Positions 1 to 64,000 of a stretch of 64,000 nt of DNA are shown here, one piece after another. Position 1 is the first letter of the stretch; each line of letters starts with the position of its first letter. The stretch is from Bdellovibrionales bacterium CG10_big_fil_rev_8_21_14_0_10_45_34. Lineage in GTDB: Bacteria; Bdellovibrionota; Bdellovibrionia; Bdellovibrionales; 1-14-0-10-45-34. The stretch covers positions 238,483 through 302,482 of the forward strand of contig PEZS01000001.1 in NCBI GenBank assembly GCA_002778785.1, written 5' to 3'. The notes beneath the pieces were generated by a model, which saw nothing but the letters and a program-made list of their open reading frames with translations, searched no databases and was not told the origin of the DNA. The position numbers were made by a program, and so were the translations under genes.

Positions 1-285
1 GTCTTCCCGGTTAACGAAGATCGGCTTAAGGCCTATGTCTCCATTACCATCGACGATTGCTTTGTTATTCGAGATTTGAAAATCATCAATGGGCACACGG
101 GTCTTTTTGTGGCCATGCCTAGCAAGAAACGAAAAGATGGGCAGTTTAAAGATGTAGCTCATCCACTCAATCAAGAAACCCGCGAACTAATTGAAAAATC
201 AGTTTTCGACGCGTACGAGAGAGAAGTAAAGATGATGGGCGATGCGCTTGGCGATATGAATCGCAATCGATACGAAGACGAGTGA
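1..285 (+). CDS. spoVG: Septation protein SpoVG, 5' end cut by window edge
   Basis: The reading frame is open from base 1 and ends at TGA 283-285, so the N-terminus lies outside the window. The visible 94 residues carry the SpoVG core: VSITIDDCFVIRDLKIING, then GLFVAMPSKKRKDGQFKD and the DVAHPLN stretch. SpoVG is a small site-specific DNA- and RNA-binding regulator, first known from Bacillus sporulation but widespread in non-sporulating bacteria including deltaproteobacteria-like lineages. About the first 10 residues are missing compared with the usual length. The C-terminal tail (ALGDMNRNRYEDE) is acidic and probably disordered. Its target in this organism cannot be told from sequence. Confidence 0.9.
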   Translation, partial: VFPVNEDRLKAYVSITIDDCFVIRDLKIINGHTGLFVAMPSKKRKDGQFKDVAHPLNQETRELIEKSVFDAYEREVKMMGDALGDMNRNRYEDE

Positions 286-344
286 ATACGACAGAGTTCA
301 CCAGGAATTTGCCCAGCGTCCGATTCACTATGCATAGTGATCGA

Positions 345-385
345 TCCTAATTCCTAATTCCTAATTCCTAATTCCTAATTCCTAA
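345..385. repeat. Heptamer tandem repeat TCCTAAT, about 5.9 copies
   Basis: Five perfect TCCTAAT units (from 345, every 7 bases) are followed by a partial TCCTAA ending at 385. The tract lies between the spoVG stop and the stop codon of the minus-strand lipoprotein gene, so it is a short intergenic tandem array. The length of seven is not a multiple of three, but no reading frame runs through it, so slippage would affect only the spacing between two 3' ends. Confidence 0.9.
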
Positions 386-391
386 AGCAAT

Positions 392-685
392 TCAAAGTCC
401 GTCGCACTGGTAGGAAGTGTTCGAGTAATAGCTTCTGTCGCCAGTGGGATCACACTGCTTGAAAAAGAAGGGGCCTCTCTTTTCGACCTCGTGTTGGGGA
501 GGGGACGGATGAATATCAAACTGATCAGAAACATAAGACGCCGGATGAGCTCGCGAAGTGTGCTGAGGTGTCGAACACCCTAAAAGAAGAAAAAAAGAGA
601 TGCCCACGGCAGTCCACGGCCTGAAGACAGGCGTTTGGCCGGTATTTTTCGCTCTCGACATTTGACGGACGTTAAAACTTTGCAT
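392..685 (-). CDS. Small putative lipoprotein, unknown function
   Basis: The gene encodes 97 residues from ATG 685; a second in-frame ATG at 661 would give 89. A hydrophobic stretch (AVGISFFLLLGCS) ends in a lipobox-like LLLGCS at about residues 33-38, so the mature protein would be lipidated at the Cys and exported. The mature part is short and rich in His, Pro and Ser, with two further Cys (KQCDPTG and YQCDGL) near the C-terminus that could form a disulfide. No family is recognised. It is transcribed divergently from lpxC with a gap of about 50 bases. Because it is short and unrecognised, a non-coding frame cannot be excluded, but the signal sequence argues for a real gene. Confidence 0.55.
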   Translation of the reverse strand: MQSFNVRQMSRAKNTGQTPVFRPWTAVGISFFLLLGCSTPQHTSRAHPASYVSDQFDIHPSPPQHEVEKRGPFFFKQCDPTGDRSYYSNTSYQCDGL

Positions 686-735
686 GAAATCCTTTTTCTA
701 GACGTCGACACCCCCGCTTGATAGTATCCCAAATA

Positions 736-1674
736 ATGTTGTTTCAGAGAACACTCAAAAAAAGGGTTGTTGTTGACGGGACTGGTTTACATACCGGCAA
801 GCCCGCCAGGCTGGCATTCTGTCCGGCTCCAGAAGACACCGGAATACTATTTGTTCGCAATGACCTACCGGGTCAGCCTTTACTTCCTGTACTTTGGGAC
901 CGGGTCAAGGCGACGCAGCAAGCAACTACACTTGGCGGAGATGACTTTAGCGTATCTACAGTTGAACACTGCCTATCTGCGGTAGCAGCCCTACGAATAG
1001 ACAATATGTTGATTGAACTTGAGGGGCCCGAGATTCCCATTGTTGACGGAAGTGCCGCGCCCTACCTCAACGCCTTACTCAGTTCAGGGTTTTATGATCA
1101 AAAGAAACTGCGATCTTACATTTATATGACTAAACCTATTGAAATGACTGACGGTCAAAAGTTTGCCCGCATCAGTCCCTATAATGGGCTGAGAGTTAGC
1201 TGCAAAATTCATTTTGATCACCCTTGCATTGGCGATCAAGAACTCGATATGGATGTTAACCAAGTCACATTTACGCGCGAGATCGCACCGGCTCGTACTT
1301 TTGGCTTTTTAAAAGATGTGCAGGAGCTTCATCGGCGAGGTTTAGCCCTCGGGGGCTCTCTTAGCAATGCAATCGTACTCAATGAAGACTCTATTATAAA
1401 TCCAGAAGGCCTTCGATTTCGCGATGAATTCGTGAGGCATAAAATTCTAGATGCATTAGGCGACTTGGTGACGCTTGGTTATCCTATGCTCGGTCACGTT
1501 CATCTCGAGAGGACGGGGCACGATTTCATGAACAGATTTATTAGAAAAGTTGTCGCTAGCCGTGATTCTTACAGGGTCATAAATATGGGCGATCGGGATA
1601 TTAGGGTTGATGCGGCCGTAAGCGAAGAGCTTAGGCAAAATCATATTCTTGTTGGCGCCCAGTCGGGCTCGTAG
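736..1674 (+). CDS. lpxC: UDP-3-O-acyl-N-acetylglucosamine deacetylase LpxC
   Basis: This is the committed, zinc-dependent step of lipid A synthesis: removal of acetate from UDP-3-O-acyl-GlcNAc in the cytoplasm. From ATG 736 the protein has 312 residues, normal for LpxC. The frame is open back to a TTG at 718, but the ATG start gives the usual N-terminus MLFQRTLKKRVVVDGTGLHTG. The STVEHCLSA motif supplies the first zinc His (about residue 78). HKILDALGDL supplies the second zinc His and the Asp (about 234 and 238). The His of RTGHDF (about 261) is the expected catalytic His. These spacings match E. coli H79, H238, D242 and H265. Presence of LpxC shows that the organism makes lipid A. It stands alone here; no other lpx gene is adjacent. 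Confidence 0.96.
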   Translation: MLFQRTLKKRVVVDGTGLHTGKPARLAFCPAPEDTGILFVRNDLPGQPLLPVLWDRVKATQQATTLGGDDFSVSTVEHCLSAVAALRIDNMLIELEGPEIPIVDGSAAPYLNALLSSGFYDQKKLRSYIYMTKPIEMTDGQKFARISPYNGLRVSCKIHFDHPCIGDQELDMDVNQVTFTREIAPARTFGFLKDVQELHRRGLALGGSLSNAIVLNEDSIINPEGLRFRDEFVRHKILDALGDLVTLGYPMLGHVHLERTGHDFMNRFIRKVVASRDSYRVINMGDRDIRVDAAVSEELRQNHILVGAQSGS

Positions 1675-1768
1675 GGGCTCTAAGACTTCTCATTGATTTT
1701 CTGATTTTTCCATGGTGGAGTCTGTCTCCAATGATTTCCTAGATTTTTTAAAAAAGGGGTATTCAGTC

Positions 1769-2878
1769 ATGATTATAGGTGTGCCCAAAGAGATTAAGAT
1801 TAGCGAAAACCGCGTGGGTATGGTTGAGGCTGGGGTTCTGCAACTTGTGAAAGAAGGACACCATGTCATTGTCGAGACGGGTGCTGGCCTAGGAGTTGGA
1901 CTCACAGACGAAGATTACGAAAAAGCGGGTGCAAAGATTATTGGAACTAAAGCTGAGGTTTACGCCAAGGCTGATATGATTGTAAAAGTGAAAGAGCCTC
2001 TTCCAGAAGAGTACGAACTCATGAGGGAAGACCAGATTCTTTACACGTATCTCCATTTAGCAGCTGAGCCCAAGCTAGCTCGCGTACTTTGTGAAAGAAA
2101 AGTAAAGTCTGTGGCCTATGAAACGATTCAGAAAGCAGATGGTAGCTTGCCACTTCTTACTCCAATGAGCGAAGTTGCCGGTAGGATGGCGACCCAAATT
2201 GGGGCTACCTATCTACAGAAGAATAACGGCGGAAAAGGTGTGCTGCTTGGGGGCGTAACAGGTGTGCCAAGGGGCCACGTAGTTGTGCTCGGAGGCGGAA
2301 TAGTAGGAATGAATGCCACTCAAATGGCAGTCGGTCTGGGAGCGCGGGTAACTGTGCTAGATGTTAATACAAGTCGGCTCGACTATTTTGATGATATCTT
2401 TCAAGGCCGAGTGAATACCCTCTTTTCTAATATAAAAAATATTGAAGAAAGTGTGAAGACCGCAGACTTAGTCATAGGAGCTGTGCTTATTCCAGGAGCT
2501 AAAGCCCCTCACCTTGTTACAAAATCAATTGTTGAAGCGATGGAGCCTGGAAGCGTGGTTGTAGACGTGGCTGTTGATCAAGGTGGTTGTATCGAGACGT
2601 GCCGTCCTACGAGTCACACTTCACCGACGTACGATGTTTCGGGCGTGATTCACTATTGCGTTCCCAACATGCCGGGCGTGGTATCGAGAACATCCACGTA
2701 TGCATTGACGAATGTGACCCTCAAGTATGCGTCTATGATTGCACAGCATGGTCTCGAGCAAGCACTAGAGCGAGACGAGACTTTGAGACCGGGACTGAAT
2801 ACCTATAAAGGTTACGTAACCTATGAACCGGTAGCACGTGATCTAGACCTAGAATACCGACCTTACACAGGTAAGTAA
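1769..2878 (+). CDS. ald: Alanine dehydrogenase
   Basis: It catalyses NAD-dependent, reversible oxidative deamination of L-alanine to pyruvate and ammonia. From ATG 1769 it has 369 residues, the family's usual length; an AAGGGG ribosome site lies about nine bases upstream. The longer frame from 1712 adds 19 residues without family character. Visible landmarks are the N-terminal MIIGVPKEIK..ENRVG, the substrate-binding KVKEP and TYLHLAAEP (Lys and His), and the Rossmann loop VVLGGGIVGMNA. The C-terminal half contains VSRTSTYALTN. In a predator or amino-acid feeder this would open alanine to central metabolism, but that role is inferred. It is convergent with the comEC pair. Confidence 0.95.
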   Translation: MIIGVPKEIKISENRVGMVEAGVLQLVKEGHHVIVETGAGLGVGLTDEDYEKAGAKIIGTKAEVYAKADMIVKVKEPLPEEYELMREDQILYTYLHLAAEPKLARVLCERKVKSVAYETIQKADGSLPLLTPMSEVAGRMATQIGATYLQKNNGGKGVLLGGVTGVPRGHVVVLGGGIVGMNATQMAVGLGARVTVLDVNTSRLDYFDDIFQGRVNTLFSNIKNIEESVKTADLVIGAVLIPGAKAPHLVTKSIVEAMEPGSVVVDVAVDQGGCIETCRPTSHTSPTYDVSGVIHYCVPNMPGVVSRTSTYALTNVTLKYASMIAQHGLEQALERDETLRPGLNTYKGYVTYEPVARDLDLEYRPYTGK

Positions 2879-2892
2879 TTTACAATCGCATT

Positions 2893-2916
2893 GGGTATGT
2901 CGTCGTCGATATGCCC
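2893..2916. terminator. Possible bidirectional hairpin between convergent genes
   Basis: GGGTATGT and ATATGCCC can pair around a GTCGTC-rich loop (two G-T pairs), just after the ald stop and abutting the stop of the minus-strand gene. There is no clear U-run on either side, so this is only a weak terminator candidate. Confidence 0.3.
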
Positions 2917-3686
2917 TAAAATTGGAATATAACATTTCCCCAATGTTCTGTTAATAGGGGCAAGTGTCCACGTACTTTAAGAGTCTTCAAAGCCGCGACG
3001 GAGGGATGTCGATGTTTGAGATATCTTTGGCTGGCCACGATTGTTTTCAAGTTTTTCAAATGTACTAACACGCTCGAGTCGGTGCTTGTCTGGCTTCCGT
3101 GGTGTCCGAGAACCCATATATCAATTTGTTTGTTTAAATGTTTTAGCCACAGCCGTTCTTGTTTTTTTGGGGCGTCCCCACTGATCCAGATTTTATTTTT
3201 GATCACAACAGAGGCACTTGTTGGATTTCTGTTCGTCACCCTTCTTTGCTGAGACGCCTTTTTAATATTTGGAAGTAATATTTGAATGTACTGAGGCTTA
3301 TATTCGCATTGGTTTGCATGGAAGATCTTCTTTTTGGTATCCCCAGTTTTGGCAATTATGTGTTCGTGAAGGAAGACACAATGGCTTGAAAAGGCCCTAC
3401 TCAACTTTGCATGAAAACCCACATGGTCATGATCAAGATGGGTAGGGAAAAACAAGTTTTTCTTTTTTGCACAAAGCTGCGAAACAGCTCTTAGATTGAA
3501 TTTTTCGCCGCCAAAATCTGTATGAAAGCATTCATTGAGTGTGACGTAGGTCGTCCACTGACCCTGTCCGACGTTCCATATGACAAACTGGTCAGATCCA
3601 GATGGAGAGATAGAAGCACAGAGAAAGAGTAAAGGAAATAACAGATAGAAACTTGGCCTTACAAAATCAAAACACGTTTTTACCAT
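2916..3686 (-). CDS. ComEC-type metallo-beta-lactamase domain protein, separately encoded and exported
   Basis: From ATG 3686 the protein has 256 residues, with an AGGAAG ribosome site overlapping the end of the upstream gene. Residues 1-28 form a signal peptide or anchor (FYLLFPLLFLCASIS). The rest matches the C-terminal domain of ComEC: VIWNVGQGQ (about 36-43), the metal-binding THLDHDH (82-88), ISGD (168-171) and GHHGSQTSTD (194-203). In ordinary ComEC this domain is fused to the membrane channel and is thought to degrade the non-transported DNA strand outside the inner membrane. Here it begins two bases after the stop of the membrane gene, so the two are translationally coupled. A function in DNA uptake is inferred from family and context. 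Confidence 0.85.
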   Translation of the reverse strand: MVKTCFDFVRPSFYLLFPLLFLCASISPSGSDQFVIWNVGQGQWTTYVTLNECFHTDFGGEKFNLRAVSQLCAKKKNLFFPTHLDHDHVGFHAKLSRAFSSHCVFLHEHIIAKTGDTKKKIFHANQCEYKPQYIQILLPNIKKASQQRRVTNRNPTSASVVIKNKIWISGDAPKKQERLWLKHLNKQIDIWVLGHHGSQTSTDSSVLVHLKNLKTIVASQRYLKHRHPSVAALKTLKVRGHLPLLTEHWGNVIFQF

Positions 3687-3688
3687 AG

Positions 3689-4624
3689 TTAGCTTCCTGA
3701 TTGTTCGAGGATCACACGTTTTCTGTATTGAACCTCGAGGTAGTAAGCAATTAGATGAAGTGTTGCGAGATATGAGAAACAAAAAAGCCCGGGTAAGTTA
3801 TAGCTTGTACTTTGGGGCCCCGACTCGGGGCCCATAGAGCAAATTAAAATCAATACGCTCCAGAGCCAATCGCCGACGAAAGTGAACGGAGGCAATAAAA
3901 AACTCAAAAGGCACACAGGCAGCAGTATGAGACTGAGCACTGGACCTAAAATTAAATTGAACACTATCGAGATCGGATGCGGAGTTGTGTACTGAAGCAA
4001 CAGGGGAGTCATTACGGTAAAGAGGAAGCATTGCCGCTTAAGTAGAGAGCTATTCTTAAACGGGAACACCAACACTAAAGATGCTGCCCAGCTCAGCCAA
4101 AGTGAAGACAGGCTCGTCTTCGTACTAAAAAGGCAGATAGTCGCGAGACCCGTCAAAGCGACTTGAACCGAGGGGCTAAGAAACCGACTGTTAGCGCCGA
4201 AGGTGGAACCCAAAGACTGAAGTAAAAAAGCTCGAACCACAGGAATCTGAAAGTTTGTCATTGCGACAAAGCTAGCTAAGCAGGCAAACTTCACTGAACT
4301 TGCGAAAGATTGAGAAGTCCAAAAGAGGATTTTTTGTAGAAGGAAGCCGATAATTTGACTGACAAAAAGCAGATGGGCTCCAGAAACGACGATAAAGTGA
4401 ATAAGACCTGCTGAGCGCAGACTTGTGAGCGCTTCAGGAAGAGTGGTTGGCGGCTTTCCGCAGACAATGGCCGCGTAAAGGGCTGCGTAGCGAGATGAAG
4501 GGGTATGGCTCAGGCAAACGGTGTGAAGGCCACTCGCACTAGCACGTCCTCTTGCTGGATCCAGCAACACAACAAGCTTGATGCAAAAAAAACACAAAAC
4601 AAACAGAAACCAAGTGCGAACCAT
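3689..4624 (-). CDS. comEC: ComEC/Rec2 competence membrane domain protein
   Basis: ComEC forms the inner-membrane channel that takes up single-stranded DNA during transformation. This 311-residue protein (ATG 4624; the frame is open to a TTG at 4642) contains the competence domain but neither the full N-terminal OB-fold region nor the C-terminal metallo-beta-lactamase region. The key segment is GLIHFIVVSGAHLLFV, which corresponds to the conserved G(L/I)xHLLAISGxH motif. Several hydrophobic segments follow, and the tail LATLHLIAYYLEVQYRKR is basic. Usual full-length ComEC is about 700-800 residues. The missing catalytic domain is encoded by the next gene, two bases downstream, so this looks like a stable gene split rather than a frameshift. 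Confidence 0.85.
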   Translation of the reverse strand: MVRTWFLFVLCFFCIKLVVLLDPARGRASASGLHTVCLSHTPSSRYAALYAAIVCGKPPTTLPEALTSLRSAGLIHFIVVSGAHLLFVSQIIGFLLQKILFWTSQSFASSVKFACLASFVAMTNFQIPVVRAFLLQSLGSTFGANSRFLSPSVQVALTGLATICLFSTKTSLSSLWLSWAASLVLVFPFKNSSLLKRQCFLFTVMTPLLLQYTTPHPISIVFNLILGPVLSLILLPVCLLSFLLPPFTFVGDWLWSVLILICSMGPESGPQSTSYNLPGLFCFSYLATLHLIAYYLEVQYRKRVILEQSGS

Positions 4625-4907
4625 TGGACTTGGCGACTGCAAGGTGCTAGTTGAGAGGCGCCAAGCGGAGTGCTTTAGCAGATTTTACGCAGTTATGGAA
4701 AATCGGATTCAGAATCCAAAAAACGGATCAAGAGAGAAGCCTTATTATTGCAATAAACCCTTTAATTTCAATATGTTATGCTATGCTTAAAAATTAAGCA
4801 TTCCGCTCAAAATCATTCCAGAGGGCTGTTCTAAGGTCCAGCCTAGGGCAAAGTCCACATCGACTGTGGATAACTCAAAGGAGATAATTAGAAAAAGGGG
4901 ATTAGAT

Positions 4908-5612
4908 GTGAAATTAACACTTATTGCCGCCTCAATATTTTTGGTGTTTGTGGGTTGCGCGAGCCAACAGAAATCCAAACTGGCTTCCGACTATCGCCTC
5001 CGCAAGCAAGTAGTGCAACTGCGCCGTGAAAACCGAGATCTCAATGATCAGCTTAAAGCGTTATCTGAGGTTAAGAAAAAAAGGGCACCTGATTCGCAAA
5101 GAATTAAAGAATCCGCTTTTGACGACACCCTCAAGTCGATAATGGAGATTGAAGGGCCGCGGTCCGAAGTCAGCGCGGAAGATCACGTGTTCTATGATTT
5201 AGCGCTGCAGGCATATAAAGCAGATCAGCTTGAAGAAGTTCGGCGTAACCTTAATCTGCTTCGATCAGTAAATCCTAAAAGTGTCTTTATCACTGAGATT
5301 CAGCTGTATGAGGCTGAACTTCTTTTGAGAAATGGACGGAACCTCGAGGCCGTTCATATTGCACAGGATGTGATACTCTCGTCGAAAAGTGCACTTGCGA
5401 GAATAAAAGGGCAGCTAATAAAAGGGGTCGTTTACGAAAAAATGAACGTAAATGAATCTGCCAAAGAGTCGTATCTCCAAGTAGCAAGAAAAACAGATAA
5501 CAGTGAAATTCGGCTTTGGGCGCTTAAAGCACTCAGAAGAGTTAGGGCTCCGCAAAGAGAGATTGCCAAAAGGTTACCCACAAAGAAAGTGAAACAGAGT
5601 GAAAGAAAATAG
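4908..5612 (+). CDS. Coiled-coil/TPR-like lipoprotein
   Basis: The likely start is GTG 4908, preceded by AAAAAGGGG at a spacing of about seven bases. It gives 234 residues beginning MKLTLIAASIFLVFVGCAS, a clean lipoprotein signal with the acylated Cys at about residue 17. A charged stretch follows (RLRKQVVQLRRENRDLNDQLKALSE) that should form a coiled coil. From about residue 90 come helical pairs resembling TPR units (FYDLALQAYKADQLEEVRRNL; AELLLRNGRNLEAVHIAQDVI). The layout recalls periplasmic coiled-coil/TPR proteins such as CpoB, but no specific family is claimed. It overlaps the downstream LysM gene by 14 bases, so the two probably work together at the cell wall. Confidence 0.8.
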   Translation: MKLTLIAASIFLVFVGCASQQKSKLASDYRLRKQVVQLRRENRDLNDQLKALSEVKKKRAPDSQRIKESAFDDTLKSIMEIEGPRSEVSAEDHVFYDLALQAYKADQLEEVRRNLNLLRSVNPKSVFITEIQLYEAELLLRNGRNLEAVHIAQDVILSSKSALARIKGQLIKGVVYEKMNVNESAKESYLQVARKTDNSEIRLWALKALRRVRAPQREIAKRLPTKKVKQSERK

Positions 5613-7023
5613 CTTCATAAATGCTATTGCCTTAAAGGCCTCAAGTCTCACATTTTCTGTAGCTCTGGTTGCAACATTTACGGCCGGAGCAGAAGAGTTT
5701 ATTGAAAGCCCAGAGCAGCTGAACTCAATATACGAGAAACATTATGCGCAGCCAATTCCCGCCAATGAATGGTCCGAAATTGTAGGAGCGCAGCTGAATG
5801 AGACATACACAGTGCAGCGCGGAGATACTCTTTGGAGCATTAGTCAGATCTTGTTCGGTAACCCGTTTTTTTGGCCTAAGATTTGGCAGCTCAATGAGAC
5901 AATTACTAATCCTCATCTAATCAGTGTGGGCAAGGTTCTGCAGTTTCGTAGCAATGGCCTGGAGCCACTTTCTTGGGTCATCGGAAGCGGCGATTCGCAG
6001 GGTGAAGAATACACAGAAGAAAATTTATCGGGCGATGATTCTGAGCAGGTGGATCTCACAGCTGACTTATATGAAATGCCTCTTATTCCTCCTCAAGAAA
6101 AAAAGAGTGTTCCTGTTTTAAAGGAGCTTCCGAGTAGTTTGTCTCCATTGTTTAACGTGGAGGAGGGGGGCACTGACAGACTTGGTTTTTATCCTTTCAA
6201 GCATCACTTTAAAAGAAAGTACACTCCCTCAATCACACTCCCTGGATATTTCAGCGAAAAGATACCTGACGTCATCGGAAGGATTACTCTGCTAGAAGAA
6301 ACTGGGCAGGCGAAGGCGATGGCTCCGGATTTTGCTTATATTAAATTTAAAGAAGGAAAAGATTATTCAGGTCAGAGAGTTCGAACCTTTAGAGTGCTTC
6401 GCTCAATAGAGGGTACGGAGGATGTTCATCTTTTTGGTGTGGGCGTCGAACTTCACGGAGAAGTTCAAGTTTTACATAAAGTGAATCCTGACGACAATAT
6501 ATACCGAGCGCAGGTGCTTTCGATCATTTACCCCGTTTTAGTGGGTGATTTGATAATGCCAGGCGATTTAGAAAGAATCGATACAGAGAATTTTCAAAAT
6601 GGCGGCAATGTTTCTGGCCGCATTCTTGGGGGGATTGAAAACTCCGACCAGAAAATCATGTTCAAAGGTCATATTGTATTTTTGAGCCTTGGAAGAAAAG
6701 ATGGTGTGAAGCTGGGCGATCGTTATCCCATATTTAAGAATCCGGCAGTTCGAAGTTCAGCGGGAACCATTACCCGTAATCTTATTCAAATTGGAATTTT
6801 ACAGGTCGTAAATACATCTGAAAAGGTAGCCACGGGATGGATCGTTGAATCGGAAGATCGCATCATTCCCGGAGATATTTTTGGCAACCCTAAGTTTGGC
6901 GGCCAAGAAATTCAAAAATCACTCAGAACTCACCTCGGCGGTTCGGCGTCTGAGGCTTCAGACGGCTCTAAGGGAAACTCAAACCTTAACTTTACCGAAG
7001 AAGACTCCACGATACTCGAGTAG
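5599..7023 (+). CDS. Secreted LysM-domain protein
   Basis: This protein of 474 residues starts at GTG 5599, inside the end of the preceding lipoprotein gene. A signal peptide covers about residues 1-31 (ending TFTAGAEE). One LysM peptidoglycan-binding domain lies at about 68-116 (YTVQRGDTLWSISQILFGNPFFW...NPHLISVGKVLQF). A low-complexity acidic linker then leads to a long C-terminal region of beta-rich sequence without a recognised domain. LysM binds glycan chains, so the protein is expected in the periplasm or on the wall. The acidic, Ser/Gly-rich C-terminus is probably disordered. The close coupling with the coiled-coil lipoprotein suggests a two-protein envelope unit. Confidence 0.85.
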   Translation: MKENSFINAIALKASSLTFSVALVATFTAGAEEFIESPEQLNSIYEKHYAQPIPANEWSEIVGAQLNETYTVQRGDTLWSISQILFGNPFFWPKIWQLNETITNPHLISVGKVLQFRSNGLEPLSWVIGSGDSQGEEYTEENLSGDDSEQVDLTADLYEMPLIPPQEKKSVPVLKELPSSLSPLFNVEEGGTDRLGFYPFKHHFKRKYTPSITLPGYFSEKIPDVIGRITLLEETGQAKAMAPDFAYIKFKEGKDYSGQRVRTFRVLRSIEGTEDVHLFGVGVELHGEVQVLHKVNPDDNIYRAQVLSIIYPVLVGDLIMPGDLERIDTENFQNGGNVSGRILGGIENSDQKIMFKGHIVFLSLGRKDGVKLGDRYPIFKNPAVRSSAGTITRNLIQIGILQVVNTSEKVATGWIVESEDRIIPGDIFGNPKFGGQEIQKSLRTHLGGSASEASDGSKGNSNLNFTEEDSTILE

Positions 7024-7135
7024 CTCATTAAGTTGTGAGTTGAGAAGCATGAATCTCTGAAAAATCCGGTTTCAGTGGGGATGACAAAGCCTACTTTCGG
7101 ACTCAAAATGACAGCTCCTTCGAAAGGCGAATGAG

Positions 7136-8224
7136 TTGCGCATTTTGTCAGCTCAGTTGGAGAAGATTCACTTTGCATACCTAAAACGTATGAACGAATT
7201 CACCTATTCTTTGTCGTCGCCTCAAAACAAAGTGCCATTAAAATACTGGCTGGCCATCCTGGCTCTTGAAGCAAGGTTTGGATCGACGGACTTTTTTCAG
7301 GAGTTTTTGCGAAGAACCCATGTGTGCCTACACGACTCGACCGAGTCCTCCTCCAATCTTTTTGAAATCGCAAGCGAAATGGATTTCAAAGATTTTGAAA
7401 CCTCTCCCTACGAGTTGTCCGAGTTTATCAGAGGTTTTCGTTTGTCTCAAACTAGCGAGAACACCTTATCTTTAGGCACAAAGAAAGCACACGAACGGTT
7501 GTTAGAAAAGATAGAGAGTTTTGATCTAGAGTCTCTTGCTTGCAAATGGCAGAAATATTTCGAGGCGGGGCTAAGATTGAGCACATTCTGGTGTGCTGAT
7601 TATCCGAAAACATTAAGAGCCATTTCGTTTCCTCCCGTGTGTTTGACCTATTTCGGTTTACCCACTTGGAATCAAAACATCTTACTCTCAGTTGTCGGGA
7701 GCCGCGAACCTTCCGTAGCTTCGAAGCAATGGCTTGAACTCAATCTGCCGGAGTTGATCAAAAAAGACATTCGGTTCGTGAGCGGGGGAGCTCGAGGAGT
7801 TGATCAGATTTCACATGAGTCTTGCTGGCTGAGAAATCACTCGACCTATGTGTTCTTGCCCTCTGGCTTGCTAAAACCCTATCCTCAAGAGTGGTTATTG
7901 CTTAAGGAGGATGTGCTAAAGTCGCAAGGTGCCATACTGAGTGAGTATCTACCTGACGCCACTATTCAAAAGGCCCACTTTTGGCAGAGGAACCGTCTAA
8001 TAAGCGGGATCTCAAAGCTCACTCTCATTGTGGAGGCGCGCCGAAAAAGCGGAACTCTGCTGACGGCCAAGCATGCTCTTGAGCAAAATAGGGAGCTAGC
8101 AGTTGTGCCTCATGTGCCTGTTGAAAGAGGTGCTTTAGGGAGTTTAGATTTGCTTTTTGATGGGGCAAATCTTGTAAGAGATTACAAGGACGTTTTAAGT
8201 CTGATGGGCTGTCAAATCGACTGA
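7136..8224 (+). CDS. dprA: DNA-processing protein DprA
   Basis: DprA binds incoming single-stranded DNA and loads RecA during natural transformation. The frame gives 362 residues from TTG 7136; ATG 7190 (344 residues) is an alternative and no ribosome site settles the choice. The Rossmann-like DprA core is at about residues 180-340: SVVGSREPS, SGGARGVDQISH, VFLPSGL..PYP, FWQRNRLISGIS and VEARRKSGTLLTAKHALEQNRELAVVP. The N-terminal 150 residues are variable, as in the family. Together with the split comEC nearby it indicates DNA-uptake capacity, although no pilus or ComEA gene is visible here. Confidence 0.93.
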   Translation: MRILSAQLEKIHFAYLKRMNEFTYSLSSPQNKVPLKYWLAILALEARFGSTDFFQEFLRRTHVCLHDSTESSSNLFEIASEMDFKDFETSPYELSEFIRGFRLSQTSENTLSLGTKKAHERLLEKIESFDLESLACKWQKYFEAGLRLSTFWCADYPKTLRAISFPPVCLTYFGLPTWNQNILLSVVGSREPSVASKQWLELNLPELIKKDIRFVSGGARGVDQISHESCWLRNHSTYVFLPSGLLKPYPQEWLLLKEDVLKSQGAILSEYLPDATIQKAHFWQRNRLISGISKLTLIVEARRKSGTLLTAKHALEQNRELAVVPHVPVERGALGSLDLLFDGANLVRDYKDVLSLMGCQID

Positions 8225-8324
8225 ACCCAGCACATTCGGCTCCGGCGCCGGGGTTACTTGTTTGCCGGTGGCACCCAGGCTCGGATGGATAACTCTGTAT
8301 TGAGAGTAACTTCTATTAATAACT

Positions 8325-10454
8325 CTAGAACAGTTTGCAGTAGCTATTCGGTGAAGTGTCGTGAGTAATCAGTTGCAGGGTGTGGGTGACGTTGTCCAAG
8401 GCACCTTTTATGCTGCTTTTCGCAGCTGGAGAGCTAGAGCTTTGGGCAAAACTTTTATCAACGTAATTTGCAAATCGGCGGGAGGCATCAGGCCAGCGCG
8501 GTGGTAGTGCAATGTCCATGGCTGCAGTCGCCATTTTGTTTGAACTCAAAGCCTCTTCGATGTTCGCAATTCCCTCGCTCAACAGATTGAAAAGCTTCTC
8601 TTTAGCTTCGGGCCAATTATTCGGAAGTAAGTACTTGCCAGCAAGGCTCATTCCATTTTGATAGCCTTCCACGTGACCCGCATACTTTGAGATTTCACTA
8701 TTAAGAATCTTTAAATCAGACTCTCGCAGCTTTTTATCGTTAGACACCAAATAATGTTTCAGCTTTTTCATAGCTACTAACAGGGCAAAATGAAGTGCCG
8801 GAAGTGCCATTACATGTAGGAGCGGAATGCGAAATTTCGCAGTTCCAAAAGTTATCTCTGGCGGGAATCCCATGTCTAGGCCAATGGCCGTCAAAGTCAT
8901 AAGACTCAAGATGAAGGGGCATAGCAAGTAACTTATCTCATAGGCGAATTCTTCGAGCTTCCATCCAAACACGGGAATAGATTTGCCAAAGGCTTTTATT
9001 TTTAATTGACCCGTCAATAGCCTTAAATTTGCCATAAGGCGAGCGAACGCATAAGCATCGTCTTTTACGTAGTTAGTCACTGCGGAGTTGGCTACAAGAC
9101 TGAGCACCTTAAAAATGCCTTCCGCAGAAGTTGGGTTGAGTTTGTCTAGACCCGCTCGTGCAGCATCCATAACCTGCAAGAATCCATCTGCGGTAAAAAT
9201 GTTAACCGTTTTAACTACGGCCTCCATGTCGGAGCTGACAAAGGTAGTGTAACCCACGCCAAACATGAGGCTGATAAAAATACTAAAGAACATCCGTGCT
9301 GACTTTTGAGGCCAAGCCATTGTCAGCTTTTTGTAGGTTGAGTAAAACAGACCAATAAGAGTGCCAAAATAGAGAGTAAAATGCCATCCCAGTTCGCTAG
9401 GCCGAATGTCTGCTCCGAGGTAAGATGCGCCCATACCCACTATCGCAGTCAAGATGGCCTGTGCTGCTCCGCCAATGATGGTGGCAAAGGTAAGTCTTTC
9501 TAAAGTAAAAATGGGTTGTCTCAGAGACTTAAAGTAGGTTCCCCAAGAGGCCAAATCAAAAAACCCTTTTGATCGCGGAGAAAATTTGACCATATTGTTT
9601 TCCGACGAAAGGGCATTCTGAGAGAAGGTGTCATCAACGGAGGCTTGAATACTTGTATGCCACCTCATTCTTGCCTCAGCAGAATCAGCAGGGAGTGACT
9701 TTAGCTCAACAACGTAGACGTCTCGGCCCACTACCATTTTGGGATTGCCATTTCTGCTCGTAGATTCTACTGAGGCATAAGGATGTCCACCTACGTTGAG
9801 ATCTGCGATATAACTTTCTAAAGATTTTTGAAATCGTCTATACTCTTTTCGCTTTTTGAGATCGTCTTCAAGCTCTAAGAGTTGCGCGGCACTTACTGCC
9901 TCGTAAAAGACATAAATTCTTTGACTAGGAAAAGTAAGTTTATAGATGGGTTTTCCGTCGACCATCTTGAGAGAAACTTTGATAGTGCCTTCGAACTCGA
10001 TAGGTTCGCTACCCTCGCTCGGCCCGCTAATTTGGGCTTTCGAAGGGTTGTAGGTTTCTTCAAACCGATCTTCGTTCAGCATGTCTTGATACTTTTGAGC
10101 AGACATGGACTGTCGGTAGCTATCCATTGTTTCATGAAGAGTCAGAATAGCCTTCAGGGAAAGCGCAACTTCCTTAGGGATTTCGGGACGTGCTAAAGGG
10201 AGAATATAGCGACGGAAGTGCTGATCTACTGCGTCCGAAAGCGGCTCAAGTGCCTCCAAATCTGAAGGCATTGCTGGAGTGTTTGAAATCTCATTGGTTT
10301 CTTTTTGCGAAGGGAGATTTTTAGGAAGATTGTGGACGACCTCAGTACTACTGGAAGATGCGGGACTTCGCGGGTAAGGATTTTGTGCAAACGAACTCTG
10401 CGCCATGAGGGCGCTTATCAGTGTGTAAGTGAGACAGATTTTAAATCTCTTCAT
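8325..10454 (-). CDS. Large exported multi-spanning membrane protein, unknown function
   Basis: The 709-residue product starts MKRFKICLTYTLISALMAQSSFAQ, a typical cleaved signal peptide. Residues 25-320 are hydrophilic, and a Ser/Pro/Asn-rich linker precedes a mixed alpha/beta region. Five probable membrane segments follow at about 321-347, 357-375, 388-406, 506-529 and 543-562. Between the third and fourth lies a 100-residue helical stretch. The C-terminal 140 residues are hydrophilic and helical, ending in YCKLF. A cleaved signal peptide plus an internal membrane block suggests a large periplasmic N-domain tethered to the inner membrane. No family was recognised and the neighbours (dprA, LPS cluster) give no firm clue. 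Confidence 0.75.
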   Translation of the reverse strand: MKRFKICLTYTLISALMAQSSFAQNPYPRSPASSSSTEVVHNLPKNLPSQKETNEISNTPAMPSDLEALEPLSDAVDQHFRRYILPLARPEIPKEVALSLKAILTLHETMDSYRQSMSAQKYQDMLNEDRFEETYNPSKAQISGPSEGSEPIEFEGTIKVSLKMVDGKPIYKLTFPSQRIYVFYEAVSAAQLLELEDDLKKRKEYRRFQKSLESYIADLNVGGHPYASVESTSRNGNPKMVVGRDVYVVELKSLPADSAEARMRWHTSIQASVDDTFSQNALSSENNMVKFSPRSKGFFDLASWGTYFKSLRQPIFTLERLTFATIIGGAAQAILTAIVGMGASYLGADIRPSELGWHFTLYFGTLIGLFYSTYKKLTMAWPQKSARMFFSIFISLMFGVGYTTFVSSDMEAVVKTVNIFTADGFLQVMDAARAGLDKLNPTSAEGIFKVLSLVANSAVTNYVKDDAYAFARLMANLRLLTGQLKIKAFGKSIPVFGWKLEEFAYEISYLLCPFILSLMTLTAIGLDMGFPPEITFGTAKFRIPLLHVMALPALHFALLVAMKKLKHYLVSNDKKLRESDLKILNSEISKYAGHVEGYQNGMSLAGKYLLPNNWPEAKEKLFNLLSEGIANIEEALSSNKMATAAMDIALPPRWPDASRRFANYVDKSFAQSSSSPAAKSSIKGALDNVTHTLQLITHDTSPNSYCKLF

Positions 10455-10763
10455 AGCACACTCTCCGCTGCCTCAAGCAATTCTCAGCCTGGGGTTGGGT
10501 AGCTTTCAAAAACTTCGAAAGCACAAGTATTCGAACGGTCAAAAAGTATTAAGCATGAAGTCGTTTCGCTTCACGTTTAACACGTTTCAGTTCAGGTACT
10601 TACGCCTAGTGCTAGACCGTGTAAAACTTGCTTAGCTCGAACTCGAATTCGTGGGTAAGACCAAGGGTTTGTTAAGAAACCTAAAAAGGATCTGTTTAAT
10701 TTTTTAAAAATAAGGCTGATTTCTTCTAGGGACTGCTGACATTTCATAAAGCTTGAACAGTCT
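10455..10763. other. Intergenic stretch of about 310 bases, no gene found
   Basis: This stretch separates two minus-strand genes and should hold the promoter of the large membrane-protein gene. A small hairpin TGAAG-TCGTTTCG-CTTCA lies at 10556-10573. The one frame crossing its right part is antisense to the permease gene and is not credible. No RNA gene was recognised. Confidence 0.5.
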
Positions 10764-11867
10764 CTAGCGTTTGCCGGACCTTTTAAAACGCCAGTAGCCG
10801 AAAATTGCAAACAGCAGGTTTGGCGTCCACAGTGAAATCGATGCGGGTGCATTACCTGAGCGAGCCAGTGACTCAGCTCCGACGTATAAGACCCAGTAAG
10901 CAACAATAAGCGCCAATGACAGAACAATGCCGCTAGATTTCCCTGATCGCCTATTGGAAGCCACCGCAAGCGCAACTGCAACGAAACCAAAGATAAGACA
11001 GGCAAACGGTAGTGCCCAACGTTTGTGATACTCAGCCTCGTAGGTCAAGCGATCCGCCTGAGGCAAATCTTCTCGTTTTAACAAGTCTCGTAATTCGGTA
11101 ATATTCAGCGATGGAGGAGACTTCTCACGAGCAGATTGCGACTGATCAAACCTCAAATTAAGATTGTAAACAAGAAAGTTGATCTTGGTAGTCGCGCCAT
11201 TTTTGATTCTATGGACAGTGCCGTCCATAAGGCGAAGTGTTTTGGCGAGAGTATCTTCGGTGTCCGACATGATTCGCCCCGTTTTAGCGACGATTGTTAA
11301 CGGGTCAGCGCTTCGGCCATCATAAATGAAGACGCCCCGAAGGAGATCTTCGTCTGTATCAACTTTGTCTGCGTAGACGACAAGATTGTAAAATCCTTCG
11401 GTAAAAACTCCTTCTCTTACAGTGTCGGCGACTCGAGTACTGCCAATTTCCGTGATGAGCACTTCAAACTGGCGATTGCCCCAGGGGGCCAAACGCAGAG
11501 TCGTTTCTAATGAAAAAAAGCTTACCAATAAAGCGAGTATCCAGGCGGGCATTCCAATTTGAAAGAGACTAAGGCCTGAAGATCTCATTGCCACAAGCTC
11601 TGAATCTGTGTTGAGTCTTCCGTAAGTGAGCAATACCGCAAAAAGTAAGCTCATTGGTAGAATGGCCGGAAGAAAGCTGATCGACATAAAAGTGACCAGC
11701 TTAGCAACAACAGAAATCTCTCCCCCGTGAAGTAGGATAAATTCTGTGAGTCTCAATGCTTGGAGCATCAGCAGTATTGAGACAAAAACAATAACCCCAA
11801 TAAATAAGGGCGGAATTAGCTCAAAAAATAAATACTTTTGAGCAAGTCTTGCCCTTACTGATCTCAT
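10764..11867 (-). CDS. LptF/LptG family LPS export permease
   Basis: This 367-residue protein has the YjgP/YjgQ layout. Three N-terminal membrane helices include the SELVAMRSSGLSLFQIG coupling segment (about 90-108). A periplasmic beta-jellyroll follows at about 130-260, then three C-terminal helices (LPFACLIFGFVAVALAVAS, IVLSLALIVAYWVLYVG, LWTPNLLFAIFGYW). LptF and LptG form the inner-membrane part of the LPS transport machine with ATPase LptB. Only one of the two permeases is present here, and sequence alone does not say which. It overlaps the kdsA stop by an ATGA, so it is co-translated with Kdo synthesis. Confidence 0.88.
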   Translation of the reverse strand: MRSVRARLAQKYLFFELIPPLFIGVIVFVSILLMLQALRLTEFILLHGGEISVVAKLVTFMSISFLPAILPMSLLFAVLLTYGRLNTDSELVAMRSSGLSLFQIGMPAWILALLVSFFSLETTLRLAPWGNRQFEVLITEIGSTRVADTVREGVFTEGFYNLVVYADKVDTDEDLLRGVFIYDGRSADPLTIVAKTGRIMSDTEDTLAKTLRLMDGTVHRIKNGATTKINFLVYNLNLRFDQSQSAREKSPPSLNITELRDLLKREDLPQADRLTYEAEYHKRWALPFACLIFGFVAVALAVASNRRSGKSSGIVLSLALIVAYWVLYVGAESLARSGNAPASISLWTPNLLFAIFGYWRFKRSGKR

Positions 11868-12769
11868 GATTCCATCATGTTGAATGAGCCAACTTTCTCG
11901 GGGCCCTGTATTGCCTTTCGAACTTCAATGGCCATCTTCAGAAGTGATTCAAAATGCTTCAAGTTAAGTTGTGAGGCCGCATCGCACTTCGCCTGCATAG
12001 GATTCGGATGAGTCTCTATAAAGAGAGCGTCCGTGCCTGCAGCCACAGCGGCTAATGTCAAATGCGGGATAAAACGCGGTTCACCGCCTGCAGGGTCTGC
12101 ACTCGATATACCGTACATGCGTATGATGTGCGTTGAATCAAAAACGACAGGAACTCCAATTTGCTGCATGATCGGGATCGATCGAATGTCAGCAACGAGC
12201 CGATTGTAGCCAAAGCAAGCGCCTCTCTCTGTTAATAGGATGTTTTTGTTTCCAGTAGATTGAATTTTTCCTACGACTCCGGCCATATTTTCTGGAGCAA
12301 GAAACTGACCTTTTTTTACGTTGACGGGACGACCGGTCTTGCCGATTTCGACGGCCAACGAAGTTTGTTGACACATATAGGCTGGGATCTGAAGCACATC
12401 AATATACTCTGCCGCAAGTGCCACGTCCTCTGTGCGGTGAACGTCACTCAATATAGGCAGGCCGTATTCATCTCGGACGCGCTTTAAGATTTTCAAGCCT
12501 TCATCTGCCATTGGCCCGCGCCAATTTTTTTCGCTGCCACGATTGTCTTTTTCATAGGAGCTTTTAAAAATCAATCCAACTCCGAGCCGATCGGCAATGG
12601 TAACCAGTTCTTTCGCTGTGTTTAGAATAAGTTCTTCACTGTCAATAACACAGGGGCCAGCAATTACCGATAGTGGTTGATTGATTCCGATTTTTACAGA
12701 TCGTCTGGCCGAAGTGACTTCGAAGTTTCTCGGCGGCAAAGTAATTGTTTCAACTCTCATTTTTTCCAA
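11864..12769 (-). CDS. kdsA: 3-deoxy-D-manno-octulosonate-8-phosphate synthase
   Basis: KdsA condenses phosphoenolpyruvate with arabinose-5-phosphate to make Kdo-8-phosphate for the LPS inner core. The product is 301 residues from TTG 12769, which sits at good distance from GGGAGGA; ATG 12760 is a close alternative. Family motifs are clear: VIAGPCVIDSEE, FKSSYEKDNRGSEKNWRGP, LPILSDVHR, LQIPAYMCQQTSL, VNVKKGQFLAPENM, VFDSTHIIR and FIETHPNP. It overlaps the upstream glycosyltransferase by 20 bases and the downstream permease by 4, so all three form one LPS transcription unit. Confidence 0.95.
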   Translation of the reverse strand: MEKMRVETITLPPRNFEVTSARRSVKIGINQPLSVIAGPCVIDSEELILNTAKELVTIADRLGVGLIFKSSYEKDNRGSEKNWRGPMADEGLKILKRVRDEYGLPILSDVHRTEDVALAAEYIDVLQIPAYMCQQTSLAVEIGKTGRPVNVKKGQFLAPENMAGVVGKIQSTGNKNILLTERGACFGYNRLVADIRSIPIMQQIGVPVVFDSTHIIRMYGISSADPAGGEPRFIPHLTLAAVAAGTDALFIETHPNPMQAKCDAASQLNLKHFESLLKMAIEVRKAIQGPEKVGSFNMMES

Positions 12770-13652
12770 TTGTCCTCCCAGGACTCATTTTGGCGGTTTT
12801 ATATCCTTTATACTCTCCAATTCGGTGCCCTGTCACACGCTCAAACGCATCGCTTAACCACAAATTGACATCTTTCAGCTGCCAGTCAGAGATTCCTCTT
12901 TTTGAATCGAATTCCCAATCTTGACTTTCAACCTTTGTTTTCATCACCTTGGGGTGACCTCCCTGAAAGGGGCGCAGGCCATATTGCTTTGCGAACTGAA
13001 AGTTTTTAAACGTGTTATCAAGCTTATCGCCGTGCCAAAGTCGGCTGAGGAGTTTGGATTTCTCTCCCATCAGCTCTGGCGGTTTTACCCATCCGTAATG
13101 AAAGATGCGTGCTTTCGATTCTGCAACTTTAGGCTTTAAACCATTAACCCGAAACCCTTGAGCGTCGGAATGGGATTGAATTCCGCTGCCGCGCCTCACA
13201 ATTCTTACCTCTTTTCTATACCACCGCCGGTTTGTTGCGATGACTGAGTAAGAACCATAAAAGTGAACGTAATCAAAAAGTATTCCCTCAATTTCTTTGT
13301 GAGCATTGGCAAGCTCGATGGCTGATCTAATTTTGTCGTAGTCGTCTTCGTGGAGAACTTCATCTGCCTGAAGGTAGAGGCACCAGTCAGATTGGCATTG
13401 GGCTAAAGCCTCGTTCGTCTTCTCGCTTAAAAGCAGCCCTCCCTTCGTCGCCTCGGGGTCCCAAAACGTCTCGGTGACTCTTATTTTATTTGAGGGGATT
13501 GATTTGATGAGCTCGACGGTATTGTCGTCTGACTGACCAACCGCAACAACAAACTCATCAACCAGAGGAAGTGCGCTCAAGATACTCTCTATGACTGGAT
13601 AGCCCATTTTTTGGGCATTCCTGATGATGGAAAAACCGCTCAGGGATGACAT
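12750..13652 (-). CDS. Family 2 glycosyltransferase, probably LPS core
   Basis: The protein is 300 residues from ATG 13652 (a TTG lies six bases upstream in frame). The N-terminal half has GT-A fold features: a beta strand with FSIIRNAQKMGYP, then VDEFVVAVGQSDDNT and the acidic cluster WCLYLQADEVLHEDD at about 93-107, which takes the place of the DxD motif. The C-terminal half is rich in aromatic and basic residues (RRWYRKEVRIVRRG; IFHYGWVKPP). The sequence resembles WaaE/KdtX-type core glucosyltransferases. The overlap with kdsA supports a role in LPS core assembly. The donor and acceptor sugars cannot be read from sequence. Confidence 0.82.
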   Translation of the reverse strand: MSSLSGFSIIRNAQKMGYPVIESILSALPLVDEFVVAVGQSDDNTVELIKSIPSNKIRVTETFWDPEATKGGLLLSEKTNEALAQCQSDWCLYLQADEVLHEDDYDKIRSAIELANAHKEIEGILFDYVHFYGSYSVIATNRRWYRKEVRIVRRGSGIQSHSDAQGFRVNGLKPKVAESKARIFHYGWVKPPELMGEKSKLLSRLWHGDKLDNTFKNFQFAKQYGLRPFQGGHPKVMKTKVESQDWEFDSKRGISDWQLKDVNLWLSDAFERVTGHRIGEYKGYKTAKMSPGRTIGKNES

Positions 13653-13709
13653 CGGCAACTATTAACACTGGCGAATGTTGTACGCAACATTTGTGGGAGA
13701 GACTTTTGG

Positions 13710-14636
13710 ATGTTGACCACGGTTTTATCGAAGCTTGATAATAGGCGTATGCGACGTGTTTTACTGGTAATAGAAGATTTTTCCGAAGCCATGTACTTAG
13801 AAACTCTCCTTAAGAAATTGGGCTTTGATTGCTTGGCGGTGCGAAATGAGCTGGGGCTATCGACCCAAATTCTTCAGCTCTCACCTCATCTCATTATAGC
13901 TACGTACAACGGAAGAAAAGTAAAAGGATTTTCGCTAGGATCTCGCATTCGCCGAAATGCTGCCGGCGAGCCCGGACTCATACTGCTCAGAAAAGGTAAT
14001 GAACCCCAGGTTCCAACCAGTGGGCAGGTGGATGGTCTTTTGAATTCACCGGTGAATGCCCGAGAGCTTATAGCAATGGTGTGCTCGGTTTGTTCCATAA
14101 ATATTATGCAGCTCATTGAAAAAATAAAGAGGGTGCAGACGAGCGGAGGCGGTTTAGGGCAGGCACCCATCCACGTTTCTGGAAAATCCAGAGAGTCAGA
14201 GCGAATCGCAGTTTCTGGCAATCGATTCGCTCAGGCGCAGGTTAAACTCAGAGGGCAAGATCAAGATACCAGTAACAATCATGCCTCGGAAGCAGGTTCA
14301 AAATCAGAACCCGCGTCTTCACAGAGCCTCGGTGAAGGCGGAGATTTTGATGAAGCGAGGAATCAGTTTGAAGATCTCCTGGGTATCTTAGAGTCAATGT
14401 CACCTACAGTAGAAAAAAACAGCGATTTTCGTCGGCAAGCCAAATGGAGTCATGAAAACGCTCCCGTCAACTATGACAGATTTTTAGAGAGTATGCCGCC
14501 TGCGCGCTCAAATGGTATTGACGGCAAACTTGCTAAACTTGAAGTCGAAGAATTTCGTGGGCTAGAAAATCGCGAAGAGATCAAAGAAGTCGACGATGAG
14601 CGCAAGGAGTTCGTCAGGGCGCTATTCAAAAAGTAG
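13710..14636 (+). CDS. Protein with degenerate receiver-like domain and disordered tail
   Basis: This 308-residue protein (ATG 13710, GGGAGAG upstream) begins with a region resembling a CheY-type receiver: RRVLLVIEDFSEAMYLETLLKKLGFDC, then PHLIIATYNGRKVKGFSLGSRIR. The position of the phospho-accepting Asp is occupied by uncharged residues (IIATYNG), so phosphorylation is unlikely. From about residue 145 the sequence is low-complexity (Ser, Gly, Gln, Glu) and ends in a charged helix. It is convergent with the receiver/J-domain gene. Function unknown; a pseudo-receiver acting as a protein-interaction module is an inference. Confidence 0.7.
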   Translation: MLTTVLSKLDNRRMRRVLLVIEDFSEAMYLETLLKKLGFDCLAVRNELGLSTQILQLSPHLIIATYNGRKVKGFSLGSRIRRNAAGEPGLILLRKGNEPQVPTSGQVDGLLNSPVNARELIAMVCSVCSINIMQLIEKIKRVQTSGGGLGQAPIHVSGKSRESERIAVSGNRFAQAQVKLRGQDQDTSNNHASEAGSKSEPASSQSLGEGGDFDEARNQFEDLLGILESMSPTVEKNSDFRRQAKWSHENAPVNYDRFLESMPPARSNGIDGKLAKLEVEEFRGLENREEIKEVDDERKEFVRALFKK

Positions 14637-14662
14637 TGAGCGTCAATACACACATGCAGTGA

Positions 14663-16597
14663 TTATTTCTTCTTTTTAAATAGCAGGCCTACAACATCTT
14701 TGAGATCACCATGAAGTAGATCCACTGACTTCGACTTATCAGAAATGTCGATCACATTGAGTTCTCTTTGGGCTTCGCGGAAATCAGGGATAAGAAAGAG
14801 AGCCTGTTTGAAACACTTTTTAGCGATATCGAACTCGCTCGTGTGTTTGTGAAGTAGGCCTTTAACAAAATGGTAGACCCCAGAGTGACGATCTTCGGGC
14901 GGCACTTTATTGATTTCTTGGTAAATGCCCGGAAGCTGGGTAGGGTCACTTGATTTAGACCAGCCTGCTAGCACTGACCACAAAGTGAGTAGTTTTAGCT
15001 CGGTGGTCATCGGAATAAGTGTTTTGGCTTTCTCAAATTTCTCGTGAGCCTTCGAAAAATGAGCATTCTTGAGCAGGGCACGGCCATCCTCTATGAGGCC
15101 TTCTGCAGCAAGAATACTTTCGGCTTTTCCTTGTTCAAGTTCCTTGTCGTATCTTTTTCGGTGTTCTTCGTCTTTTAGAACCTCATAGGCCGCCGTCATT
15201 TTAGAAAACAGCTTTTGCATGAGATCCTTTACCTCTTTGCTAGCTGTTGCGGCCACTTTGTCTGGGTGAAAAACTTTGGCAAGTTCGAGGTAAGCCTTCT
15301 TAACCTCGCTGGCCTTTGCGGTTGAACTGAGGCCAAGTGTTTGATAGTGAGTCTTTGAAGCCAATTCATTCACTAGTTTTTGAAGTCGCGGTGCTTGATC
15401 CTCTCCAATAATTGCCTTAGCTGATTGTTCCAAGCGGATAAGTCCAAACATGACTAAGGTGTGTAAGCAGATAAAGAAGAGTTCTTCTGAGAGGCCCGAG
15501 CTAGCAAGCGCTCCAGAGATAGAGTCGGCTTCTGTGAGTGTTCGATGCAAGCCCGGCGTGTGACTTAGAGGGGCAAATGAAAAACACGCATGCTTATCTG
15601 TGAATTTTGCTGAGCGTCTTACAGGTGAGTTCATCCAGGGCAAGTAAAAGGTCCTTAGCCAACTAGGATCGATCTTCGACTGCACGGAATCACACATTAT
15701 TTCCACCAAAGCATCAGAATCTAGTGCAACATGTGCTTCAACAATCCTTTGCGGTTGAAACTGAACGTCGTAGCGTGAGTCTGACACTAATTCGCTCAAT
15801 CTTATTTTCATCTGATCGCGATTGGCAGTTTCAATGACATGCGGGCTTATGAGGCTAGCTGCAACAAGCCGTTCTCCGATAGGGCGTGGGTCGGCCGAAT
15901 TTTTTTGCAGGAATGGTTGTAGCTCAGTTGCCGTAAGGAGTTGGCGCTCAAGGAGTAGGGCCCCAAAGAGGGAGCTTGGCGTTGGCAGATGCACCTTTGA
16001 CACAATTCCCGTCGAAATAGTAATTTCTGCTACTTGCTGTTTAGGATCTGTGAGTTTAAGTGTTCCGCTGATGCTGCGATCTAAGAGCAATGAGAGAAGT
16101 CGCGGAAACTCGTAGCCATGGATACTTGTCGTACTCTCGATGATTTGGAGTCTTTGACCTGCAGACAGATCCGGACTTGTGATAGCGCTTGTGAACGGAT
16201 CAAAAACCTCATCGATGAGGTGATCAAGAGCCCCTTCAAGTTTAGCGATCAAATCTTGAGCTTGGAATGGTTTTTCAAGAAACGCAGTGGCCCCGGTTCG
16301 GGATGTGTTTTCTTTTATAAATGCTTTGTCTCGAAAAATACCGCTCATGAGGATGAGTGTAAACTGATCTCCTGCGAGTTGTCGTAACTGCAAAGCGAGG
16401 TCTATTCCTGAAACTCTAGGAAGCAAACAGTCGATGACATAAGCATTGGCAAAATGAAGCTTAGCAGACGAGAGTGCGTCTTCTGGTTTACGAAACCACT
16501 GGCACTGAAAGCCCTTGCCCCGAATGACTTCCTGGAGCCCTTGGCCAAAATTGATATCATCTTCGACGATGACGATTTTAAGCTCACCTTTTTCCAC
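14663..16597 (-). CDS. Receiver / PATAN(DUF4388)-like / DnaJ / TPR fusion protein
   Basis: The 644-residue product starts at GTG 16597. Residues 7-120 form a complete receiver domain: acidic pair EDD (12-14), phospho-acceptor Asp 56 in VIDCLLP, and Lys 109 in FLEKPF. Residues of about 160-300 resemble the DUF4388/PATAN module (SGTLKLTD...ISTGIVSKVHLPTPSSLFGALLLE). A J domain lies at about 416-486 with HPDK at 444-447, so it should stimulate an Hsp70 ATPase. Residues of about 495-620 are TPR-like helical pairs (YHFVKGLLHKHTSEFDIAKKCFKQAL). The fusion suggests phosphorylation-controlled recruitment of DnaK, which is inference. No histidine kinase is next to it. Confidence 0.85.
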   Translation of the reverse strand: MEKGELKIVIVEDDINFGQGLQEVIRGKGFQCQWFRKPEDALSSAKLHFANAYVIDCLLPRVSGIDLALQLRQLAGDQFTLILMSGIFRDKAFIKENTSRTGATAFLEKPFQAQDLIAKLEGALDHLIDEVFDPFTSAITSPDLSAGQRLQIIESTTSIHGYEFPRLLSLLLDRSISGTLKLTDPKQQVAEITISTGIVSKVHLPTPSSLFGALLLERQLLTATELQPFLQKNSADPRPIGERLVAASLISPHVIETANRDQMKIRLSELVSDSRYDVQFQPQRIVEAHVALDSDALVEIMCDSVQSKIDPSWLRTFYLPWMNSPVRRSAKFTDKHACFSFAPLSHTPGLHRTLTEADSISGALASSGLSEELFFICLHTLVMFGLIRLEQSAKAIIGEDQAPRLQKLVNELASKTHYQTLGLSSTAKASEVKKAYLELAKVFHPDKVAATASKEVKDLMQKLFSKMTAAYEVLKDEEHRKRYDKELEQGKAESILAAEGLIEDGRALLKNAHFSKAHEKFEKAKTLIPMTTELKLLTLWSVLAGWSKSSDPTQLPGIYQEINKVPPEDRHSGVYHFVKGLLHKHTSEFDIAKKCFKQALFLIPDFREAQRELNVIDISDKSKSVDLLHGDLKDVVGLLFKKKK

Positions 16598-16831
16598 TTC
16601 TGATCGATGCTCCTTGTGTACTTTATCGGCAGAAGAGGGGTTTACGACTAGTTAAGTAGAGGCTGTCTCTTGACCTTAGGCGACGCGATATCGAATTGAG
16701 TTGGTTGCGACGATTTGATAGTCTCATAGCAATAAAAAAGCCTGCAGCAAGGCATCTCAGGCCCGCCTTAAGTCGAGAAGGTCAAGCTTCGGAAGGGCTG
16801 ATTACTAACCCACTAAATCTAAGGAGGATTT

Positions 16832-17155
16832 ATGAGTTCACCGATCAAAACATCAGACACAGGATTTGAAAACGACGTACTAAAGTCAAGCGTTCCAGTG
16901 CTTGTGGATTTTTGGGCAGAGTGGTGTGGCCCCTGCCGAGCCATAGCGCCAAAACTAGAAGAGATCGCCACCGAGCTAGGTGGTAAGGCAGTCATCGCTA
17001 AGCTGAACGTTGACGAAAACCCAGGAGCTCCGGCGAAATATCACGTCCGCGGTATTCCGACTTTGATTTTATTTAAAGACGGCAACGTTGTAGACCAAAT
17101 CGTCGGAAACCACCCTAAAGAAGATATTAAAGCTTTGTTAGAAAAATACATGTAG
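16832..17155 (+). CDS. trxA: Thioredoxin
   Basis: Cytoplasmic disulfide reductase of 107 residues, normal for TrxA. The WCGPC active site is at about residues 31-35 (FWAEWCGPCRAIAPKLEEI), and the cis-Pro loop RGIPTLILFKDG is at about 73-84. A strong AAGGAGG ribosome site precedes ATG 16832. It stands alone between the receiver/J-domain gene and the rodA end. The 234-base upstream gap contains only weak inverted repeats (AAGGC..GCCTT near 16758). Confidence 0.97.
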   Translation: MSSPIKTSDTGFENDVLKSSVPVLVDFWAEWCGPCRAIAPKLEEIATELGGKAVIAKLNVDENPGAPAKYHVRGIPTLILFKDGNVVDQIVGNHPKEDIKALLEKYM

Positions 17156-17170
17156 TGACTTCGGGATTCT

Positions 17171-17196
17171 TGCCGCGCGTAGCCTCACGTGCGGCA
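17171..17196 (+). terminator. Hairpin downstream of trxA
   Basis: TGCCGCGCGT and ACGTGCGGCA pair over nine of ten positions around the loop AGCCTC, 15 bases after the trxA stop. It is GC-rich like an intrinsic terminator but lacks a T-run afterwards, so it may be only an mRNA-stabilising structure. Confidence 0.4.
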
Positions 17197-17309
17197 TCCG
17201 TGGAAATGTGGATGCACCAATTAGGCATTTACACATGTGTTTCAAGCAAGGTGTTCGCTTCTTGACAGACAAAACAGTTGGTCACTTCCTTAGCTCTTGG
17301 ACGTGCAGG

Positions 17310-18425
17310 TTAAAACAAATACTTCTTTAGAGAGATATTAGAAAGTATTCCCAGAGCTGTCATCGTCGAAAGCATGCTCGAGCCACCGTACGAGAGCAGG
17401 GGAAGGGGTATTCCCACGATAGGCAGTATGCCAATCACCATTCCAATATTAATACAGAAATGCCAAAAAACCATTGCAGCGGTACCTACTGCCAATAAAG
17501 TTCCCAGTTTGTTCTTAGCTTGCGTAGCAATTCTAAGTGCGAGAACAAGTAACAAGATAAAAAGAACGACCGTCGTTAGGCTTCCAACGAAACCGTGCTC
17601 TTCACTCAGCACGCTGTAGATGAAGTCTGTGTGACGCTCAGGTAGAAACTCTAACTGAGATTGAGTACCTTGGCGAAAACCTTTACCTAACACGCGGCCG
17701 CTACCAACCGCAATTCGAGATTGAATACTATTGTATCCAGCGCCTCGAGGATCTCGGCCCGGATCTAAAAACGTGAGAACGCGATTCTTTTGATAGTCTC
17801 TCAGAGCAAAATTCCAAGCAATTGGAAGCGTTACGGAGATAAGTGCGACCACGGTGACTAAAACTCTCAGTCGAACCTTTACAAAATAAATCAGCGAACC
17901 GGCAATGAGAGCAAGCATCATCGCAGTCCCAAGATCAGGCTGAGTTACGGTCAAGGCAAAAGGAAGGATCGTGACTCCGATCGGAACAAGTAGATCCTTA
18001 AAGTCCAAACCATTCGGCTGGGATTTGCGCGCAAGAATAGTACTTAAAATAAAAATAATCGAAAGTTTCGCCGTTTCAGAAGGTTGAAACTTAAAAAAAC
18101 CAAAGTTGATCCATCGCTGGGCCCCCAATGAAATGTGTCCAAAAGCAGAAACATAAGCCAAAGATGCTATATTAAAAATATAGAATGGGATGGATAGCCT
18201 GGAGATAGTTTGGTAGTCGACGAAAGTCATGACAAAAAAAGAAGTCCATCCAAGAGCAACCCAAATGCACTGATTCAAGAAAGTTCTATCAATATCAATG
18301 GAGCCTGCCGAGTGAGTTGCGCTAAATAGGTTAATAAGACCAACCAAGTGCAGTGCCAGAATTACTAAAATAAGATTTTGATCTAAACGCTTAAAAAGCG
18401 TGCGTCGCTCGACTTGGATTTCCAT
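17310..18425 (-). CDS. rodA: Peptidoglycan glycosyltransferase RodA (SEDS family)
   Basis: RodA polymerises lipid II into glycan strands during cell elongation together with its cognate PBP2. The 371-residue protein has about ten membrane helices and the SEDS hallmarks: GHISLGAQRWINFGFFKFQPSE, TQPDLGTAMM, a long periplasmic loop with GAGYNSIQS, LPERHTDFIYSVLSEEHGF, and the C-terminal PIVGIPLPLLSYGGSS. The catalytic region after W-x-G and the TDFIYSVLSEE segment are intact. It lies six bases after mrdA, so the transferase pair is co-expressed in the usual order. Confidence 0.95.
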   Translation of the reverse strand: MEIQVERRTLFKRLDQNLILVILALHLVGLINLFSATHSAGSIDIDRTFLNQCIWVALGWTSFFVMTFVDYQTISRLSIPFYIFNIASLAYVSAFGHISLGAQRWINFGFFKFQPSETAKLSIIFILSTILARKSQPNGLDFKDLLVPIGVTILPFALTVTQPDLGTAMMLALIAGSLIYFVKVRLRVLVTVVALISVTLPIAWNFALRDYQKNRVLTFLDPGRDPRGAGYNSIQSRIAVGSGRVLGKGFRQGTQSQLEFLPERHTDFIYSVLSEEHGFVGSLTTVVLFILLLVLALRIATQAKNKLGTLLAVGTAAMVFWHFCINIGMVIGILPIVGIPLPLLSYGGSSMLSTMTALGILSNISLKKYLF

Positions 18426-18431
18426 GAGAGT

Positions 18432-20453
18432 TTAGTCTCCATTCTGTAAATCAAGGCCCGGCTCGTTAGTTCGGGTCAAAGGTTCTGGCTCGCTAATGCT
18501 GGCGGGGCGCACGCCCATCTTAAGGTTTTTTTCATTGAGGATGCGCGGGTAATGTTTCTTAAAGTAGGAATAAAGTATTTCACGCGCAATGGGAGCCGCT
18601 CCGCCGCCTCCGGAGCAAGAGTGTAATGCCAGCACCGCTGTTACGATGAGCGGTTTTTCTGCAGGAGCATAGGCGACAAACCAACCATGATGTCGTTGGT
18701 TGAAGGGTTTTTCGCTACAAGTTGCGTAAACCTGATCTTTAGAAAGTGTGAAAAGTTGCGCTGTTCCGGATTTTCCTGCCGCTAAAAACTCTTTAGAAAA
18801 TTGAGACCTACGACCCGTCCCGTGACTTCCATTAACGACCGCCTTTAGCCCCTCTAAAACAAGTTTGAAAGATTTTGGTGAAATCGTTAGCTGCTCAGCC
18901 TCTCCGGTTTGCAAGTTTGCAACAAGCTCTGGGCCTATCTCTTTGACCACCTGTCCGTCTGAAGCGATCATTTGTTTTAATAAAAGCGGGCGATAGATAA
19001 GCCCACTTGTGGCAACTCCCCCAACGGCGACGGCAAGCTGCAGCGGAGTTGTCAGCACAAATCCTTGTCCAATAGCATTGCTCAAGTTCTCGCCGGGTTG
19101 CCACTCTTCTCCATAAGCATTGCGCTTCCATGCTTCGGTTGGCATAAGTCCATTTTCTTCATTAAAGAGGCGAATTCCTGTTCGTCTTCCTATGCCAAAT
19201 GCTTTTGCATACTTCGCAATTCTGTCGATACCTAATTCGATTCCCACCTTGTAAAAAAACACATTACAAGAGCGCTCCAGCGCTTGAAGGAGATTAACGC
19301 GGCCGTGACCGTGCTTGGAATGACAGGCGTACCTTCTTCGTCCAAAGCTTAGATACCCTGGGCAAAAGTGGGTGGTGTGTTCATTGATCACTTTTTCTTC
19401 AAGCCCTGCCAGAGCGACAAGAGCCTTAAAGGTTGAGCCTGGCGGATAATGATCTTGGATTACTTTGTTTCTAAGAGGCTTTAATGTATCGAAAACGAGC
19501 CCTCGCCAAGTTTTCGGATCAAAACCTGTGGAAAATCCATTTGGATCAAAAGAAGGTTGATTGACCCAGGCAAGCACTTCGCCGTTGTTAGGATCAAGTG
19601 CTACCGCGGCTCCAATCCGTTCTAGGTCTCGAAAAGCTTTGTAAGTAGCTTCCTGAATATCCTTATCTACAGTCAGCCGGAGAGTTTGGCCCGGAGTCGC
19701 CTCCACCGTTTGACTAAAAGAGGTAATGAAATTTGGACCTTCAGAGGCAACTTCACGGCCATGGGCATCAACTTGAACAAAAGAAAAACCATCTTTGCCC
19801 CTTAGCTCTCGATCATAAAACTTTTCAATGCCACTTTTACCAATGAGATCACCCTGTCTGAGTTGATCGCTTTCGATGAGATGCTCATTTACTTTTTGCA
19901 ATTCGTCGCGATCAATTTCTGCGACATAACCGAAAAGCTGAGCTCCATTTTCTCGCAGCAGATATGTGCGTTTTATAGACATGTCAATAGCAAGACCCGG
20001 ATGGTCTAAGCGGAGTCGTTCAATGCGAGCTACTTCATCACGTTCAAGGTTCTCTTTGATTGCAACCGGCTTAAATGTTCCATTCTGGCGACGACTCTTC
20101 TTCACATCGCTGACTATAGTTTCAGCGGAAATTCCTAGAATAGGTGCAATGGCTTGAGCAGTCTCCTCTAGCTTTGTTGCATATTGGGGGGTGATGGTTG
20201 CACTAAAGCCGGGGTGATTGTCGACAAGAACGTTGCCGTCCCTGTCAAGAATCATTCCGCGGGGGGCAGGGTTCTTTACCTCTTTGATTCGGTTTTTTTC
20301 GGAGAACACACGAAGCTCTGTGCCCTTAATGATTTGCAAATACCAAAGGCGAGAGAAAAAAAGTATAGAAGTCGCGGCCAACACGAAATACATGAACTTG
20401 AACCGCGGGTAATATTCTTTAACCTCTTCAGGATCGTTAAGATAATCACTCAT
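18432..20453 (-). CDS. mrdA: Penicillin-binding protein 2 (elongation transpeptidase)
   Basis: PBP2 cross-links peptidoglycan in the elongasome. The 673-residue protein has one N-terminal membrane helix (about 20-42), a dimerisation or pedestal region (NPAPRGMILDRDGNVLVDN), and a transpeptidase domain. The active-site serine lies in STFK (340-343), the second motif SCN is at 395-397, and KSGT is at 561-564. All three are present, so the enzyme should be active. The C-terminal 30 residues after the fold are charged and probably disordered. It sits between mreD (27-base gap) and rodA (6-base gap). Confidence 0.95.
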   Translation of the reverse strand: MSDYLNDPEEVKEYYPRFKFMYFVLAATSILFFSRLWYLQIIKGTELRVFSEKNRIKEVKNPAPRGMILDRDGNVLVDNHPGFSATITPQYATKLEETAQAIAPILGISAETIVSDVKKSRRQNGTFKPVAIKENLERDEVARIERLRLDHPGLAIDMSIKRTYLLRENGAQLFGYVAEIDRDELQKVNEHLIESDQLRQGDLIGKSGIEKFYDRELRGKDGFSFVQVDAHGREVASEGPNFITSFSQTVEATPGQTLRLTVDKDIQEATYKAFRDLERIGAAVALDPNNGEVLAWVNQPSFDPNGFSTGFDPKTWRGLVFDTLKPLRNKVIQDHYPPGSTFKALVALAGLEEKVINEHTTHFCPGYLSFGRRRYACHSKHGHGRVNLLQALERSCNVFFYKVGIELGIDRIAKYAKAFGIGRRTGIRLFNEENGLMPTEAWKRNAYGEEWQPGENLSNAIGQGFVLTTPLQLAVAVGGVATSGLIYRPLLLKQMIASDGQVVKEIGPELVANLQTGEAEQLTISPKSFKLVLEGLKAVVNGSHGTGRRSQFSKEFLAAGKSGTAQLFTLSKDQVYATCSEKPFNQRHHGWFVAYAPAEKPLIVTAVLALHSCSGGGGAAPIAREILYSYFKKHYPRILNEKNLKMGVRPASISEPEPLTRTNEPGLDLQNGD

Positions 20454-20480
20454 ACAATTTCACTGCTGGGTCTAATGAGA

Positions 20481-21026
20481 TCACCACAATGTGACCTCTG
20501 ATTCATTAATCTCGGGTTGATCAAATAACTCATCTACAAATCGATAGAGTGGGTAGAGCGCAACCCCCAATGGCAAAATAAGGACACTTTCAAGAATCAT
20601 TCGAAGTAGCGAGACCCTTTCGATACCGTTAACCTCAATGAGGGTTGAGATTCCCCAAAGAGACAAGACGTAGAATGGCATTGCTAGTGAACAAATCAAA
20701 AGAAAATAGTTCAGACGGTTCCAAAATAATCTTCGTCTTAAAAACTGAGTAGTAAAGGAAACGATCAGAAGTGGCCCGGCGACGAGACCCCACGGGAGCC
20801 AGCTAAAGCTTGCAAGCAAAAAACTGAGGCAATAAATGTAGACCGTTGATCGTACTGCCGAACGGTAAATAGAAAAATATACAATCGACGTGAGGGCAAT
20901 CAAGGGGATGGTGGGAGTTCCCAGAACAGAGGGCCACAATGCGCTTTGCATCCCGGCCAGGAGCCACTGAATAATTAAGTGCCCAACTAAAGACAAGATT
21001 TTCTTTTGACTCGGTTTTACACTCAT
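20481..21026 (-). CDS. mreD: Rod shape-determining protein MreD
   Basis: A 181-residue integral membrane protein with about five hydrophobic segments, the normal size and hydrophobicity for MreD. Sequence conservation in MreD is weak, so the call rests on its position: ATG 21026 overlaps the mreC stop by four bases and mrdA follows. It includes WPSVLGTPTIPLIALTSIVYFSIYR and a C-terminal LYRFVDELFDQPE. MreD is needed for elongasome assembly in the inner membrane. Confidence 0.85.
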   Translation of the reverse strand: MSVKPSQKKILSLVGHLIIQWLLAGMQSALWPSVLGTPTIPLIALTSIVYFSIYRSAVRSTVYIYCLSFLLASFSWLPWGLVAGPLLIVSFTTQFLRRRLFWNRLNYFLLICSLAMPFYVLSLWGISTLIEVNGIERVSLLRMILESVLILPLGVALYPLYRFVDELFDQPEINESEVTLW

Positions 21027-21955
21027 TCTTTCGTTACCACTGGGGACTCAAGGGGGCGGCTCTCGGCTGAAGGATGGCGATTCAGTTCGGTGAGAGCAAA
21101 AGGAATTTTCACTTTAGAGTTCACGGCAAACAAATCCGCGTTTTTCAAATCTCTGAGTACAAAAATTTCCTCAAGTCGTGAAGGATCAACTATAGGCTGA
21201 ACCTCTACTTTTTGGGTTATTCCGTAAGCGCGTTTGGAGACAGAAGTTACAAGACCAATTGGGTAACCCATCGGAAAAATCTGATCTAATCCGCTCGTTA
21301 TTATGAGGTCACCCACCCTTACGTCATCTGTACGCTGAAGATACTTGAGTATGCAGCCTTCGGAGCTTGAGCGGCCTTCGATGATTCCTCTAGCCCGAGA
21401 CCTTTGAACGCGCGCATCAATTACTGAGTATCTATCTGTTAAAAGTAGGACGGTTGCGGAGTTGCCGGTCGCTTCTACAACGGTTCCTACGACTCCGTAG
21501 GGCGAAATAACGGCTTGACCCTTTCGCACTCCGTCGGTTTCGCCGCGTCCAATGCGCAAAGTGCTTTGCGCTTGGGAAAACAAATCGATGCCGATGATCT
21601 TGGCAACCAGTAAGTCGGCCTTGGTTTGAGCTCTAAATCCGAGCATGTGTTCTAATCGTTCAGATTTTCGACTGACTTCTTCGTAGTCGGTGAGCCTAGC
21701 GCGTAGCTCATTTACCTCTTCGCTAAGGGCTCTGTTTTCCTTTTTTATCTCGATCAAATGAACATAGGTCCTCGCAGTCTCCTGCACCATCAATCGAAAC
21801 GAGGCAAACAGATCCTGAATCTCAGTTCCGGCTACCTTAAAAGGAACCAAGAACCAAAGAGTTTCACCTTTTTCTCGCTGAAGATTAATTGATACAAGTG
21901 GAAGAGCTATCACAATTCCAATAAGAAGAATCTTACGAATATCAAAGCGAACCAT
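21023..21955 (-). CDS. mreC: Rod shape-determining protein MreC
   Basis: MreC is a periplasmic scaffold anchored in the inner membrane that activates PBP2/RodA. The 310 residues contain an N-terminal membrane helix (ILLIGIVIALPLVSI), a coiled coil at about 65-105 (IEIKKENRALSEEVNELRARL), and two beta-barrel subdomains with AKIIGIDLFSQAQSTLRIGRGETDGVRKGQAVI, GVVGTVVEATGNSATVLLLTD and DLIITSGLDQIFPMGYPIGLV. It is the first gene of mreC-mreD-mrdA-rodA. The mreB gene normally found just upstream is absent; a divergent ppiD-like gene takes that position. Confidence 0.93.
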   Translation of the reverse strand: MVRFDIRKILLIGIVIALPLVSINLQREKGETLWFLVPFKVAGTEIQDLFASFRLMVQETARTYVHLIEIKKENRALSEEVNELRARLTDYEEVSRKSERLEHMLGFRAQTKADLLVAKIIGIDLFSQAQSTLRIGRGETDGVRKGQAVISPYGVVGTVVEATGNSATVLLLTDRYSVIDARVQRSRARGIIEGRSSSEGCILKYLQRTDDVRVGDLIITSGLDQIFPMGYPIGLVTSVSKRAYGITQKVEVQPIVDPSRLEEIFVLRDLKNADLFAVNSKVKIPFALTELNRHPSAESRPLESPVVTKE

Positions 21956-22076
21956 CTTTATTCCCGCCTGTCTTGTTTAAAGCCTACTAGACAATTCTGA
22001 CGAACTCCACATTCTCCTTGAAAAAAAGTTCAAAAAAAGTTGGAATGGCCGCTTGTGAAACTTTGAGAGGTGCAAA

Positions 22077-23558
22077 ATGTTCGATGAGTTAAAAAAACGG
22101 GCAAATAGAAAAAGCATTGTCGCTTACGTGATATTCGGGGCTATTACCCTTGTTTTCATTTTTTTTGGCTACCAAACATTTAATCCCAACGTGGCGGGAT
22201 ATGCTGCACGGGTTAATCGGACGGTTATTTCGGTAGCAGAATACAACGAAGCATTTCAAAGACTGAGCAAGTTCTACAGTCAAATTTTTCAGGGGCAAAG
22301 CTTTGGGGAAGAGATGGAGTCGCGCATACGAAAAACGGCTCTTGATCAATTGGTTTCACGAGAAATTGTGGCGCAAGGCGCTGCCGATATGGGACTGCTG
22401 GTTCCTGTCGTCGAGATACAAAAATACATTATTGATGTTCCCGTGTTTCAAGAAGAAGGTAAATTTCGCAGAGACTATTATTCGATGTTTCTTGAGCAAA
22501 GGCATATGTCTGCCGCCCAGTTTGAGCGGCAAATAGAAAAAGACCTTCTTATCGATAGACTACGTAAAATAACGGCCTTGGGTTTGACGCCGCCAGAGCC
22601 CATGGTGCAGCGCAAGCTGGCAGAAGAAAGTCAAAAGGCAGATCTCGATTTTGTTAAAATCTCTGAGTCAGAGTTCAATTCGAAGCCCAGCAGTCAAGAA
22701 GTTAGCTCATGGCTTGCAAACCCAGAGAACCTAAGCTCTTCGCAGAACTATTTCGAGCAAAATAAGCCAGAGTTCTCCTCGGAGGAGCAGATCAAGGCCC
22801 GACACATATTGATTAAGTTTGACGCAAACAATTCCCAATCAAAAGATGTGGCTCGAAAGCAAATCGATGAGATACACCCGCGCGCCGTTGGCGAAAACTT
22901 CGAGGCACTCGCAAAGGAGTTTAGTCAGGATGTGGGCTCAAAAGAGCAGGGTGGCGATTTGGGTTATTTTGGCCAAGGACGCATGGTACCCGAATTTGAA
23001 AAGGTTGCCTTTTCTCTTAAGCCTGGGCAAGTGAGTGAGCCAGTCGAAACACAGTTTGGATTTCATATTATTAAAGTCGAAGATAAAAAACCAAGCCAGG
23101 TTTCTAATTTCGACGATGTAAAGACGAAGATTGCAGAGAAGATTTTGGCGGAAACCAAGCGGAAAACTGTCATTGAAGAGCTCCAGGCAGCCTTGAGTAA
23201 ATCTCAATCTGTTGAGCCGCTATTAAAAAAGCACGGTCTGAAGTGGGAGTCTACGGGGGAGTTCTCGTTAGATGCAGATTTTATCCCTAAACTGGGCGCC
23301 TTCGATACCCTCTTTGAAGCTGTTTACTCACTCAAGAAACCGTCGGAAATCTTTCCGAAAGTCATACTTGATGCCAAAGCCCACTATGTTTTAAAGCTAA
23401 AGAGTCTTAAAACTGACAAAGAGCGAGCGGGGCAAAGTGAGGCGCAAGTTAAAAGCCGCTTGGCGCAAGAGTACTCGACCCAGTTTTTGGAAAAATGGGG
23501 AAGCGAGTTAGAAACAAAGGGCAAAGTGCAAATCAATCCAGCTCTAGGGATGATGTAG
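22077..23558 (+). CDS. PpiD/SurA-type peptidyl-prolyl isomerase, membrane-anchored
   Basis: The 493-residue protein has PpiD architecture. A short cytoplasmic N-terminus is followed by one membrane helix (about 13-33, VAYVIFGAITLVFIFFGYQTF) and a SurA-like N-terminal chaperone domain (about 40-220). A parvulin domain lies at about 238-340 (IKARHILIKFD, FEALAKEFSQDVGSKEQGGDLGYFGQGRMVPEFEKVAFSL, TQFGFHIIKVED). A C-terminal helical part returns to the chaperone fold. It would assist folding of proteins leaving the Sec translocon. It is transcribed away from mreC with a 121-base gap. The gap contains two direct copies of AAAAAAAGTT about 22 kb into the window (22024-22043). Confidence 0.9.
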   Translation: MFDELKKRANRKSIVAYVIFGAITLVFIFFGYQTFNPNVAGYAARVNRTVISVAEYNEAFQRLSKFYSQIFQGQSFGEEMESRIRKTALDQLVSREIVAQGAADMGLLVPVVEIQKYIIDVPVFQEEGKFRRDYYSMFLEQRHMSAAQFERQIEKDLLIDRLRKITALGLTPPEPMVQRKLAEESQKADLDFVKISESEFNSKPSSQEVSSWLANPENLSSSQNYFEQNKPEFSSEEQIKARHILIKFDANNSQSKDVARKQIDEIHPRAVGENFEALAKEFSQDVGSKEQGGDLGYFGQGRMVPEFEKVAFSLKPGQVSEPVETQFGFHIIKVEDKKPSQVSNFDDVKTKIAEKILAETKRKTVIEELQAALSKSQSVEPLLKKHGLKWESTGEFSLDADFIPKLGAFDTLFEAVYSLKKPSEIFPKVILDAKAHYVLKLKSLKTDKERAGQSEAQVKSRLAQEYSTQFLEKWGSELETKGKVQINPALGMM

Positions 23559-23570
23559 TATCCTCCACGC

Positions 23571-24359
23571 GTGTTTAATTTTTTAAGTATAGAGTTTTTT
23601 TTTCTAGGACTTATTGCAGCTGTTGCCGGATCGGCAATGGGACTAGGGGGCGGTTTCATTATTCTGCCCTATTTATTGTGGCGATTTCCGTTTATTAAGC
23701 CGGCGGAGGCGGTGGTTGTATCGCTCTCCGGAGTCTTTACTACAAATTTTCTTGCTACCTGGATTCATGTTAGGAAAAGGACAATTTCATTGCGCGAAGT
23801 TTACTGGATCGCGCCTTTAGGAATTTTGGGTGCAGTCTTAGCAAGTCCTATACCTGGCCTGATGAGCCGAGGGCAGTTTGAGTGGGCCTATTTTGCTATA
23901 GTGTTAGCCCTGCTTCTTAGAACAGTTTGGGCTGTACGGCCCTCATCTCAGAGTAAAGCCTCGAGTAATAGCGAAATCAAAAAATCTCCTTTGAGCCTAA
24001 GGCGAACCATTTGGCCGATGGTGCCTATTGTGTCGGCCTTCGCAGCGGCGTTTGGCGTGGGAGGGGGAATAATTTTGATGCCCCTACTTCTGAGCAATCG
24101 CTTCGGACTAACGACCGCTCACGCTGCAGCGCTTTCTGCAATTATTCAGTTGTTCGGGACAGGAAGTGCTTTGTTTTCGAGATTTGACCTCATTCGAGTT
24201 TTGATAGGCTCCGTGCTATCTATAGCTCTTGGAGTCCTGGCGGGAGTACCTCTAGGGATTCGAGTGTCTCATCGGCTGCCACGCCGCACGGCAAAGCTGA
24301 TTTTGATACTTGTTTTATCTCTTATAGCGACACAGATTTTTTTTCGTAAAACCTTTTAG
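23571..24359 (+). CDS. TauE/SafE family permease
   Basis: The 262-residue membrane protein starts at GTG 23571, 12 bases after the ppiD-like stop. It has the internal duplication of the family: AAVAGSAMGLGGGFIILPYLLW in the first half and FAAAFGVGGGIILMPLLLS in the second, with about eight membrane helices. Family members export sulfite, sulfoacetate or related organic anions; the substrate here is unknown. Read-through from the ppiD-like gene is likely, although a functional link is not evident. Confidence 0.88.
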   Translation: MFNFLSIEFFFLGLIAAVAGSAMGLGGGFIILPYLLWRFPFIKPAEAVVVSLSGVFTTNFLATWIHVRKRTISLREVYWIAPLGILGAVLASPIPGLMSRGQFEWAYFAIVLALLLRTVWAVRPSSQSKASSNSEIKKSPLSLRRTIWPMVPIVSAFAAAFGVGGGIILMPLLLSNRFGLTTAHAAALSAIIQLFGTGSALFSRFDLIRVLIGSVLSIALGVLAGVPLGIRVSHRLPRRTAKLILILVLSLIATQIFFRKTF

Positions 24360-24520
24360 TCTTGCCCATTTAGGTTGGTATTGCGTCAAGTCATTAGACA
24401 TGTTTCACGTGTTATATCGATATGTTATGCGGCATCCCTCTTGCAGTACTTTAGTCTGAGAGGTAAAATTGATGAAGCACGGGGTACTGCTTAAAGCCTT
24501 TAATGTCGCGTGGAGGAACT

Positions 24521-24787
24521 ATGAAGCGAAATCGTAAGATTCTGCTTCACCTTCGGCGCTGTCATGTCTGTGGGGCTGTGACCGAGAGTGAGAGCAAGAT
24601 TGAGAAATGTCATTCGTGTGGAAAGGCCTTTGCGCCCTTTTTCTACTACGATGATTCGGCGAAACCGTTGTTGTCAGACAATGGGTTTCGTCCAAACTTT
24701 GGCTCGTCAGCCTTTCCTCCGCTGTATGGTTTGACGGCCTATTGGGAAGTTTCTGGGGCTGAAGGATTGGGCGATACAGATAGCTGA
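24521..24787 (+). CDS. Small zinc-ribbon protein
   Basis: The protein is 88 residues from ATG 24521, which has a GGAGG site six bases upstream (an in-frame start at 24503 would add six residues). CHVCG at about 13-17 and CHSCG at about 30-34 form a CxxC-CxxC zinc ribbon within a basic N-terminus (MKRNRKILLHLRRC). The C-terminal half is aromatic and Pro/Ser-rich without a known domain. It may bind nucleic acid or a protein partner, but no family was recognised. Confidence 0.75.
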   Translation: MKRNRKILLHLRRCHVCGAVTESESKIEKCHSCGKAFAPFFYYDDSAKPLLSDNGFRPNFGSSAFPPLYGLTAYWEVSGAEGLGDTDS

Positions 24788-24894
24788 TCAAACGATGAGT
24801 GAATGAAAACAGGCTTAAAATAAAAGGCGCACGCTGCCGAATGCATTCTCCTTGCTGGGCCTCTCTAAAAAGTTGGGCTACACAGGAACTGGCA

Positions 24895-24912
24895 ATAGGC
24901 GTTGCCGCCTAT
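24895..24912 (+). promoter_or_regulatory. Hairpin upstream of threonine dehydratase
   Basis: A perfect seven-pair stem ATAGGCG/CGCCTAT with a TTGC loop ends 29 bases before the probable GTG start of the dehydratase gene. It could be an mRNA leader structure. If translation instead starts at TTG/ATG codons further upstream it would be coding, so its role is uncertain. Confidence 0.35.
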
Positions 24913-24941
24913 GTAAAGGGCGGTATAAGCTTATTTTCATT

Positions 24942-26168
24942 GTGGCCCATAGCAAGCTAAGTCATCACATCAAGTTAGAAGACATTTATGCAGCACGCGA
25001 AGTGTTAAAGGGAGTCGTTCACATGACACCCTTATTTTTTTCTCAAAGTTGCACTGACCGGGCAGGAAATCGCATCTTTTTAAAGGGCGAGAATGAACAA
25101 AGGACCGGCAGCTTTAAGATTAGGGGAGCTTTCAACAAGATTCATCATCTTACTAAGAAAGAACGTGAATCAGGTGTTGTAGCGTCGAGTGCTGGTAACC
25201 ACGCTCAGGGTGTAGCGCTTGCCGGTAGAGAACAAAATGTTGGAGTAACTGTGGTGATGCCGACGACAGCGCCACTCGTGAAAGTTGAAGCGACGAAATC
25301 TTATGGCGCTGAAGTGATTTTGCATGGAGCGCTTTACGATGATGCTTATGAGAAAGCTCGCGAAATAGAACGGTTAACAGGTAAAACATTTGTTCACCCG
25401 TACGATGATCCCTATGTCATTGCTGGTCAGGGAACTGTCGCATTGGAACTACTTGATCAAAATCCCAACCTCGATACGGTAGTCGTTTGCGTAGGAGGCG
25501 GAGGTCTCATCTCCGGGATAGCCGTTGCCCTGAAAAGTCTTAAGCCTTCGATAAAAGTATTTGGTGTTCAGGCTCAGGCAGCTCCCAGTCTTTACGAGTC
25601 ATTCAAGCGCAAGTCACTTTTTCGAGTCGATCAACCAATCAAGACAATAGCTGATGGTGTGGCAGTTAAGAATCCCAGTGAGACAATTTTGAAAAATTAT
25701 CTTCTTGGCTATGTCGATGATTTCTGTACGGTGACTGAAGATGAAATTGCAGACGCGATTGTGTTTGTTATGGAGCGGGCCAAGTCTGTTGTGGAAGGAT
25801 CGGGAGTTTTGGGACTAGCTGCCGTTTTGAACGGACATCTGAAGCTCGGTAAGGAAACAGCAATCGTGCTCAGTGGTGGTAATATTGATCTTAAAATCAT
25901 TTCGCGAGTGATTGACCGAGGACTTAAGAAAACAGGGCGTTTGGCTCGCATTAGGGTAGCCGTTGAAGACAAACCCGGAATATTAGCTGACGTAGCAGGT
26001 ATCATTGCCGGTGGTCAGGCTAACGTGCTCGAAGTTTTTCACAATAGGAATCAAGAGGGGTTGTTCTTGCAAGAGACCTCGATCGAATTTGTCGTTGAGA
26101 CTAACTCACATGAGCATGTCGATCGCATCAAGCAAGTGCTCTGTGCCGCTGGCCATAGAATTTACTGA
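24942..26168 (+). CDS. ilvA: Threonine dehydratase with ACT domain
   Basis: It converts threonine (and serine) to 2-oxobutyrate (or pyruvate) and ammonia with PLP. The frame opens at 24852, but the family N-terminus (IKLEDIYAAREVLKGVVHMTPL) starts soon after GTG 24942, giving 408 residues. The PLP lysine lies in GSFKIRGA, and SAGNHAQGVA and the glycine loop CVGGGGLISG bind substrate and phosphate. A single ACT-like regulatory domain closes the protein (IRVAVEDKPGILADVAGIIAGGQANVLEV), as in the shorter TdcB/IlvA type. Whether it is biosynthetic or catabolic cannot be decided; no ilv neighbours are present. Confidence 0.92.
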   Translation: MAHSKLSHHIKLEDIYAAREVLKGVVHMTPLFFSQSCTDRAGNRIFLKGENEQRTGSFKIRGAFNKIHHLTKKERESGVVASSAGNHAQGVALAGREQNVGVTVVMPTTAPLVKVEATKSYGAEVILHGALYDDAYEKAREIERLTGKTFVHPYDDPYVIAGQGTVALELLDQNPNLDTVVVCVGGGGLISGIAVALKSLKPSIKVFGVQAQAAPSLYESFKRKSLFRVDQPIKTIADGVAVKNPSETILKNYLLGYVDDFCTVTEDEIADAIVFVMERAKSVVEGSGVLGLAAVLNGHLKLGKETAIVLSGGNIDLKIISRVIDRGLKKTGRLARIRVAVEDKPGILADVAGIIAGGQANVLEVFHNRNQEGLFLQETSIEFVVETNSHEHVDRIKQVLCAAGHRIY

Positions 26169-26310
26169 AAACATAGAGAATCGATACCTGGGCGATGTCT
26201 TTTTTGTCGATGGGGAACAAACATACGCCCCACTCAATGCGGGCATTGTTCCGGATGATTTCGGAATGCTCAGCTGGGAAGAAGGTAGAGAACAGGGTCG
26301 TTACAAGGGA

Positions 26311-27759
26311 CTATCCCAAGCCTCCACCGCCGCCAGATGCGATAGTGATGAGCGAGCCTGCTGGAAGCCTTCGACGTTCAAGGTTTGTAAAACTGCGGCG
26401 TTGTTCTCCCGGGGCTTCTACCATAAAGTTCGATGGGCTCCCTGCTCCGCCGCCTTCAATTCCGAAGGCAGCAATATTAGGGATGGGCAACAAGGCTCCA
26501 ACTAAGCATTCTTTCTTGAGTTGATAAGCTTTAATAACCCCGGGATCTCCCGAGCGTTTGCCGCGTCCTATGCCTTCGGTGTTTTCCGACAATTTTTTTG
26601 GTTCAACCAAAGTAGAGCCTTGAATGTCATTCCAAGTTGGTAGCGGTGCCGGAAAGCCGTCGCGGGTCCATCTATCTCGGCTAGCGCCCTTTTGACGAGC
26701 ACCTAAGCCGCCGGGCAGATAATCGAAGAAAGCCTCACCAGAATCATCTTGTACCAAAAGCGCCGTCCAACCGGCATGAGAGGCGGCACGTTTTTCTCCT
26801 GAAATCCAACTTCCAAATGATTGCACTATTGCAGATTGCAAGAGGGAGACTCCTTGGCTTGCACCTAAAAAGCTGTTCTTAGGTTTCATCTGCGAAACCC
26901 AACATCTTGGATGGGTCATAACCTCGAGCATAGAAACAGTGGCATGATTGTAAGGAACGCTTTTACCGGTAAAAACCTGAACGGATCGATACAGCGCTCC
27001 CAAAAGAGTGTTCGGTGAAATCTGCATCAAATCAGATTGGGGGGTTTTTGAAAAATCAAAGAGCAGACCGCTTTCTGATTTGTGAACATGAAAATCGAGA
27101 AGCAGGTCATTGTTTTCCGAACGGACGACCTGATGAACTTCTCCGTCAGGCCAATCGGCCAACTTTCGCTGAAACAATTGTCGGCCTAGCTCTAGAAGAG
27201 ATTCAATGGCGTCTTTTGTGAGCTTCGATCCGGGCAAAGAGAAAACTTTCTGCAGGTGGCGGCTTACGTCGAAGCACTTTTGAATGCCGGATTCCAAGCT
27301 ACTCATGAGATTCGACGTTGCAAGAGGGTGACTAGCTATGGCCGATAGGATATTTTTGTCGACTTGGTACCTCTGGGCCAAAGGCGTAGGTGGGATCTGA
27401 AGAACCTGAACATCTGCATTTTCAAAATTCCAATTGATGCATCCCCACTGAGCCATCGGCATCAAAAATTGTCTATGAACAAAGTAGGCGGCTTCGTTGA
27501 TAGGGGTTACATAAGTAATGGCATTGTGTGAGGGCCCGGCCATAAATGGATCGTTCGATATGACAACGGTGCCAGGCTCTTTAGCAAAATATTGAAACAA
27601 GTTTACAGCAGCAATCGAGAGCGTTCCCAAATCGGCACCTGACTGGGCACTGCTGTATATTGTTCGCCCTGAGAGGTCACATATGGCCCAATTATTCAGC
27701 TCAAAATGGGGGCCTATCTCTTTAACTGTTTTGAGAAAAAGCTGTGAATTAAAACTCAT
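26311..27759 (-). CDS. Hydantoinase B/oxoprolinase-like protein
   Basis: The product is 482 residues from ATG 27759, overlapping the upstream gene's end by 11 bases. It matches HyuB: SNDPFMAGPSHNAITYVTPI (family: NDPYxGGTHLxD), LLDFHVHKSESGLLFDFSKTPQ, SPNTLLGALYRSVQVF, and the glycine-rich end GSLITIASGGGGGLG. HyuB works with HyuA in ATP-dependent hydrolysis of hydantoins, 5-oxoproline or related amides, and in acetone and acetophenone carboxylases. The GGTH metal-site motif is altered to AGPSH, so the reaction may differ. The substrate is unknown. Confidence 0.8.
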   Translation of the reverse strand: MSFNSQLFLKTVKEIGPHFELNNWAICDLSGRTIYSSAQSGADLGTLSIAAVNLFQYFAKEPGTVVISNDPFMAGPSHNAITYVTPINEAAYFVHRQFLMPMAQWGCINWNFENADVQVLQIPPTPLAQRYQVDKNILSAIASHPLATSNLMSSLESGIQKCFDVSRHLQKVFSLPGSKLTKDAIESLLELGRQLFQRKLADWPDGEVHQVVRSENNDLLLDFHVHKSESGLLFDFSKTPQSDLMQISPNTLLGALYRSVQVFTGKSVPYNHATVSMLEVMTHPRCWVSQMKPKNSFLGASQGVSLLQSAIVQSFGSWISGEKRAASHAGWTALLVQDDSGEAFFDYLPGGLGARQKGASRDRWTRDGFPAPLPTWNDIQGSTLVEPKKLSENTEGIGRGKRSGDPGVIKAYQLKKECLVGALLPIPNIAAFGIEGGGAGSPSNFMVEAPGEQRRSFTNLERRRLPAGSLITIASGGGGGLG

Positions 27760-29035
27760 TAGGTTCGCCCGCAAAGTAAATGCCCCTGCTGTCAATACTT
27801 TCAGATGATCTCAGCAAGAGTTCTGAAAGAAAGAGATCTTCAGAAGTTTGAGGTAGATCGATAGCAGTCTTTAAAAGAGAAGCAAACGGGCCAAACATTT
27901 GCTTGATTGAGCTGACTGCAGAAGGCTGAAAGTCTCTTTCCAATTCTTCTCGGAGCAAACTTTTAAAATTTAAATCTTTGCCAGCAGTGTTAGCAATTCT
28001 TCTTTCAAACGTCGAAAAAAAGTTTTCTATACGCTGAGAATTATCAGCGTCAAAATTATCAAAAATATCCAGTTTTGAATCTGCCAAGTAAAGTAGCACG
28101 TCTATTACAGTGGGGATGTGACTTTTGCCAAAAGCCATAGGCCCAGGTTCGAGTCCCAAACTTTCTTCGGTGGATTCCACGAAAAAAAATTCCCCGGCTC
28201 GGATCTCCTGGGTAGGTTGAAGGAGGAGTCTCCATTGTGAAGGGCCATTTTTTTCTGAAAGCCATCTTTCTAATAAGCTATCTTCTAGTACAAACGGAAC
28301 TGGAATGAACCGCTCAAGACCCAAATAGGAACCGCTCTGCTTAGACGTCAACAAGGAATGGTAAGCCTTCATGGGGTGTACTTCGTAGAAGCTTTTCGGC
28401 TCATTCCATTTAAGTTCCGCAGAATCGCCCGTCGACCAAATCTCGCTAAAACTCTTTATCCAATCTTTTTTGTAATCGAAACAGTACGCGGCGAGAATAC
28501 TTCTAAGAACCGCTTCCGAAGATTCTGCCGCTGAATAGCGAAACTTCCCATTGAGTTTATGTTGCAGCGAGTCCATTAGTTCAATGAGCTCTTCAGTCAA
28601 TTCAGATTTGGGAACTAAAGCCACCCACGCTGCCTCTTGAGATCCGTGAGTGCCATGAGTTTCGAGAAGCTCAAACAAGCGCTCCTTTAGCGCTGTCACC
28701 GATGCACTCCAGTCTAAAACAAAGCTATTACCACACAACTCCTTCACGGCTCTCTGTGTTTTCGGTTGAAATAAAAGGTGAGGGTGCTCCAGGACTGGAG
28801 GAGTTAATAGGTTTACAGTAGAACCCCATCTTTTCTTAATAATGGACTCATCCAGGTCTGCGCTCCAAATGACTTGTGATAAAGGCTCAGCGCTTCTAAG
28901 GGCTCTAATTTGGTTGATCAGCTTCGATAGGGGATCCTTAGCAAGAAGGTGTCGCCCGCTTTGAGTTGTTCCGTCTGTTCCCTTAAGTGACCACTCAAGA
29001 GTTCCGGGGGTTAGAAAAAGGCCGAGTCGAGACAT
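27749..29035 (-). CDS. Divergent, shortened hydantoinase A-like protein
   Basis: From ATG 29035 the product is 428 residues (frame open to TTG 29074), far shorter than the roughly 650-700 of HyuA. The clearest family match is near residues 310-345: GLEPGPMAFGKSHIPTVIDVLLYLADS, equivalent to GPxACYGRGGxxPTVTDAxLxLG. The N-terminal MSRLGLFLTPGTLEW replaces the GxDxGGTFTD phosphate loop of normal HyuA, suggesting that the ATP-binding N-lobe is degenerate. The partner overlap with the HyuB-like gene supports a conserved complex. Function unproven. Confidence 0.65.
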   Translation of the reverse strand: MSRLGLFLTPGTLEWSLKGTDGTTQSGRHLLAKDPLSKLINQIRALRSAEPLSQVIWSADLDESIIKKRWGSTVNLLTPPVLEHPHLLFQPKTQRAVKELCGNSFVLDWSASVTALKERLFELLETHGTHGSQEAAWVALVPKSELTEELIELMDSLQHKLNGKFRYSAAESSEAVLRSILAAYCFDYKKDWIKSFSEIWSTGDSAELKWNEPKSFYEVHPMKAYHSLLTSKQSGSYLGLERFIPVPFVLEDSLLERWLSEKNGPSQWRLLLQPTQEIRAGEFFFVESTEESLGLEPGPMAFGKSHIPTVIDVLLYLADSKLDIFDNFDADNSQRIENFFSTFERRIANTAGKDLNFKSLLREELERDFQPSAVSSIKQMFGPFASLLKTAIDLPQTSEDLFLSELLLRSSESIDSRGIYFAGEPNEF

Positions 29036-29117
29036 GGAATCTGACGTCTTACACTTAAGCGGCTTAGATAACAAATTGAAACTTTTATTTTTTGATAATT
29101 GCCAATGACATTGATTC

Positions 29118-29146
29118 TTGAACGCTAGCAGGCAAGTTGATAATTA
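29118..29146 (+). promoter_or_regulatory. Candidate promoter of hisC
   Basis: TTGAAC (29118-29123) and TAATTA (29141-29146) are separated by 17 bases. The expected transcription start falls close to the GTG at 29153, which has no ribosome site, so the message may be leaderless. Short hexamers of this quality occur by chance. Confidence 0.3.
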
Positions 29147-29152
29147 AATAGA

Positions 29153-30268
29153 GTGATTGAAATACCAGACTACATTAAGAACTTGAAGCCCTACCAACCT
29201 GGGAAAGCCATTTCTGAAACACAGAAAGAGTTTGGCCTGTCTCAGGTGATAAAACTTGCTAGCAATGAAAATCCCATCGGTATAAGCGAAAAAGTACTAA
29301 AAGCTATGAGTGAAAAACTCAAAGACTCGTTTCGCTATCCGGAAGGTTCTCAAGGCGCAATGATTGACGCCCTCTCTAAAAAGTATCAGATCTCAGAAAG
29401 TCAGATTTGCCTGGGTAATGGCTCAAACGAACTCATTAATTTGCTCATTCAGTTGGCATGTCGCCCTGATGACAAGATTTTGACCTTTCAGTACGCCTTC
29501 GTTGCCTATAAGATTTCGGCGCAAACTTTTGGTATCCAAACTGACGAGGTTATCTGTCGAGACCGATTTGAAATGGACATGAATGATCTCTTGGGTGCTA
29601 TAGGCGAAAAGCATAAGCTGATTTTTTTACCAAATCCTAACAATCCTACGGGGCGCACTATTCCTCAAGATAAGGTGAGAGAGTTTTTGGAGAAGATTGC
29701 GGGTCGACCCCTGCTCTTGGTTCTTGATGACGCCTATAGTGAATTTGCAGATGATCCATCAGCTTTAGATGCTTTCGCTATTCTCCGAGAGTTTCCAGAG
29801 AACGTCGTTGTGCTCAAGACATTTTCGAAAGTGTTCGGTTTAGCGGGGCTGCGAGTGGGAGCTCTGTTTGGAAACAAGAAAATAATCAACTACGTCCATC
29901 GCATTCGGAATCCGTTCAACACCAATATTTTTTGTGAATCGGCTTTACCGGTAGCTCTCTCAGATGTCGACTTTGTTAAACGTTCAAGAGACGTTGTCGT
30001 CTTCGGCAGAAATCAGTGGATGGAAGGCCTGCGCCGAATGGGACTGGATCCAATACAAAGCCAGGCAAATTTTATTCTTGTTGATTGTAAAGTCGATTGC
30101 GAAAAACTTCATATGGAGCTTTTAAAAAGAGGAGTTATCCTAAGACCTATGAAGCCGTACGGCCTCAACACTTATATGAGAATTAGCATTGGCACTAGGC
30201 AAGAAAACGAATTAGCAATCAAAGTAGTGGCGGATGTCTTAAAAGCAATTTGCGAAGAAAACTTATAG
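29153..30268 (+). CDS. hisC: Histidinol-phosphate aminotransferase family protein
   Basis: The PLP enzyme transfers an amino group to imidazole-acetol phosphate in histidine synthesis. Some members act on aromatic amino acids or prephenate. The 371 residues begin at GTG 29153. Fold-type I motifs are present: KLASNENPIG, GNGSNELINLL, PNPNNPTGRTI, DDAYSEF and the PLP lysine in KTFSKVFGLAGLRVG; the tail has the ILRPM..YGLNTYMRIS substrate-binding Arg. It is isolated from other his genes and is followed 22 bases later by cmk, an arrangement seen with aro/his genes upstream of cmk in other bacteria. The aromatic role is therefore possible. Confidence 0.88.
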   Translation: MIEIPDYIKNLKPYQPGKAISETQKEFGLSQVIKLASNENPIGISEKVLKAMSEKLKDSFRYPEGSQGAMIDALSKKYQISESQICLGNGSNELINLLIQLACRPDDKILTFQYAFVAYKISAQTFGIQTDEVICRDRFEMDMNDLLGAIGEKHKLIFLPNPNNPTGRTIPQDKVREFLEKIAGRPLLLVLDDAYSEFADDPSALDAFAILREFPENVVVLKTFSKVFGLAGLRVGALFGNKKIINYVHRIRNPFNTNIFCESALPVALSDVDFVKRSRDVVVFGRNQWMEGLRRMGLDPIQSQANFILVDCKVDCEKLHMELLKRGVILRPMKPYGLNTYMRISIGTRQENELAIKVVADVLKAICEENL

Positions 30269-30290
30269 AAGAAAAGTAGAAATTTGTAAA

Positions 30291-30956
30291 ATGAGAGAGA
30301 GAGCAAAAGTGATTACAATTGATGGCCCTGCAGCTTCTGGAAAATCCAGTGTGAGTCGAGACGTTGCGCGAAGTCTGGGATGGAGCTGGGTTTCAACGGG
30401 GATTTTTTATAGAGGTATGGCCTATATTGCTTTAAAAAAGTCGGTTCCATTGTCGGACATCGACGCTGTGGCTAGGCTACCGTTCGAAAAAGACTGGCAA
30501 GTAGAATTGACCGAACAGATGACACGATTTTTCTACAACGGAAACGATATCACTAGCGATTTGGAATCTAATGAAGTTGGTGAGATTGCTAGTCAAATTA
30601 GCCAAAATAAAAAATTCCGTCAGGCTCTCTTGGAGGCCCAGCGCCAGTGTGCCGAGGGTGTAGACGGATTGGTAGCTGAAGGTCGCGACTGTGGCTCAGT
30701 AGTTTTTCCGAGCGCTTTAGTGAAGATATTTCTGACGGCTTCGAGTGTGGACCGAGCGCAAAGAAGGGCTATTCAACAGGGTGTTGATGTCGAGCATGTG
30801 CAGGCGAGCAACGAGCGCAGAGATGCCAGAGACGAAAAAACTTTGAAATTGATTTCCCACCTACCTGAAGAGACGCACGTCATAGACACCAGCTCCATGA
30901 CACTTGAGCAAGTCGTTGAAAAGGTTAAAGCGATTGCTGAAGGCAAAATAAAGTAG
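30291..30956 (+). CDS. cmk: Cytidylate kinase
   Basis: It phosphorylates CMP and dCMP with ATP. The 221-residue protein has the P-loop GPAASGKSSVSRDVA at about 11-25, the substrate-binding VSTGIFYRGMAYIAL, GEIASQISQNKKFRQALLEAQRQ, and AEGRDCGSVVFP with the conserved Arg-Asp. The length is normal. In many proteobacteria cmk is followed directly by rpsA; here a divergent pair of secreted CxxCH protein genes lies between them. Confidence 0.95.
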   Translation: MRERAKVITIDGPAASGKSSVSRDVARSLGWSWVSTGIFYRGMAYIALKKSVPLSDIDAVARLPFEKDWQVELTEQMTRFFYNGNDITSDLESNEVGEIASQISQNKKFRQALLEAQRQCAEGVDGLVAEGRDCGSVVFPSALVKIFLTASSVDRAQRRAIQQGVDVEHVQASNERRDARDEKTLKLISHLPEETHVIDTSSMTLEQVVEKVKAIAEGKIK

Positions 30957-30963
30957 GTATTTG

Positions 30964-30991
30964 GCCTAGAGCATCTAAAGACGCTCTAGGC
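30964..30991. terminator. Hairpin between convergent cmk and CxxCH gene
   Basis: GCCTAGAGC and GCTCTAGGC form a perfect nine-pair stem with a 10-base loop. It covers the last codons and stop (30975-30977) of the minus-strand gene and lies just after the cmk stop. No T-run follows on either side, so termination is plausible but not certain. Confidence 0.4.
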
Positions 30992-32963
30992 GCAGGGCTG
31001 CGTCTGTCGCTATCACGTACGACTTTGTCGTTTCCTTATCGATAAGCTCGTAGTAGATCCAACCGTCCGCTCTAAAATGCGGGAACAAAGCCAACTGACC
31101 TCTCTTAACCTTGGTCAATAGGCGTTTTTCGCCCGTAAGCAAATCTACTAAGTACACGTTGGACGAGTTTGAGGCGATGAGAGATAAGAGAGCAGGATCC
31201 GACTCTGAACTGAAACCCAACTCGGCATAATCTTGGCTCTCGATGTAATGATGGTAAACAACAAATCTGTCATCATAAGAGAAATTGGCTTTGCTGCCGT
31301 TGTAGCAAAGAGAGCCAATTTCTTGAAGTTCATAGTGACCCTCTTGCTCAATAAGTTGATTGATACGATAGCCGTTTTGGACTTTGGTGCCTTCAGAGAA
31401 CCGAGCCGTTCTTGATATCAATAAACTGCCATTCGGACTAATCTGAAAATCTCCCAAAAAAGGCGTTTTGATCACTCTCGCGGGTCCGATTTGAAATCCG
31501 CTCCCAAGGTTCAACACTTTTGCGACTTGTAGAACGCTTGTAGAGGAAAAACTAGGTTTAGATTCCCTGGAGGGTTCCGTAGGTCCATCTGGGACGAAGT
31601 TACCAGTGGTTAGGTAATAGTCGCTTCCGCGGCTTGAAGAGCCCAAGCTCTGATAGTACCCCCATTTTTCCACAACGCATCTTTCGTCGTTCAAAAAAAG
31701 TCTTCTCGAAAGAGAATCCCGGGCGACGCCAAGAGGGCACATCGAAAGTTTGGTGGTTTTATCTTGGACAAATGTAAAAGCCGAGTTATCAGGCAGAAAG
31801 AAAGGGTCAAAATCTGACTCGATCCTCAGGTTAGGATCCTTCGCAGATTCGAGCATGCTTTTTAAATCTGTTATTCTCGCTTTCAAGTTTGCATCAACCA
31901 AAGAGTCATAACCGTCTGGAGTTGGATGAATGCCATACTTTGAAAGTCCGTAGCCAACAAAGCGCCCGTCAACAGAACTTCTCATCCAAAACTGGGTTTC
32001 AAAAGGAATGGAATAAACATGCCTCGTAGTTCCCACTTCCGGTGCCTCAAAGTTGCGATCTTTGAAAAAGTCCTTAGCAAGAGCGAATAGCTTGGGGTTG
32101 TCTGTGGGCGGCTCAAAACAATTTAGTGAATCAGACCCCCCTTGGCAGCCAAAAAAGGGTAGAAGGTTTTCTTGGTGGTAAGCCCTCCAACCAGTTAACT
32201 TGGAATCTGCGATTTTAAGCTTTAGCGACTCCGAAACATAGTGGCGACATTTGTTGGTCTGTTGATTTGAAGTTACCAATTCATCAAGGTACGGCATACC
32301 GCCTTGCACCCACTTAAGGAGTTCGTCGAATTCACCACTATTAAGCGGGTCGTTTCCGCTCGGGGGCATGACGATTGCGTCAGTGAAACTGGCGTGGTGA
32401 CTTTGCCATTCGCTTTGAGAATAGGCATCTCTGAAAGCGTTTTTCACCTTTTTGTTATCCGTGCCGACGACTAAAAGGCCGAGCTCTGAAGCAGAAAAAG
32501 GTCCGTCGGTTCTTCCGTTTCTTAGGCAATTGATTTTTTGCGCGGGATCTGACGAAGAATTTTCTAAGCACAGTCGCCACTTCTCCTCTAAAAATCTTCC
32601 CCACGCGCGGATATCGTTTTTGCTGACTCCATGGCACGTGAGACATCGGGGATGAGCGCCTGGAACTTCTGCACTGATGGATTGTAAAACTCTTAGGGCC
32701 CTTCCGCGATCAAAGGGAGTAACTGCGTAGCTTCGCATCGAGAGGATTTGATAGGAATCAACAGGCGGCTGCATAGCGGATACAGAAAAAGTAGGCTCGG
32801 TCTGCCTACCTGTTGCTACTTGCTGTGGGTCCTGCAGCTGGCCCAGCAGATAAGCCATGGAAGACCAACCTGACTGAGATGCCTGTGAGGGAAGGGTAGG
32901 CGTCATCAAGACAGAAAGAGTGACGACTGCTCTAAAATAGCAATACGAGAAGCAAAACCTCAT
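30975..32963 (-). CDS. Secreted cytochrome c-like/beta-propeller protein
   Basis: The product is 662 residues from ATG 32963 (a GTG at 32987 would add eight). A signal peptide spans about 1-28. A single heme-binding motif CLTCH is at about 107-111, and a distal MPPSG that could give the Met ligand lies about 100 residues further on (DAIVMPPSGNDP...WVQGGMPYLDEL). This is the layout of planctomycete-type cytochrome modules. The C-terminal 350 residues look like TolB/WD-type propeller blades (DFDPFFLPDNSAFTFVQD, ANFSYDDRFVVYHH, NVYLVDLLTGEKRLLTKV). Periplasmic location is expected. Function unknown; it is divergent from another CxxCH gene. Confidence 0.75.
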   Translation of the reverse strand: MRFCFSYCYFRAVVTLSVLMTPTLPSQASQSGWSSMAYLLGQLQDPQQVATGRQTEPTFSVSAMQPPVDSYQILSMRSYAVTPFDRGRALRVLQSISAEVPGAHPRCLTCHGVSKNDIRAWGRFLEEKWRLCLENSSSDPAQKINCLRNGRTDGPFSASELGLLVVGTDNKKVKNAFRDAYSQSEWQSHHASFTDAIVMPPSGNDPLNSGEFDELLKWVQGGMPYLDELVTSNQQTNKCRHYVSESLKLKIADSKLTGWRAYHQENLLPFFGCQGGSDSLNCFEPPTDNPKLFALAKDFFKDRNFEAPEVGTTRHVYSIPFETQFWMRSSVDGRFVGYGLSKYGIHPTPDGYDSLVDANLKARITDLKSMLESAKDPNLRIESDFDPFFLPDNSAFTFVQDKTTKLSMCPLGVARDSLSRRLFLNDERCVVEKWGYYQSLGSSSRGSDYYLTTGNFVPDGPTEPSRESKPSFSSTSVLQVAKVLNLGSGFQIGPARVIKTPFLGDFQISPNGSLLISRTARFSEGTKVQNGYRINQLIEQEGHYELQEIGSLCYNGSKANFSYDDRFVVYHHYIESQDYAELGFSSESDPALLSLIASNSSNVYLVDLLTGEKRLLTKVKRGQLALFPHFRADGWIYYELIDKETTKSYVIATDAALRLERL

Positions 32964-33097
32964 CACATTTTCCCATTTTGTATTCACCTTAGTTCCCCCA
33001 TGTTCGGTCCAATAATTTTGTTGCGAACCATCTTTTGGTAAAAAAATCAGCTTGCTAGTTCGTTTTATTTTACACGTTGTTAATGAGCGTTTTATTG

Positions 33098-33112
33098 GGT
33101 AGACCGTCTACC
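33098..33112. promoter_or_regulatory. Perfect palindrome between the divergent CxxCH genes
   Basis: GGTAGAC-C-GTCTACC has two perfect seven-base arms around one base. It lies 45 bases before the start codon of the rightward gene and about 135 bases from the leftward start. Such symmetry in a shared promoter region is typical of a dimeric repressor or activator site, but no regulator gene is adjacent. Confidence 0.5.
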
Positions 33113-33156
33113 GCATCTAAATCGAGGTATCCAGTAAAAAGGGAGTTGGGTAATAA

Positions 33157-34389
33157 ATGCAGAGAGTATTTAAGGTATACCTTTTTCTGTGGCCGATTCA
33201 CTTCAGCGCCGTGAATGCAATGGATATTGGGCCTCGCACCGTATTTGGAAAACCAAAAGTCATTGAGCGGCAAACTAAGGAACCCTTCCGTGAGAAATCA
33301 GAAGAGAGGCAATTCGCATGGAGGTTGGCTGCGGACCTATGGAATCAGCACTATGCTGCCTCTGAAAAATCATTGGCAATTCCTCAGTGGCAAGCATTTT
33401 ATGACTCCGCCGAGATCAAAAGATTGTTTCGATTTCTTTACAATGATCTTTCAGATCGGAACCTTAACGATATGAACTTAGAGAAAATGATTAGCGCAGA
33501 GGAGTGGAATACCGAGGCTGTCGGCAGGGTTGCTTCATGGCCAGATTGGAGGCTTGAGAATTTGCTAAGATCACTTTACGTCGGTTTCAATATTGACGAA
33601 CGAAGAGTTCGCGGTTTGGCAGGTGTATCAAAAGTGCTCACAAACGGGAAGGGGTTCACGAGTCTCATGTTTCACCTTAAAAACTGTCGAAACGGTTATC
33701 GTTGTAGTGAAGTGAACTTCGCGTCATCTTCGATTTGGGTAAAAGCAGCATGGAGGAGGATCGATGGCGAATCTACCTTCGCCCACTTCCCAACGAATCA
33801 ACGCACGTTAATGTCTCTCAACCAAAGTGACACGTCCAATTGGCAAGATGTGCTGGAGTTTACTGAAATCCCGACTCCGGACAAAATTTTTACGGTTCAA
33901 ACAGCAAGCGGCAGTCGATTTGCTTTGGTTGGTATGCATATCATGAGCAAAGTTCTTAAGGATTGGCTGTGGGTGACACTTTGGTGGTCGAATGAACCGG
34001 ACAGTGATTTTGGTGCCGACCGGCCGCAATCCTTGCAGGAGAAATCAGTTCTAACAAATTACAAATTGTGCTCTGTCTCTACATTTGAACGCCTACCCCA
34101 TGGCAGGGTCGCTAAGAGTCTAGAGCTGGCCAGTGATGAGGCGCATTCTTCATCTCTTGGCGCATCTTGGTGTTCAAACCCCTACATTGAACAAGGGGAA
34201 CATAATGCTAAAACCAACTGTATTGGCTGTCACCAACATGCGGGGACAAAAGTAAAACAATCAGAAATCTTGGAAAATCTCGAAACTCTGGGATTACTGA
34301 GGAATAGGGAGGACTTTCCTAGTGATTATGTTTGGTCACTCGGTGGGCCGGCCGGCGGCCTCCTAGACGACATTGTCGGCGAGTTATAA
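33157..34389 (+). CDS. Secreted CxxCH protein, unknown function
   Basis: This 410-residue protein starts at ATG 33157 after a GGGAGTTGGG stretch. A short signal peptide (MQRVFKVYLFLWPIHFSAVNA) precedes a mature protein with no recognised fold. A single heme c-binding motif CIGCH lies near the C-terminus at about 355-359, within KTNCIGCHQHAGTKVKQ. Two other Cys pairs (KNCRNGYRCSE, and the pair in LCSVS/SWCSNPY) may form disulfides. It has no evident distal Met module like that of its divergent partner. The two genes share a promoter region and are probably regulated together. Confidence 0.72.
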   Translation: MQRVFKVYLFLWPIHFSAVNAMDIGPRTVFGKPKVIERQTKEPFREKSEERQFAWRLAADLWNQHYAASEKSLAIPQWQAFYDSAEIKRLFRFLYNDLSDRNLNDMNLEKMISAEEWNTEAVGRVASWPDWRLENLLRSLYVGFNIDERRVRGLAGVSKVLTNGKGFTSLMFHLKNCRNGYRCSEVNFASSSIWVKAAWRRIDGESTFAHFPTNQRTLMSLNQSDTSNWQDVLEFTEIPTPDKIFTVQTASGSRFALVGMHIMSKVLKDWLWVTLWWSNEPDSDFGADRPQSLQEKSVLTNYKLCSVSTFERLPHGRVAKSLELASDEAHSSSLGASWCSNPYIEQGEHNAKTNCIGCHQHAGTKVKQSEILENLETLGLLRNREDFPSDYVWSLGGPAGGLLDDIVGEL

Positions 34390-34516
34390 GAGCGCATTCC
34401 GATCGAATTTGATAGGAGGCAGCAGCGCCTATCTGGGCCGTAAAAACCAAATACTCTGCCTCTTTAAAAGAGAAAGCCTGTTTGATTGAGCCGTCCCCGT
34501 CTTTTATCATTTCTCT

Positions 34517-34544
34517 TTGACATCTAATGACTTAGGTCTATAAC
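34517..34544 (+). promoter_or_regulatory. Sigma-70-type promoter of rpsA and its leader
   Basis: TTGACA (34517-34522) and TATAAC (34539-34544) are 16 bases apart, a near-consensus housekeeping promoter. The roughly 90-base leader to ATG 34638 holds two inverted repeats: TTGGT/ACCAA (34564-34579) and the perfect palindrome GCGGATCCGC (34609-34618). S1 often regulates its own leader in other bacteria, so these may matter. Confidence 0.65.
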
Positions 34545-34637
34545 GATCTCTCCATCTCCCGTGTTGGTTCGTTTACCAAATGGGAGGGGTGCGCGTTGGT
34601 CCCGGCAAGCGGATCCGCAGTTAGGAGAACATTGTGA

Positions 34638-36464
34638 ATGCCTAATCAGCCTAAAACAAATCGTAGTCGAACGGAGGATAGAATGCGTGCAGTGATTGCT
34701 GCCTTGGATGCAGAAGACAACAAAATTGAGTCAAATCCCGGAGGGCTTCCGGCTTACCAAGGGAAGGAATCTTTTTCAGAGCTGTTTGAGAGCTCGCAGA
34801 AAAAGCAACAGTTTGCACCTGGTGACGTCGTATCCGGAAAAATCGTTGAGATTCAAAAGGACTATGTACTCGTAGACATCAATTACAAATCTGAGGGTCT
34901 TATCCCTATAAATGAATTCAACACAATTGATCCAGAGCAAGCCCCTAAAGCAGGGCAGGTTCTTGATGTCTATATCGAAAGGGCTGAGAACGAGAATGGC
35001 ATGGTTGTTCTTTCTAAAGACAAAGCCGACATGCTCAAAGCTTGGAGTGATATCTCTAAGGCTGTTGAGAGCGAAGAGGTTGTTGAAGGAACGGTAACAG
35101 CAAAAGTCAAAGGTGGGCTGAACGTCGACATCGGCGTCAAAGCATTTCTACCGGGCAGTCAAATCGATATTAGGCCAGTGAGAAACCTTGACGTCTTTAT
35201 TGGTAAAAAGCTTCGTTTCCGAGTTATTAAGTTTAATAAAAAACGCGGTAACATTGTACTTTCCAGAAGAGCACTTCTTGAAGAAGAGCGAGAGAGCCTT
35301 AAGACTCAGACATTGGATGCGATCAAGGAAGGCTCCATTGTTAAAGGCGTTGTTAAAAATATCACCGATTACGGAGCGTTCATTGACCTTGGAGGTATGG
35401 ACGGGCTTCTGCACATCACCGATATGAGTTGGGGCCGCGTAAAGCATCCTTCAGAGATATTAACGGTGGGACAAGAACTTGAAGTGAAAGTGCTGAAATA
35501 TGACAACGAGAAAGAGCGTGTGAGTCTAGGACTTAAGCAGATGCAGGCGGATCCGTGGGAAAGCGCCATTCAAACTTACACTGTTGGAACTAAGACTACG
35601 GGTAAAGTTGTTAGCCTTACTGACTATGGCGCATTTGTCGAACTTGGCGACGGTGTTGAAGGTTTGATTCACGTGAGCGAAATGAGCTGGACAAAGCGTG
35701 TGAAGCATCCCTCTCAGTTAATCAATGTTGGCGATGAAGTGAATGTACAAGTTTTGGATGTTGATGCGAACAATCGTCGTATCAGCTTAGGTATGAAACA
35801 ACTAGAGGCTAATCCTTGGATTGAGTTGAAAGAGACTTATCCACCAGGAACAATCATTGAAGGTGAGATTAAGTCTATTACCGATTTCGGTATCTTTGTA
35901 AGTATCGAAGATGGTATCGACGGACTCGTGCATGTATCTGATTTTTCTTGGACAAAGAGGATCAACCATCCTTCAGAAGTTTACCAAAAAGGTGATCGCG
36001 TTAGAGCAGTTGTATTGGGTGTCGATATCGAGAACGAAAGATTTAGTTTGGGCCTTAAGCAATTAGAGTCTGATCCTTGGTCACAAATTGATTCTAAATA
36101 TTCAATTGGATCTCAACACCAAGTGAAAGTTGCGAGAATAGCTGATTTTGGTGTTTTTGTTGAGCTTGAACCCGAGATTGAAGGCTTGATCCACATTAGT
36201 GAACTGACTAAGCAGCGTGTAGAGAGTGCCGAAGCTTTTTGTAAGCCGGGCGACGCCCTACTTGCTGAGGTGGTAACGATTGACAAGGATGCACGCAAGA
36301 TCGGTTTGAGTGCGAAGCTTGTTGAGCTAAGAAATGAAAAGGCTGATGTGAAAGACTATGTTAAGAAGGCGACTTCATCTTCAAAGACTTCTTTGGGAGA
36401 CTTGTTTGGTGACGCTCTAAAAGGGGCAACACAGTCTGGCTCGAACTCAGGTGACGAGGCATAA
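34638..36464 (+). CDS. rpsA: 30S ribosomal protein S1
   Basis: S1 binds mRNA and helps initiate translation on structured leaders. The 608-residue protein starts at ATG 34638 with GGAG ten bases upstream. Six S1 domains begin near residues 56, 140, 227, 315, 400 and 486. The last four are the most regular and share TDYGAFV-L-DGVEGLIHVSEMSW-type cores. The N-terminus has an extra 50 residues of polar sequence before the first domain, and the C-terminus ends in a Ser/Gly-rich tail. The length is slightly above E. coli S1. It leads the downstream sppA-HIT-epimerase-rhomboid run. Confidence 0.96.
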   Translation: MPNQPKTNRSRTEDRMRAVIAALDAEDNKIESNPGGLPAYQGKESFSELFESSQKKQQFAPGDVVSGKIVEIQKDYVLVDINYKSEGLIPINEFNTIDPEQAPKAGQVLDVYIERAENENGMVVLSKDKADMLKAWSDISKAVESEEVVEGTVTAKVKGGLNVDIGVKAFLPGSQIDIRPVRNLDVFIGKKLRFRVIKFNKKRGNIVLSRRALLEEERESLKTQTLDAIKEGSIVKGVVKNITDYGAFIDLGGMDGLLHITDMSWGRVKHPSEILTVGQELEVKVLKYDNEKERVSLGLKQMQADPWESAIQTYTVGTKTTGKVVSLTDYGAFVELGDGVEGLIHVSEMSWTKRVKHPSQLINVGDEVNVQVLDVDANNRRISLGMKQLEANPWIELKETYPPGTIIEGEIKSITDFGIFVSIEDGIDGLVHVSDFSWTKRINHPSEVYQKGDRVRAVVLGVDIENERFSLGLKQLESDPWSQIDSKYSIGSQHQVKVARIADFGVFVELEPEIEGLIHISELTKQRVESAEAFCKPGDALLAEVVTIDKDARKIGLSAKLVELRNEKADVKDYVKKATSSSKTSLGDLFGDALKGATQSGSNSGDEA

Positions 36465-36468
36465 GTTG

Positions 36469-37401
36469 ATGCGTTTTTTGGGTAGACTGCTTTCACTTAT
36501 CGCTATTGGGATAGTGATAGCTTTTTTGTTTTCCGTGGGATCTGCCATAGTTGCGATATCTGGAATGTCGCAGTTGGAGTCGACCCCTCCTGCAAATTCA
36601 ATTCTTGTTCTAGATATGAACGGTATCATCCTCGATGGTGAGCCGTTCTTAACTGACCTTCGAAAATTCCGGGAGGATCCGAATATCAAGGGAGTTCTTG
36701 TAAGAATTAACTCTCCGGGAGGAGTGGTTGGGGCAAGCCAAGAGCTCTACGCAGAACTCAAGCGAACAAAAGAAGAATTCGCAAAACCAGTTGTGGCTAG
36801 TTGCAACTCACTAGCTGCGAGTGGAGCATTTTATGCGGCAATGGGTGCTGACAAAATTGTCGTAAACCCAGGTACGCTGTTGGGCTCAATCGGTGTAATC
36901 ATCGAGTTCGCAAATCTTGAAAGGCTCTATGATTGGGCGAAGATCGAACGATATGCGCTTAAGACGGGAACTTATAAAGATGCGGGCGCCGAATACAAAA
37001 AACTAACTGACCAAGAAAAACAGATGTTCCAAGGCACCTTGGATGAAGTGCTTGCTCAGTTCGTATCTGCTATAGCAACTGGTCGCAAAATGGACGAAGA
37101 AAAAGTGAGAACATACGCCGATGGGCGTATTTTTACCGGAAAATGGGCCGTTGATGAAGGTTTTGCGGATAAGACGGGAACATTTACTGATGCCCTCAGA
37201 GAGCTCAAACTGCTTGCCGGTATTGAAGACTCTGCAAAGCCACATTTGTTTTATCCACCAGAAAAAAATCCAGGAGTTCTAAAAATCCTCGGGTTGAGTC
37301 CAGGCTCCGAATCTTCACTGAGCGAAAATATCAGGCTAAGCGCCCAGCTCTTCGGGCGACCATTGTTTATTATGTCGGGGCAGTTTCCTATAGGAAAGTA
37401 A
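36469..37401 (+). CDS. sppA: Signal peptide peptidase SppA (short type)
   Basis: SppA is a membrane-bound serine/lysine protease that clears leftover signal peptides. From ATG 36469, four bases after the rpsA stop, it has 310 residues, the length of the single-domain form. An N-terminal membrane helix (LLSLIAIGIVIAFLFSVGSAIV) anchors it. The nucleophile serine lies in SLAASGAFYAAMGAD and the general-base lysine in LKTGTYKDAG. NSPGGVVGASQELY and GTLLGSIGVII are also typical. Coupling to rpsA suggests constitutive expression. Confidence 0.93.
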   Translation: MRFLGRLLSLIAIGIVIAFLFSVGSAIVAISGMSQLESTPPANSILVLDMNGIILDGEPFLTDLRKFREDPNIKGVLVRINSPGGVVGASQELYAELKRTKEEFAKPVVASCNSLAASGAFYAAMGADKIVVNPGTLLGSIGVIIEFANLERLYDWAKIERYALKTGTYKDAGAEYKKLTDQEKQMFQGTLDEVLAQFVSAIATGRKMDEEKVRTYADGRIFTGKWAVDEGFADKTGTFTDALRELKLLAGIEDSAKPHLFYPPEKNPGVLKILGLSPGSESSLSENIRLSAQLFGRPLFIMSGQFPIGK

Positions 37402-37411
37402 GTGAGAGTGC

Positions 37412-37981
37412 ATGGCTAAAGACGACGACGGCGGCAGAAATTGGATCGAATCGTTAAACTGGCCAGGACTAAAGAATGTACTCTTTCGCCCAGACCGCTA
37501 CAACTATGTGAAAAAAGTCTTCCCAACAACTGAATGTGTTTTTTGTGTTGCAGCCCAAGATGCTCCGAAGTTTGAAAATTTGGTAGTTCATCGCAGTGAA
37601 TATTCTCTTATTGTGATTAACAAGTATCCTTACAACTCGGGGCACCTATTGGTAATGCCTCGAGCACACATCGGAGGCTTGTTGAAGTTAGATACTCGCC
37701 AATATACAGATCTACACGAGTGCCTGCGGCTTGCCCTGCGCGCCGTTGAAGAGGTGTATGAACCTCAGGCGGTAAATATCGGTATGAATCATGGCAAGGT
37801 TGCTGGGGCGGGGATTCCAGAACACTTGCATTATCACCTTGTACCGAGATGGGGAGGGGATACAAATTTCTTTCCTCTGATTGCCGGAACAAAAGTAGTA
37901 GTGGAGAATTTAGATACATCCTATGCGCGGTTGAAGTCCTGGTTCAGCGAGAACCTCGACGAAGGTACGGTAACAAGGTAG
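37412..37981 (+). CDS. HIT-family nucleotide phosphorylase/hydrolase
   Basis: This 189-residue member of the HIT superfamily has the His triad EHLHYHLVPRW (His at about 138, 140 and 142). CVFCVAAQD near residue 43 adds a pair of Cys that may bind zinc, as in AP4A phosphorylase-like HIT proteins. NKYPYNSGHLLVMPRAHIGGL is the usual core. The likely substrates are dinucleoside polyphosphates or nucleoside phosphoramidates. The N-terminal 35 residues (ESLNWPGLKNVLFRPDRYNYV) match the AP4A-type subgroup. Confidence 0.9.
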   Translation: MAKDDDGGRNWIESLNWPGLKNVLFRPDRYNYVKKVFPTTECVFCVAAQDAPKFENLVVHRSEYSLIVINKYPYNSGHLLVMPRAHIGGLLKLDTRQYTDLHECLRLALRAVEEVYEPQAVNIGMNHGKVAGAGIPEHLHYHLVPRWGGDTNFFPLIAGTKVVVENLDTSYARLKSWFSENLDEGTVTR

Positions 37982-37999
37982 TTCAAGAGGTAGCACAGT

Positions 38000-38413
38000 T
38001 TGTTTAAAGATTTTGAAATTGATCATATTGGGGTTGCTGTTCGAAGCTTAGAAGAAGGCTTTAAGCTTTACGGTTTAATGGGATTTGATGAGATGTATAC
38101 TGAGGTGGTCCCCTCAGAAAAGGTAAAGGTTGGATTTATCGAATTTGCAAATGGGGCGCGGGTGGAATTACTCGAGCCAATATCAGATGATTCGGTAATT
38201 GCAAAATTCCTAAAAAAAAGAGGGCCGGGCTTTCACCACATCTGTTACAGAGTGAAGGATATTGAGGTGGTTATGAAGGCTCTCAGCGATCAAGGAGTTC
38301 GAATGATAGATTCGAAACCACGCATTGGTGCTCACAATTGCAAGGTGGCATTTGTGCATCCCTCATCGGCTAGCGGCATGTTGGTAGAGCTTAGTCAGAA
38401 GGTAGGAAGCTAG
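38000..38413 (+). CDS. mce: Methylmalonyl-CoA epimerase
   Basis: This vicinal-oxygen-chelate enzyme interconverts the S and R forms of methylmalonyl-CoA. The 137 residues start at TTG 38000, with AAGAGG about ten bases upstream. Metal and catalytic landmarks are FEIDHIGVAVRSLEEG (metal His), ARVELLEP (metal Glu region), PGFHHICYRVKD (metal His) and the final MLVELSQ (Glu). It would serve propionate or odd-chain and branched amino-acid breakdown, or the 2-oxobutyrate from the threonine dehydratase; the mutase is not in this window. Assignment to the epimerase among VOC proteins is fairly secure. Confidence 0.88.
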   Translation: MFKDFEIDHIGVAVRSLEEGFKLYGLMGFDEMYTEVVPSEKVKVGFIEFANGARVELLEPISDDSVIAKFLKKRGPGFHHICYRVKDIEVVMKALSDQGVRMIDSKPRIGAHNCKVAFVHPSSASGMLVELSQKVGS

Positions 38414-39192
38414 TGGGCTTTAGAGGATCAATGGGCGGTACGCCCGCAAGCATCCCTTTTACTCCGATGGTCAAACGACTTGTGATCATTAACGTGGCCA
38501 TCTGGTTGATTTGTCAGGTGATTTTGGAGCAGTTCGTTTTAGACAAGCCCTTTATTACTTTAAACTTCGGTTTAGTGCCCGTGTTTGTGCTCGAGAAGTT
38601 TTATATTTGGCAAATAGTTACCTATATGTTTTTGCACTCACTTAATCCAATGCACATTTTGTTTAATATGCTGATGCTGTGGTGGATGGGAAGCGAACTC
38701 GAAACACGCTGGGGTTCAAAATTTTTTCTATTGTACTATTTCGTTTGCGGTATCGGGGCAGGGGTTATTTATTCTATCATTGCTTTGGCCGTAGTCCTTC
38801 TGGGAGGAGGAGCAAGCGCCTTAATTGTACCCGTGATTGGTGCTTCTGGCGCACTGTTCGGTCTTTTACTCGCTTACGGTGTCCTTTTTGGCGAGCGTAT
38901 TGTGTATTTTATGTTCGTCTTTCCGATGCGGGCAAAATACTTTGTAATAATTCTGGGTGCAGTTGAACTGCTCTTTTTAATTAACAATGGTGTAGGCAAT
39001 TCTGGAGTGGCAAACCTGGCTCATTTGGGTGGATTGGTGACCGGTTATTTATTTATGATTTTCTGGACAAGGTGGCAAAGAAAACGTCGGGTTAAAAGCG
39101 GCGCGAGCAAATCGGCTGGGCACCTTGAGCTCATAGTTAATAATGAACGGAAAAACAATAATGGTTCCAGAGACCCGCGCTTTTGGAACTGA
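38413..39192 (+). CDS. Rhomboid family intramembrane serine protease
   Basis: The 259-residue protein begins at GTG 38413, sharing one base with the previous stop. Six membrane helices are apparent. The first loop has the ETRWGS segment (family WGxxxL loop), the nucleophile serine is in PVIGASGALFGLLLAYG, and the catalytic His is in VANLAHLGGLVTG. HSLNPMHILFNMLMLWWMG includes the conserved His and Asn of the second helix. The protease should therefore be active. Its substrates are unknown. The hydrophilic tail has an Asn/Lys-rich stretch. Confidence 0.93.
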   Translation: MGFRGSMGGTPASIPFTPMVKRLVIINVAIWLICQVILEQFVLDKPFITLNFGLVPVFVLEKFYIWQIVTYMFLHSLNPMHILFNMLMLWWMGSELETRWGSKFFLLYYFVCGIGAGVIYSIIALAVVLLGGGASALIVPVIGASGALFGLLLAYGVLFGERIVYFMFVFPMRAKYFVIILGAVELLFLINNGVGNSGVANLAHLGGLVTGYLFMIFWTRWQRKRRVKSGASKSAGHLELIVNNERKNNNGSRDPRFWN

Positions 39193-39346
39193 AATCATTT
39201 GCCGAGGTTTGGGTTTAGCATACAAGTTGTGCCATTCAATTCCGGGATTTGAGGTATTTATTCAGTCCGGGCTTTCTTATAGGCCTTTAGTTAACTTTCT
39301 TGACGGAGCTCGGTAATCCAAATAGAAAACACCTTCGGAGGTTCTT

Positions 39347-39520
39347 GTGAGGTTAGACGAAAAACTAGAAGAGATGCGCTTTGACAGTCGTTTGGAGCGA
39401 ATAAACCTGAATTTTGGGGTTATTACTGAAGCCGATTTAAAAAGACATCTTACTGAGCTGCCCGATGATGCTTCTCGGGCAGAAGCCGTAACTCTTGAAG
39501 AAACCAACGACGGCATCTAG
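39347..39520 (+). CDS. Small conserved-looking acidic protein, 57 residues
   Basis: A GTG at 39347 is preceded by a strong GGAGG site five bases upstream (39337-39341) and opens a 57-codon frame ending at TAG 39518-39520. The protein is acidic and helical: RLDEKLEEMRFDSRLERINLNF near the start, then ITEADLKRHLTELPDDASRAEA. The amphipathic, charged composition and the ribosome site argue for a genuine small protein. It sits between the rhomboid gene and the convergent L,D-transpeptidase gene. No family is recognised. Confidence 0.65.
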   Translation: MRLDEKLEEMRFDSRLERINLNFGVITEADLKRHLTELPDDASRAEAVTLEETNDGI

Positions 39521-39557
39521 CGAACAGTCGGCTGAATATCTGCTCTACCCGCCCAAA

Positions 39558-40592
39558 CTACTGGCGAGCAAAGCTTGGGCGCTCTCTACGAGAGGCCTGA
39601 CTCGAACTGATTTTTTCTAAGGGGTACTGAACGAGTTCTTGGCCTGCTTGCTCAGAATCGACTGCCTCCCACTCCTCTGCAATGATTTGAGGGTTTTCAC
39701 CGTCCCTTTGCATGTAGAGAGTTTTTAGGCCGAAGTCCTCATTGCCATCTGAGGAATACTTTTGGAGGAATTGGACGACAATTTGATCTCTGAATTCATA
39801 AATGATGGGCTGTGAAATTTCGACCTTAATGAAATTGTATTTTTTGTTGAGTGCTTGCTTAAAAACTTTCCAGCGCTCGCGATCCATCTTCATAGATTTA
39901 AACTGCTCTGAATAAAAGGATATATAATCATCAATGTCTTTTGCTTCCCATGCGGATTTCCAGCTTTGTAGGCGGTCTACAATCATTTGCTGCTTATTTT
40001 GGTACTCATTGGCAGTTAAATAATGAAGTTCATCGACGATAATTAGAGCCGTACGTTTAAGGTCTATAAATTTAGATAAATCCAATATCGACTTGTTCCG
40101 TACGACAACACAGCCGCGGGATCCTCTTTCAAGGCTCTCCGTATCTGGAATCGCATGGAGCCAAATGCCACTGCCGGTCTTGCCGAGTCGGCGGTCGAAA
40201 AGGTTTGGGTAATTAGTCGTAAAGGCTCGAACTCCATAAAGATCGAAACTTATCTGTTGGCCCTCGAGCATACTTTCAAAAAAGTAGATTCCCTCCGGGG
40301 TTCGTAAGTCATTGACGTGGCGTTTGTCGCCCTCGCGTTTTCCAAAATCACTCTCAGCTTCAGATATGAACTCAAGAGCATTACCATTTGATCTCCAGAC
40401 GGTAACTTTGCGCTTCGATTTGTCGACTAGTAAAACGTGCTTGGGTAAGAATGAGCCTTCGCCTAGCCTGAGTACCGGACTAGGTATTCCCGATGTCTGC
40501 GGGGCGATTTGCGCAGAGCTGTCAGCTATGGCGCTCCCGCTCGCAAACAAAGTAGCTATTAAAAAGTCTAAAAATCCCCTTTTTCTCAACAT
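39558..40592 (-). CDS. L,D-transpeptidase (YkuD) with NTF2-like C-terminal domain
   Basis: The secreted 344-residue protein has a signal peptide (about 1-24). The YkuD domain spans about 50-180, with catalytic His 146 in IWLHAIPD and nucleophile Cys 161 in SRGCVVVRN. The C-terminal part (about 200-320: WKSAWEAKDIDDYISFYSEQF, WKVFKQALNKKY, IIYEFRDQIVVQFLQKYSS) resembles the NTF2-like tail of the Cds6 group. L,D-transpeptidases form 3-3 cross-links, attach lipoproteins or exchange D-amino acids. In Bdellovibrio, such enzymes are known to modify prey and predator walls; that link here is by analogy only. Confidence 0.9.
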   Translation of the reverse strand: MLRKRGFLDFLIATLFASGSAIADSSAQIAPQTSGIPSPVLRLGEGSFLPKHVLLVDKSKRKVTVWRSNGNALEFISEAESDFGKREGDKRHVNDLRTPEGIYFFESMLEGQQISFDLYGVRAFTTNYPNLFDRRLGKTGSGIWLHAIPDTESLERGSRGCVVVRNKSILDLSKFIDLKRTALIIVDELHYLTANEYQNKQQMIVDRLQSWKSAWEAKDIDDYISFYSEQFKSMKMDRERWKVFKQALNKKYNFIKVEISQPIIYEFRDQIVVQFLQKYSSDGNEDFGLKTLYMQRDGENPQIIAEEWEAVDSEQAGQELVQYPLEKISSSQASRRERPSFARQ

Positions 40593-40697
40593 CTCTATTA
40601 TAAACGGAGTTTTGCGAGAGTTATCAAGGGTTTTTGGACCAGTTAACTCTCACTGTATCATTTTGAGTGCCCAATTTGTCATCAATCAGGAGTAACT

Positions 40698-40725
40698 TCA
40701 AGCCCTTGGGCCGGCGCGCCGAAAA
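40698..40725 (+). promoter_or_regulatory. Sigma-28 (FliA)-like promoter of fliL
   Basis: TCAAGCCC (40698-40705), a 12-base spacer and GCCGAAAA (40718-40725) resemble the flagellar sigma-28 pattern TAAAG/TCAAG then GCCGATAA. It lies about 45 bases before the fliL start. The match at the GCCGA core and the flagellar gene next to it make it credible. Confidence 0.5.
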
Positions 40726-40769
40726 ATGAAGTGAAGGTGCATCGTCAGAAACGACTTTAGGAGAATGAT

Positions 40770-41282
40770 GTGGCTGAACAAAAAAATGAGTCGACAGAGG
40801 GGGCAGCGCCGAAGAAGAATTTCGGGGTCATATTAAAGTTTGGGTTTTTGGGACTCAACATTATTGCCGTTTGTTCCGGCTTAGGCCTCACTTATATGGC
40901 AACGATGGGCAGTGCTGATCCGACGATTCGAGAAGAAAGAGAGATAGCTCGCTTAGAGCAAGAAAGAAATGCGCCGCATGAGGATCCCGTTTACTACACA
41001 ATGCCGGTCTTCACGGTGAATCTTGACGGGATTCCTCGACGTATTCTTAGGACGCAAATGACTCTTGAGCTGCTGAACAAAAAAGGATTCGAGGAAGTCG
41101 TAGGTCTTGACGCAAAAACTCGCGATTCCATAGTGCGGATTCTCAACTCTAAATCATTTCATGATGTCGAACCCATTCAAGGTAAGCTGATCCTTAAACA
41201 TCAGGTAGCCACCCAGCTCAATTCTGTTCTCAACGAAGGCGTCGTTGTCGACGTATTCTTTGAAGAATTCATCGTGCAGTAA
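40770..41282 (+). CDS. fliL: Flagellar basal body-associated protein FliL
   Basis: FliL surrounds the stator units at the flagellar motor. This 170-residue protein starts at GTG 40770 with TAGGAGAA upstream. It has an N-terminal polar segment, one membrane helix (about 20-45, LKFGFLGLNIIAVCSGLGLTYMA), a helical linker, and the periplasmic FliL domain: MPVFTVNLDGIPRRILRTQMTLEL, then the final VVVDVFFEEFIVQ. The last segment matches the family's VYFTxFVVQ end. It stands alone with its own promoter and terminator rather than in a fliLMNOPQ operon. Confidence 0.88.
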   Translation: MAEQKNESTEGAAPKKNFGVILKFGFLGLNIIAVCSGLGLTYMATMGSADPTIREEREIARLEQERNAPHEDPVYYTMPVFTVNLDGIPRRILRTQMTLELLNKKGFEEVVGLDAKTRDSIVRILNSKSFHDVEPIQGKLILKHQVATQLNSVLNEGVVVDVFFEEFIVQ

Positions 41283-41305
41283 ATAGAAATAAGAAAAAGA
41301 TAAAA

Positions 41306-41341
41306 AAAAAGCGGAGCTCGGAGGGGCCGGGTCCGCTTTTT
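41306..41341 (+). terminator. Rho-independent terminator after fliL
   Basis: AAAAAGCGGA (41306-41315) and TCCGCTTTTT (41332-41341) form a ten-pair stem that starts 24 bases after the fliL stop, followed by further T residues. This is the clearest intrinsic terminator in the window. Confidence 0.9.
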
Positions 41342-41732
41342 GTTTCAATGACCGTGGGGCGATCATTGGAGGGGTAAGTTCTGCATTCATCTAAAGCAAG
41401 GCGCGTGCCACCTTTGCGCAGCTGGCACTCAAACCGATGGTTACCACATAATATTAGCTACTTATGCGGCATAGTTAAAGCTGATGGGTTTTTGTCGAGA
41501 AAGTCATGTCGAATAGATTTAGTGCCAACTTGGAGCCGTCGGAAACACCGCCGGACGCGGGCGCCGTTTAAACGAAATCTGGCTCATATATTAAGCTAGA
41601 TAGCGTGGTTTTAATCTGGAACCATTATTTTTAGCCGTGGTGCACTTTTGCCGTTCTACCAATTTAAGATTGTTTGACTGTAACCCACTAAAATTCGACC
41701 ATGGACATATACAGCTTGAGAGGGGCCATCGC
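41342..41732. other. Intergenic stretch of about 390 bases, no gene supported
   Basis: After the terminator there is a small inverted repeat CAATGA/TCATTG (41346-41368), then GTGCCA/TGGCAC (41406-41429), and a GC-rich patch around 41545-41570. The frame at 41405-41599 has basic, low-quality sequence and no ribosome site, and was not accepted. A structured RNA is conceivable but none was recognised. Confidence 0.4.
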
Positions 41733-43091
41733 GTGTTAAAGCAGCTATTGGTAATCACTAGTGTTTTCGGGTTAACCCCGCAGATAAATGCAGAACAAAA
41801 TTCGGCGCTGGCGCTGAGATTTCCCGTCGAAAAGATGGTTTTAGAGAATGGCCTTACCGTTCTCCTCAGCGCAAGTTCAACCTCTCCGATTGTTAGCTAC
41901 CAAACGTGGTTTCGTGTTGGTTCTCGTGATGAAAAAGAGGGCCTCACTGGGTTAGCTCACTTATTTGAACATCTTATGTTTAAGGGCGCGACAAGGTATT
42001 CGAATAAAGAGTTCGATCAAACGATTCGCAATCACGGTGGTTCGGCCAATGCTTTCACGACAAGAGATTACACTGGATATTATATAAACTTCCCAAATGA
42101 ATTTGCCACTTTAGCCGTAGATTTAGAGAGCGACAGAATGGCAAGTCTAAAGTTCGACGAAGAATCCTTAAAGAGTGAACGAGAAGTCGTCAAAGAAGAA
42201 AAGCGATTTCGCTTCGATAATAATCCGCTCGGAAAGCTTTTTAATTCACTCTTCGAAGTGACCTTTGAGAAGAGTCGATACAGGTGGCCTGTTATTGGTT
42301 CAATGGAAGATCTAGATCGCTCGACACTTGAAGACGCTAAAGACTTTTTTAGCTCTTTTTATTCGCCTTCTAACGCCGTCATTGTTGTTGCCGGTGGATT
42401 TGAAATGTCGAAGATGAAAAACGATATTAAAGCTGCTTACCAAAATATTCCTCGGCGCGAAGTTAAAAGATTGGCTCCAATACCAGAGCCTCGTCAGAAA
42501 TCGCCCAGGTCACTCACTATAAGAGAAGCCGTTCAGACGCCTCACATAGCTTTTAGTTTTAGATCGCCAAAAGCGGGCGGCGAAGATAGCCATGCCATGG
42601 ATATCTTGGGTGCTATAATAGGAGAAGGCGAAGACTCGCGGCTTCATCGAGAGTTGGTATACAAAAGACAAATTGCAACGAGTGTTTCGACCTACAATCA
42701 AAGCATGCTTGAATCCGGAGTGTTTCAAACACTCATCCAGGCAACCTCAATCAAGTCATTGGCGACGATTGCAAGTGTCTATAATAGTGTTGTCGAGCAG
42801 ATACGTCGCAGTGGGGTAACCCAAGGTGAGCTCGACAGGGCCAAAAAGAAGATCATGCTTGATTTTGTCGAATCACTAAAAACGGCCGCGGGAAAGGCCA
42901 GAGCACTCGCTCTCAATGAAGTGATGTTAGGCGACTACGAGGCTCTCTTTAATGATATCGAAAAGTATCAAAAGGTTGATGTTAAATCGATTCAGGCGTC
43001 TGCACTGGCCTATTTGAATCGACATCAAGGCGTCACGATAAAGTTGTTGCCGGAATCTCGATCAAATAGCTCTCAGAAAGGCGCGAAATGA
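41733..43091 (+). CDS. M16B zinc peptidase, catalytic subunit, secreted
   Basis: From GTG 41733 (GAGAGGGG upstream) the product has 452 residues and a signal peptide (MLKQLLVITSVFGLTPQINA). The inverted zinc motif HxxEH is present as HLFEH at about 76-80, and the distal Glu lies in ESLKSEREVVKEEKRF. The domain pair NGLTVLLSASSTSPIVSYQTWFRVGSRDE and the C-terminal IGEGEDSRLHRELVYKRQIATSVSTY is typical. It overlaps the next M16 gene by four bases. Such pairs form a heterodimer with one active and one inactive chain. The periplasmic substrate is unknown. Confidence 0.92.
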   Translation: MLKQLLVITSVFGLTPQINAEQNSALALRFPVEKMVLENGLTVLLSASSTSPIVSYQTWFRVGSRDEKEGLTGLAHLFEHLMFKGATRYSNKEFDQTIRNHGGSANAFTTRDYTGYYINFPNEFATLAVDLESDRMASLKFDEESLKSEREVVKEEKRFRFDNNPLGKLFNSLFEVTFEKSRYRWPVIGSMEDLDRSTLEDAKDFFSSFYSPSNAVIVVAGGFEMSKMKNDIKAAYQNIPRREVKRLAPIPEPRQKSPRSLTIREAVQTPHIAFSFRSPKAGGEDSHAMDILGAIIGEGEDSRLHRELVYKRQIATSVSTYNQSMLESGVFQTLIQATSIKSLATIASVYNSVVEQIRRSGVTQGELDRAKKKIMLDFVESLKTAAGKARALALNEVMLGDYEALFNDIEKYQKVDVKSIQASALAYLNRHQGVTIKLLPESRSNSSQKGAK

Positions 43092-44506
43092 TTTTTTCAA
43101 AATGTCATAGCGATTTCTCAAGATTTGTGATGGGAGCGTTTGTTGTTGCAGGGGCGAGCTCATGTCAAACCATGTCTAGAAACAGCGCATTTGAGTTGTC
43201 ATCGACGCAAGAGAGTCGTTTAAAAAATGGCATTGAGACCATGTTGATCAACGACAGCTCTTTGCCTGCTACAACTGTTATGGTGCTTGTTCGTCATGGC
43301 ATGATAAGTGAGTCACCGGGCAAATCAGGGGTCACGGAGCTTGTCGGAAGTACTATAGACAAAGGAAGCGGGGGGATGTCCGCGAATCAGATCAGTGAAA
43401 CCTTTGCGAGTATGGGAGGCGACTTCTCAATTTCGATTGAACCTGACTACATGCTTGTCACTCTAAAGTCGCTCTCTTTTGATCAGGAGCGGTTAATTCG
43501 TTTCGCGTACCAGGTATTATCTAACCCAACATTTGCTGATGATGAAATTCAGCGGGCTAAAAAACGTTTAACTACTTCAATACGGGCACTATTGGATCAA
43601 CCTTCTGCGGTGGCCTCTGCTGGTCTGAATCAGATGGTGTTTGGCGAACATCCTTACGGTCGCGCTGTCTTTGGTTCACGAGAATCTCTTGGTAAGATTC
43701 GACGTGGTGATATAGTTAACCGTTTCAATCAGTTATTCAGGCCGGAATACATGACGGTTGCCGTAGTTGGTCGTTTAAACGAAAGTCTTCCGCAAGTATT
43801 AGATGAGACGTTCGGTGGCTGGAAGCAAAGGGTCGCAACCAATCTCCACGAGGTTGCTTCACCTAAAGAGTCTCCGCGGGGTGAGATTACCTTTGTAAAA
43901 AAGAGTGATTTAACTCAATCGCAGGTGAGATTTGGTCACTTGTCTATTGCGCGGAATGATCCCCGGTTCATGAAGGTTCGAATAGCCAATTCGATTTTGG
44001 GGCACGGTTTCACATCTAGGCTTATGGATGAAATCAGAGACAACATGGGGCTCACATACACAATTCAAAGTGATGTTTCTAATCTCCGGCACACGGGCAT
44101 TTTTCATATAAACACGTTTACTCAAAACCAGCGCGCGGGTTTGCTCATTACGGAGGCGCGCAGGCTTTACGAAGATTTTGTAAAGGGTGGGGTCACGCAG
44201 GAAGAGTTGGACTCTGCAAAAGCCTACTTAAAAGGACTGTTCCCTCAGGTGCTAGAAACCGTAGATGGACAAGCTTTCAATCGGTTGATCTTGAAAGTTT
44301 ACGGAATTGAACAAAGTTACCTTACAGATTTTATGAAAGATCTGGATACACTCAAGTTATCTGAGGTTAATGATGTTATCCGAGAGACGTTTTTTCCAGA
44401 TCGATTAAAGGTTTTTGTTCTAGGCGGAGAGGGTGTTGAAGATCAACTTAATTTAGTAGGAAAAGTAAACTCTATTGAGTACTCAGAGTTCATCAAACAA
44501 TTTTAA
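43088..44506 (+). CDS. M16B peptidase-like lipoprotein, inactive partner
   Basis: This 472-residue protein has the M16 fold but no HxxEH: the motif region reads SGVTELVGSTIDKG, so it cannot bind zinc in the usual way. The C-terminal substrate-binding R-Y-like part is retained (HGFTSRLMDEIRDNMGLTYTIQSD). A signal peptide ends in a Cys (GAFVVAGASSCQTMS) consistent with a lipoprotein, so it may anchor the complex to a membrane. Overlap with the catalytic gene upstream and with the outer-membrane-protein gene downstream places all three in one operon. Confidence 0.88.
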   Translation: MIFSKCHSDFSRFVMGAFVVAGASSCQTMSRNSAFELSSTQESRLKNGIETMLINDSSLPATTVMVLVRHGMISESPGKSGVTELVGSTIDKGSGGMSANQISETFASMGGDFSISIEPDYMLVTLKSLSFDQERLIRFAYQVLSNPTFADDEIQRAKKRLTTSIRALLDQPSAVASAGLNQMVFGEHPYGRAVFGSRESLGKIRRGDIVNRFNQLFRPEYMTVAVVGRLNESLPQVLDETFGGWKQRVATNLHEVASPKESPRGEITFVKKSDLTQSQVRFGHLSIARNDPRFMKVRIANSILGHGFTSRLMDEIRDNMGLTYTIQSDVSNLRHTGIFHINTFTQNQRAGLLITEARRLYEDFVKGGVTQEELDSAKAYLKGLFPQVLETVDGQAFNRLILKVYGIEQSYLTDFMKDLDTLKLSEVNDVIRETFFPDRLKVFVLGGEGVEDQLNLVGKVNSIEYSEFIKQF

Positions 44507-46589
44507 GCGGTGCTTGTCTGCTTTTAAAATAGCGGCAGTTATTGCAATGGGACTAAGTGCAAGAACCTCTATTGCTGCGGAAACCCGTGTGGAGATATTT
44601 CACAAGGACCCGATCGTGCTTGCGACCATTGCTGCGAATTACACGAGAACGCTTGGCGGGCAAGCCAAAGTTTCTCAGGTAGATACAAGATCCAGGCTGA
44701 CGGATGTTTTGCTTGAAACAAGTGTGCCGATAAATAAAACCGCTCACTTCCTAGAGTATCTAAGAAGATTTGGAGTGCTGAAGGTTTTAAGTGACCAGGC
44801 TAAATCAGACGCCGAGATGTGGAAAATTTTAGTCGAAATTAGGTTTAGTCGTGAAGATTCCAGTTCACATATTATAGAGCCAGCGGCACGAGCGAGATTT
44901 GAGAAGGCGCTTTACTTTCCGCCTCTGTTAAATGGTGTGAAGCAGAATTCTTTTGGCCTAACTTACCTTCTGACAGGTTCAAAGGTGTTTCTGGAAAAAA
45001 GGGCTTTTTCGTGGTCGGCGTGGCAATGGAAAACGAAAAAGCAGGCTGAAATTGTGGAGTGGGTACACCATTTCCCATCGGAATGGGGGACGCGTTTTAA
45101 GGTTTTTACAATTAAAGCAGACGGCGGTTCGAATGAATGGAGTCCATCAAATATCGAAAGTGTCAAAGGGCAATTACATGGTTCGATACGCGTTGATAAA
45201 GACGACTGGGCAGATATTGCCCGCGATGCAAGGCTAAAGTTTTGTCTGCGGATTTTTAATGATTCGAATGGCAACGACTTTTTTGAGGTGTGCAGGCCTA
45301 CTAACCGCTCAATGTATAAATCCCAGCAACAACCAGGTGTATTTGCAGGTGCTACGAAACTTCCGAAAAGAGGAGTTTGGTTGCCGCAAGATAAGGCAAA
45401 TGAGTTGTTGATCATATTGACCAGTGGCTATGAGTTAAGGTTTCAGTGGACTCCGGCAGAGGCGAAACTTGTAGATGTGGTAAAAGCTAGTGGGACCGGT
45501 AAAGGGTTACTAAAGTTATCTGGAACTGAGCCGAACAGCCCCAACGCCCGAAGTATTGGGAAAGAAATCTGGGAACTTGATCTTGCCATCGACCCACGCG
45601 TAAAAGCTACTGGCCCCAATGGGCGGCCCGGTGAAGATTATAAAATAACCTGGCTGAGGCCTGGGCCTGCGGACATACGCATGAACTTGACGATATCGGA
45701 TAATCTTCCAACAGAAGATTATCGAGTTTACTTGGCATCCGATGCTAAGGACTCCACCTATTTGAGCGGAAGCGAAGTTAAAGGCAACGTGCCGCCCGGA
45801 AAGGGCGCGATTGGATCAGACTTGGAGGTCATTCAGACTTCTACAGATCAGTTTAGCTGGGAAGTGCCTCTCGATAAGCGAGGTTATGATCACGATAAGA
45901 TTATGACTGTCATGGATGGAACAAAAAAATTCCATGCTCAATACAAGATGCACCATGGTTTACCTATTGAACTTAGTGCACGTTTGTCTGGTGTCGTTTC
46001 GAGTGATTCTCAGCTGGCGTTTTTAGGCGAGGCCGCGGGTTCGTTTTGGTTAGAGAATCTTTTGGGGTGGCAAGATTACTATTTATCTGAGCGCCGCTGG
46101 GGAATTTTTGCTAATTATTTTCAGTCAAGTTCATTGGGTAGTAGCGGAGTAGATGTCACATCTTGGAACGCAAACCTGAAGTATCGATTTACTCCGGGTG
46201 TTTGGAACCGTGATGAAAGTGTCGGTGCAATCCTAGCATATCAGAACATTAAATACAGAGGTGTTCCTGGAGACATGACGGGAGTCGGAATGTTCTGGGC
46301 AAGGAGTATGCCAGATTTATTTGATAAGATATTTAATTTCATACCTATTTTTCGGTACCCCAAATGGGTCGATATGGAAGCGATATATTATTTGTCTTCG
46401 CAAGATCCAAGCATTAAACTCGCTGCCTCTTATTCACTCATGTTCCACGGAAAGATGTTTGTCTCGCCAGAGTTTTTTCTAGAGTCAGGGCTGGGAGTTA
46501 AGCGTTTTTCTTACACCAATTTGGCGGTTCAACGTCAGATTTCGTCGCTATTTGTTTTTGGGATGTTTGGCGCCGGTTACAACTTTTAG
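44475..46589 (+). CDS. Large exported protein with probable outer-membrane beta-barrel end
   Basis: The 704-residue product starts at TTG 44475, inside the end of the M16-like gene (32-base overlap). A signal peptide (about 1-35, ending SIAAETRV) is followed by about 450 residues of mixed beta-rich sequence and then by alternating amphipathic strands (LKYRFTPGVWNRDE, VGAILAYQNIKYRG, IKLAASYSLMFHG) that end with a C-terminal Phe (FGAGYNF), as in outer-membrane barrels. No family is recognised. It may be a substrate or partner of the M16 pair. Confidence 0.75.
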   Translation: MSTQSSSNNFKRCLSAFKIAAVIAMGLSARTSIAAETRVEIFHKDPIVLATIAANYTRTLGGQAKVSQVDTRSRLTDVLLETSVPINKTAHFLEYLRRFGVLKVLSDQAKSDAEMWKILVEIRFSREDSSSHIIEPAARARFEKALYFPPLLNGVKQNSFGLTYLLTGSKVFLEKRAFSWSAWQWKTKKQAEIVEWVHHFPSEWGTRFKVFTIKADGGSNEWSPSNIESVKGQLHGSIRVDKDDWADIARDARLKFCLRIFNDSNGNDFFEVCRPTNRSMYKSQQQPGVFAGATKLPKRGVWLPQDKANELLIILTSGYELRFQWTPAEAKLVDVVKASGTGKGLLKLSGTEPNSPNARSIGKEIWELDLAIDPRVKATGPNGRPGEDYKITWLRPGPADIRMNLTISDNLPTEDYRVYLASDAKDSTYLSGSEVKGNVPPGKGAIGSDLEVIQTSTDQFSWEVPLDKRGYDHDKIMTVMDGTKKFHAQYKMHHGLPIELSARLSGVVSSDSQLAFLGEAAGSFWLENLLGWQDYYLSERRWGIFANYFQSSSLGSSGVDVTSWNANLKYRFTPGVWNRDESVGAILAYQNIKYRGVPGDMTGVGMFWARSMPDLFDKIFNFIPIFRYPKWVDMEAIYYLSSQDPSIKLAASYSLMFHGKMFVSPEFFLESGLGVKRFSYTNLAVQRQISSLFVFGMFGAGYNF

Positions 46590-46628
46590 TGGTGCCTAGG
46601 ATAATCCGCCCGAAGCGCCAAAATTGGG

Positions 46629-47771
46629 TTAGGCGGCTTCGCCGAATTTATAGCCACATTGTGAGCAAAACTTAGAATCGATGGTAACGGGAGTTTTGCA
46701 ATCAGGGCAATTATTAGAAGATGAAGTTGTCTCGGGCGAAACTTCTTCTTCAAGTGAAACAAATCCTTTGCTGTTCCATTTTTCAATTTCTACAAGAAAC
46801 TTCCAGTTGATAAGAGTGTTTGCGAATTCGTTTCGATCAAACGATAAAGTTACTCCGCTGTCTCTTGTTTTTCGCTGAACCAAAAGGCCTTTTCGCTCTA
46901 GCAGACCAAAGGAATTATTAGTTAGCGTGAACTTGTATTCCTTCTTGAATTTTTCGACAATATTCGTGTAGTCAACATTTGTTGAACCTTTTCTATCGAC
47001 TTCTTCGCCTTCAGTGAGCGCTAAAAGCCTCTCCGCAAGCTGTATTGCAACGGGGTCAGCCTTCAGCATATCAAGCTTACCCCCTTTAAAAAAATAGTGC
47101 TGATAGAACTCAAAGAAGCTTTCGACCACATTGAGTTCATTGATCTTTACACTTAAAAGCACTTCTTCTTCGTTTTCAAGATCTTCAGGATCTTTGCCGT
47201 ATTCCAGCTCTACATGCCCCAGTTTTTTTAATAACAAGAGTGCGTTTTCCAGGCGACTCGGAGGTTCCATGAAAAGCCGCTGAGCGTAGCTTTTCATGGC
47301 GGGCCACGGCACTTCAAGAAATTCACCAACTGGCTTACCCTTAGCTTTTGCAGAATAGAACAAAGTAGCAAATAGTTTTGCCGTAACCTCTGGTGGGCAC
47401 GGCGACTTATCCTTTTCTGCTTTTAAAGATTTGATGTCTGCAAACAAAACTTTTTGTTTTTCAACGCTAGCTTTTAAGAGCATTTGAAAGAACGCATTTG
47501 CTTGATCAGCGTGAGCCTTCATGGGTGCGACAGGCATTTCAAAGATAAGGGACTCTTTGACAGCAATGGCTGTCACGTTGTGCGTGGATTGCCCGAACAA
47601 GGCTCCCTCTCCGGCTACGTGACCAGACGGCAAAAGTGCTAACTCGACATTTCCTTTTGGACGCACGAGACAAAGCGAAACTTGACCTTGTTTTACGAAG
47701 AGAATTTTGTCGATCTTGTCACCTTCGTTAAAGATCACATCGCCTTTTTTGTAAGTTTTCACATTGCTCAA
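46629..47771 (-). CDS. Cyclic-nucleotide-binding domain protein with C-terminal zinc ribbon
   Basis: This protein has 380 residues. The first 110 form a cNMP-binding domain (KGDVIFNEGDKIDKILFVKQGQVSLCLVR, ALLPSGHVAGEGALFGQS), though the usual phosphate-cassette Arg is not obvious. The middle is helical and may form DNA-binding or dimer helices (MKSYAQRLFMEPPSRLENALLLLKKLGHVEL). The C-terminus has a zinc ribbon, CPDC at about 355-358 and CSQCG at about 371-375. It is not a standard Crp/Fnr factor because no clear winged-helix domain follows. Function unknown; cyclic-nucleotide signalling is inferred. Confidence 0.8.
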   Translation of the reverse strand: MSNVKTYKKGDVIFNEGDKIDKILFVKQGQVSLCLVRPKGNVELALLPSGHVAGEGALFGQSTHNVTAIAVKESLIFEMPVAPMKAHADQANAFFQMLLKASVEKQKVLFADIKSLKAEKDKSPCPPEVTAKLFATLFYSAKAKGKPVGEFLEVPWPAMKSYAQRLFMEPPSRLENALLLLKKLGHVELEYGKDPEDLENEEEVLLSVKINELNVVESFFEFYQHYFFKGGKLDMLKADPVAIQLAERLLALTEGEEVDRKGSTNVDYTNIVEKFKKEYKFTLTNNSFGLLERKGLLVQRKTRDSGVTLSFDRNEFANTLINWKFLVEIEKWNSKGFVSLEEEVSPETTSSSNNCPDCKTPVTIDSKFCSQCGYKFGEAA

Positions 47772-47930
47772 AACATGCGCCTTCGTTCTCGGATCTTTAT
47801 TTAGTAGGATGTACCCTTGGTTTTCTTTTCTTACTAATTGTAGGTACCCCTAGTTCTTGAATCTCTTATTAGTAATATCGACAGTTTAGCGGGCTAAGAT
47901 GAGGACTTGTTGACGTTTGGAGGGGATCAC

Positions 47931-47990
47931 ATGACGGTGAGAAGCGACATTTTTTTGTGCGCTGTGCCGCCATTCTTTGTTAGGACCTAG
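47931..47990 (+). CDS. Possible 19-residue leader ORF before fumarylacetoacetase
   Basis: ATG 47931 has a near-perfect GGAGGGG site five bases upstream (47919-47925) and opens 19 codons, MTVRSDIFLCAVPPFFVRT, ending at TAG 47988-47990. It lies about 70 bases before the TTG start of the fah gene. Size and position would suit a leader peptide, but chance is possible. Confidence 0.35.
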   Translation: MTVRSDIFLCAVPPFFVRT

Positions 47991-48059
47991 GTAGGTTATT
48001 CGATTGAGGGCTGTTTGGTTTCTTTGTTACTTAATTGCGTTGTTCCTTAGGAGGTCATT

Positions 48060-49031
48060 TTGAAGTTAGCGAGTATGAAGTCGAGTTCGCGCGATGGTGA
48101 ATTGTTAGTCGTTAGTCGAGATCTCAAGAGAGCCGTTTCGGCTAAGACTATCGCTCCGAACTTACGTACTGCGGTTGAAACATGGAGCCAGTGCAAGACC
48201 GACCTTGAGTTAATTTCGAAGAGGCTTAATAGCAGCCAGATGGAAGCATCGTTTGAACTCAATATGTCGAGTCTTATGTCGGCACTTCCGCGAGCGTTTC
48301 AGTTTGCTGATGGGTCTGCTTTTCTAGAGCATGTAAGATTGGTGAGAAGGGCCAGGGGAGCTGAGCTTCCAGAGAAACTCTTAACAGTTCCACTTATGTA
48401 TCAAGGTGTTGGTGATAGATTTTTAGATCCCACGGAAGACATACCCTTTCAGGATCCTACCTTTGGGCTCGATTTTGAATCTGAGATATGTGTAATTACC
48501 TCAGACATCGCTCGTGGATCAGACGCAAAGAAATGTGAAGAGTCGATTCTTTTGTTTGTATTGATGAATGACATTTCGCTGCGAGGTTTGATTCCAGAAG
48601 AACTTTCACATGGTTTTGGTTTTTTTCAATCAAAACCACCCTCAGCGCTCTCTCCTATAGCGGTTACTCCCGACGAACTTGATGGACATTGGAGAGATGG
48701 CAAAGTTCATTTGCCGCTTCTGACTGACTACAATGGTGATTTTTTTGGCAATCCCGATGCAGGTTCAATGCACTTTCGGTTCGGTGACTTGTTGGCTCAC
48801 GCCGCAAGAACCCGCGATCTTCAAGCTGGGGTAGTGCTGGGTTCTGGCACTGTTTCGAATGAGGACCGCTCACGGGGGAGCAGCTGTCTTGCAGAGAAGC
48901 GAATGATTGAGCAAATCGAAAGTGGTAAACCTGTTACTCCTTTTATGAAGTCAGGAGACACAGTCGAAATCAAAATGCTTCTGCCAAACGGCGAAAACAT
49001 ATTCGGCACTATCAGACAGAAAGTTCGCTAA
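48060..49031 (+). CDS. Fumarylacetoacetase family hydrolase
   Basis: It cleaves fumarylacetoacetate to fumarate and acetoacetate, the last step of tyrosine breakdown. The 323-residue protein starts at TTG 48060 with AGGAGG five bases upstream. The metal-binding Glu pair lies in GLDFESEICVITSD, followed by FVLMNDISLRGLIPEE, FFQSKPPSALSPIAV (Lys) and GSGTVSNEDRSRGSSCLAEKRMIE. The last is typical of the bacterial two-domain fumarylacetoacetases. Maleylacetoacetate isomerase is encoded 4.5 kb downstream, which supports the assignment. Other FAH-superfamily reactions remain possible. Confidence 0.85.
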   Translation: MKLASMKSSSRDGELLVVSRDLKRAVSAKTIAPNLRTAVETWSQCKTDLELISKRLNSSQMEASFELNMSSLMSALPRAFQFADGSAFLEHVRLVRRARGAELPEKLLTVPLMYQGVGDRFLDPTEDIPFQDPTFGLDFESEICVITSDIARGSDAKKCEESILLFVLMNDISLRGLIPEELSHGFGFFQSKPPSALSPIAVTPDELDGHWRDGKVHLPLLTDYNGDFFGNPDAGSMHFRFGDLLAHAARTRDLQAGVVLGSGTVSNEDRSRGSSCLAEKRMIEQIESGKPVTPFMKSGDTVEIKMLLPNGENIFGTIRQKVR

Positions 49032-49132
49032 GGTATTTTTCCGTTAGCCTGCGTTCAGTTTCTGCGCTTCTTAACCCGATAAATCCCGTTGCCTTGTTCA
49101 TCGGCGCTAAAACTCTCGACTGGTTTTTGTGA

Positions 49133-49753
49133 CTACCGATTGAAGACATTACCGCAGTTTTTTCCGCTTAACCCCAGGTTATATTTCCGGATCTCACCAG
49201 AATATAAAACCAGATCAGTATGGCTATCAAAAAGCTGCATTCTAGCACGCCCCTTGCCTATATCAAAAATCAGTTTTCCATATGAATCTTTCGGAAACCA
49301 TTGTACCGTAGCATTCTCAAATCCATACTCTCTTGCAAGCCGCTCAACTCTAAGTTTATCTTCCGCTTTTCCCTTATTAATTTTCTGACTCATTTCTCTC
49401 GCCCAGCTTTCGTGGCCTGGCTTACCTTTTATCTCAACCGAGGCCCCACCCGCAACGAAAAGCTCAATATCCTTTGCGCTACCAAAGATGCTCAGCAATT
49501 CTTCAAAAAAATACTTTCTCAGCGTTGATTCGACAGTATTGGAAACGTGAATCGCAAACGCACGCTTTGATACTCTGTGATACCCTATTAGTGCAAAACA
49601 GGGCCCAAGCATCCCAGAGTCGATAAGGCCATCCACAAAAAGGATTCCACTTCTATCTTGCTCAAGCTTGTATTTTTTTGAGGAAGCCAACGACGAAGAG
49701 GATGAAATCACTGCGAATATTATAAAAAAATAAGCCTTATGAAGCGCTCTCAT
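49133..49753 (-). CDS. Secreted protein with CheD-like catalytic site pattern
   Basis: The product is 206 residues from ATG 49753, where a signal peptide begins (MRALHKAYFFIIFAVISSS). The frame is open to 49996, but the extra part lacks coding character. Cys 52 (MLGPCFALIGYH) and His 69 (AFAIHVSN) are 17 residues apart, the same as Cys27 and His44 of Thermotoga CheD. Ser 46 occupies the place of CheD Thr21. VAGGASVEI (about 100-108) followed by a helix and ENATVQWFPKDSYGKLIFD echoes the CheD core. CheD normally deamidates chemoreceptor glutamines in the cytoplasm; an exported version would act on other targets. The fold call is inference. Confidence 0.55.
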   Translation of the reverse strand: MRALHKAYFFIIFAVISSSSSLASSKKYKLEQDRSGILFVDGLIDSGMLGPCFALIGYHRVSKRAFAIHVSNTVESTLRKYFFEELLSIFGSAKDIELFVAGGASVEIKGKPGHESWAREMSQKINKGKAEDKLRVERLAREYGFENATVQWFPKDSYGKLIFDIGKGRARMQLFDSHTDLVLYSGEIRKYNLGLSGKNCGNVFNR

Positions 49754-49910
49754 GCAAACAAACCTAACTTCCTGACTCAGAGGTAAAGAGTAGCATGCGG
49801 CTTTGAGCCCAGAGCCAACGCTTATTCTTTTCATTTTGGCGTCAGGACTTCGCAAACAGGTAGCAGACTTGCCATGGGCTCTTTGAAAACCAGAGCCTCT
49901 ACTTTGGCAA

Positions 49911-51185
49911 TCAAATATCCATAAGCAACCGACCGTCACCACTGTATGACCAATGTATCGCTTTAACGGCGGTTTTGACAGCCTTTCGCATACCATTTCT
50001 TTCTGCTTCTAGTATTCCCGATATAGGATCAACAAAAATTAATCGCATCAACATGGCTTCATCGTTCAGCGTTTTAATGGCGTCCGCTTTGTAAATGCGA
50101 TAGCGATCGTGTGTAATCCGATGATGAAGTTCAACCTCGGGGACTACCTTGTCCAGAAAATCGCCCCGGGTCTGCAGATAGTCCGCCAAATCATTGACCC
50201 TAAGGAAGTGGACATGCTTCTTGAACTTTTCATCCCAACGATTCTCTAATTCGGAGAACGCGCTCTTTTGCCTCAGGTGACTCGAGGCGAATGTCTTTAG
50301 GTCACTTAACGTACCTGTTTTCAATATATTCTCAACTTTATGCCAAAAACCAATTAGGCTGCGATAGTGCTCGATGACATCCGTTTGTCGAAGAAATGAT
50401 GCTAGCTGGGCTTGATAGAGTCCAGCTAGATTACGGTCTATAATTGCGTCACTATCATCTGGCTTATTGTCGAATACAATAGGCTGAATTTTACCATCAC
50501 CATAACCGTAGCGAGAAGCTCTTCCGCTAAACTTTGGCAGCTCGGCATGTTGAAAGGCAAAACGCTGTTTTGAATTGAAATCAGGCTCTCCATCTCGAAT
50601 AGCAGTATACAAAGAAAAAGAGGGAGCAAGGTCGTTTATAGAATAGACCAAGTGTGATTCTAAGTTCGGCCAGTACTCGACTGGAAACCGATCGCGAATT
50701 GCCCACGCAAGTGAAGCCTCAAACCCTAGATCGAAAAACAGAACCTTCTGACCAGCTTTTACAAGATCAACAGATAGTCCTTGGGACTCGAGATATTCGC
50801 CAAGCAATGGGTCATGAATTGTTACTCTATTTACATTCATCAATTGAATGGAATCGAGCTTGGAAGGTTCAGTAGCGTCTATCAGAATTCGAAGGGAATC
50901 GTAAAACACCTCGCCGTCGCGAGCTAGAAATAGAATTTTATGTTCACTGTAAAGCACAGACAAGAAAGCTGCAATTTCGACCATCATCGTAAACCTATCC
51001 CTGTCTGCAACTGATAGATTTTGCAAACTAACTGCCTGCGCTTCCAGCACGTCGGGATGGCTGTACGGTAAAGGCGCTTCCGCAACCGCCATTAGCGGGC
51101 AGGAAAGTAGAAGTATCCATATACATATAGTAGGTACGACCTTGGAAAGCAGTCGCAAGGTTATTGAACTTGTGTAAATAGTCAT
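49911..51185 (-). CDS. Exported protein with a FLARDG-type motif, unknown function
   Basis: This 424-residue protein begins with a signal peptide (about 1-36). Cleavage after AVA or lipidation at the Cys of LLSCP are both possible. Residues 83-98 (HKILFLARDGEVFYDS) and 147-160 (KVLFFDLGFEASLA), with NVNR at about 117-120 between them, resemble the paired motifs of PRTase- or HAD-like proteins found in polysaccharide loci. The C-terminal half is helical. It shares orientation with the CheD-like gene (about 160 bases apart), so the two may be co-expressed. Confidence 0.6.
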   Translation of the reverse strand: MTIYTSSITLRLLSKVVPTICIWILLLSCPLMAVAEAPLPYSHPDVLEAQAVSLQNLSVADRDRFTMMVEIAAFLSVLYSEHKILFLARDGEVFYDSLRILIDATEPSKLDSIQLMNVNRVTIHDPLLGEYLESQGLSVDLVKAGQKVLFFDLGFEASLAWAIRDRFPVEYWPNLESHLVYSINDLAPSFSLYTAIRDGEPDFNSKQRFAFQHAELPKFSGRASRYGYGDGKIQPIVFDNKPDDSDAIIDRNLAGLYQAQLASFLRQTDVIEHYRSLIGFWHKVENILKTGTLSDLKTFASSHLRQKSAFSELENRWDEKFKKHVHFLRVNDLADYLQTRGDFLDKVVPEVELHHRITHDRYRIYKADAIKTLNDEAMLMRLIFVDPISGILEAERNGMRKAVKTAVKAIHWSYSGDGRLLMDI

Positions 51186-51543
51186 GAAATATAACTAAGC
51201 AAGACTTAGACCAAACCGGGCAATGGATTCAAGAACGAATTGAACGAGCTTCGCAAGCTTCAAAAGGATTCTAGTAGAGTGTGTAGCCTGCCAGTTTCCA
51301 TTTAGAGTTCGTAGCTATAGTATTGCGACTTTACATTACTGCAAATTATGTCACTAGCTTCGCTCCCACTCTCCTACCGTCTCACGGCAAAATGGCACAC
51401 AGGGGGGTGACTAAAATTTAGACAATTTAGAGCTCGGCTTGAAAAATTTTCACGGTGAAGTCGAAGGGCCACGCGTGGGCCCTCAACAGTTGATCTCTGG
51501 GGAGTGATTGCAAGCGGCACTCAAATTGTAACTACATCAGCTT
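51186..51543. other. Intergenic region of about 360 bases with one palindrome
   Basis: This region separates divergent genes. A 19-base near-perfect palindrome, AGGGCC-ACGCGTG-GGCCCT, lies at 51465-51483, some 60 bases before the rightward gene. No clear promoter pair, riboswitch or RNA was recognised. Confidence 0.45.
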
Positions 51544-52251
51544 ATGAGAGGCTTTTGTACTTCTAAAATGTTGATCGGTTTGATTCTCTCAGGCCTGCTT
51601 TCTATGACTGTTTCCAAACTATGGGCACAGGAGTCGTCTCGAAAACTTGCGACAGAGCCATCATCGGAAGGCAGATCAGAAGACAAAGTTCCAAAAATCA
51701 CAGTAGACAAAGCTTCAGATAACAAAGCTCCAGTCGACCCGCTCACTCAAATTCCAGAGGCTAAAAAAAGCGCGTTATCAGGACACCTTATTACTCGCAA
51801 TTTACGTATCGTTTGCTCCCCTCAATTAACGATAGAAACAGAGTCCGAATTTGAACAGGGAGCGGATGGTAACTTTCATTATGTTCGAGAATTGAGTTTT
51901 TCTCTTCAGCTTCAAAGCCCGAGTGGAATCAACATTAGCATTTTTCGCGAGGCTGACGGTGGAGTTCGCCCTGTAGACTCAGGTGGTCGGTATGTTTTTC
52001 GCCTGAACGACAAGGCAACCAGTTTGGCTCCTGAAATGGAGCGCCCTCAAGAGCTCTTCGACATTGAAGTCAGAGTTTATTCTTTGAAACCAAGCGTGCT
52101 TGCGGACGGTGCGGTGCAGGCTAGCTGCGAAGGAAAGCTTTATTTAGGAGCCAGGCCGCTTCGCGAAGAAGTGAACCTCTCGAGCTATGCAGTGGTCAGT
52201 TGGAAGGGACCAGGTCTCGACAAAACGTCGCTGCTTTCTGCTTCATACTAA
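51544..52251 (+). CDS. Exported protein of unknown function
   Basis: The 235-residue product starts at ATG 51544. The signal peptide (CTSKMLIGLILSGLLSMTVSKLWAQ) is followed by about 45 residues of charged, Ser/Lys/Asp-rich linker and then a beta-rich domain (about 85-225: SFSLQLQSPSGINISIF, RYVFRLNDKATS, LFDIEVRVYSLKPS, VVSWKGPG). Two Cys (RIVCSPQ and ASCEGKL) may form a disulfide. It is not assigned to a family. The next gene encodes a secreted protease. Confidence 0.65.
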   Translation: MRGFCTSKMLIGLILSGLLSMTVSKLWAQESSRKLATEPSSEGRSEDKVPKITVDKASDNKAPVDPLTQIPEAKKSALSGHLITRNLRIVCSPQLTIETESEFEQGADGNFHYVRELSFSLQLQSPSGINISIFREADGGVRPVDSGGRYVFRLNDKATSLAPEMERPQELFDIEVRVYSLKPSVLADGAVQASCEGKLYLGARPLREEVNLSSYAVVSWKGPGLDKTSLLSASY

Positions 52252-52523
52252 GGGCTGTTGATGCTGAATAAAACGTCAACATCCCTTGGTATGATCAAAA
52301 AACCAAGTTCAACTTTCAAACACTTAGTTCGTTTCACTTCAATTCTGACAAGAAACTTGCCCCGATGTCATTTTGCGTGCAAAGCAGAGGTTTGGAAGTG
52401 TCCTCGACCTAAGTATGGGCTCTTTCAAAATCAACCGGACTGATGTCGTGTAGTTGCGCAGTCTTTAAGGCTTGTCATTGCCGCATGCACAGCTTTCGTC
52501 GTGCAATGTCAGAGGGGGGACCT

Positions 52524-53492
52524 ATGACTAATAACAAAAATTTACTTTCAGCTCTTCTAGCCAGCTTACTGCTATTGTGCTCATCAATGTCGTTCGCGAC
52601 GACTCAATCTCTGGGTTACGATTTTGCGCAGAATAAGCTTGGACGAAATCTATTCAATGGCGAAATTAAAATCAGTGACGGAATTAAAGTCATTTATGGC
52701 GATGACAATCGAGTAGACTATTACCAGGTGCAGGATTCTAACTGGCTACGCAAAATTGACTCTACAGTAGTACTAATTCAGTCCAGCAAATTGACAGAAT
52801 TTGACTCTAACCACTACCGGGCTGAATCAAAACCCTTTTCGGAGTGGCTTTCGCCAATGTGTGAAACGGAAAGATTTGGCAATCAACCCGTTGCAGGTTT
52901 TTGCTCTGGATCGTTGGTAGCTCCCGATATCATCATGACGGCAGGTCATTGCATCAGAAGCGATCTTTCTGCAAAGAACACATCCTATGTTTTCGATTTT
53001 CATCTCAGTTCAGAAAATGCGGACGCCACGCTTATCAAAAAAGAAAATGTTTATAGAGGTGTAAGTCTGATTACCTCATTTGTGGCAAACAATGGAGCAG
53101 ACTACGCTCTCATTCGGCTAGAACGTCCGGTAACAAATCGTGAGCCCCTGGCTCTAAATCGTGCGGAAAGAACGAGAGCTAATGACAAAGTAGTCGTTAT
53201 AGGCCATCCAACTGGTCTTCCGGTGAAGTACTCACCAGAGGCTAAGGTGAGGGGGCATCGAAGTGGTTACTTCGTGGCGAGCCTTGACACTTATGGCGGC
53301 AACTCAGGCTCCGCAGTTCTTAATCAAGCAACTGGTCTCGTAGAAGGAATTCTTGTCAGGGGCGAGACTGATTTCGAGTGGGCAAATGGATGTCGCAGAT
53401 CAAAAGTTTGCCAGGAAGACGAATGTCGAGGTGAGGATGTTACTCAAATTTCTGAAGTGATTCCGCACCTAGACAGCGCAGTAAATCTCTAA
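52524..53492 (+). CDS. Secreted trypsin-like serine protease
   Basis: From ATG 52524, preceded by GAGGGGGG, the product is 322 residues with a signal peptide (about 1-26). The catalytic triad is visible: His 142 in TAGHC, Asp 193 in GADYALIRL and Ser 261 in GGNSGSAV. CSGSLVAP before TAGHC is the usual strand. Two Cys pairs (MCETERFG/FCSGS and the CRRSKVCQEDEC cluster) suggest disulfides, as expected outside the cytoplasm. The type resembles V8/glutamyl-endopeptidase-like members. A digestive or maturation role is inferred. Confidence 0.88.
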   Translation: MTNNKNLLSALLASLLLLCSSMSFATTQSLGYDFAQNKLGRNLFNGEIKISDGIKVIYGDDNRVDYYQVQDSNWLRKIDSTVVLIQSSKLTEFDSNHYRAESKPFSEWLSPMCETERFGNQPVAGFCSGSLVAPDIIMTAGHCIRSDLSAKNTSYVFDFHLSSENADATLIKKENVYRGVSLITSFVANNGADYALIRLERPVTNREPLALNRAERTRANDKVVVIGHPTGLPVKYSPEAKVRGHRSGYFVASLDTYGGNSGSAVLNQATGLVEGILVRGETDFEWANGCRRSKVCQEDECRGEDVTQISEVIPHLDSAVNL

Positions 53493-53527
53493 TTTCTTAT
53501 TTGATAGTTTTAGTCTAGCCTAAAAGG

Positions 53528-54187
53528 GTGAAACTCTATTCTTATTTTCGTAGTTCAGCGGCATTTCGTGTTCGAATTGCCCTGAACCTAAAGCAGCTAA
53601 ACTGTGAAATCATTCCTGTCCATCTTGTGAAAAATGGAGGCGAACAGCACGCACCGGCTTTTCAGGTCTTGAGCCCTCGTGGTGAAGTGCCGTGTCTTGT
53701 TGATGGTGATGTGGTTTTGTCTCAGAGTATGGCAATACTGGACTACTTAGAATCGAAGTTTCCTTCTCCTAAGCTGACAGGGGCTACCTACCAAGAGCGC
53801 GCACGAGTAATCGAGCTCAGCGAGATGATTAATTCAGGAATCCACCCGGTTCAGAATCTGAAGGTTTTGCAAAAACTAGAGAAGGACTTCTTTAGCAAGG
53901 ATGAGCAGAAAGAATCCTGGGCTCGACATTGGATAGAAGATGGATTTACTGCTTTTGAAAAAAGGTTAGAGCAAAGTAGCGGCAAGTTTTGCGTTGGAGA
54001 CTCTATCAGTTGGGCAGATATCTATTTGGTGCCACAGGTTTTCAATGCAAAGAGATACAAGGTTAACATGGAGAAATTTCCGAAGATTGCAGACATAGAT
54101 AGTCGATGTATGCAGATGGCAGAATTTATTAAGGCGGATCCGATGCATCAGGTGGATACGCCATCAGAGTTAAAATCAAAGCCCTAA
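53528..54187 (+). CDS. maiA: Maleylacetoacetate isomerase (zeta-class GST)
   Basis: It isomerises maleylacetoacetate to fumarylacetoacetate using glutathione, one step before fumarylacetoacetase. The 219 residues start at GTG 53528. The N-terminal SSAAFRVRIALNL carries the catalytic Ser of zeta GSTs. QVLSPRGEVPCLVDGDVVLSQSMAILDYLE is the glutathione-binding thioredoxin fold, and the C-terminal part is all-helical (DSISWADIYLVPQVFNAKRY). The nearby fah gene makes the tyrosine pathway reading likely. Confidence 0.92.
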   Translation: MKLYSYFRSSAAFRVRIALNLKQLNCEIIPVHLVKNGGEQHAPAFQVLSPRGEVPCLVDGDVVLSQSMAILDYLESKFPSPKLTGATYQERARVIELSEMINSGIHPVQNLKVLQKLEKDFFSKDEQKESWARHWIEDGFTAFEKRLEQSSGKFCVGDSISWADIYLVPQVFNAKRYKVNMEKFPKIADIDSRCMQMAEFIKADPMHQVDTPSELKSKP

Positions 54188-54193
54188 TCGGTG

Positions 54194-54238
54194 CAATGCC
54201 CATCAATACGACGCCTATCAATGCAACGCCTAACAAAG
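54194..54238. repeat. Three imperfect 15-base direct repeats
   Basis: CAATGCCCATCAATA, CGACGCCTATCAATG and CAACGCCTAACAAAG follow each other between the maiA stop and the next gene. The common core is (A/G)CGCCTA-CAA. They are too few and degenerate to assign a function. Confidence 0.6.
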
Positions 54239-54263
54239 AAACGTAGAGAAGGAGAAACTAACT

Positions 54264-54899
54264 ATGAATCGCCCATTTGCAGCACTCTTTATCACTATGA
54301 GTTTTGGAATTTCTTCGGCCTCAGCCAACGAACCTCCATCTTTGGGCATAGTTGACAGAAGCCCTGCACAGGATACGGCAAGGGCTTCTGCAGACAAACA
54401 GCGTCCGGTGGCTGACTCGGCACTTAGAGGGGGAATACCCGAACGATTTAAAAGTAATCAGAAAGCTTACGATACCTCAGTCAGCGGAATGCGTCTTTAT
54501 CTTAACGATATTCGAAGCACTCGCCCAGAACTCTATGGCGTTCTCAATGAAGAAGTTGAGGAGTTAGAGGCTAGCCGCAATCGAGCAATGTGGATTGGGT
54601 GGGGGCTTATTGGCGCGGGATCTCTTGCCGCATTGGGAGCTTCCACCGTTTTTGCAACAAAAGAGACGAATTCGCGAGGGCAAGAAGAAACAAAACTCAA
54701 TGGTACAGCCCTTGGCCTCGGAGCAGCTATGCTAGCGGGCGGCGCGACTGTGCTCTTGGTTTTGCCTCCAGGAAGAGAAGACGTTTACAAAATTCTTAGA
54801 AAGCATAACCGCTTGAATTCTAAGGAGCCCCTTGAGTGGTATCTCGGAATGGTGCCGAGTCAGGGCGGAGCAGGTTTAATTTTCGGAGCCAACTACTAG
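54264..54899 (+). CDS. Exported protein with two hydrophobic segments, unknown function
   Basis: The 211-residue product starts at ATG 54264 with AGAAGGAGAAA upstream. A signal peptide (MNRPFAALFITMSFGISSASANE) is followed by about 90 polar residues and then two membrane-length segments (MWIGWGLIGAGSLAALGASTVFA; GLGAAMLAGGATVLLVLPPG). The C-terminus carries GMVPSQGGAGLIFGANY, a pattern seen in some outer-membrane or lipoprotein-like proteins. No family recognised. Confidence 0.6.
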   Translation: MNRPFAALFITMSFGISSASANEPPSLGIVDRSPAQDTARASADKQRPVADSALRGGIPERFKSNQKAYDTSVSGMRLYLNDIRSTRPELYGVLNEEVEELEASRNRAMWIGWGLIGAGSLAALGASTVFATKETNSRGQEETKLNGTALGLGAAMLAGGATVLLVLPPGREDVYKILRKHNRLNSKEPLEWYLGMVPSQGGAGLIFGANY

Positions 54900-54936
54900 G
54901 ATTCATTTACTAAGACTCGTTTTAAAAACTAGCGGA

Positions 54937-54962
54937 CGCGACCCCTCGCGGCGGTGGTTTTT
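54937..54962 (+). terminator. Hairpin and T-run downstream of the 54264 gene
   Basis: CGCGA (54937-54941) and TCGCG (54946-54950) enclose the loop CCCC, followed by GCGGTGG and five T (54958-54962). Together with the flanking AAAAAC it could form a longer stem. It lies between convergent genes and would terminate the rightward one. Confidence 0.5.
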
Positions 54963-55042
54963 CTCTCGTTTTTACCTTACTCACTCAATCACTTACCCAA
55001 TCACTTACTCCATTACGAATAAATGGGGGAGCCGCCACATAC

Positions 55043-55702
55043 CTAAGAAAACTTCATTTCTTTTACTGAACTTGAAACGTGTAACTTGCCGAGTGTTTTA
55101 GAGCGAACCTCGTCAACACTGACGCCTGGAGCGAGCTCTGTTAACAAGAAGCCATTCTCGGTTACATCGAGCACACAAAGATCAGATACTACTTTGTTAA
55201 CTACTCCAAGCCCAGTAAGTGGAAGCTCACATGCTTTAAGGAGTTTCGAATTTCCCTGCTTATCTGTGTGCTGCATGGCCACGATTACGCGTTGAGCACC
55301 AGCGACGAGATCCATTGCGCCACCCATGCCTTTAATCATTTTTCCAGGAACCATCCAGTTAGCGATGTCACCATTTTCTGATACTTCCATTGCACCCAAA
55401 ACCGAAAGGTCAATGTGCCCTCCGCGGATCATGGCAAAACTTTCGGCCGAAGAAAAGAAGCTAGCTCCTTTAACGGCTGTGACAGTTTGTTTGCCAGCAT
55501 TGATAAGGTCAGGATCAACATTGGCTTCGGTGGGAAAAGGTCCGAGCCCGAGAAGCCCATTTTCGCTTTGTAAAAAGACATTTTTGGTGGGCGGAATATA
55601 GTTGGCCACTAAAGTAGGAATGCCGATACCAAGATTAACGACAAAACCATCCTCAATCTCTAAAGAAATCCTCTGCGCTATCTGCTCTCTCGTTAGTTCC
55701 AT
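55043..55702 (-). CDS. scoB: 3-oxoacid CoA-transferase subunit B
   Basis: With subunit A it moves CoA from succinyl-CoA to acetoacetate. The 219 residues show the catalytic Glu in [14 protein letters not shown] and the family segments [41 protein letters not shown] and [18 protein letters not shown]. The length is normal for the short B subunit. It is the last of three minus-strand genes; the 94-base gap to scoA is larger than usual and contains a doubled GTCTATTAAT. Confidence 0.94.
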
Positions 55703-55776
55703 TCATCTGCCCTTTGTTTTTACTCATTTGCTTGCTGTAATTTCAGTGTAATGTTCGCTTTCAACTGACTTGCCGT

Positions 55777-55796
55777 GTCTATTAATGTCTATTAAT
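55777..55796. repeat. Direct repeat of GTCTATTAAT, two copies
   Basis: Two adjacent perfect 10-base copies end right at the scoA stop codon. It may be a small duplication; nothing further can be said. Confidence 0.7.
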
Positions 55797-56489
55797 TCAG
55801 CTTGCACGTGTTGTCTTAAATTCGATTCTTTTTTCAAAACTAGCTTTGAAGATTCTCTGAACGTAGACGCCTGGCGTGTGTATTTGATCGGGGTCTAGTT
55901 CTCCGATTTCTACCAGTTCTTCAACTTCAGCTATCGTCACTCTGCCGGCCGTCGCCACCATCGGATTAAAGTTACGAGCTGTTTTGCGAAAAACAAGATT
56001 TCCGAACTTATCGCCCTTCCAGGCGCGAACAAAGGCAAAATCACCCTTGATTGCTTTCTCTAAAATATAGTTTCGACCGTCGATTGCGCGCTCTTCTTTG
56101 CCTTCAGCGACTTTTGTGCCAACTCCAGTTGGTGTGAAAAAAGCTGGTATTCCTGCTCCTCCGGCCCGCAGGCGTTCTGCGAGAGTGCCCTGGGGTGTGA
56201 ACTCAACTTCAAGTTCGCCGCTCAAATAAAGAGATTCAAACAACTTGTTTTCACCGACGTAACTGGAAATCATTTTTTTGATTTGCCGTTTTTGAAGCAA
56301 AATGCCGAGACCAAATTCATCGATGCCGGCGTTATTCGAAACACAAGTAAGCCCTTTAACTCCCAGTTCGCTAAGAGCTCTTATGGAGTTTTCCGGAATT
56401 CCGCAAAGACCAAACCCTCCGAACAAGAGGGTCATATTGTCAGTAACACCATTTAGGGCATCTTTCGCCGAGACGACAACTTTGTTCAT
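55797..56489 (-). CDS. scoA: 3-oxoacid CoA-transferase subunit A
   Basis: The CoA-binding partner of ScoB. The 230-residue protein begins [12 protein letters not shown] and carries [63 protein letters not shown], and [23 protein letters not shown], all typical of subunit A. It lies 12 bases after the thiolase gene. The trio would turn acetoacetate into two acetyl-CoA. Confidence 0.94.
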
Positions 56490-56501
56490 CTTAATCTCCC
56501 C

Positions 56502-57680
56502 TTAAACTCTCTCTACGATAAGGGCAGCTCCTTCGCCGCCTCCGATGCACAGAGTGACTAAACCTCGCTTCGTATTCGTTCTCTCTAAGGCGTAAAGCAG
56601 AGTTGTCAATAAACGAGTTCCGCTGGCTCCGATGGGATGGCCAATGGCAATTGCGCCCCCATGAATATTTACTTGGTCTCTACTTAGAGAAAGTCCTTTT
56701 ATCGCTGCCATTGCCACAACTGCAAAGGCTTCGTTGATTTCGTAAAGATCAATGTCGGATGTCTTGAGGTTTGCTCGCAAAAGACATTTTTCAATGGCCT
56801 TGATGGGAGCCGTCGTGAACCACTTTGGATCTTGAGCAAAGCTTGCGTGTGAAATGATTTTAGCAATTGGCTGGAGTTTAAGGTTCTTAACCGCCGACTC
56901 AGTGGCTAACACGACTGCGGCAGCGCCATCGTTAATTTTGCTGGCGTTTGCGGCAGTGATTGTTCCGTCTTTCTCGAATGCCGGCCTTAACGAAGACATT
57001 TTATCAAATCTCGCCTTTGAAGGTTCTTCGTCTTCGTCAACTACCACTGTGTTTTTTCTATCGTTGAATTCGACGGGGGCAATTTCGCTTTTGAACCATC
57101 CATTTTTCTGAGCACTTTGAGCAAGCTCGTAACTTTGTTTAGCGTAGTCGTCTTGAGCTTCGCGGGAAAACTTGTACTCCTTTGCGCAGATTTCTGCGCA
57201 CTGACCCATGTGGATATTATTGTAAGGGTCCCAAAGCCCATCAAAAATCATGGAGTCGGTAAACTGGCTATGGCCCATGCGAAAACCCTCTCGGGCCTGG
57301 TGGGACAAATAAGGAGCAAGACTCATATTCTCTTGTCCTCCCGCCACACCAATTTGGGAGTTACCAGTCCGAAGAGAGTCTGTGAGTAACATGACCGACT
57401 TCAGCCCTGAGCCGCAGACCTTATTGATGGTCATGCATTCGGTGCTTTGGGGAAGACCAGCGAAGATGGCCGCCTGTCTTGCCGGTGCCTGACCAACTCC
57501 TGCGGTGAGCACGTTCCCCATAATACATTCGTCAACCTTTTCCGCAGGAACGTGGGCGGCAGATAGGGCCGCCCGAATAGCAGCTTCCCCCAATCTCGGG
57601 GCTGCAACTTTTGAAAGACTTCCTAAAAAGGATCCTACGGGCGTTCTTTTAGCCCCAACTATGTAGACGGCTTCTGACAT
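56502..57680 (-). CDS. Acetyl-CoA C-acetyltransferase (thiolase)
   Basis: It cleaves acetoacetyl-CoA with CoA to two acetyl-CoA, or runs in reverse. The 392 residues match the family. The nucleophilic Cys is in NKVCGSGLKSV (about 90). The His lies in GGAIAIGHPIGASG and the second Cys in LCIGGGEGAALIVE. NEAFAVVAM is the NEAF motif. Placed first in the thiolase-scoA-scoB operon it completes acetoacetate activation and cleavage, fed by fumarylacetoacetase. AtoB and PhaA cannot be distinguished by sequence alone. Confidence 0.93.
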   Translation of the reverse strand: MSEAVYIVGAKRTPVGSFLGSLSKVAAPRLGEAAIRAALSAAHVPAEKVDECIMGNVLTAGVGQAPARQAAIFAGLPQSTECMTINKVCGSGLKSVMLLTDSLRTGNSQIGVAGGQENMSLAPYLSHQAREGFRMGHSQFTDSMIFDGLWDPYNNIHMGQCAEICAKEYKFSREAQDDYAKQSYELAQSAQKNGWFKSEIAPVEFNDRKNTVVVDEDEEPSKARFDKMSSLRPAFEKDGTITAANASKINDGAAAVVLATESAVKNLKLQPIAKIISHASFAQDPKWFTTAPIKAIEKCLLRANLKTSDIDLYEINEAFAVVAMAAIKGLSLSRDQVNIHGGAIAIGHPIGASGTRLLTTLLYALERTNTKRGLVTLCIGGGEGAALIVERV

Positions 57681-57872
57681 GTTTACCTCCGAAAAACTTA
57701 GGCGTTAATTGGGCGCTAAAAGGGATATCTCATACTCAGTTTTACTGGTTAAAATTTGACCCTTTTTTACCACGCGCCCTAAAGAAGAATCATTCCTTTT
57801 TGAAGAGCTCTTGACAAGGCCTGAGGCACATTTCAGAGTGGCACAGAAGTTAACTCAACAGAAAAAGGTCAT

Positions 57873-58757
57873 ATGGCTAAGAAGAAACCTGCTCCAAAGC
57901 CGGCAAAGCTGAAAAAAGCGACTACTAAAAAAGCGGTAGCTGCAAAAACTACGGCTAAAAAGGCACCAGCCACAAAAAAAGGCTCTGCAAAACCGAAGTC
58001 AAAGGTGGCTAAAGCATCTAAATCGTCGGTAAAAGCGCCCAAAAAGGCAACGCCGGTTAAGGCCAAAGCTTCTGGCTCTAAAGCTCCGAATAAAAATAAG
58101 AGCTCAAAAGCTGCGACGCAGAAAAAGGTCATAGCTCCAAAAGTGACCGTAAAAAAGCCAACCAAAGTCGTAGAAAAGAAACCGGTCGCTTCTAAAGCCA
58201 AGGCTTCTGAATCGAAAGCTCCTGCTGCGGCGAAAGCCGCTCCTCTTGAGCAGGCGAGTCGTCCTCAGGCCCCACCGAAGCAACAGGCAAAGTCTCTTAA
58301 GAAAAAAGATAAGAAAGCCCTTGTTGAAGAGGTGATTGAAGAGATTCTCAATCCCGAGGAATTCGAAGACGAAGAGATTGTTTTAACGGATGCCGAGGGG
58401 CGTAGGCTTTGTAAGGTAAAGGATTGTGACGAGTTGGCAATGGTCGAAAACTATTGCCGTTATCATTATCTTTTCAATTGGAAGAAAATCCAAACTCGCC
58501 GAAAGATTTTGGCCGATGGAAAACTCGAAAAGTATATTGAGGATCTCACTAGCAGGTACCCCGATAAATACATTGATATGATCCGAAGAGATCTCAGAAC
58601 TGAAAAAGATTTTTTGGCGGCCATTCAGGAACTTGAGATTGATGAATCGAGCAATGAATCAGAAATGGAAGACGAGACGCAGAATTACATGGATGAAGTT
58701 CGTGGATTTGGTGGCGCCGCTCCAGGACGAGGTCGAGACGATGACGACGACTACTAG
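57873..58757 (+). CDS. Histone H1-like Lys/Ala-rich protein with C-terminal cysteine motif
   Basis: The first 145 or so of 294 residues are almost only Lys, Ala, Pro, Ser and Thr (KKPAPKPAKLKKATTKKA and so on), like histone H1 tails or bacterial AlgP/HupA-type tails that bind DNA. From about 150 an acidic helix leads to a conserved-looking domain, GRRLCKVKDCDELAMVENYC...YH, with a C-x4-C-x9-C-x3-H pattern that may bind zinc, and KIQTRRKILADGKLEKYIEDL. The end is acidic (RGRDDDDDY). A nucleoid or RNA-linked role is inferred. Confidence 0.75.
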   Translation: MAKKKPAPKPAKLKKATTKKAVAAKTTAKKAPATKKGSAKPKSKVAKASKSSVKAPKKATPVKAKASGSKAPNKNKSSKAATQKKVIAPKVTVKKPTKVVEKKPVASKAKASESKAPAAAKAAPLEQASRPQAPPKQQAKSLKKKDKKALVEEVIEEILNPEEFEDEEIVLTDAEGRRLCKVKDCDELAMVENYCRYHYLFNWKKIQTRRKILADGKLEKYIEDLTSRYPDKYIDMIRRDLRTEKDFLAAIQELEIDESSNESEMEDETQNYMDEVRGFGGAAPGRGRDDDDDY

Positions 58758-58793
58758 TGAACACCTTAAACCCTTTAGTAACTTCAGTTTCTA

Positions 58794-59165
58794 ATGGTGC
58801 CGAATTTCAAAATTAGTGTTCGACCGGAATATTTGAAGGATCAGTCTCTTCCTGCTCAGAGGAACTTTGTTTTCGCCTATACAGTGAGGATTGAAAACCA
58901 CTCTGAAAAAACGGCGCAACTCATTGATCGACATTGGATCATTACCGACGGTGAAGGCAGAGTTCAAGAAGTGACTGGGGACGGAGTCATAGGGCTTCAA
59001 CCGCATATCAAACCGGGTCAGCACTTTGAGTACTCCAGCTTTTGTCCCCTCCCTACGGGTACTGGTTCCATGTCAGGAAGCTATGGAATGCTAGGAGATG
59101 AGGGTGACAAGTTTCGAATTGACGTTCCGCTTTTCTTTTTTGTAGAGCCAGGCTCGTTTAACTAG
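58794..59165 (+). CDS. apaG: ApaG family protein
   Basis: The 123-residue protein has the ApaG immunoglobulin-like fold: FVFAYTVRIENHSEKTAQLIDRHWIITDGEGRVQEVTGDGVIGLQPHIKPGQHFEYSS, then GSMSGSYGML. The role of ApaG is poorly known (linked to Co2+ resistance and AP4A levels in Enterobacteria; the fold is shared with F-box proteins). It follows the histone-like gene by 36 bases. The N-terminus is short and normal. Confidence 0.93.
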   Translation: MVPNFKISVRPEYLKDQSLPAQRNFVFAYTVRIENHSEKTAQLIDRHWIITDGEGRVQEVTGDGVIGLQPHIKPGQHFEYSSFCPLPTGTGSMSGSYGMLGDEGDKFRIDVPLFFFVEPGSFN

Positions 59166-59267
59166 CTGGCCAAATCATTTTGTAGTGATAGAGCAGCAGT
59201 TTGGACGAATGGCAAAAGCTCCGAGCCTCTCTTTACTCCCTACAATTTTTTGGTCGAACTCAGCAGG

Positions 59268-59741
59268 CTAGTGGTAGCTCTCTAAAGAGTCTGGATCGAT
59301 GCCATGCTCGAGAAGCAGCCTATTGGCCTCCTCCTCCAAGGAAGTGTTCATGTTCGAGGCAATGTAATAAATATCGCCTTCCGGGGCATTGCATTTTTGC
59401 CAGGCAGACTTGGATATTGCATCCTCTGACGGCTCTTGCAGAATTTCTTGCCAAACACTCTGAGCGAATTCGGTCATGGCTTCAAATTTTGGTAGGGCTT
59501 CGGTAGACTTCTCCAACTCAAAATCCATTGAAAAATGGACATTTCTCTGAGTAAGAGCTCCCTCTGAGGCGATTCCAACAGTCAGAGAGCACTCCTCGAG
59601 AAAAATTCGACCATCGGCGACCCATTTGTCCGACTCTGAAAGCGGACAGGTTTGGCTCATAGTCTCTTCAATCGCTCTCTTAAGATCTGGCGGGATGGTC
59701 TGACTCTGCCTCAATGCAGATTTTGGTTTTCTAGCTTTCAT
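59268..59741 (-). CDS. Hypothetical protein, 157 residues
   Basis: The likely start is ATG 59741 because the longer frame (to 59810) runs into the start of miaB. The product begins MKARKPKSALRQSQ and is acidic afterwards. A beta-rich middle (DKWVADGRIFLEECSLTVGIAS, NVHFSMDFELEKS) is followed by helices and ends with EEEANRLLLEHGIDPDSLESYH. No signal peptide and no family recognised. It is divergent from miaB with a gap of about 58 bases, in which both promoters must lie. Confidence 0.6.
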   Translation of the reverse strand: MKARKPKSALRQSQTIPPDLKRAIEETMSQTCPLSESDKWVADGRIFLEECSLTVGIASEGALTQRNVHFSMDFELEKSTEALPKFEAMTEFAQSVWQEILQEPSEDAISKSAWQKCNAPEGDIYYIASNMNTSLEEEANRLLLEHGIDPDSLESYH

Positions 59742-59799
59742 TTGGCTGTTATAAATCAGCCGAGACTTTCGGGCCAGTTTTTTCGTTTCAAGGATCCAA

Positions 59800-61242
59800 A
59801 TGAACGTCATTTCTACAGAGTCGGAAACCCATCCGGGCGTGTATATTTCAACCTACGGTTGCCAGATGAATGTCAACGATACGGAACGAATGAATTCCCT
59901 ATTGGAGATGATGAATTATCGGGCTGTGGAAACCCCTGATGAGGCCAGCCTCATTATTATCAACAGCTGCTCAGTGAGAGAAAAGCCAGTTCACAAAGTT
60001 CATTCAGAAGTCGGTCGCTACAAGAAGTTGAAAGGCAAGAACCCTGCGCTCAAAATTGGAGTGGCCGGGTGTGTGGCCCAGCAAGAAAAGAGCAAACTGT
60101 TATCGGATTTACCGATTTTGGATTTTGTACTGGGGCCTGACAACATTGACGAACTCCCAGAGATCGTATCGGCGATAACTCCTAAAATAACTTTTTCAGC
60201 GGAGATCGAGCCTATAGCAACCGACTTGATGGAGATGAGCCTAAGGGCGCCCGGCCCCAATGCAATTAGCTCCAAGACGATTCGCCCTAAAATGACTCGA
60301 GCAAAGTTTGATCATCAAAGGCCCTATCAGATTCAAACTTTGGTAAGAAACCCCGGCGTGGCTACTTTTGTGAATATCACCAAGGGTTGCGACAATTTCT
60401 GCACGTTTTGTATAGTACCATTTACCCGCGGACGCTTGAGGTCGCGATCATTAACGGAGCTGATTACAGATGTAAAAGTGCTTATCGATCGAGGAGTAAA
60501 AGAAGTCACTCTGCTAGGACAGAATGTGAATTCTTACGAATCATCTTGCGGGGCAAACTTCGCGGATCTCATGCGCACCCTCTGCGAAGACACTGATATA
60601 GCTCGAATAAGATATACGACTTCTCACCCGAAAGATTTTGATCAGCAGCTTGTAGATATATCTGCAAAATACCGAAGTAAGATTTGTGACTACATTCATT
60701 TGCCGGTTCAAGCTGGCAGCACTGAGATTTTAAAAAGAATGAACCGCGGCTATTCTCGTGACGAGTATTTGGCTAAGATTGAGATGATCAAAGCCGGCAT
60801 ACCCGGAGTTAGTTTAAGTACTGATGTCATTGTTGGCTTTCCTGGAGAAACCGAAGACGATTTTCGCCAAACGTTTGAACTTATACAAAGCGTAGGGTAC
60901 GAGTCGATTTACGCCTTTAAGTACAGTCCGAGGCCGTTTACAAAAGCGGCTCGATATCATGACCAAGTTTTGGAGGCGGACAAGTCGCGAAGACTCACCG
61001 AGCTACTGGAGATGCATAGAGAGCAAGTTTTTGAAAATGCACCTCTTGCGGAAGGCAAAACTTATGAAGTGTTGGTAGAGTCCTTCAATTCAGAGTCGTC
61101 TGTTGTCACCGGCAGGACGACCCAAAACAAAGTTGCACACTTTTTAGGTAGCACTGAAGATATTGGAAAGATGATCGACGTTCGAATCAATAAAGCATAC
61201 CCGCTCACGCTTTACGGTGAAAGGGTAGGGAGTCTGCTTTGA
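59800..61242 (+). CDS. miaB: tRNA-2-methylthio-N6-dimethylallyladenosine synthase MiaB
   Basis: This radical-SAM methylthiotransferase modifies A37 of tRNAs. The 480 residues start at ATG 59800 with AAGGA five bases upstream. The N-terminal UPF0004 domain has the cluster cysteines in STYGCQMNVND, INSCSVREKP and GVAGCVAQQEK. The radical SAM motif is GCDNFCTFCIVPFTRG. A C-terminal TRAM domain closes the protein (TYEVLVESFNSESSVVTGRTTQNKVAHF). All six cluster cysteines are present. It heads an operon with the next three genes, each overlapping or adjacent. Confidence 0.96.
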   Translation: MNVISTESETHPGVYISTYGCQMNVNDTERMNSLLEMMNYRAVETPDEASLIIINSCSVREKPVHKVHSEVGRYKKLKGKNPALKIGVAGCVAQQEKSKLLSDLPILDFVLGPDNIDELPEIVSAITPKITFSAEIEPIATDLMEMSLRAPGPNAISSKTIRPKMTRAKFDHQRPYQIQTLVRNPGVATFVNITKGCDNFCTFCIVPFTRGRLRSRSLTELITDVKVLIDRGVKEVTLLGQNVNSYESSCGANFADLMRTLCEDTDIARIRYTTSHPKDFDQQLVDISAKYRSKICDYIHLPVQAGSTEILKRMNRGYSRDEYLAKIEMIKAGIPGVSLSTDVIVGFPGETEDDFRQTFELIQSVGYESIYAFKYSPRPFTKAARYHDQVLEADKSRRLTELLEMHREQVFENAPLAEGKTYEVLVESFNSESSVVTGRTTQNKVAHFLGSTEDIGKMIDVRINKAYPLTLYGERVGSLL

Positions 61243-61925
61243 CCAAAACGAAGAAGGCAAAAAGTCGAACCGAGGTCAAAACGAAGCTTCAAAGTAACGT
61301 AAAACCTACACGTAAAGTAAAGCCTGTAAGCAAAGCGAAGCCCAAGGACAAATGGAGTCCTCAGAGCAAAGATCTACGTAAAAGTAAAACAAGTGCAAAA
61401 AGGAAGCCTCAGAAGAGTGTGCTTGAAGAAAAGTTGGAAACGCCAATTAAAGTAGACGGTTGGCTAAAACTACGCGAGCAGGGCGTTGTTTTGGGCAATG
61501 CAAACCAGCGCTCCATACTGCTCTTCAGAGTTTGCGACGACGAGAGAGTTCTGCCAGTTTGGTTAAACCCTGCTGAGGCGTTACTTGCTGCTTGGCGGGC
61601 CAATCCCGATCGAACGGGTAGTTCGCATAAGCTCAGTCGAGAAATCCTCGAAGATGTGAATGTGAAGATCAGTGAATGTCGATTTTCATCACTGCAGGCA
61701 GGCTCTCAGTTCATCGATGTCCTAGTTCATAGAAGGGCAAAATCTTATTGGATGAAGGCGCGTGCTGAAGAAAGCATGAGCTTTGTTTGTGAGTTCAACC
61801 CCACGTTTTGGGTCAAAGAAAGTGTTTTAAAAATGTCCCAAGAGGTTGAGGTTTCGATGAGAGAGTTTCATAGTATGCCAGAATTAAATGAGGAGCGACG
61901 AAGGCAGGGAAGATGGCTGTTCTAA
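61239..61925 (+). CDS. Bifunctional nuclease (DUF151)-like protein with basic N-terminal tail
   Basis: The 228-residue protein starts at TTG 61239, which overlaps the miaB TGA. About 65 residues of Lys/Arg-rich sequence (TKTKKAKSRTEVKTKLQ) precede a domain resembling DUF151. VLGNANQRSILLFRVCDDERVLPVWLNPAEALLAAW corresponds to the family's ILLL-LPIWIG-EA core, and SSHKLSREILEDVNVKISECRFSSLQAGSQFIDVLVH to the THDLL..FYA part. The usual acidic residues are only partly kept. It may bind nucleic acid; activity is uncertain. Confidence 0.65.
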   Translation: MTKTKKAKSRTEVKTKLQSNVKPTRKVKPVSKAKPKDKWSPQSKDLRKSKTSAKRKPQKSVLEEKLETPIKVDGWLKLREQGVVLGNANQRSILLFRVCDDERVLPVWLNPAEALLAAWRANPDRTGSSHKLSREILEDVNVKISECRFSSLQAGSQFIDVLVHRRAKSYWMKARAEESMSFVCEFNPTFWVKESVLKMSQEVEVSMREFHSMPELNEERRRQGRWLF

Positions 61926-62452
61926 AAGCCAATATCATTTCCGTTCGTGGGTTTACTCCCAAAATTCCCGAAAATGTATATGTGGCCAACAACGCCACGA
62001 TCATAGGCGATGTGACAATTGGGCAGGGTAGCTCCATTTGGTTTAACACAGTACTCAGAGGCGATGTTTTTGCTATAACAATTGGCGAATACAGCAACCT
62101 ACAAGATGGCACGATTGTGCATGGGACTTATCAGAAATGTGGCACTGCTATTGGTGATCGTGTGACAATTGGTCACGGTGTTATTTTGCATGGCTGCCAG
62201 ATAGACGATTTGTGCCTCATTGGAATGGGCGCGCTCATCATGGATAACGCTCATATTGAAAAACGCAGTATCGTTGGGGCTGGGAGCTTAGTCACAGAAG
62301 GAATGGTTATTCCAGAAGGTATGTTGGCTGTGGGGCGCCCGGCGAAAGTTGTTAGACACCTTAACGAAAAGGAACTCGCTTTTTTGGAACAATCTGCGAA
62401 GAACTACGTTGAGTACAGTAGTTGGTACGCAAGTGAGACGAAAGGCATATAA
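61913..62452 (+). CDS. Gamma-carbonic anhydrase-like hexapeptide protein
   Basis: This 179-residue left-handed beta-helix protein starts at ATG 61913, overlapping the previous gene by 13 bases. Hexapeptide repeats run through NATIIGDVTIGQGSSIWFNTVLRGD. Three candidate zinc His are in DGTIVHGTYQ and VTIGHGVILHGCQI, as in YrdA/CaiE-type gamma-carbonic anhydrases. The C-terminal helix (LNEKELAFLEQSAKNYVEYSSWY) is typical. Whether it hydrates CO2 is not established for this subgroup. Confidence 0.9.
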   Translation: MAVLKANIISVRGFTPKIPENVYVANNATIIGDVTIGQGSSIWFNTVLRGDVFAITIGEYSNLQDGTIVHGTYQKCGTAIGDRVTIGHGVILHGCQIDDLCLIGMGALIMDNAHIEKRSIVGAGSLVTEGMVIPEGMLAVGRPAKVVRHLNEKELAFLEQSAKNYVEYSSWYASETKGI

Positions 62453-62453
62453 G

Positions 62454-64000
<1,547 letters not shown>

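What the first reader, a model, noticed from the sequence alone, without database searches (positions are those of the whole stretch)
49133..49753. Exported protein with CheD-like Ser/Cys/His catalytic spacing
Seen: after a signal peptide, Cys 52 and His 69 are 17 residues apart with Ser 46 six before the Cys. Known: Thermotoga CheD uses Thr21, Cys27 and His44 (same spacing), and the related CNF1 toxins use a Cys/His dyad to deamidate host proteins. Inferred: this could be a secreted glutamine deamidase, which in a predatory bacterium might act in the periplasm or on prey proteins. CheD is normally cytoplasmic, so export would be new.
Basis: partly seen in the sequence, partly recalled or inferred. 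Interest (0 to 1): 0.72.

Follow-up and report, generated by a model that had tools for sequence, protein, structure and literature searches.

The report
Exported CheD/NTAN1-like cysteine hydrolase
The gene encodes an exported protein that is a very distant relative of enzymes that strip amide groups from proteins (CheD, NTAN1); a separate, clearer family of exported relatives exists across the same bacterial phylum, so this fold is repeatedly used outside the cytoplasm there, but what it acts on is unknown.

Summary
In detail: a real 206-codon minus-strand gene with a signal peptide and Ser46/Cys52/His69 at exactly the spacing of CheD (Thr21/Cys27/His44) and human NTAN1 (Ser69/Cys75/His92). 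The triad alone is weak evidence (5 of 338 unrelated ORFs have it), but profile comparison indicates real remote homology over residues ~38-105, beating 315 real ORFs (bar two true CheDs) and 200 shuffles. Both low-confidence AlphaFold models return CheD as best PDB match. The protein itself is an orphan: no relative in any collection searched. However, searching for NTAN1 exposed about 15 exported NTAN1/CheD-like proteins in the phylum (Bacteriovorax, Halobacteriovorax, others), all keeping Cys and His; their profile finds CheD (E 2e-6) and NTAN1 (E 1e-3) as its only significant PDB matches. So export of this fold is not unique to this gene. It is not a chemotaxis CheD: the genome has no detectable CheD and no chemoreceptors. 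Best reading: a periplasmic/secreted Cys-His-Ser amidohydrolase of the CNF1/YfiH-like fold, closest to CheD/NTAN1; deamidase activity is inferred, substrate (own envelope or prey) unknown.

The parts
49133..49753 (-). Gene for a 206-aa exported CheD/NTAN1-like protein (stop codon 49133-49135)
   Evidence: Open frame and translation; codon usage as in neighbouring genes
49685..49753 (-). Signal peptide, residues 1-23 (MRALHKAYFFIIFAVISSSSSLA), cleavage site inferred
   Evidence: Charge and hydrophobicity profile; no dedicated signal-peptide predictor was available
49445..49642 (-). Core matched to CheD/NTAN1-like profiles, residues 38-103 (Cys loop, beta hairpin with His, helix, strand ending in Gly-Gly)
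   Evidence: hhalign against exported family: score 37.0, P 2e-5; against CheD: score 27.3; order of secondary structure elements in two models
49616..49618 (-). Ser46, putative third triad residue (Ser69 in NTAN1, Thr21 in CheD)
   Evidence: Sequence; spacing as in PMC7022378
49598..49600 (-). Cys52, putative nucleophile, in LGPC (LGSC in CheD)
   Evidence: Sequence; aligned with the invariant Cys of CheD and of all 15 exported relatives
49547..49549 (-). His69, putative general base
   Evidence: Sequence; aligned with the invariant His of CheD and of all 15 exported relatives
49445..49450 (-). Gly102-Gly103 (VAGGAS), matching the GG of CheD and NTAN1 (LVGG)
   Evidence: Alignments
49911..51185 (-). 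Upstream same-strand neighbour, 424-aa exported protein, possible operon partner; no known family
   Evidence: Pfam negative; homologues in 15 other phylum genomes; operon relationship inferred only from strand and the 157-base gap

Best explanation
[quoted passage not shown] Cys52 would be the nucleophile, His69 would deprotonate it and Ser46 would orient His69, hydrolysing an amide, most likely the side chain of Gln or Asn in a protein. Shown here: the gene, the triad spacing, the hydrophobic signal, and statistically significant remote homology to CheD and to a family of exported NTAN1/CheD-like proteins. Inferred: the fold over the whole length, catalysis, that the reaction is deamidation, and the substrate (proteins of its own envelope, or of prey).
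For: hhalign against 15 exported family domains: score 37.0, probability 77%, P 2e-5, above all 315 unrelated ORFs (max 28.4) and 200 shuffles (max 20.5); against 32 CheDs: 27.3, exceeded only by two real CheDs left in the null. With residues 44-72 kept and the rest shuffled, 0 of 150 reach the exported-family score and 1 of 150 the CheD score; the triad alone gives 0 of 150. Foldseek of a single-sequence model: rank 1 is CheD 2f9z (E 0.14, prob 0.44), NTAN1 rank 9; of a five-sequence model: rank 1 CheD (E 0.058, prob 0.89), ranks 2-4 YfiH-family structures. The exported family's own profile finds CheD (E 2.4e-6) and NTAN1 (E 0.0013) in the PDB. All 15 family members keep Cys and His. Triad chemistry of NTAN1 and CheD: PMC7022378.
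Against: No Pfam, NCBIfam or PHROGs family matches. No homologue of the protein was found, so conservation of its own triad cannot be tested. Models are poor (pLDDT 42 and 44), TM-scores about 0.3. Profiles of the exported family do not reach it in a whole-genome HMMER search. It lacks residues invariant in that family (Gln and Glu of QxE, Asp after AHxD). YfiH-fold members include enzymes that are not deamidases, so the fold does not fix the reaction.
Confidence: 0.55

Rival explanations
1. The fold and homology are right but the protein is not a deamidase: it uses the Cys-His site for another hydrolysis (thioester, N-terminal amide, purine nucleoside chemistry as in YfiH/LACC1) or is a non-catalytic binding protein derived from such an enzyme.
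For: Foldseek ranks 2-4 are YfiH/DUF152 proteins; the wider set includes apparent Cys-less members, e.g. two neighbouring exported ORFs in L079 with Arg in place of the Cys; P0001 is very divergent and lacks other conserved residues of NTAN1-like relatives.
Against: All three triad positions are retained with exact spacing, which drift would not be expected to preserve; CheD and NTAN1, both deamidases, are the closest sequences; YfiH coordinates zinc at its site (PMC7022378) and no sequence match to YfiH was found.
Confidence: 0.27
2. It is simply the genome's CheD, working on chemoreceptors in the cytoplasm, with a mis-called start or a hydrophobic N-terminus that is not a signal.
For: The mature part begins where CheD begins relative to the Cys and has the CheD-like LG(P)C; no other CheD was found in the genome.
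Against: No methyl-accepting chemoreceptor is found in this complete genome, so the CheD substrate is absent; PF03975 does not match although it matches CheDs in 21 of 60 order relatives; a hydrophobic core with preceding positive charge lies ahead of the domain.
Confidence: 0.03
3. The resemblance is coincidence: an unrelated orphan exported protein that happens to carry Ser-Cys-His at the CheD spacing.
For: [ST]x5Cx16H occurs in 1.5% of unrelated ORFs; no family library matches; model confidence is low.
Against: Scores exceed all unrelated ORFs and all full shuffles, and nearly all shuffles that keep the motif; CheD comes first of 350,542 PDB chains for a model built without any alignment.
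Confidence: 0.12

Closest known systems
Exported NTAN1/CheD-like family of the same phylum (L064-L078; e.g. Halobacteriovorax marinus isolate L094, Bacteriovorax sp. L095 and L096); found here, not named in the papers searched
   Same: Signal peptide followed by a domain of similar length; Cys, His (16-17 apart), Ser/Thr six before the Cys, the helix and the Gly-Gly strand; hhalign P 2e-5. L069 (same order) also has Ser at -6 and GPC.
   Different: P0001 lacks the invariant QxE motif before the Cys loop, the Asp of AHxD and the conserved C-terminal RLxRHxDSxGGGD; HMMER does not link them at whole-genome level.
CheD chemoreceptor glutamine deamidase (PF03975; Thermotoga 2F9Z)
   Same: LG(S/P)C, Cys-x16-His, Ser/Thr at -6, GG strand, domain length; best PDB match for both models.
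   Different: Exported; genome without chemoreceptors or any PF03975 match; below detection by the Pfam model.
NTAN1 N-terminal asparagine amidohydrolase (PF14736; human 6A0E/6A0F)
   Same: Ser69/Cys75/His92 with identical spacings and Ser rather than Thr (PMC7022378); fold match (rank 9).
   Different: No QQRE, no TTC before the nucleophile, no appended C-terminal specificity region of NTAN1 size in a 206-aa protein; NTAN1 is a eukaryotic enzyme of the N-degron pathway.
CNF1/YfiH-like cysteine hydrolases in general
   Same: Same fold class suggested by YfiH-family hits at ranks 2-4.
   Different: No sequence similarity detected; no toxin delivery domains.

Membership tests
CheD (PF03975) | Match to the Pfam CheD model | tested here: not met
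   No match in hmmscan or in the genome-wide search
CheD (PF03975) | Thr/Ser-x5-Cys-x16-His with the Gly-Gly strand downstream | tested here: met
   Ser46/Cys52/His69 and Gly102-Gly103 aligned with CheD
CheD (PF03975) | Chemotaxis context with chemoreceptor substrates in the cytoplasm | tested here: not met
   No MCPsignal match in a complete genome; signal peptide
NTAN1 (PF14736) | Match to the Pfam N_Asn_amidohyd model | tested here: not met
   No match; no match in own genome
NTAN1 (PF14736) | Ser/Cys/His triad at spacings 6 and 17 | tested here: met
   compared with PMC7022378
NTAN1 (PF14736) | Substrate-contact residues: Gln51, Thr73/Thr74 and the appended C-terminal region | tested here: not met
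   QRE absent, GPC instead of TTC, protein too short for the appended region
Exported NTAN1/CheD-like family of the phylum | N-terminal signal plus Cys/His domain | tested here: met
Exported NTAN1/CheD-like family of the phylum | QxE, AHxD and C-terminal RxxRH-GGGD motifs; HMMER profile match | tested here: not met
[quoted passage not shown]
   CheD and YfiH structures top the Foldseek lists, but pLDDT is 42-44 and TM about 0.3
[quoted passage not shown]
   Needs an enzyme assay

The most novel reading that the evidence does not exclude
A secreted Gln/Asn deamidase of the CheD/NTAN1 lineage, recruited outside the cytoplasm by Bdellovibrio-like bacteria, that modifies proteins in the envelope or in prey; together with the exported family in Bacteriovorax relatives this would be a new extracytoplasmic protein-deamidation system.
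Probability: 0.15. Interest if true: 0.8.

Novelty: new variant of a known kind. Interest (0 to 1): 0.5.

Why it matters
CheD and NTAN1 work inside cells. Signal-bearing versions, one an orphan and one a conserved family in Bacteriovorax and relatives, point to protein deamidation, or some other Cys-His hydrolysis, outside the cytoplasm, with the candidate catalytic residues already identified for mutation. The family also offers a testable route (small, single-domain, mostly one cysteine) that the orphan alone does not.

Tried and rejected
Relatives of the protein itself: none in 99 order relatives and the class set (hits at E 0.02-0.5 are short, many with stops, and L002, inspected, holds no comparable ORF), GTDB contigs, IMG/VR, plasmids or phages. 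Pfam TibC_1st at E 0.09 is far below its cut-off and covers 24 residues. The fold of the single sequence is too poor to use alone. Searching the order with a mixed profile that contains P0001 (A7) returned only true CheDs, exported-family members and P0001 itself. CheD and exported-family scans of IMG/VR gave nothing; the exported family is not on plasmids. A link of the upstream neighbour's homologues to CheD-like genes was looked for and not found. Searches were errors or refusals, not results; only members fetched by the search for related loci were put into the second structure job. Literature: no paper held joins Bdellovibrio with NTAN1, and the one joining it with deamidase is a database paper.

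Full report
The gene. Window 49133-49753, minus strand, encodes 206 aa. Codon usage fits neighbouring genes and the other five readings score negative; the in-frame extension to an earlier ATG at 49996 scores as non-coding, so the start at 49753 is the better one. The N-terminus has the charge and hydrophobicity of a Sec signal peptide; no dedicated predictor was available, so the cleavage site after Ala23 is inferred.

Is the spacing more than chance? By itself barely: 5 of 338 unrelated ORFs of at least 150 aa carry [ST]x5Cx16H. The protein has no Pfam, NCBIfam or PHROGs match and no relative in the genomes of its order and class, GTDB contigs, IMG/VR, plasmids or phages. It is an orphan, so direct conservation of its triad cannot be tested.

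A bridge. NTAN1, the eukaryotic N-terminal asparagine amidohydrolase, has a Ser69/Cys75/His92 triad and is structurally closest to CheD, whose triad is Thr21/Cys27/His44 (PMC7022378). Both spacings equal that of P0001. Searching the phylum for PF14736 exposed proteins of about 200-290 aa with signal peptides; four tested by Pfam match N_Asn_amidohyd at E 8e-8 to 2e-3, two of them over the curated cut-off. A profile of six (A1) found 15 strong members in 369 phylum genomes; named ones are Halobacteriovorax marinus, two Bacteriovorax and a deltaproteobacterial MAG. All 15 keep Cys and His, 16 or 17 apart; Thr stands six before the Cys in 14 and Ser in one, L069, which like P0001 has GPC. A 13-member profile finds CheD at E 2.4e-6 and NTAN1 at E 0.0013, and nothing else below 0.2, in the PDB. 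N-terminal hydrophobic signal-like stretches are seen in 14 of the 15 with clear scores (L075 is uncertain because its start is unclear). Export of this fold is thus a likely family trait in the phylum, independently of P0001.

Does P0001 belong to the same superfamily? hhalign of the mature P0001 against the 15 domains scores 37.0 (P 2e-5), above 315 unrelated real ORFs (max 28.4) and 200 shuffles (max 20.5). Against 32 CheDs it scores 27.3; the only two null ORFs above it are real CheDs left in the null set (L036, L037). The match runs through the Cys loop, the His hairpin, the helix and the Gly-Gly strand. Because the protein was picked for its motif, a conditional null is fairer: with residues 44-72 kept and the rest shuffled, 0 of 150 reach the exported-family score and 1 of 150 the CheD score; keeping only the three triad residues gives 0 of 150 in both. 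The similarity is therefore not the motif alone. Against this, HMMER with the family profile does not find P0001 in its genome, and QxE, AHxD and the C-terminal family motif are missing.

Structure. A model from the single sequence has pLDDT 42 but its best PDB match is CheD (E 0.14, prob 0.44), with NTAN1 at rank 9. A model with four exported family members as alignment has pLDDT 44, CheD at rank 1 (prob 0.89) and YfiH-family structures at ranks 2-4. The second is partly biased by the alignment; the first is not. Confidence is too low for either to stand alone.

Not the chemotaxis CheD. The genome (completeness estimate 100) has no PF03975 match, though 21 of 60 order relatives do, and no MCPsignal match (the control genomes ring). 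The substrate of CheD is absent.

Mechanism. By analogy with NTAN1, where C75A and H92A abolish and S69A lowers activity about fivefold (PMC7022378), Cys52 would attack, His69 deprotonate and Ser46 orient. An amide of Gln or Asn in an extracytoplasmic protein is the most likely substrate; this, and any action on prey, are inferences. Whether the window's organism is a predator was not tested.

Context. Upstream on the same strand, 157 bases away, is a 424-aa exported protein with no known family; its homologues in 15 other phylum genomes are mostly larger exported proteins with variable C-terminal parts. Their loci show no CheD-like gene nearby. Flanking genes are ordinary (FAA hydrolase, trypsin-like protease).

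Verdict. Best described as a divergent, exported CNF1/YfiH-like cysteine hydrolase nearest to CheD/NTAN1: a new variant of a known kind.

Noticed in passing
L064-L078, L094-L097 (e.g. L096 3983-4597): A family of exported NTAN1/CheD-like proteins in the phylum (Bacteriovorax, Halobacteriovorax and others) with QREYI, QTYGVYTC, AHxD and RLYRHxDSxGGGD motifs; not found named in the papers searched. A better target than the orphan for structure and assays.
   Followed up: yes
L079, frames from 1000 and 1715 (+): Two neighbouring ORFs resembling the family around the His (ASMAHIDTKTD / ASMGHADTKTN) but with Arg where the catalytic Cys would be (TTESRI), possibly inactive paralogues.
   Followed up: no
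L085, minus strand from 1087: 298-aa exported-looking ORF with ADCVAVIGYNQETKQGFFAHI, a further exported Cys/His type in another family of the phylum.
   Followed up: no
window 49911-51185 (-); L099-L109: Exported family with YFLARDGELLYD and FVDTGFxGTIP motifs, no Pfam match, whose larger homologues have variable C-terminal parts (a kinase-like stretch in L099/L100, repeats in L102).
   Followed up: partly
whole genome G000: A genome of estimated completeness 100 in an order where CheD is common, with no detectable chemoreceptor (PF00015) and no CheD.
   Followed up: no
window 48060-49031 (+) and 53528-54187 (+): A fumarylacetoacetate hydrolase gene and a GST-like gene lie on either side of the finding; the second looks like maleylacetoacetate isomerase (name from sequence impression only).
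   Followed up: no
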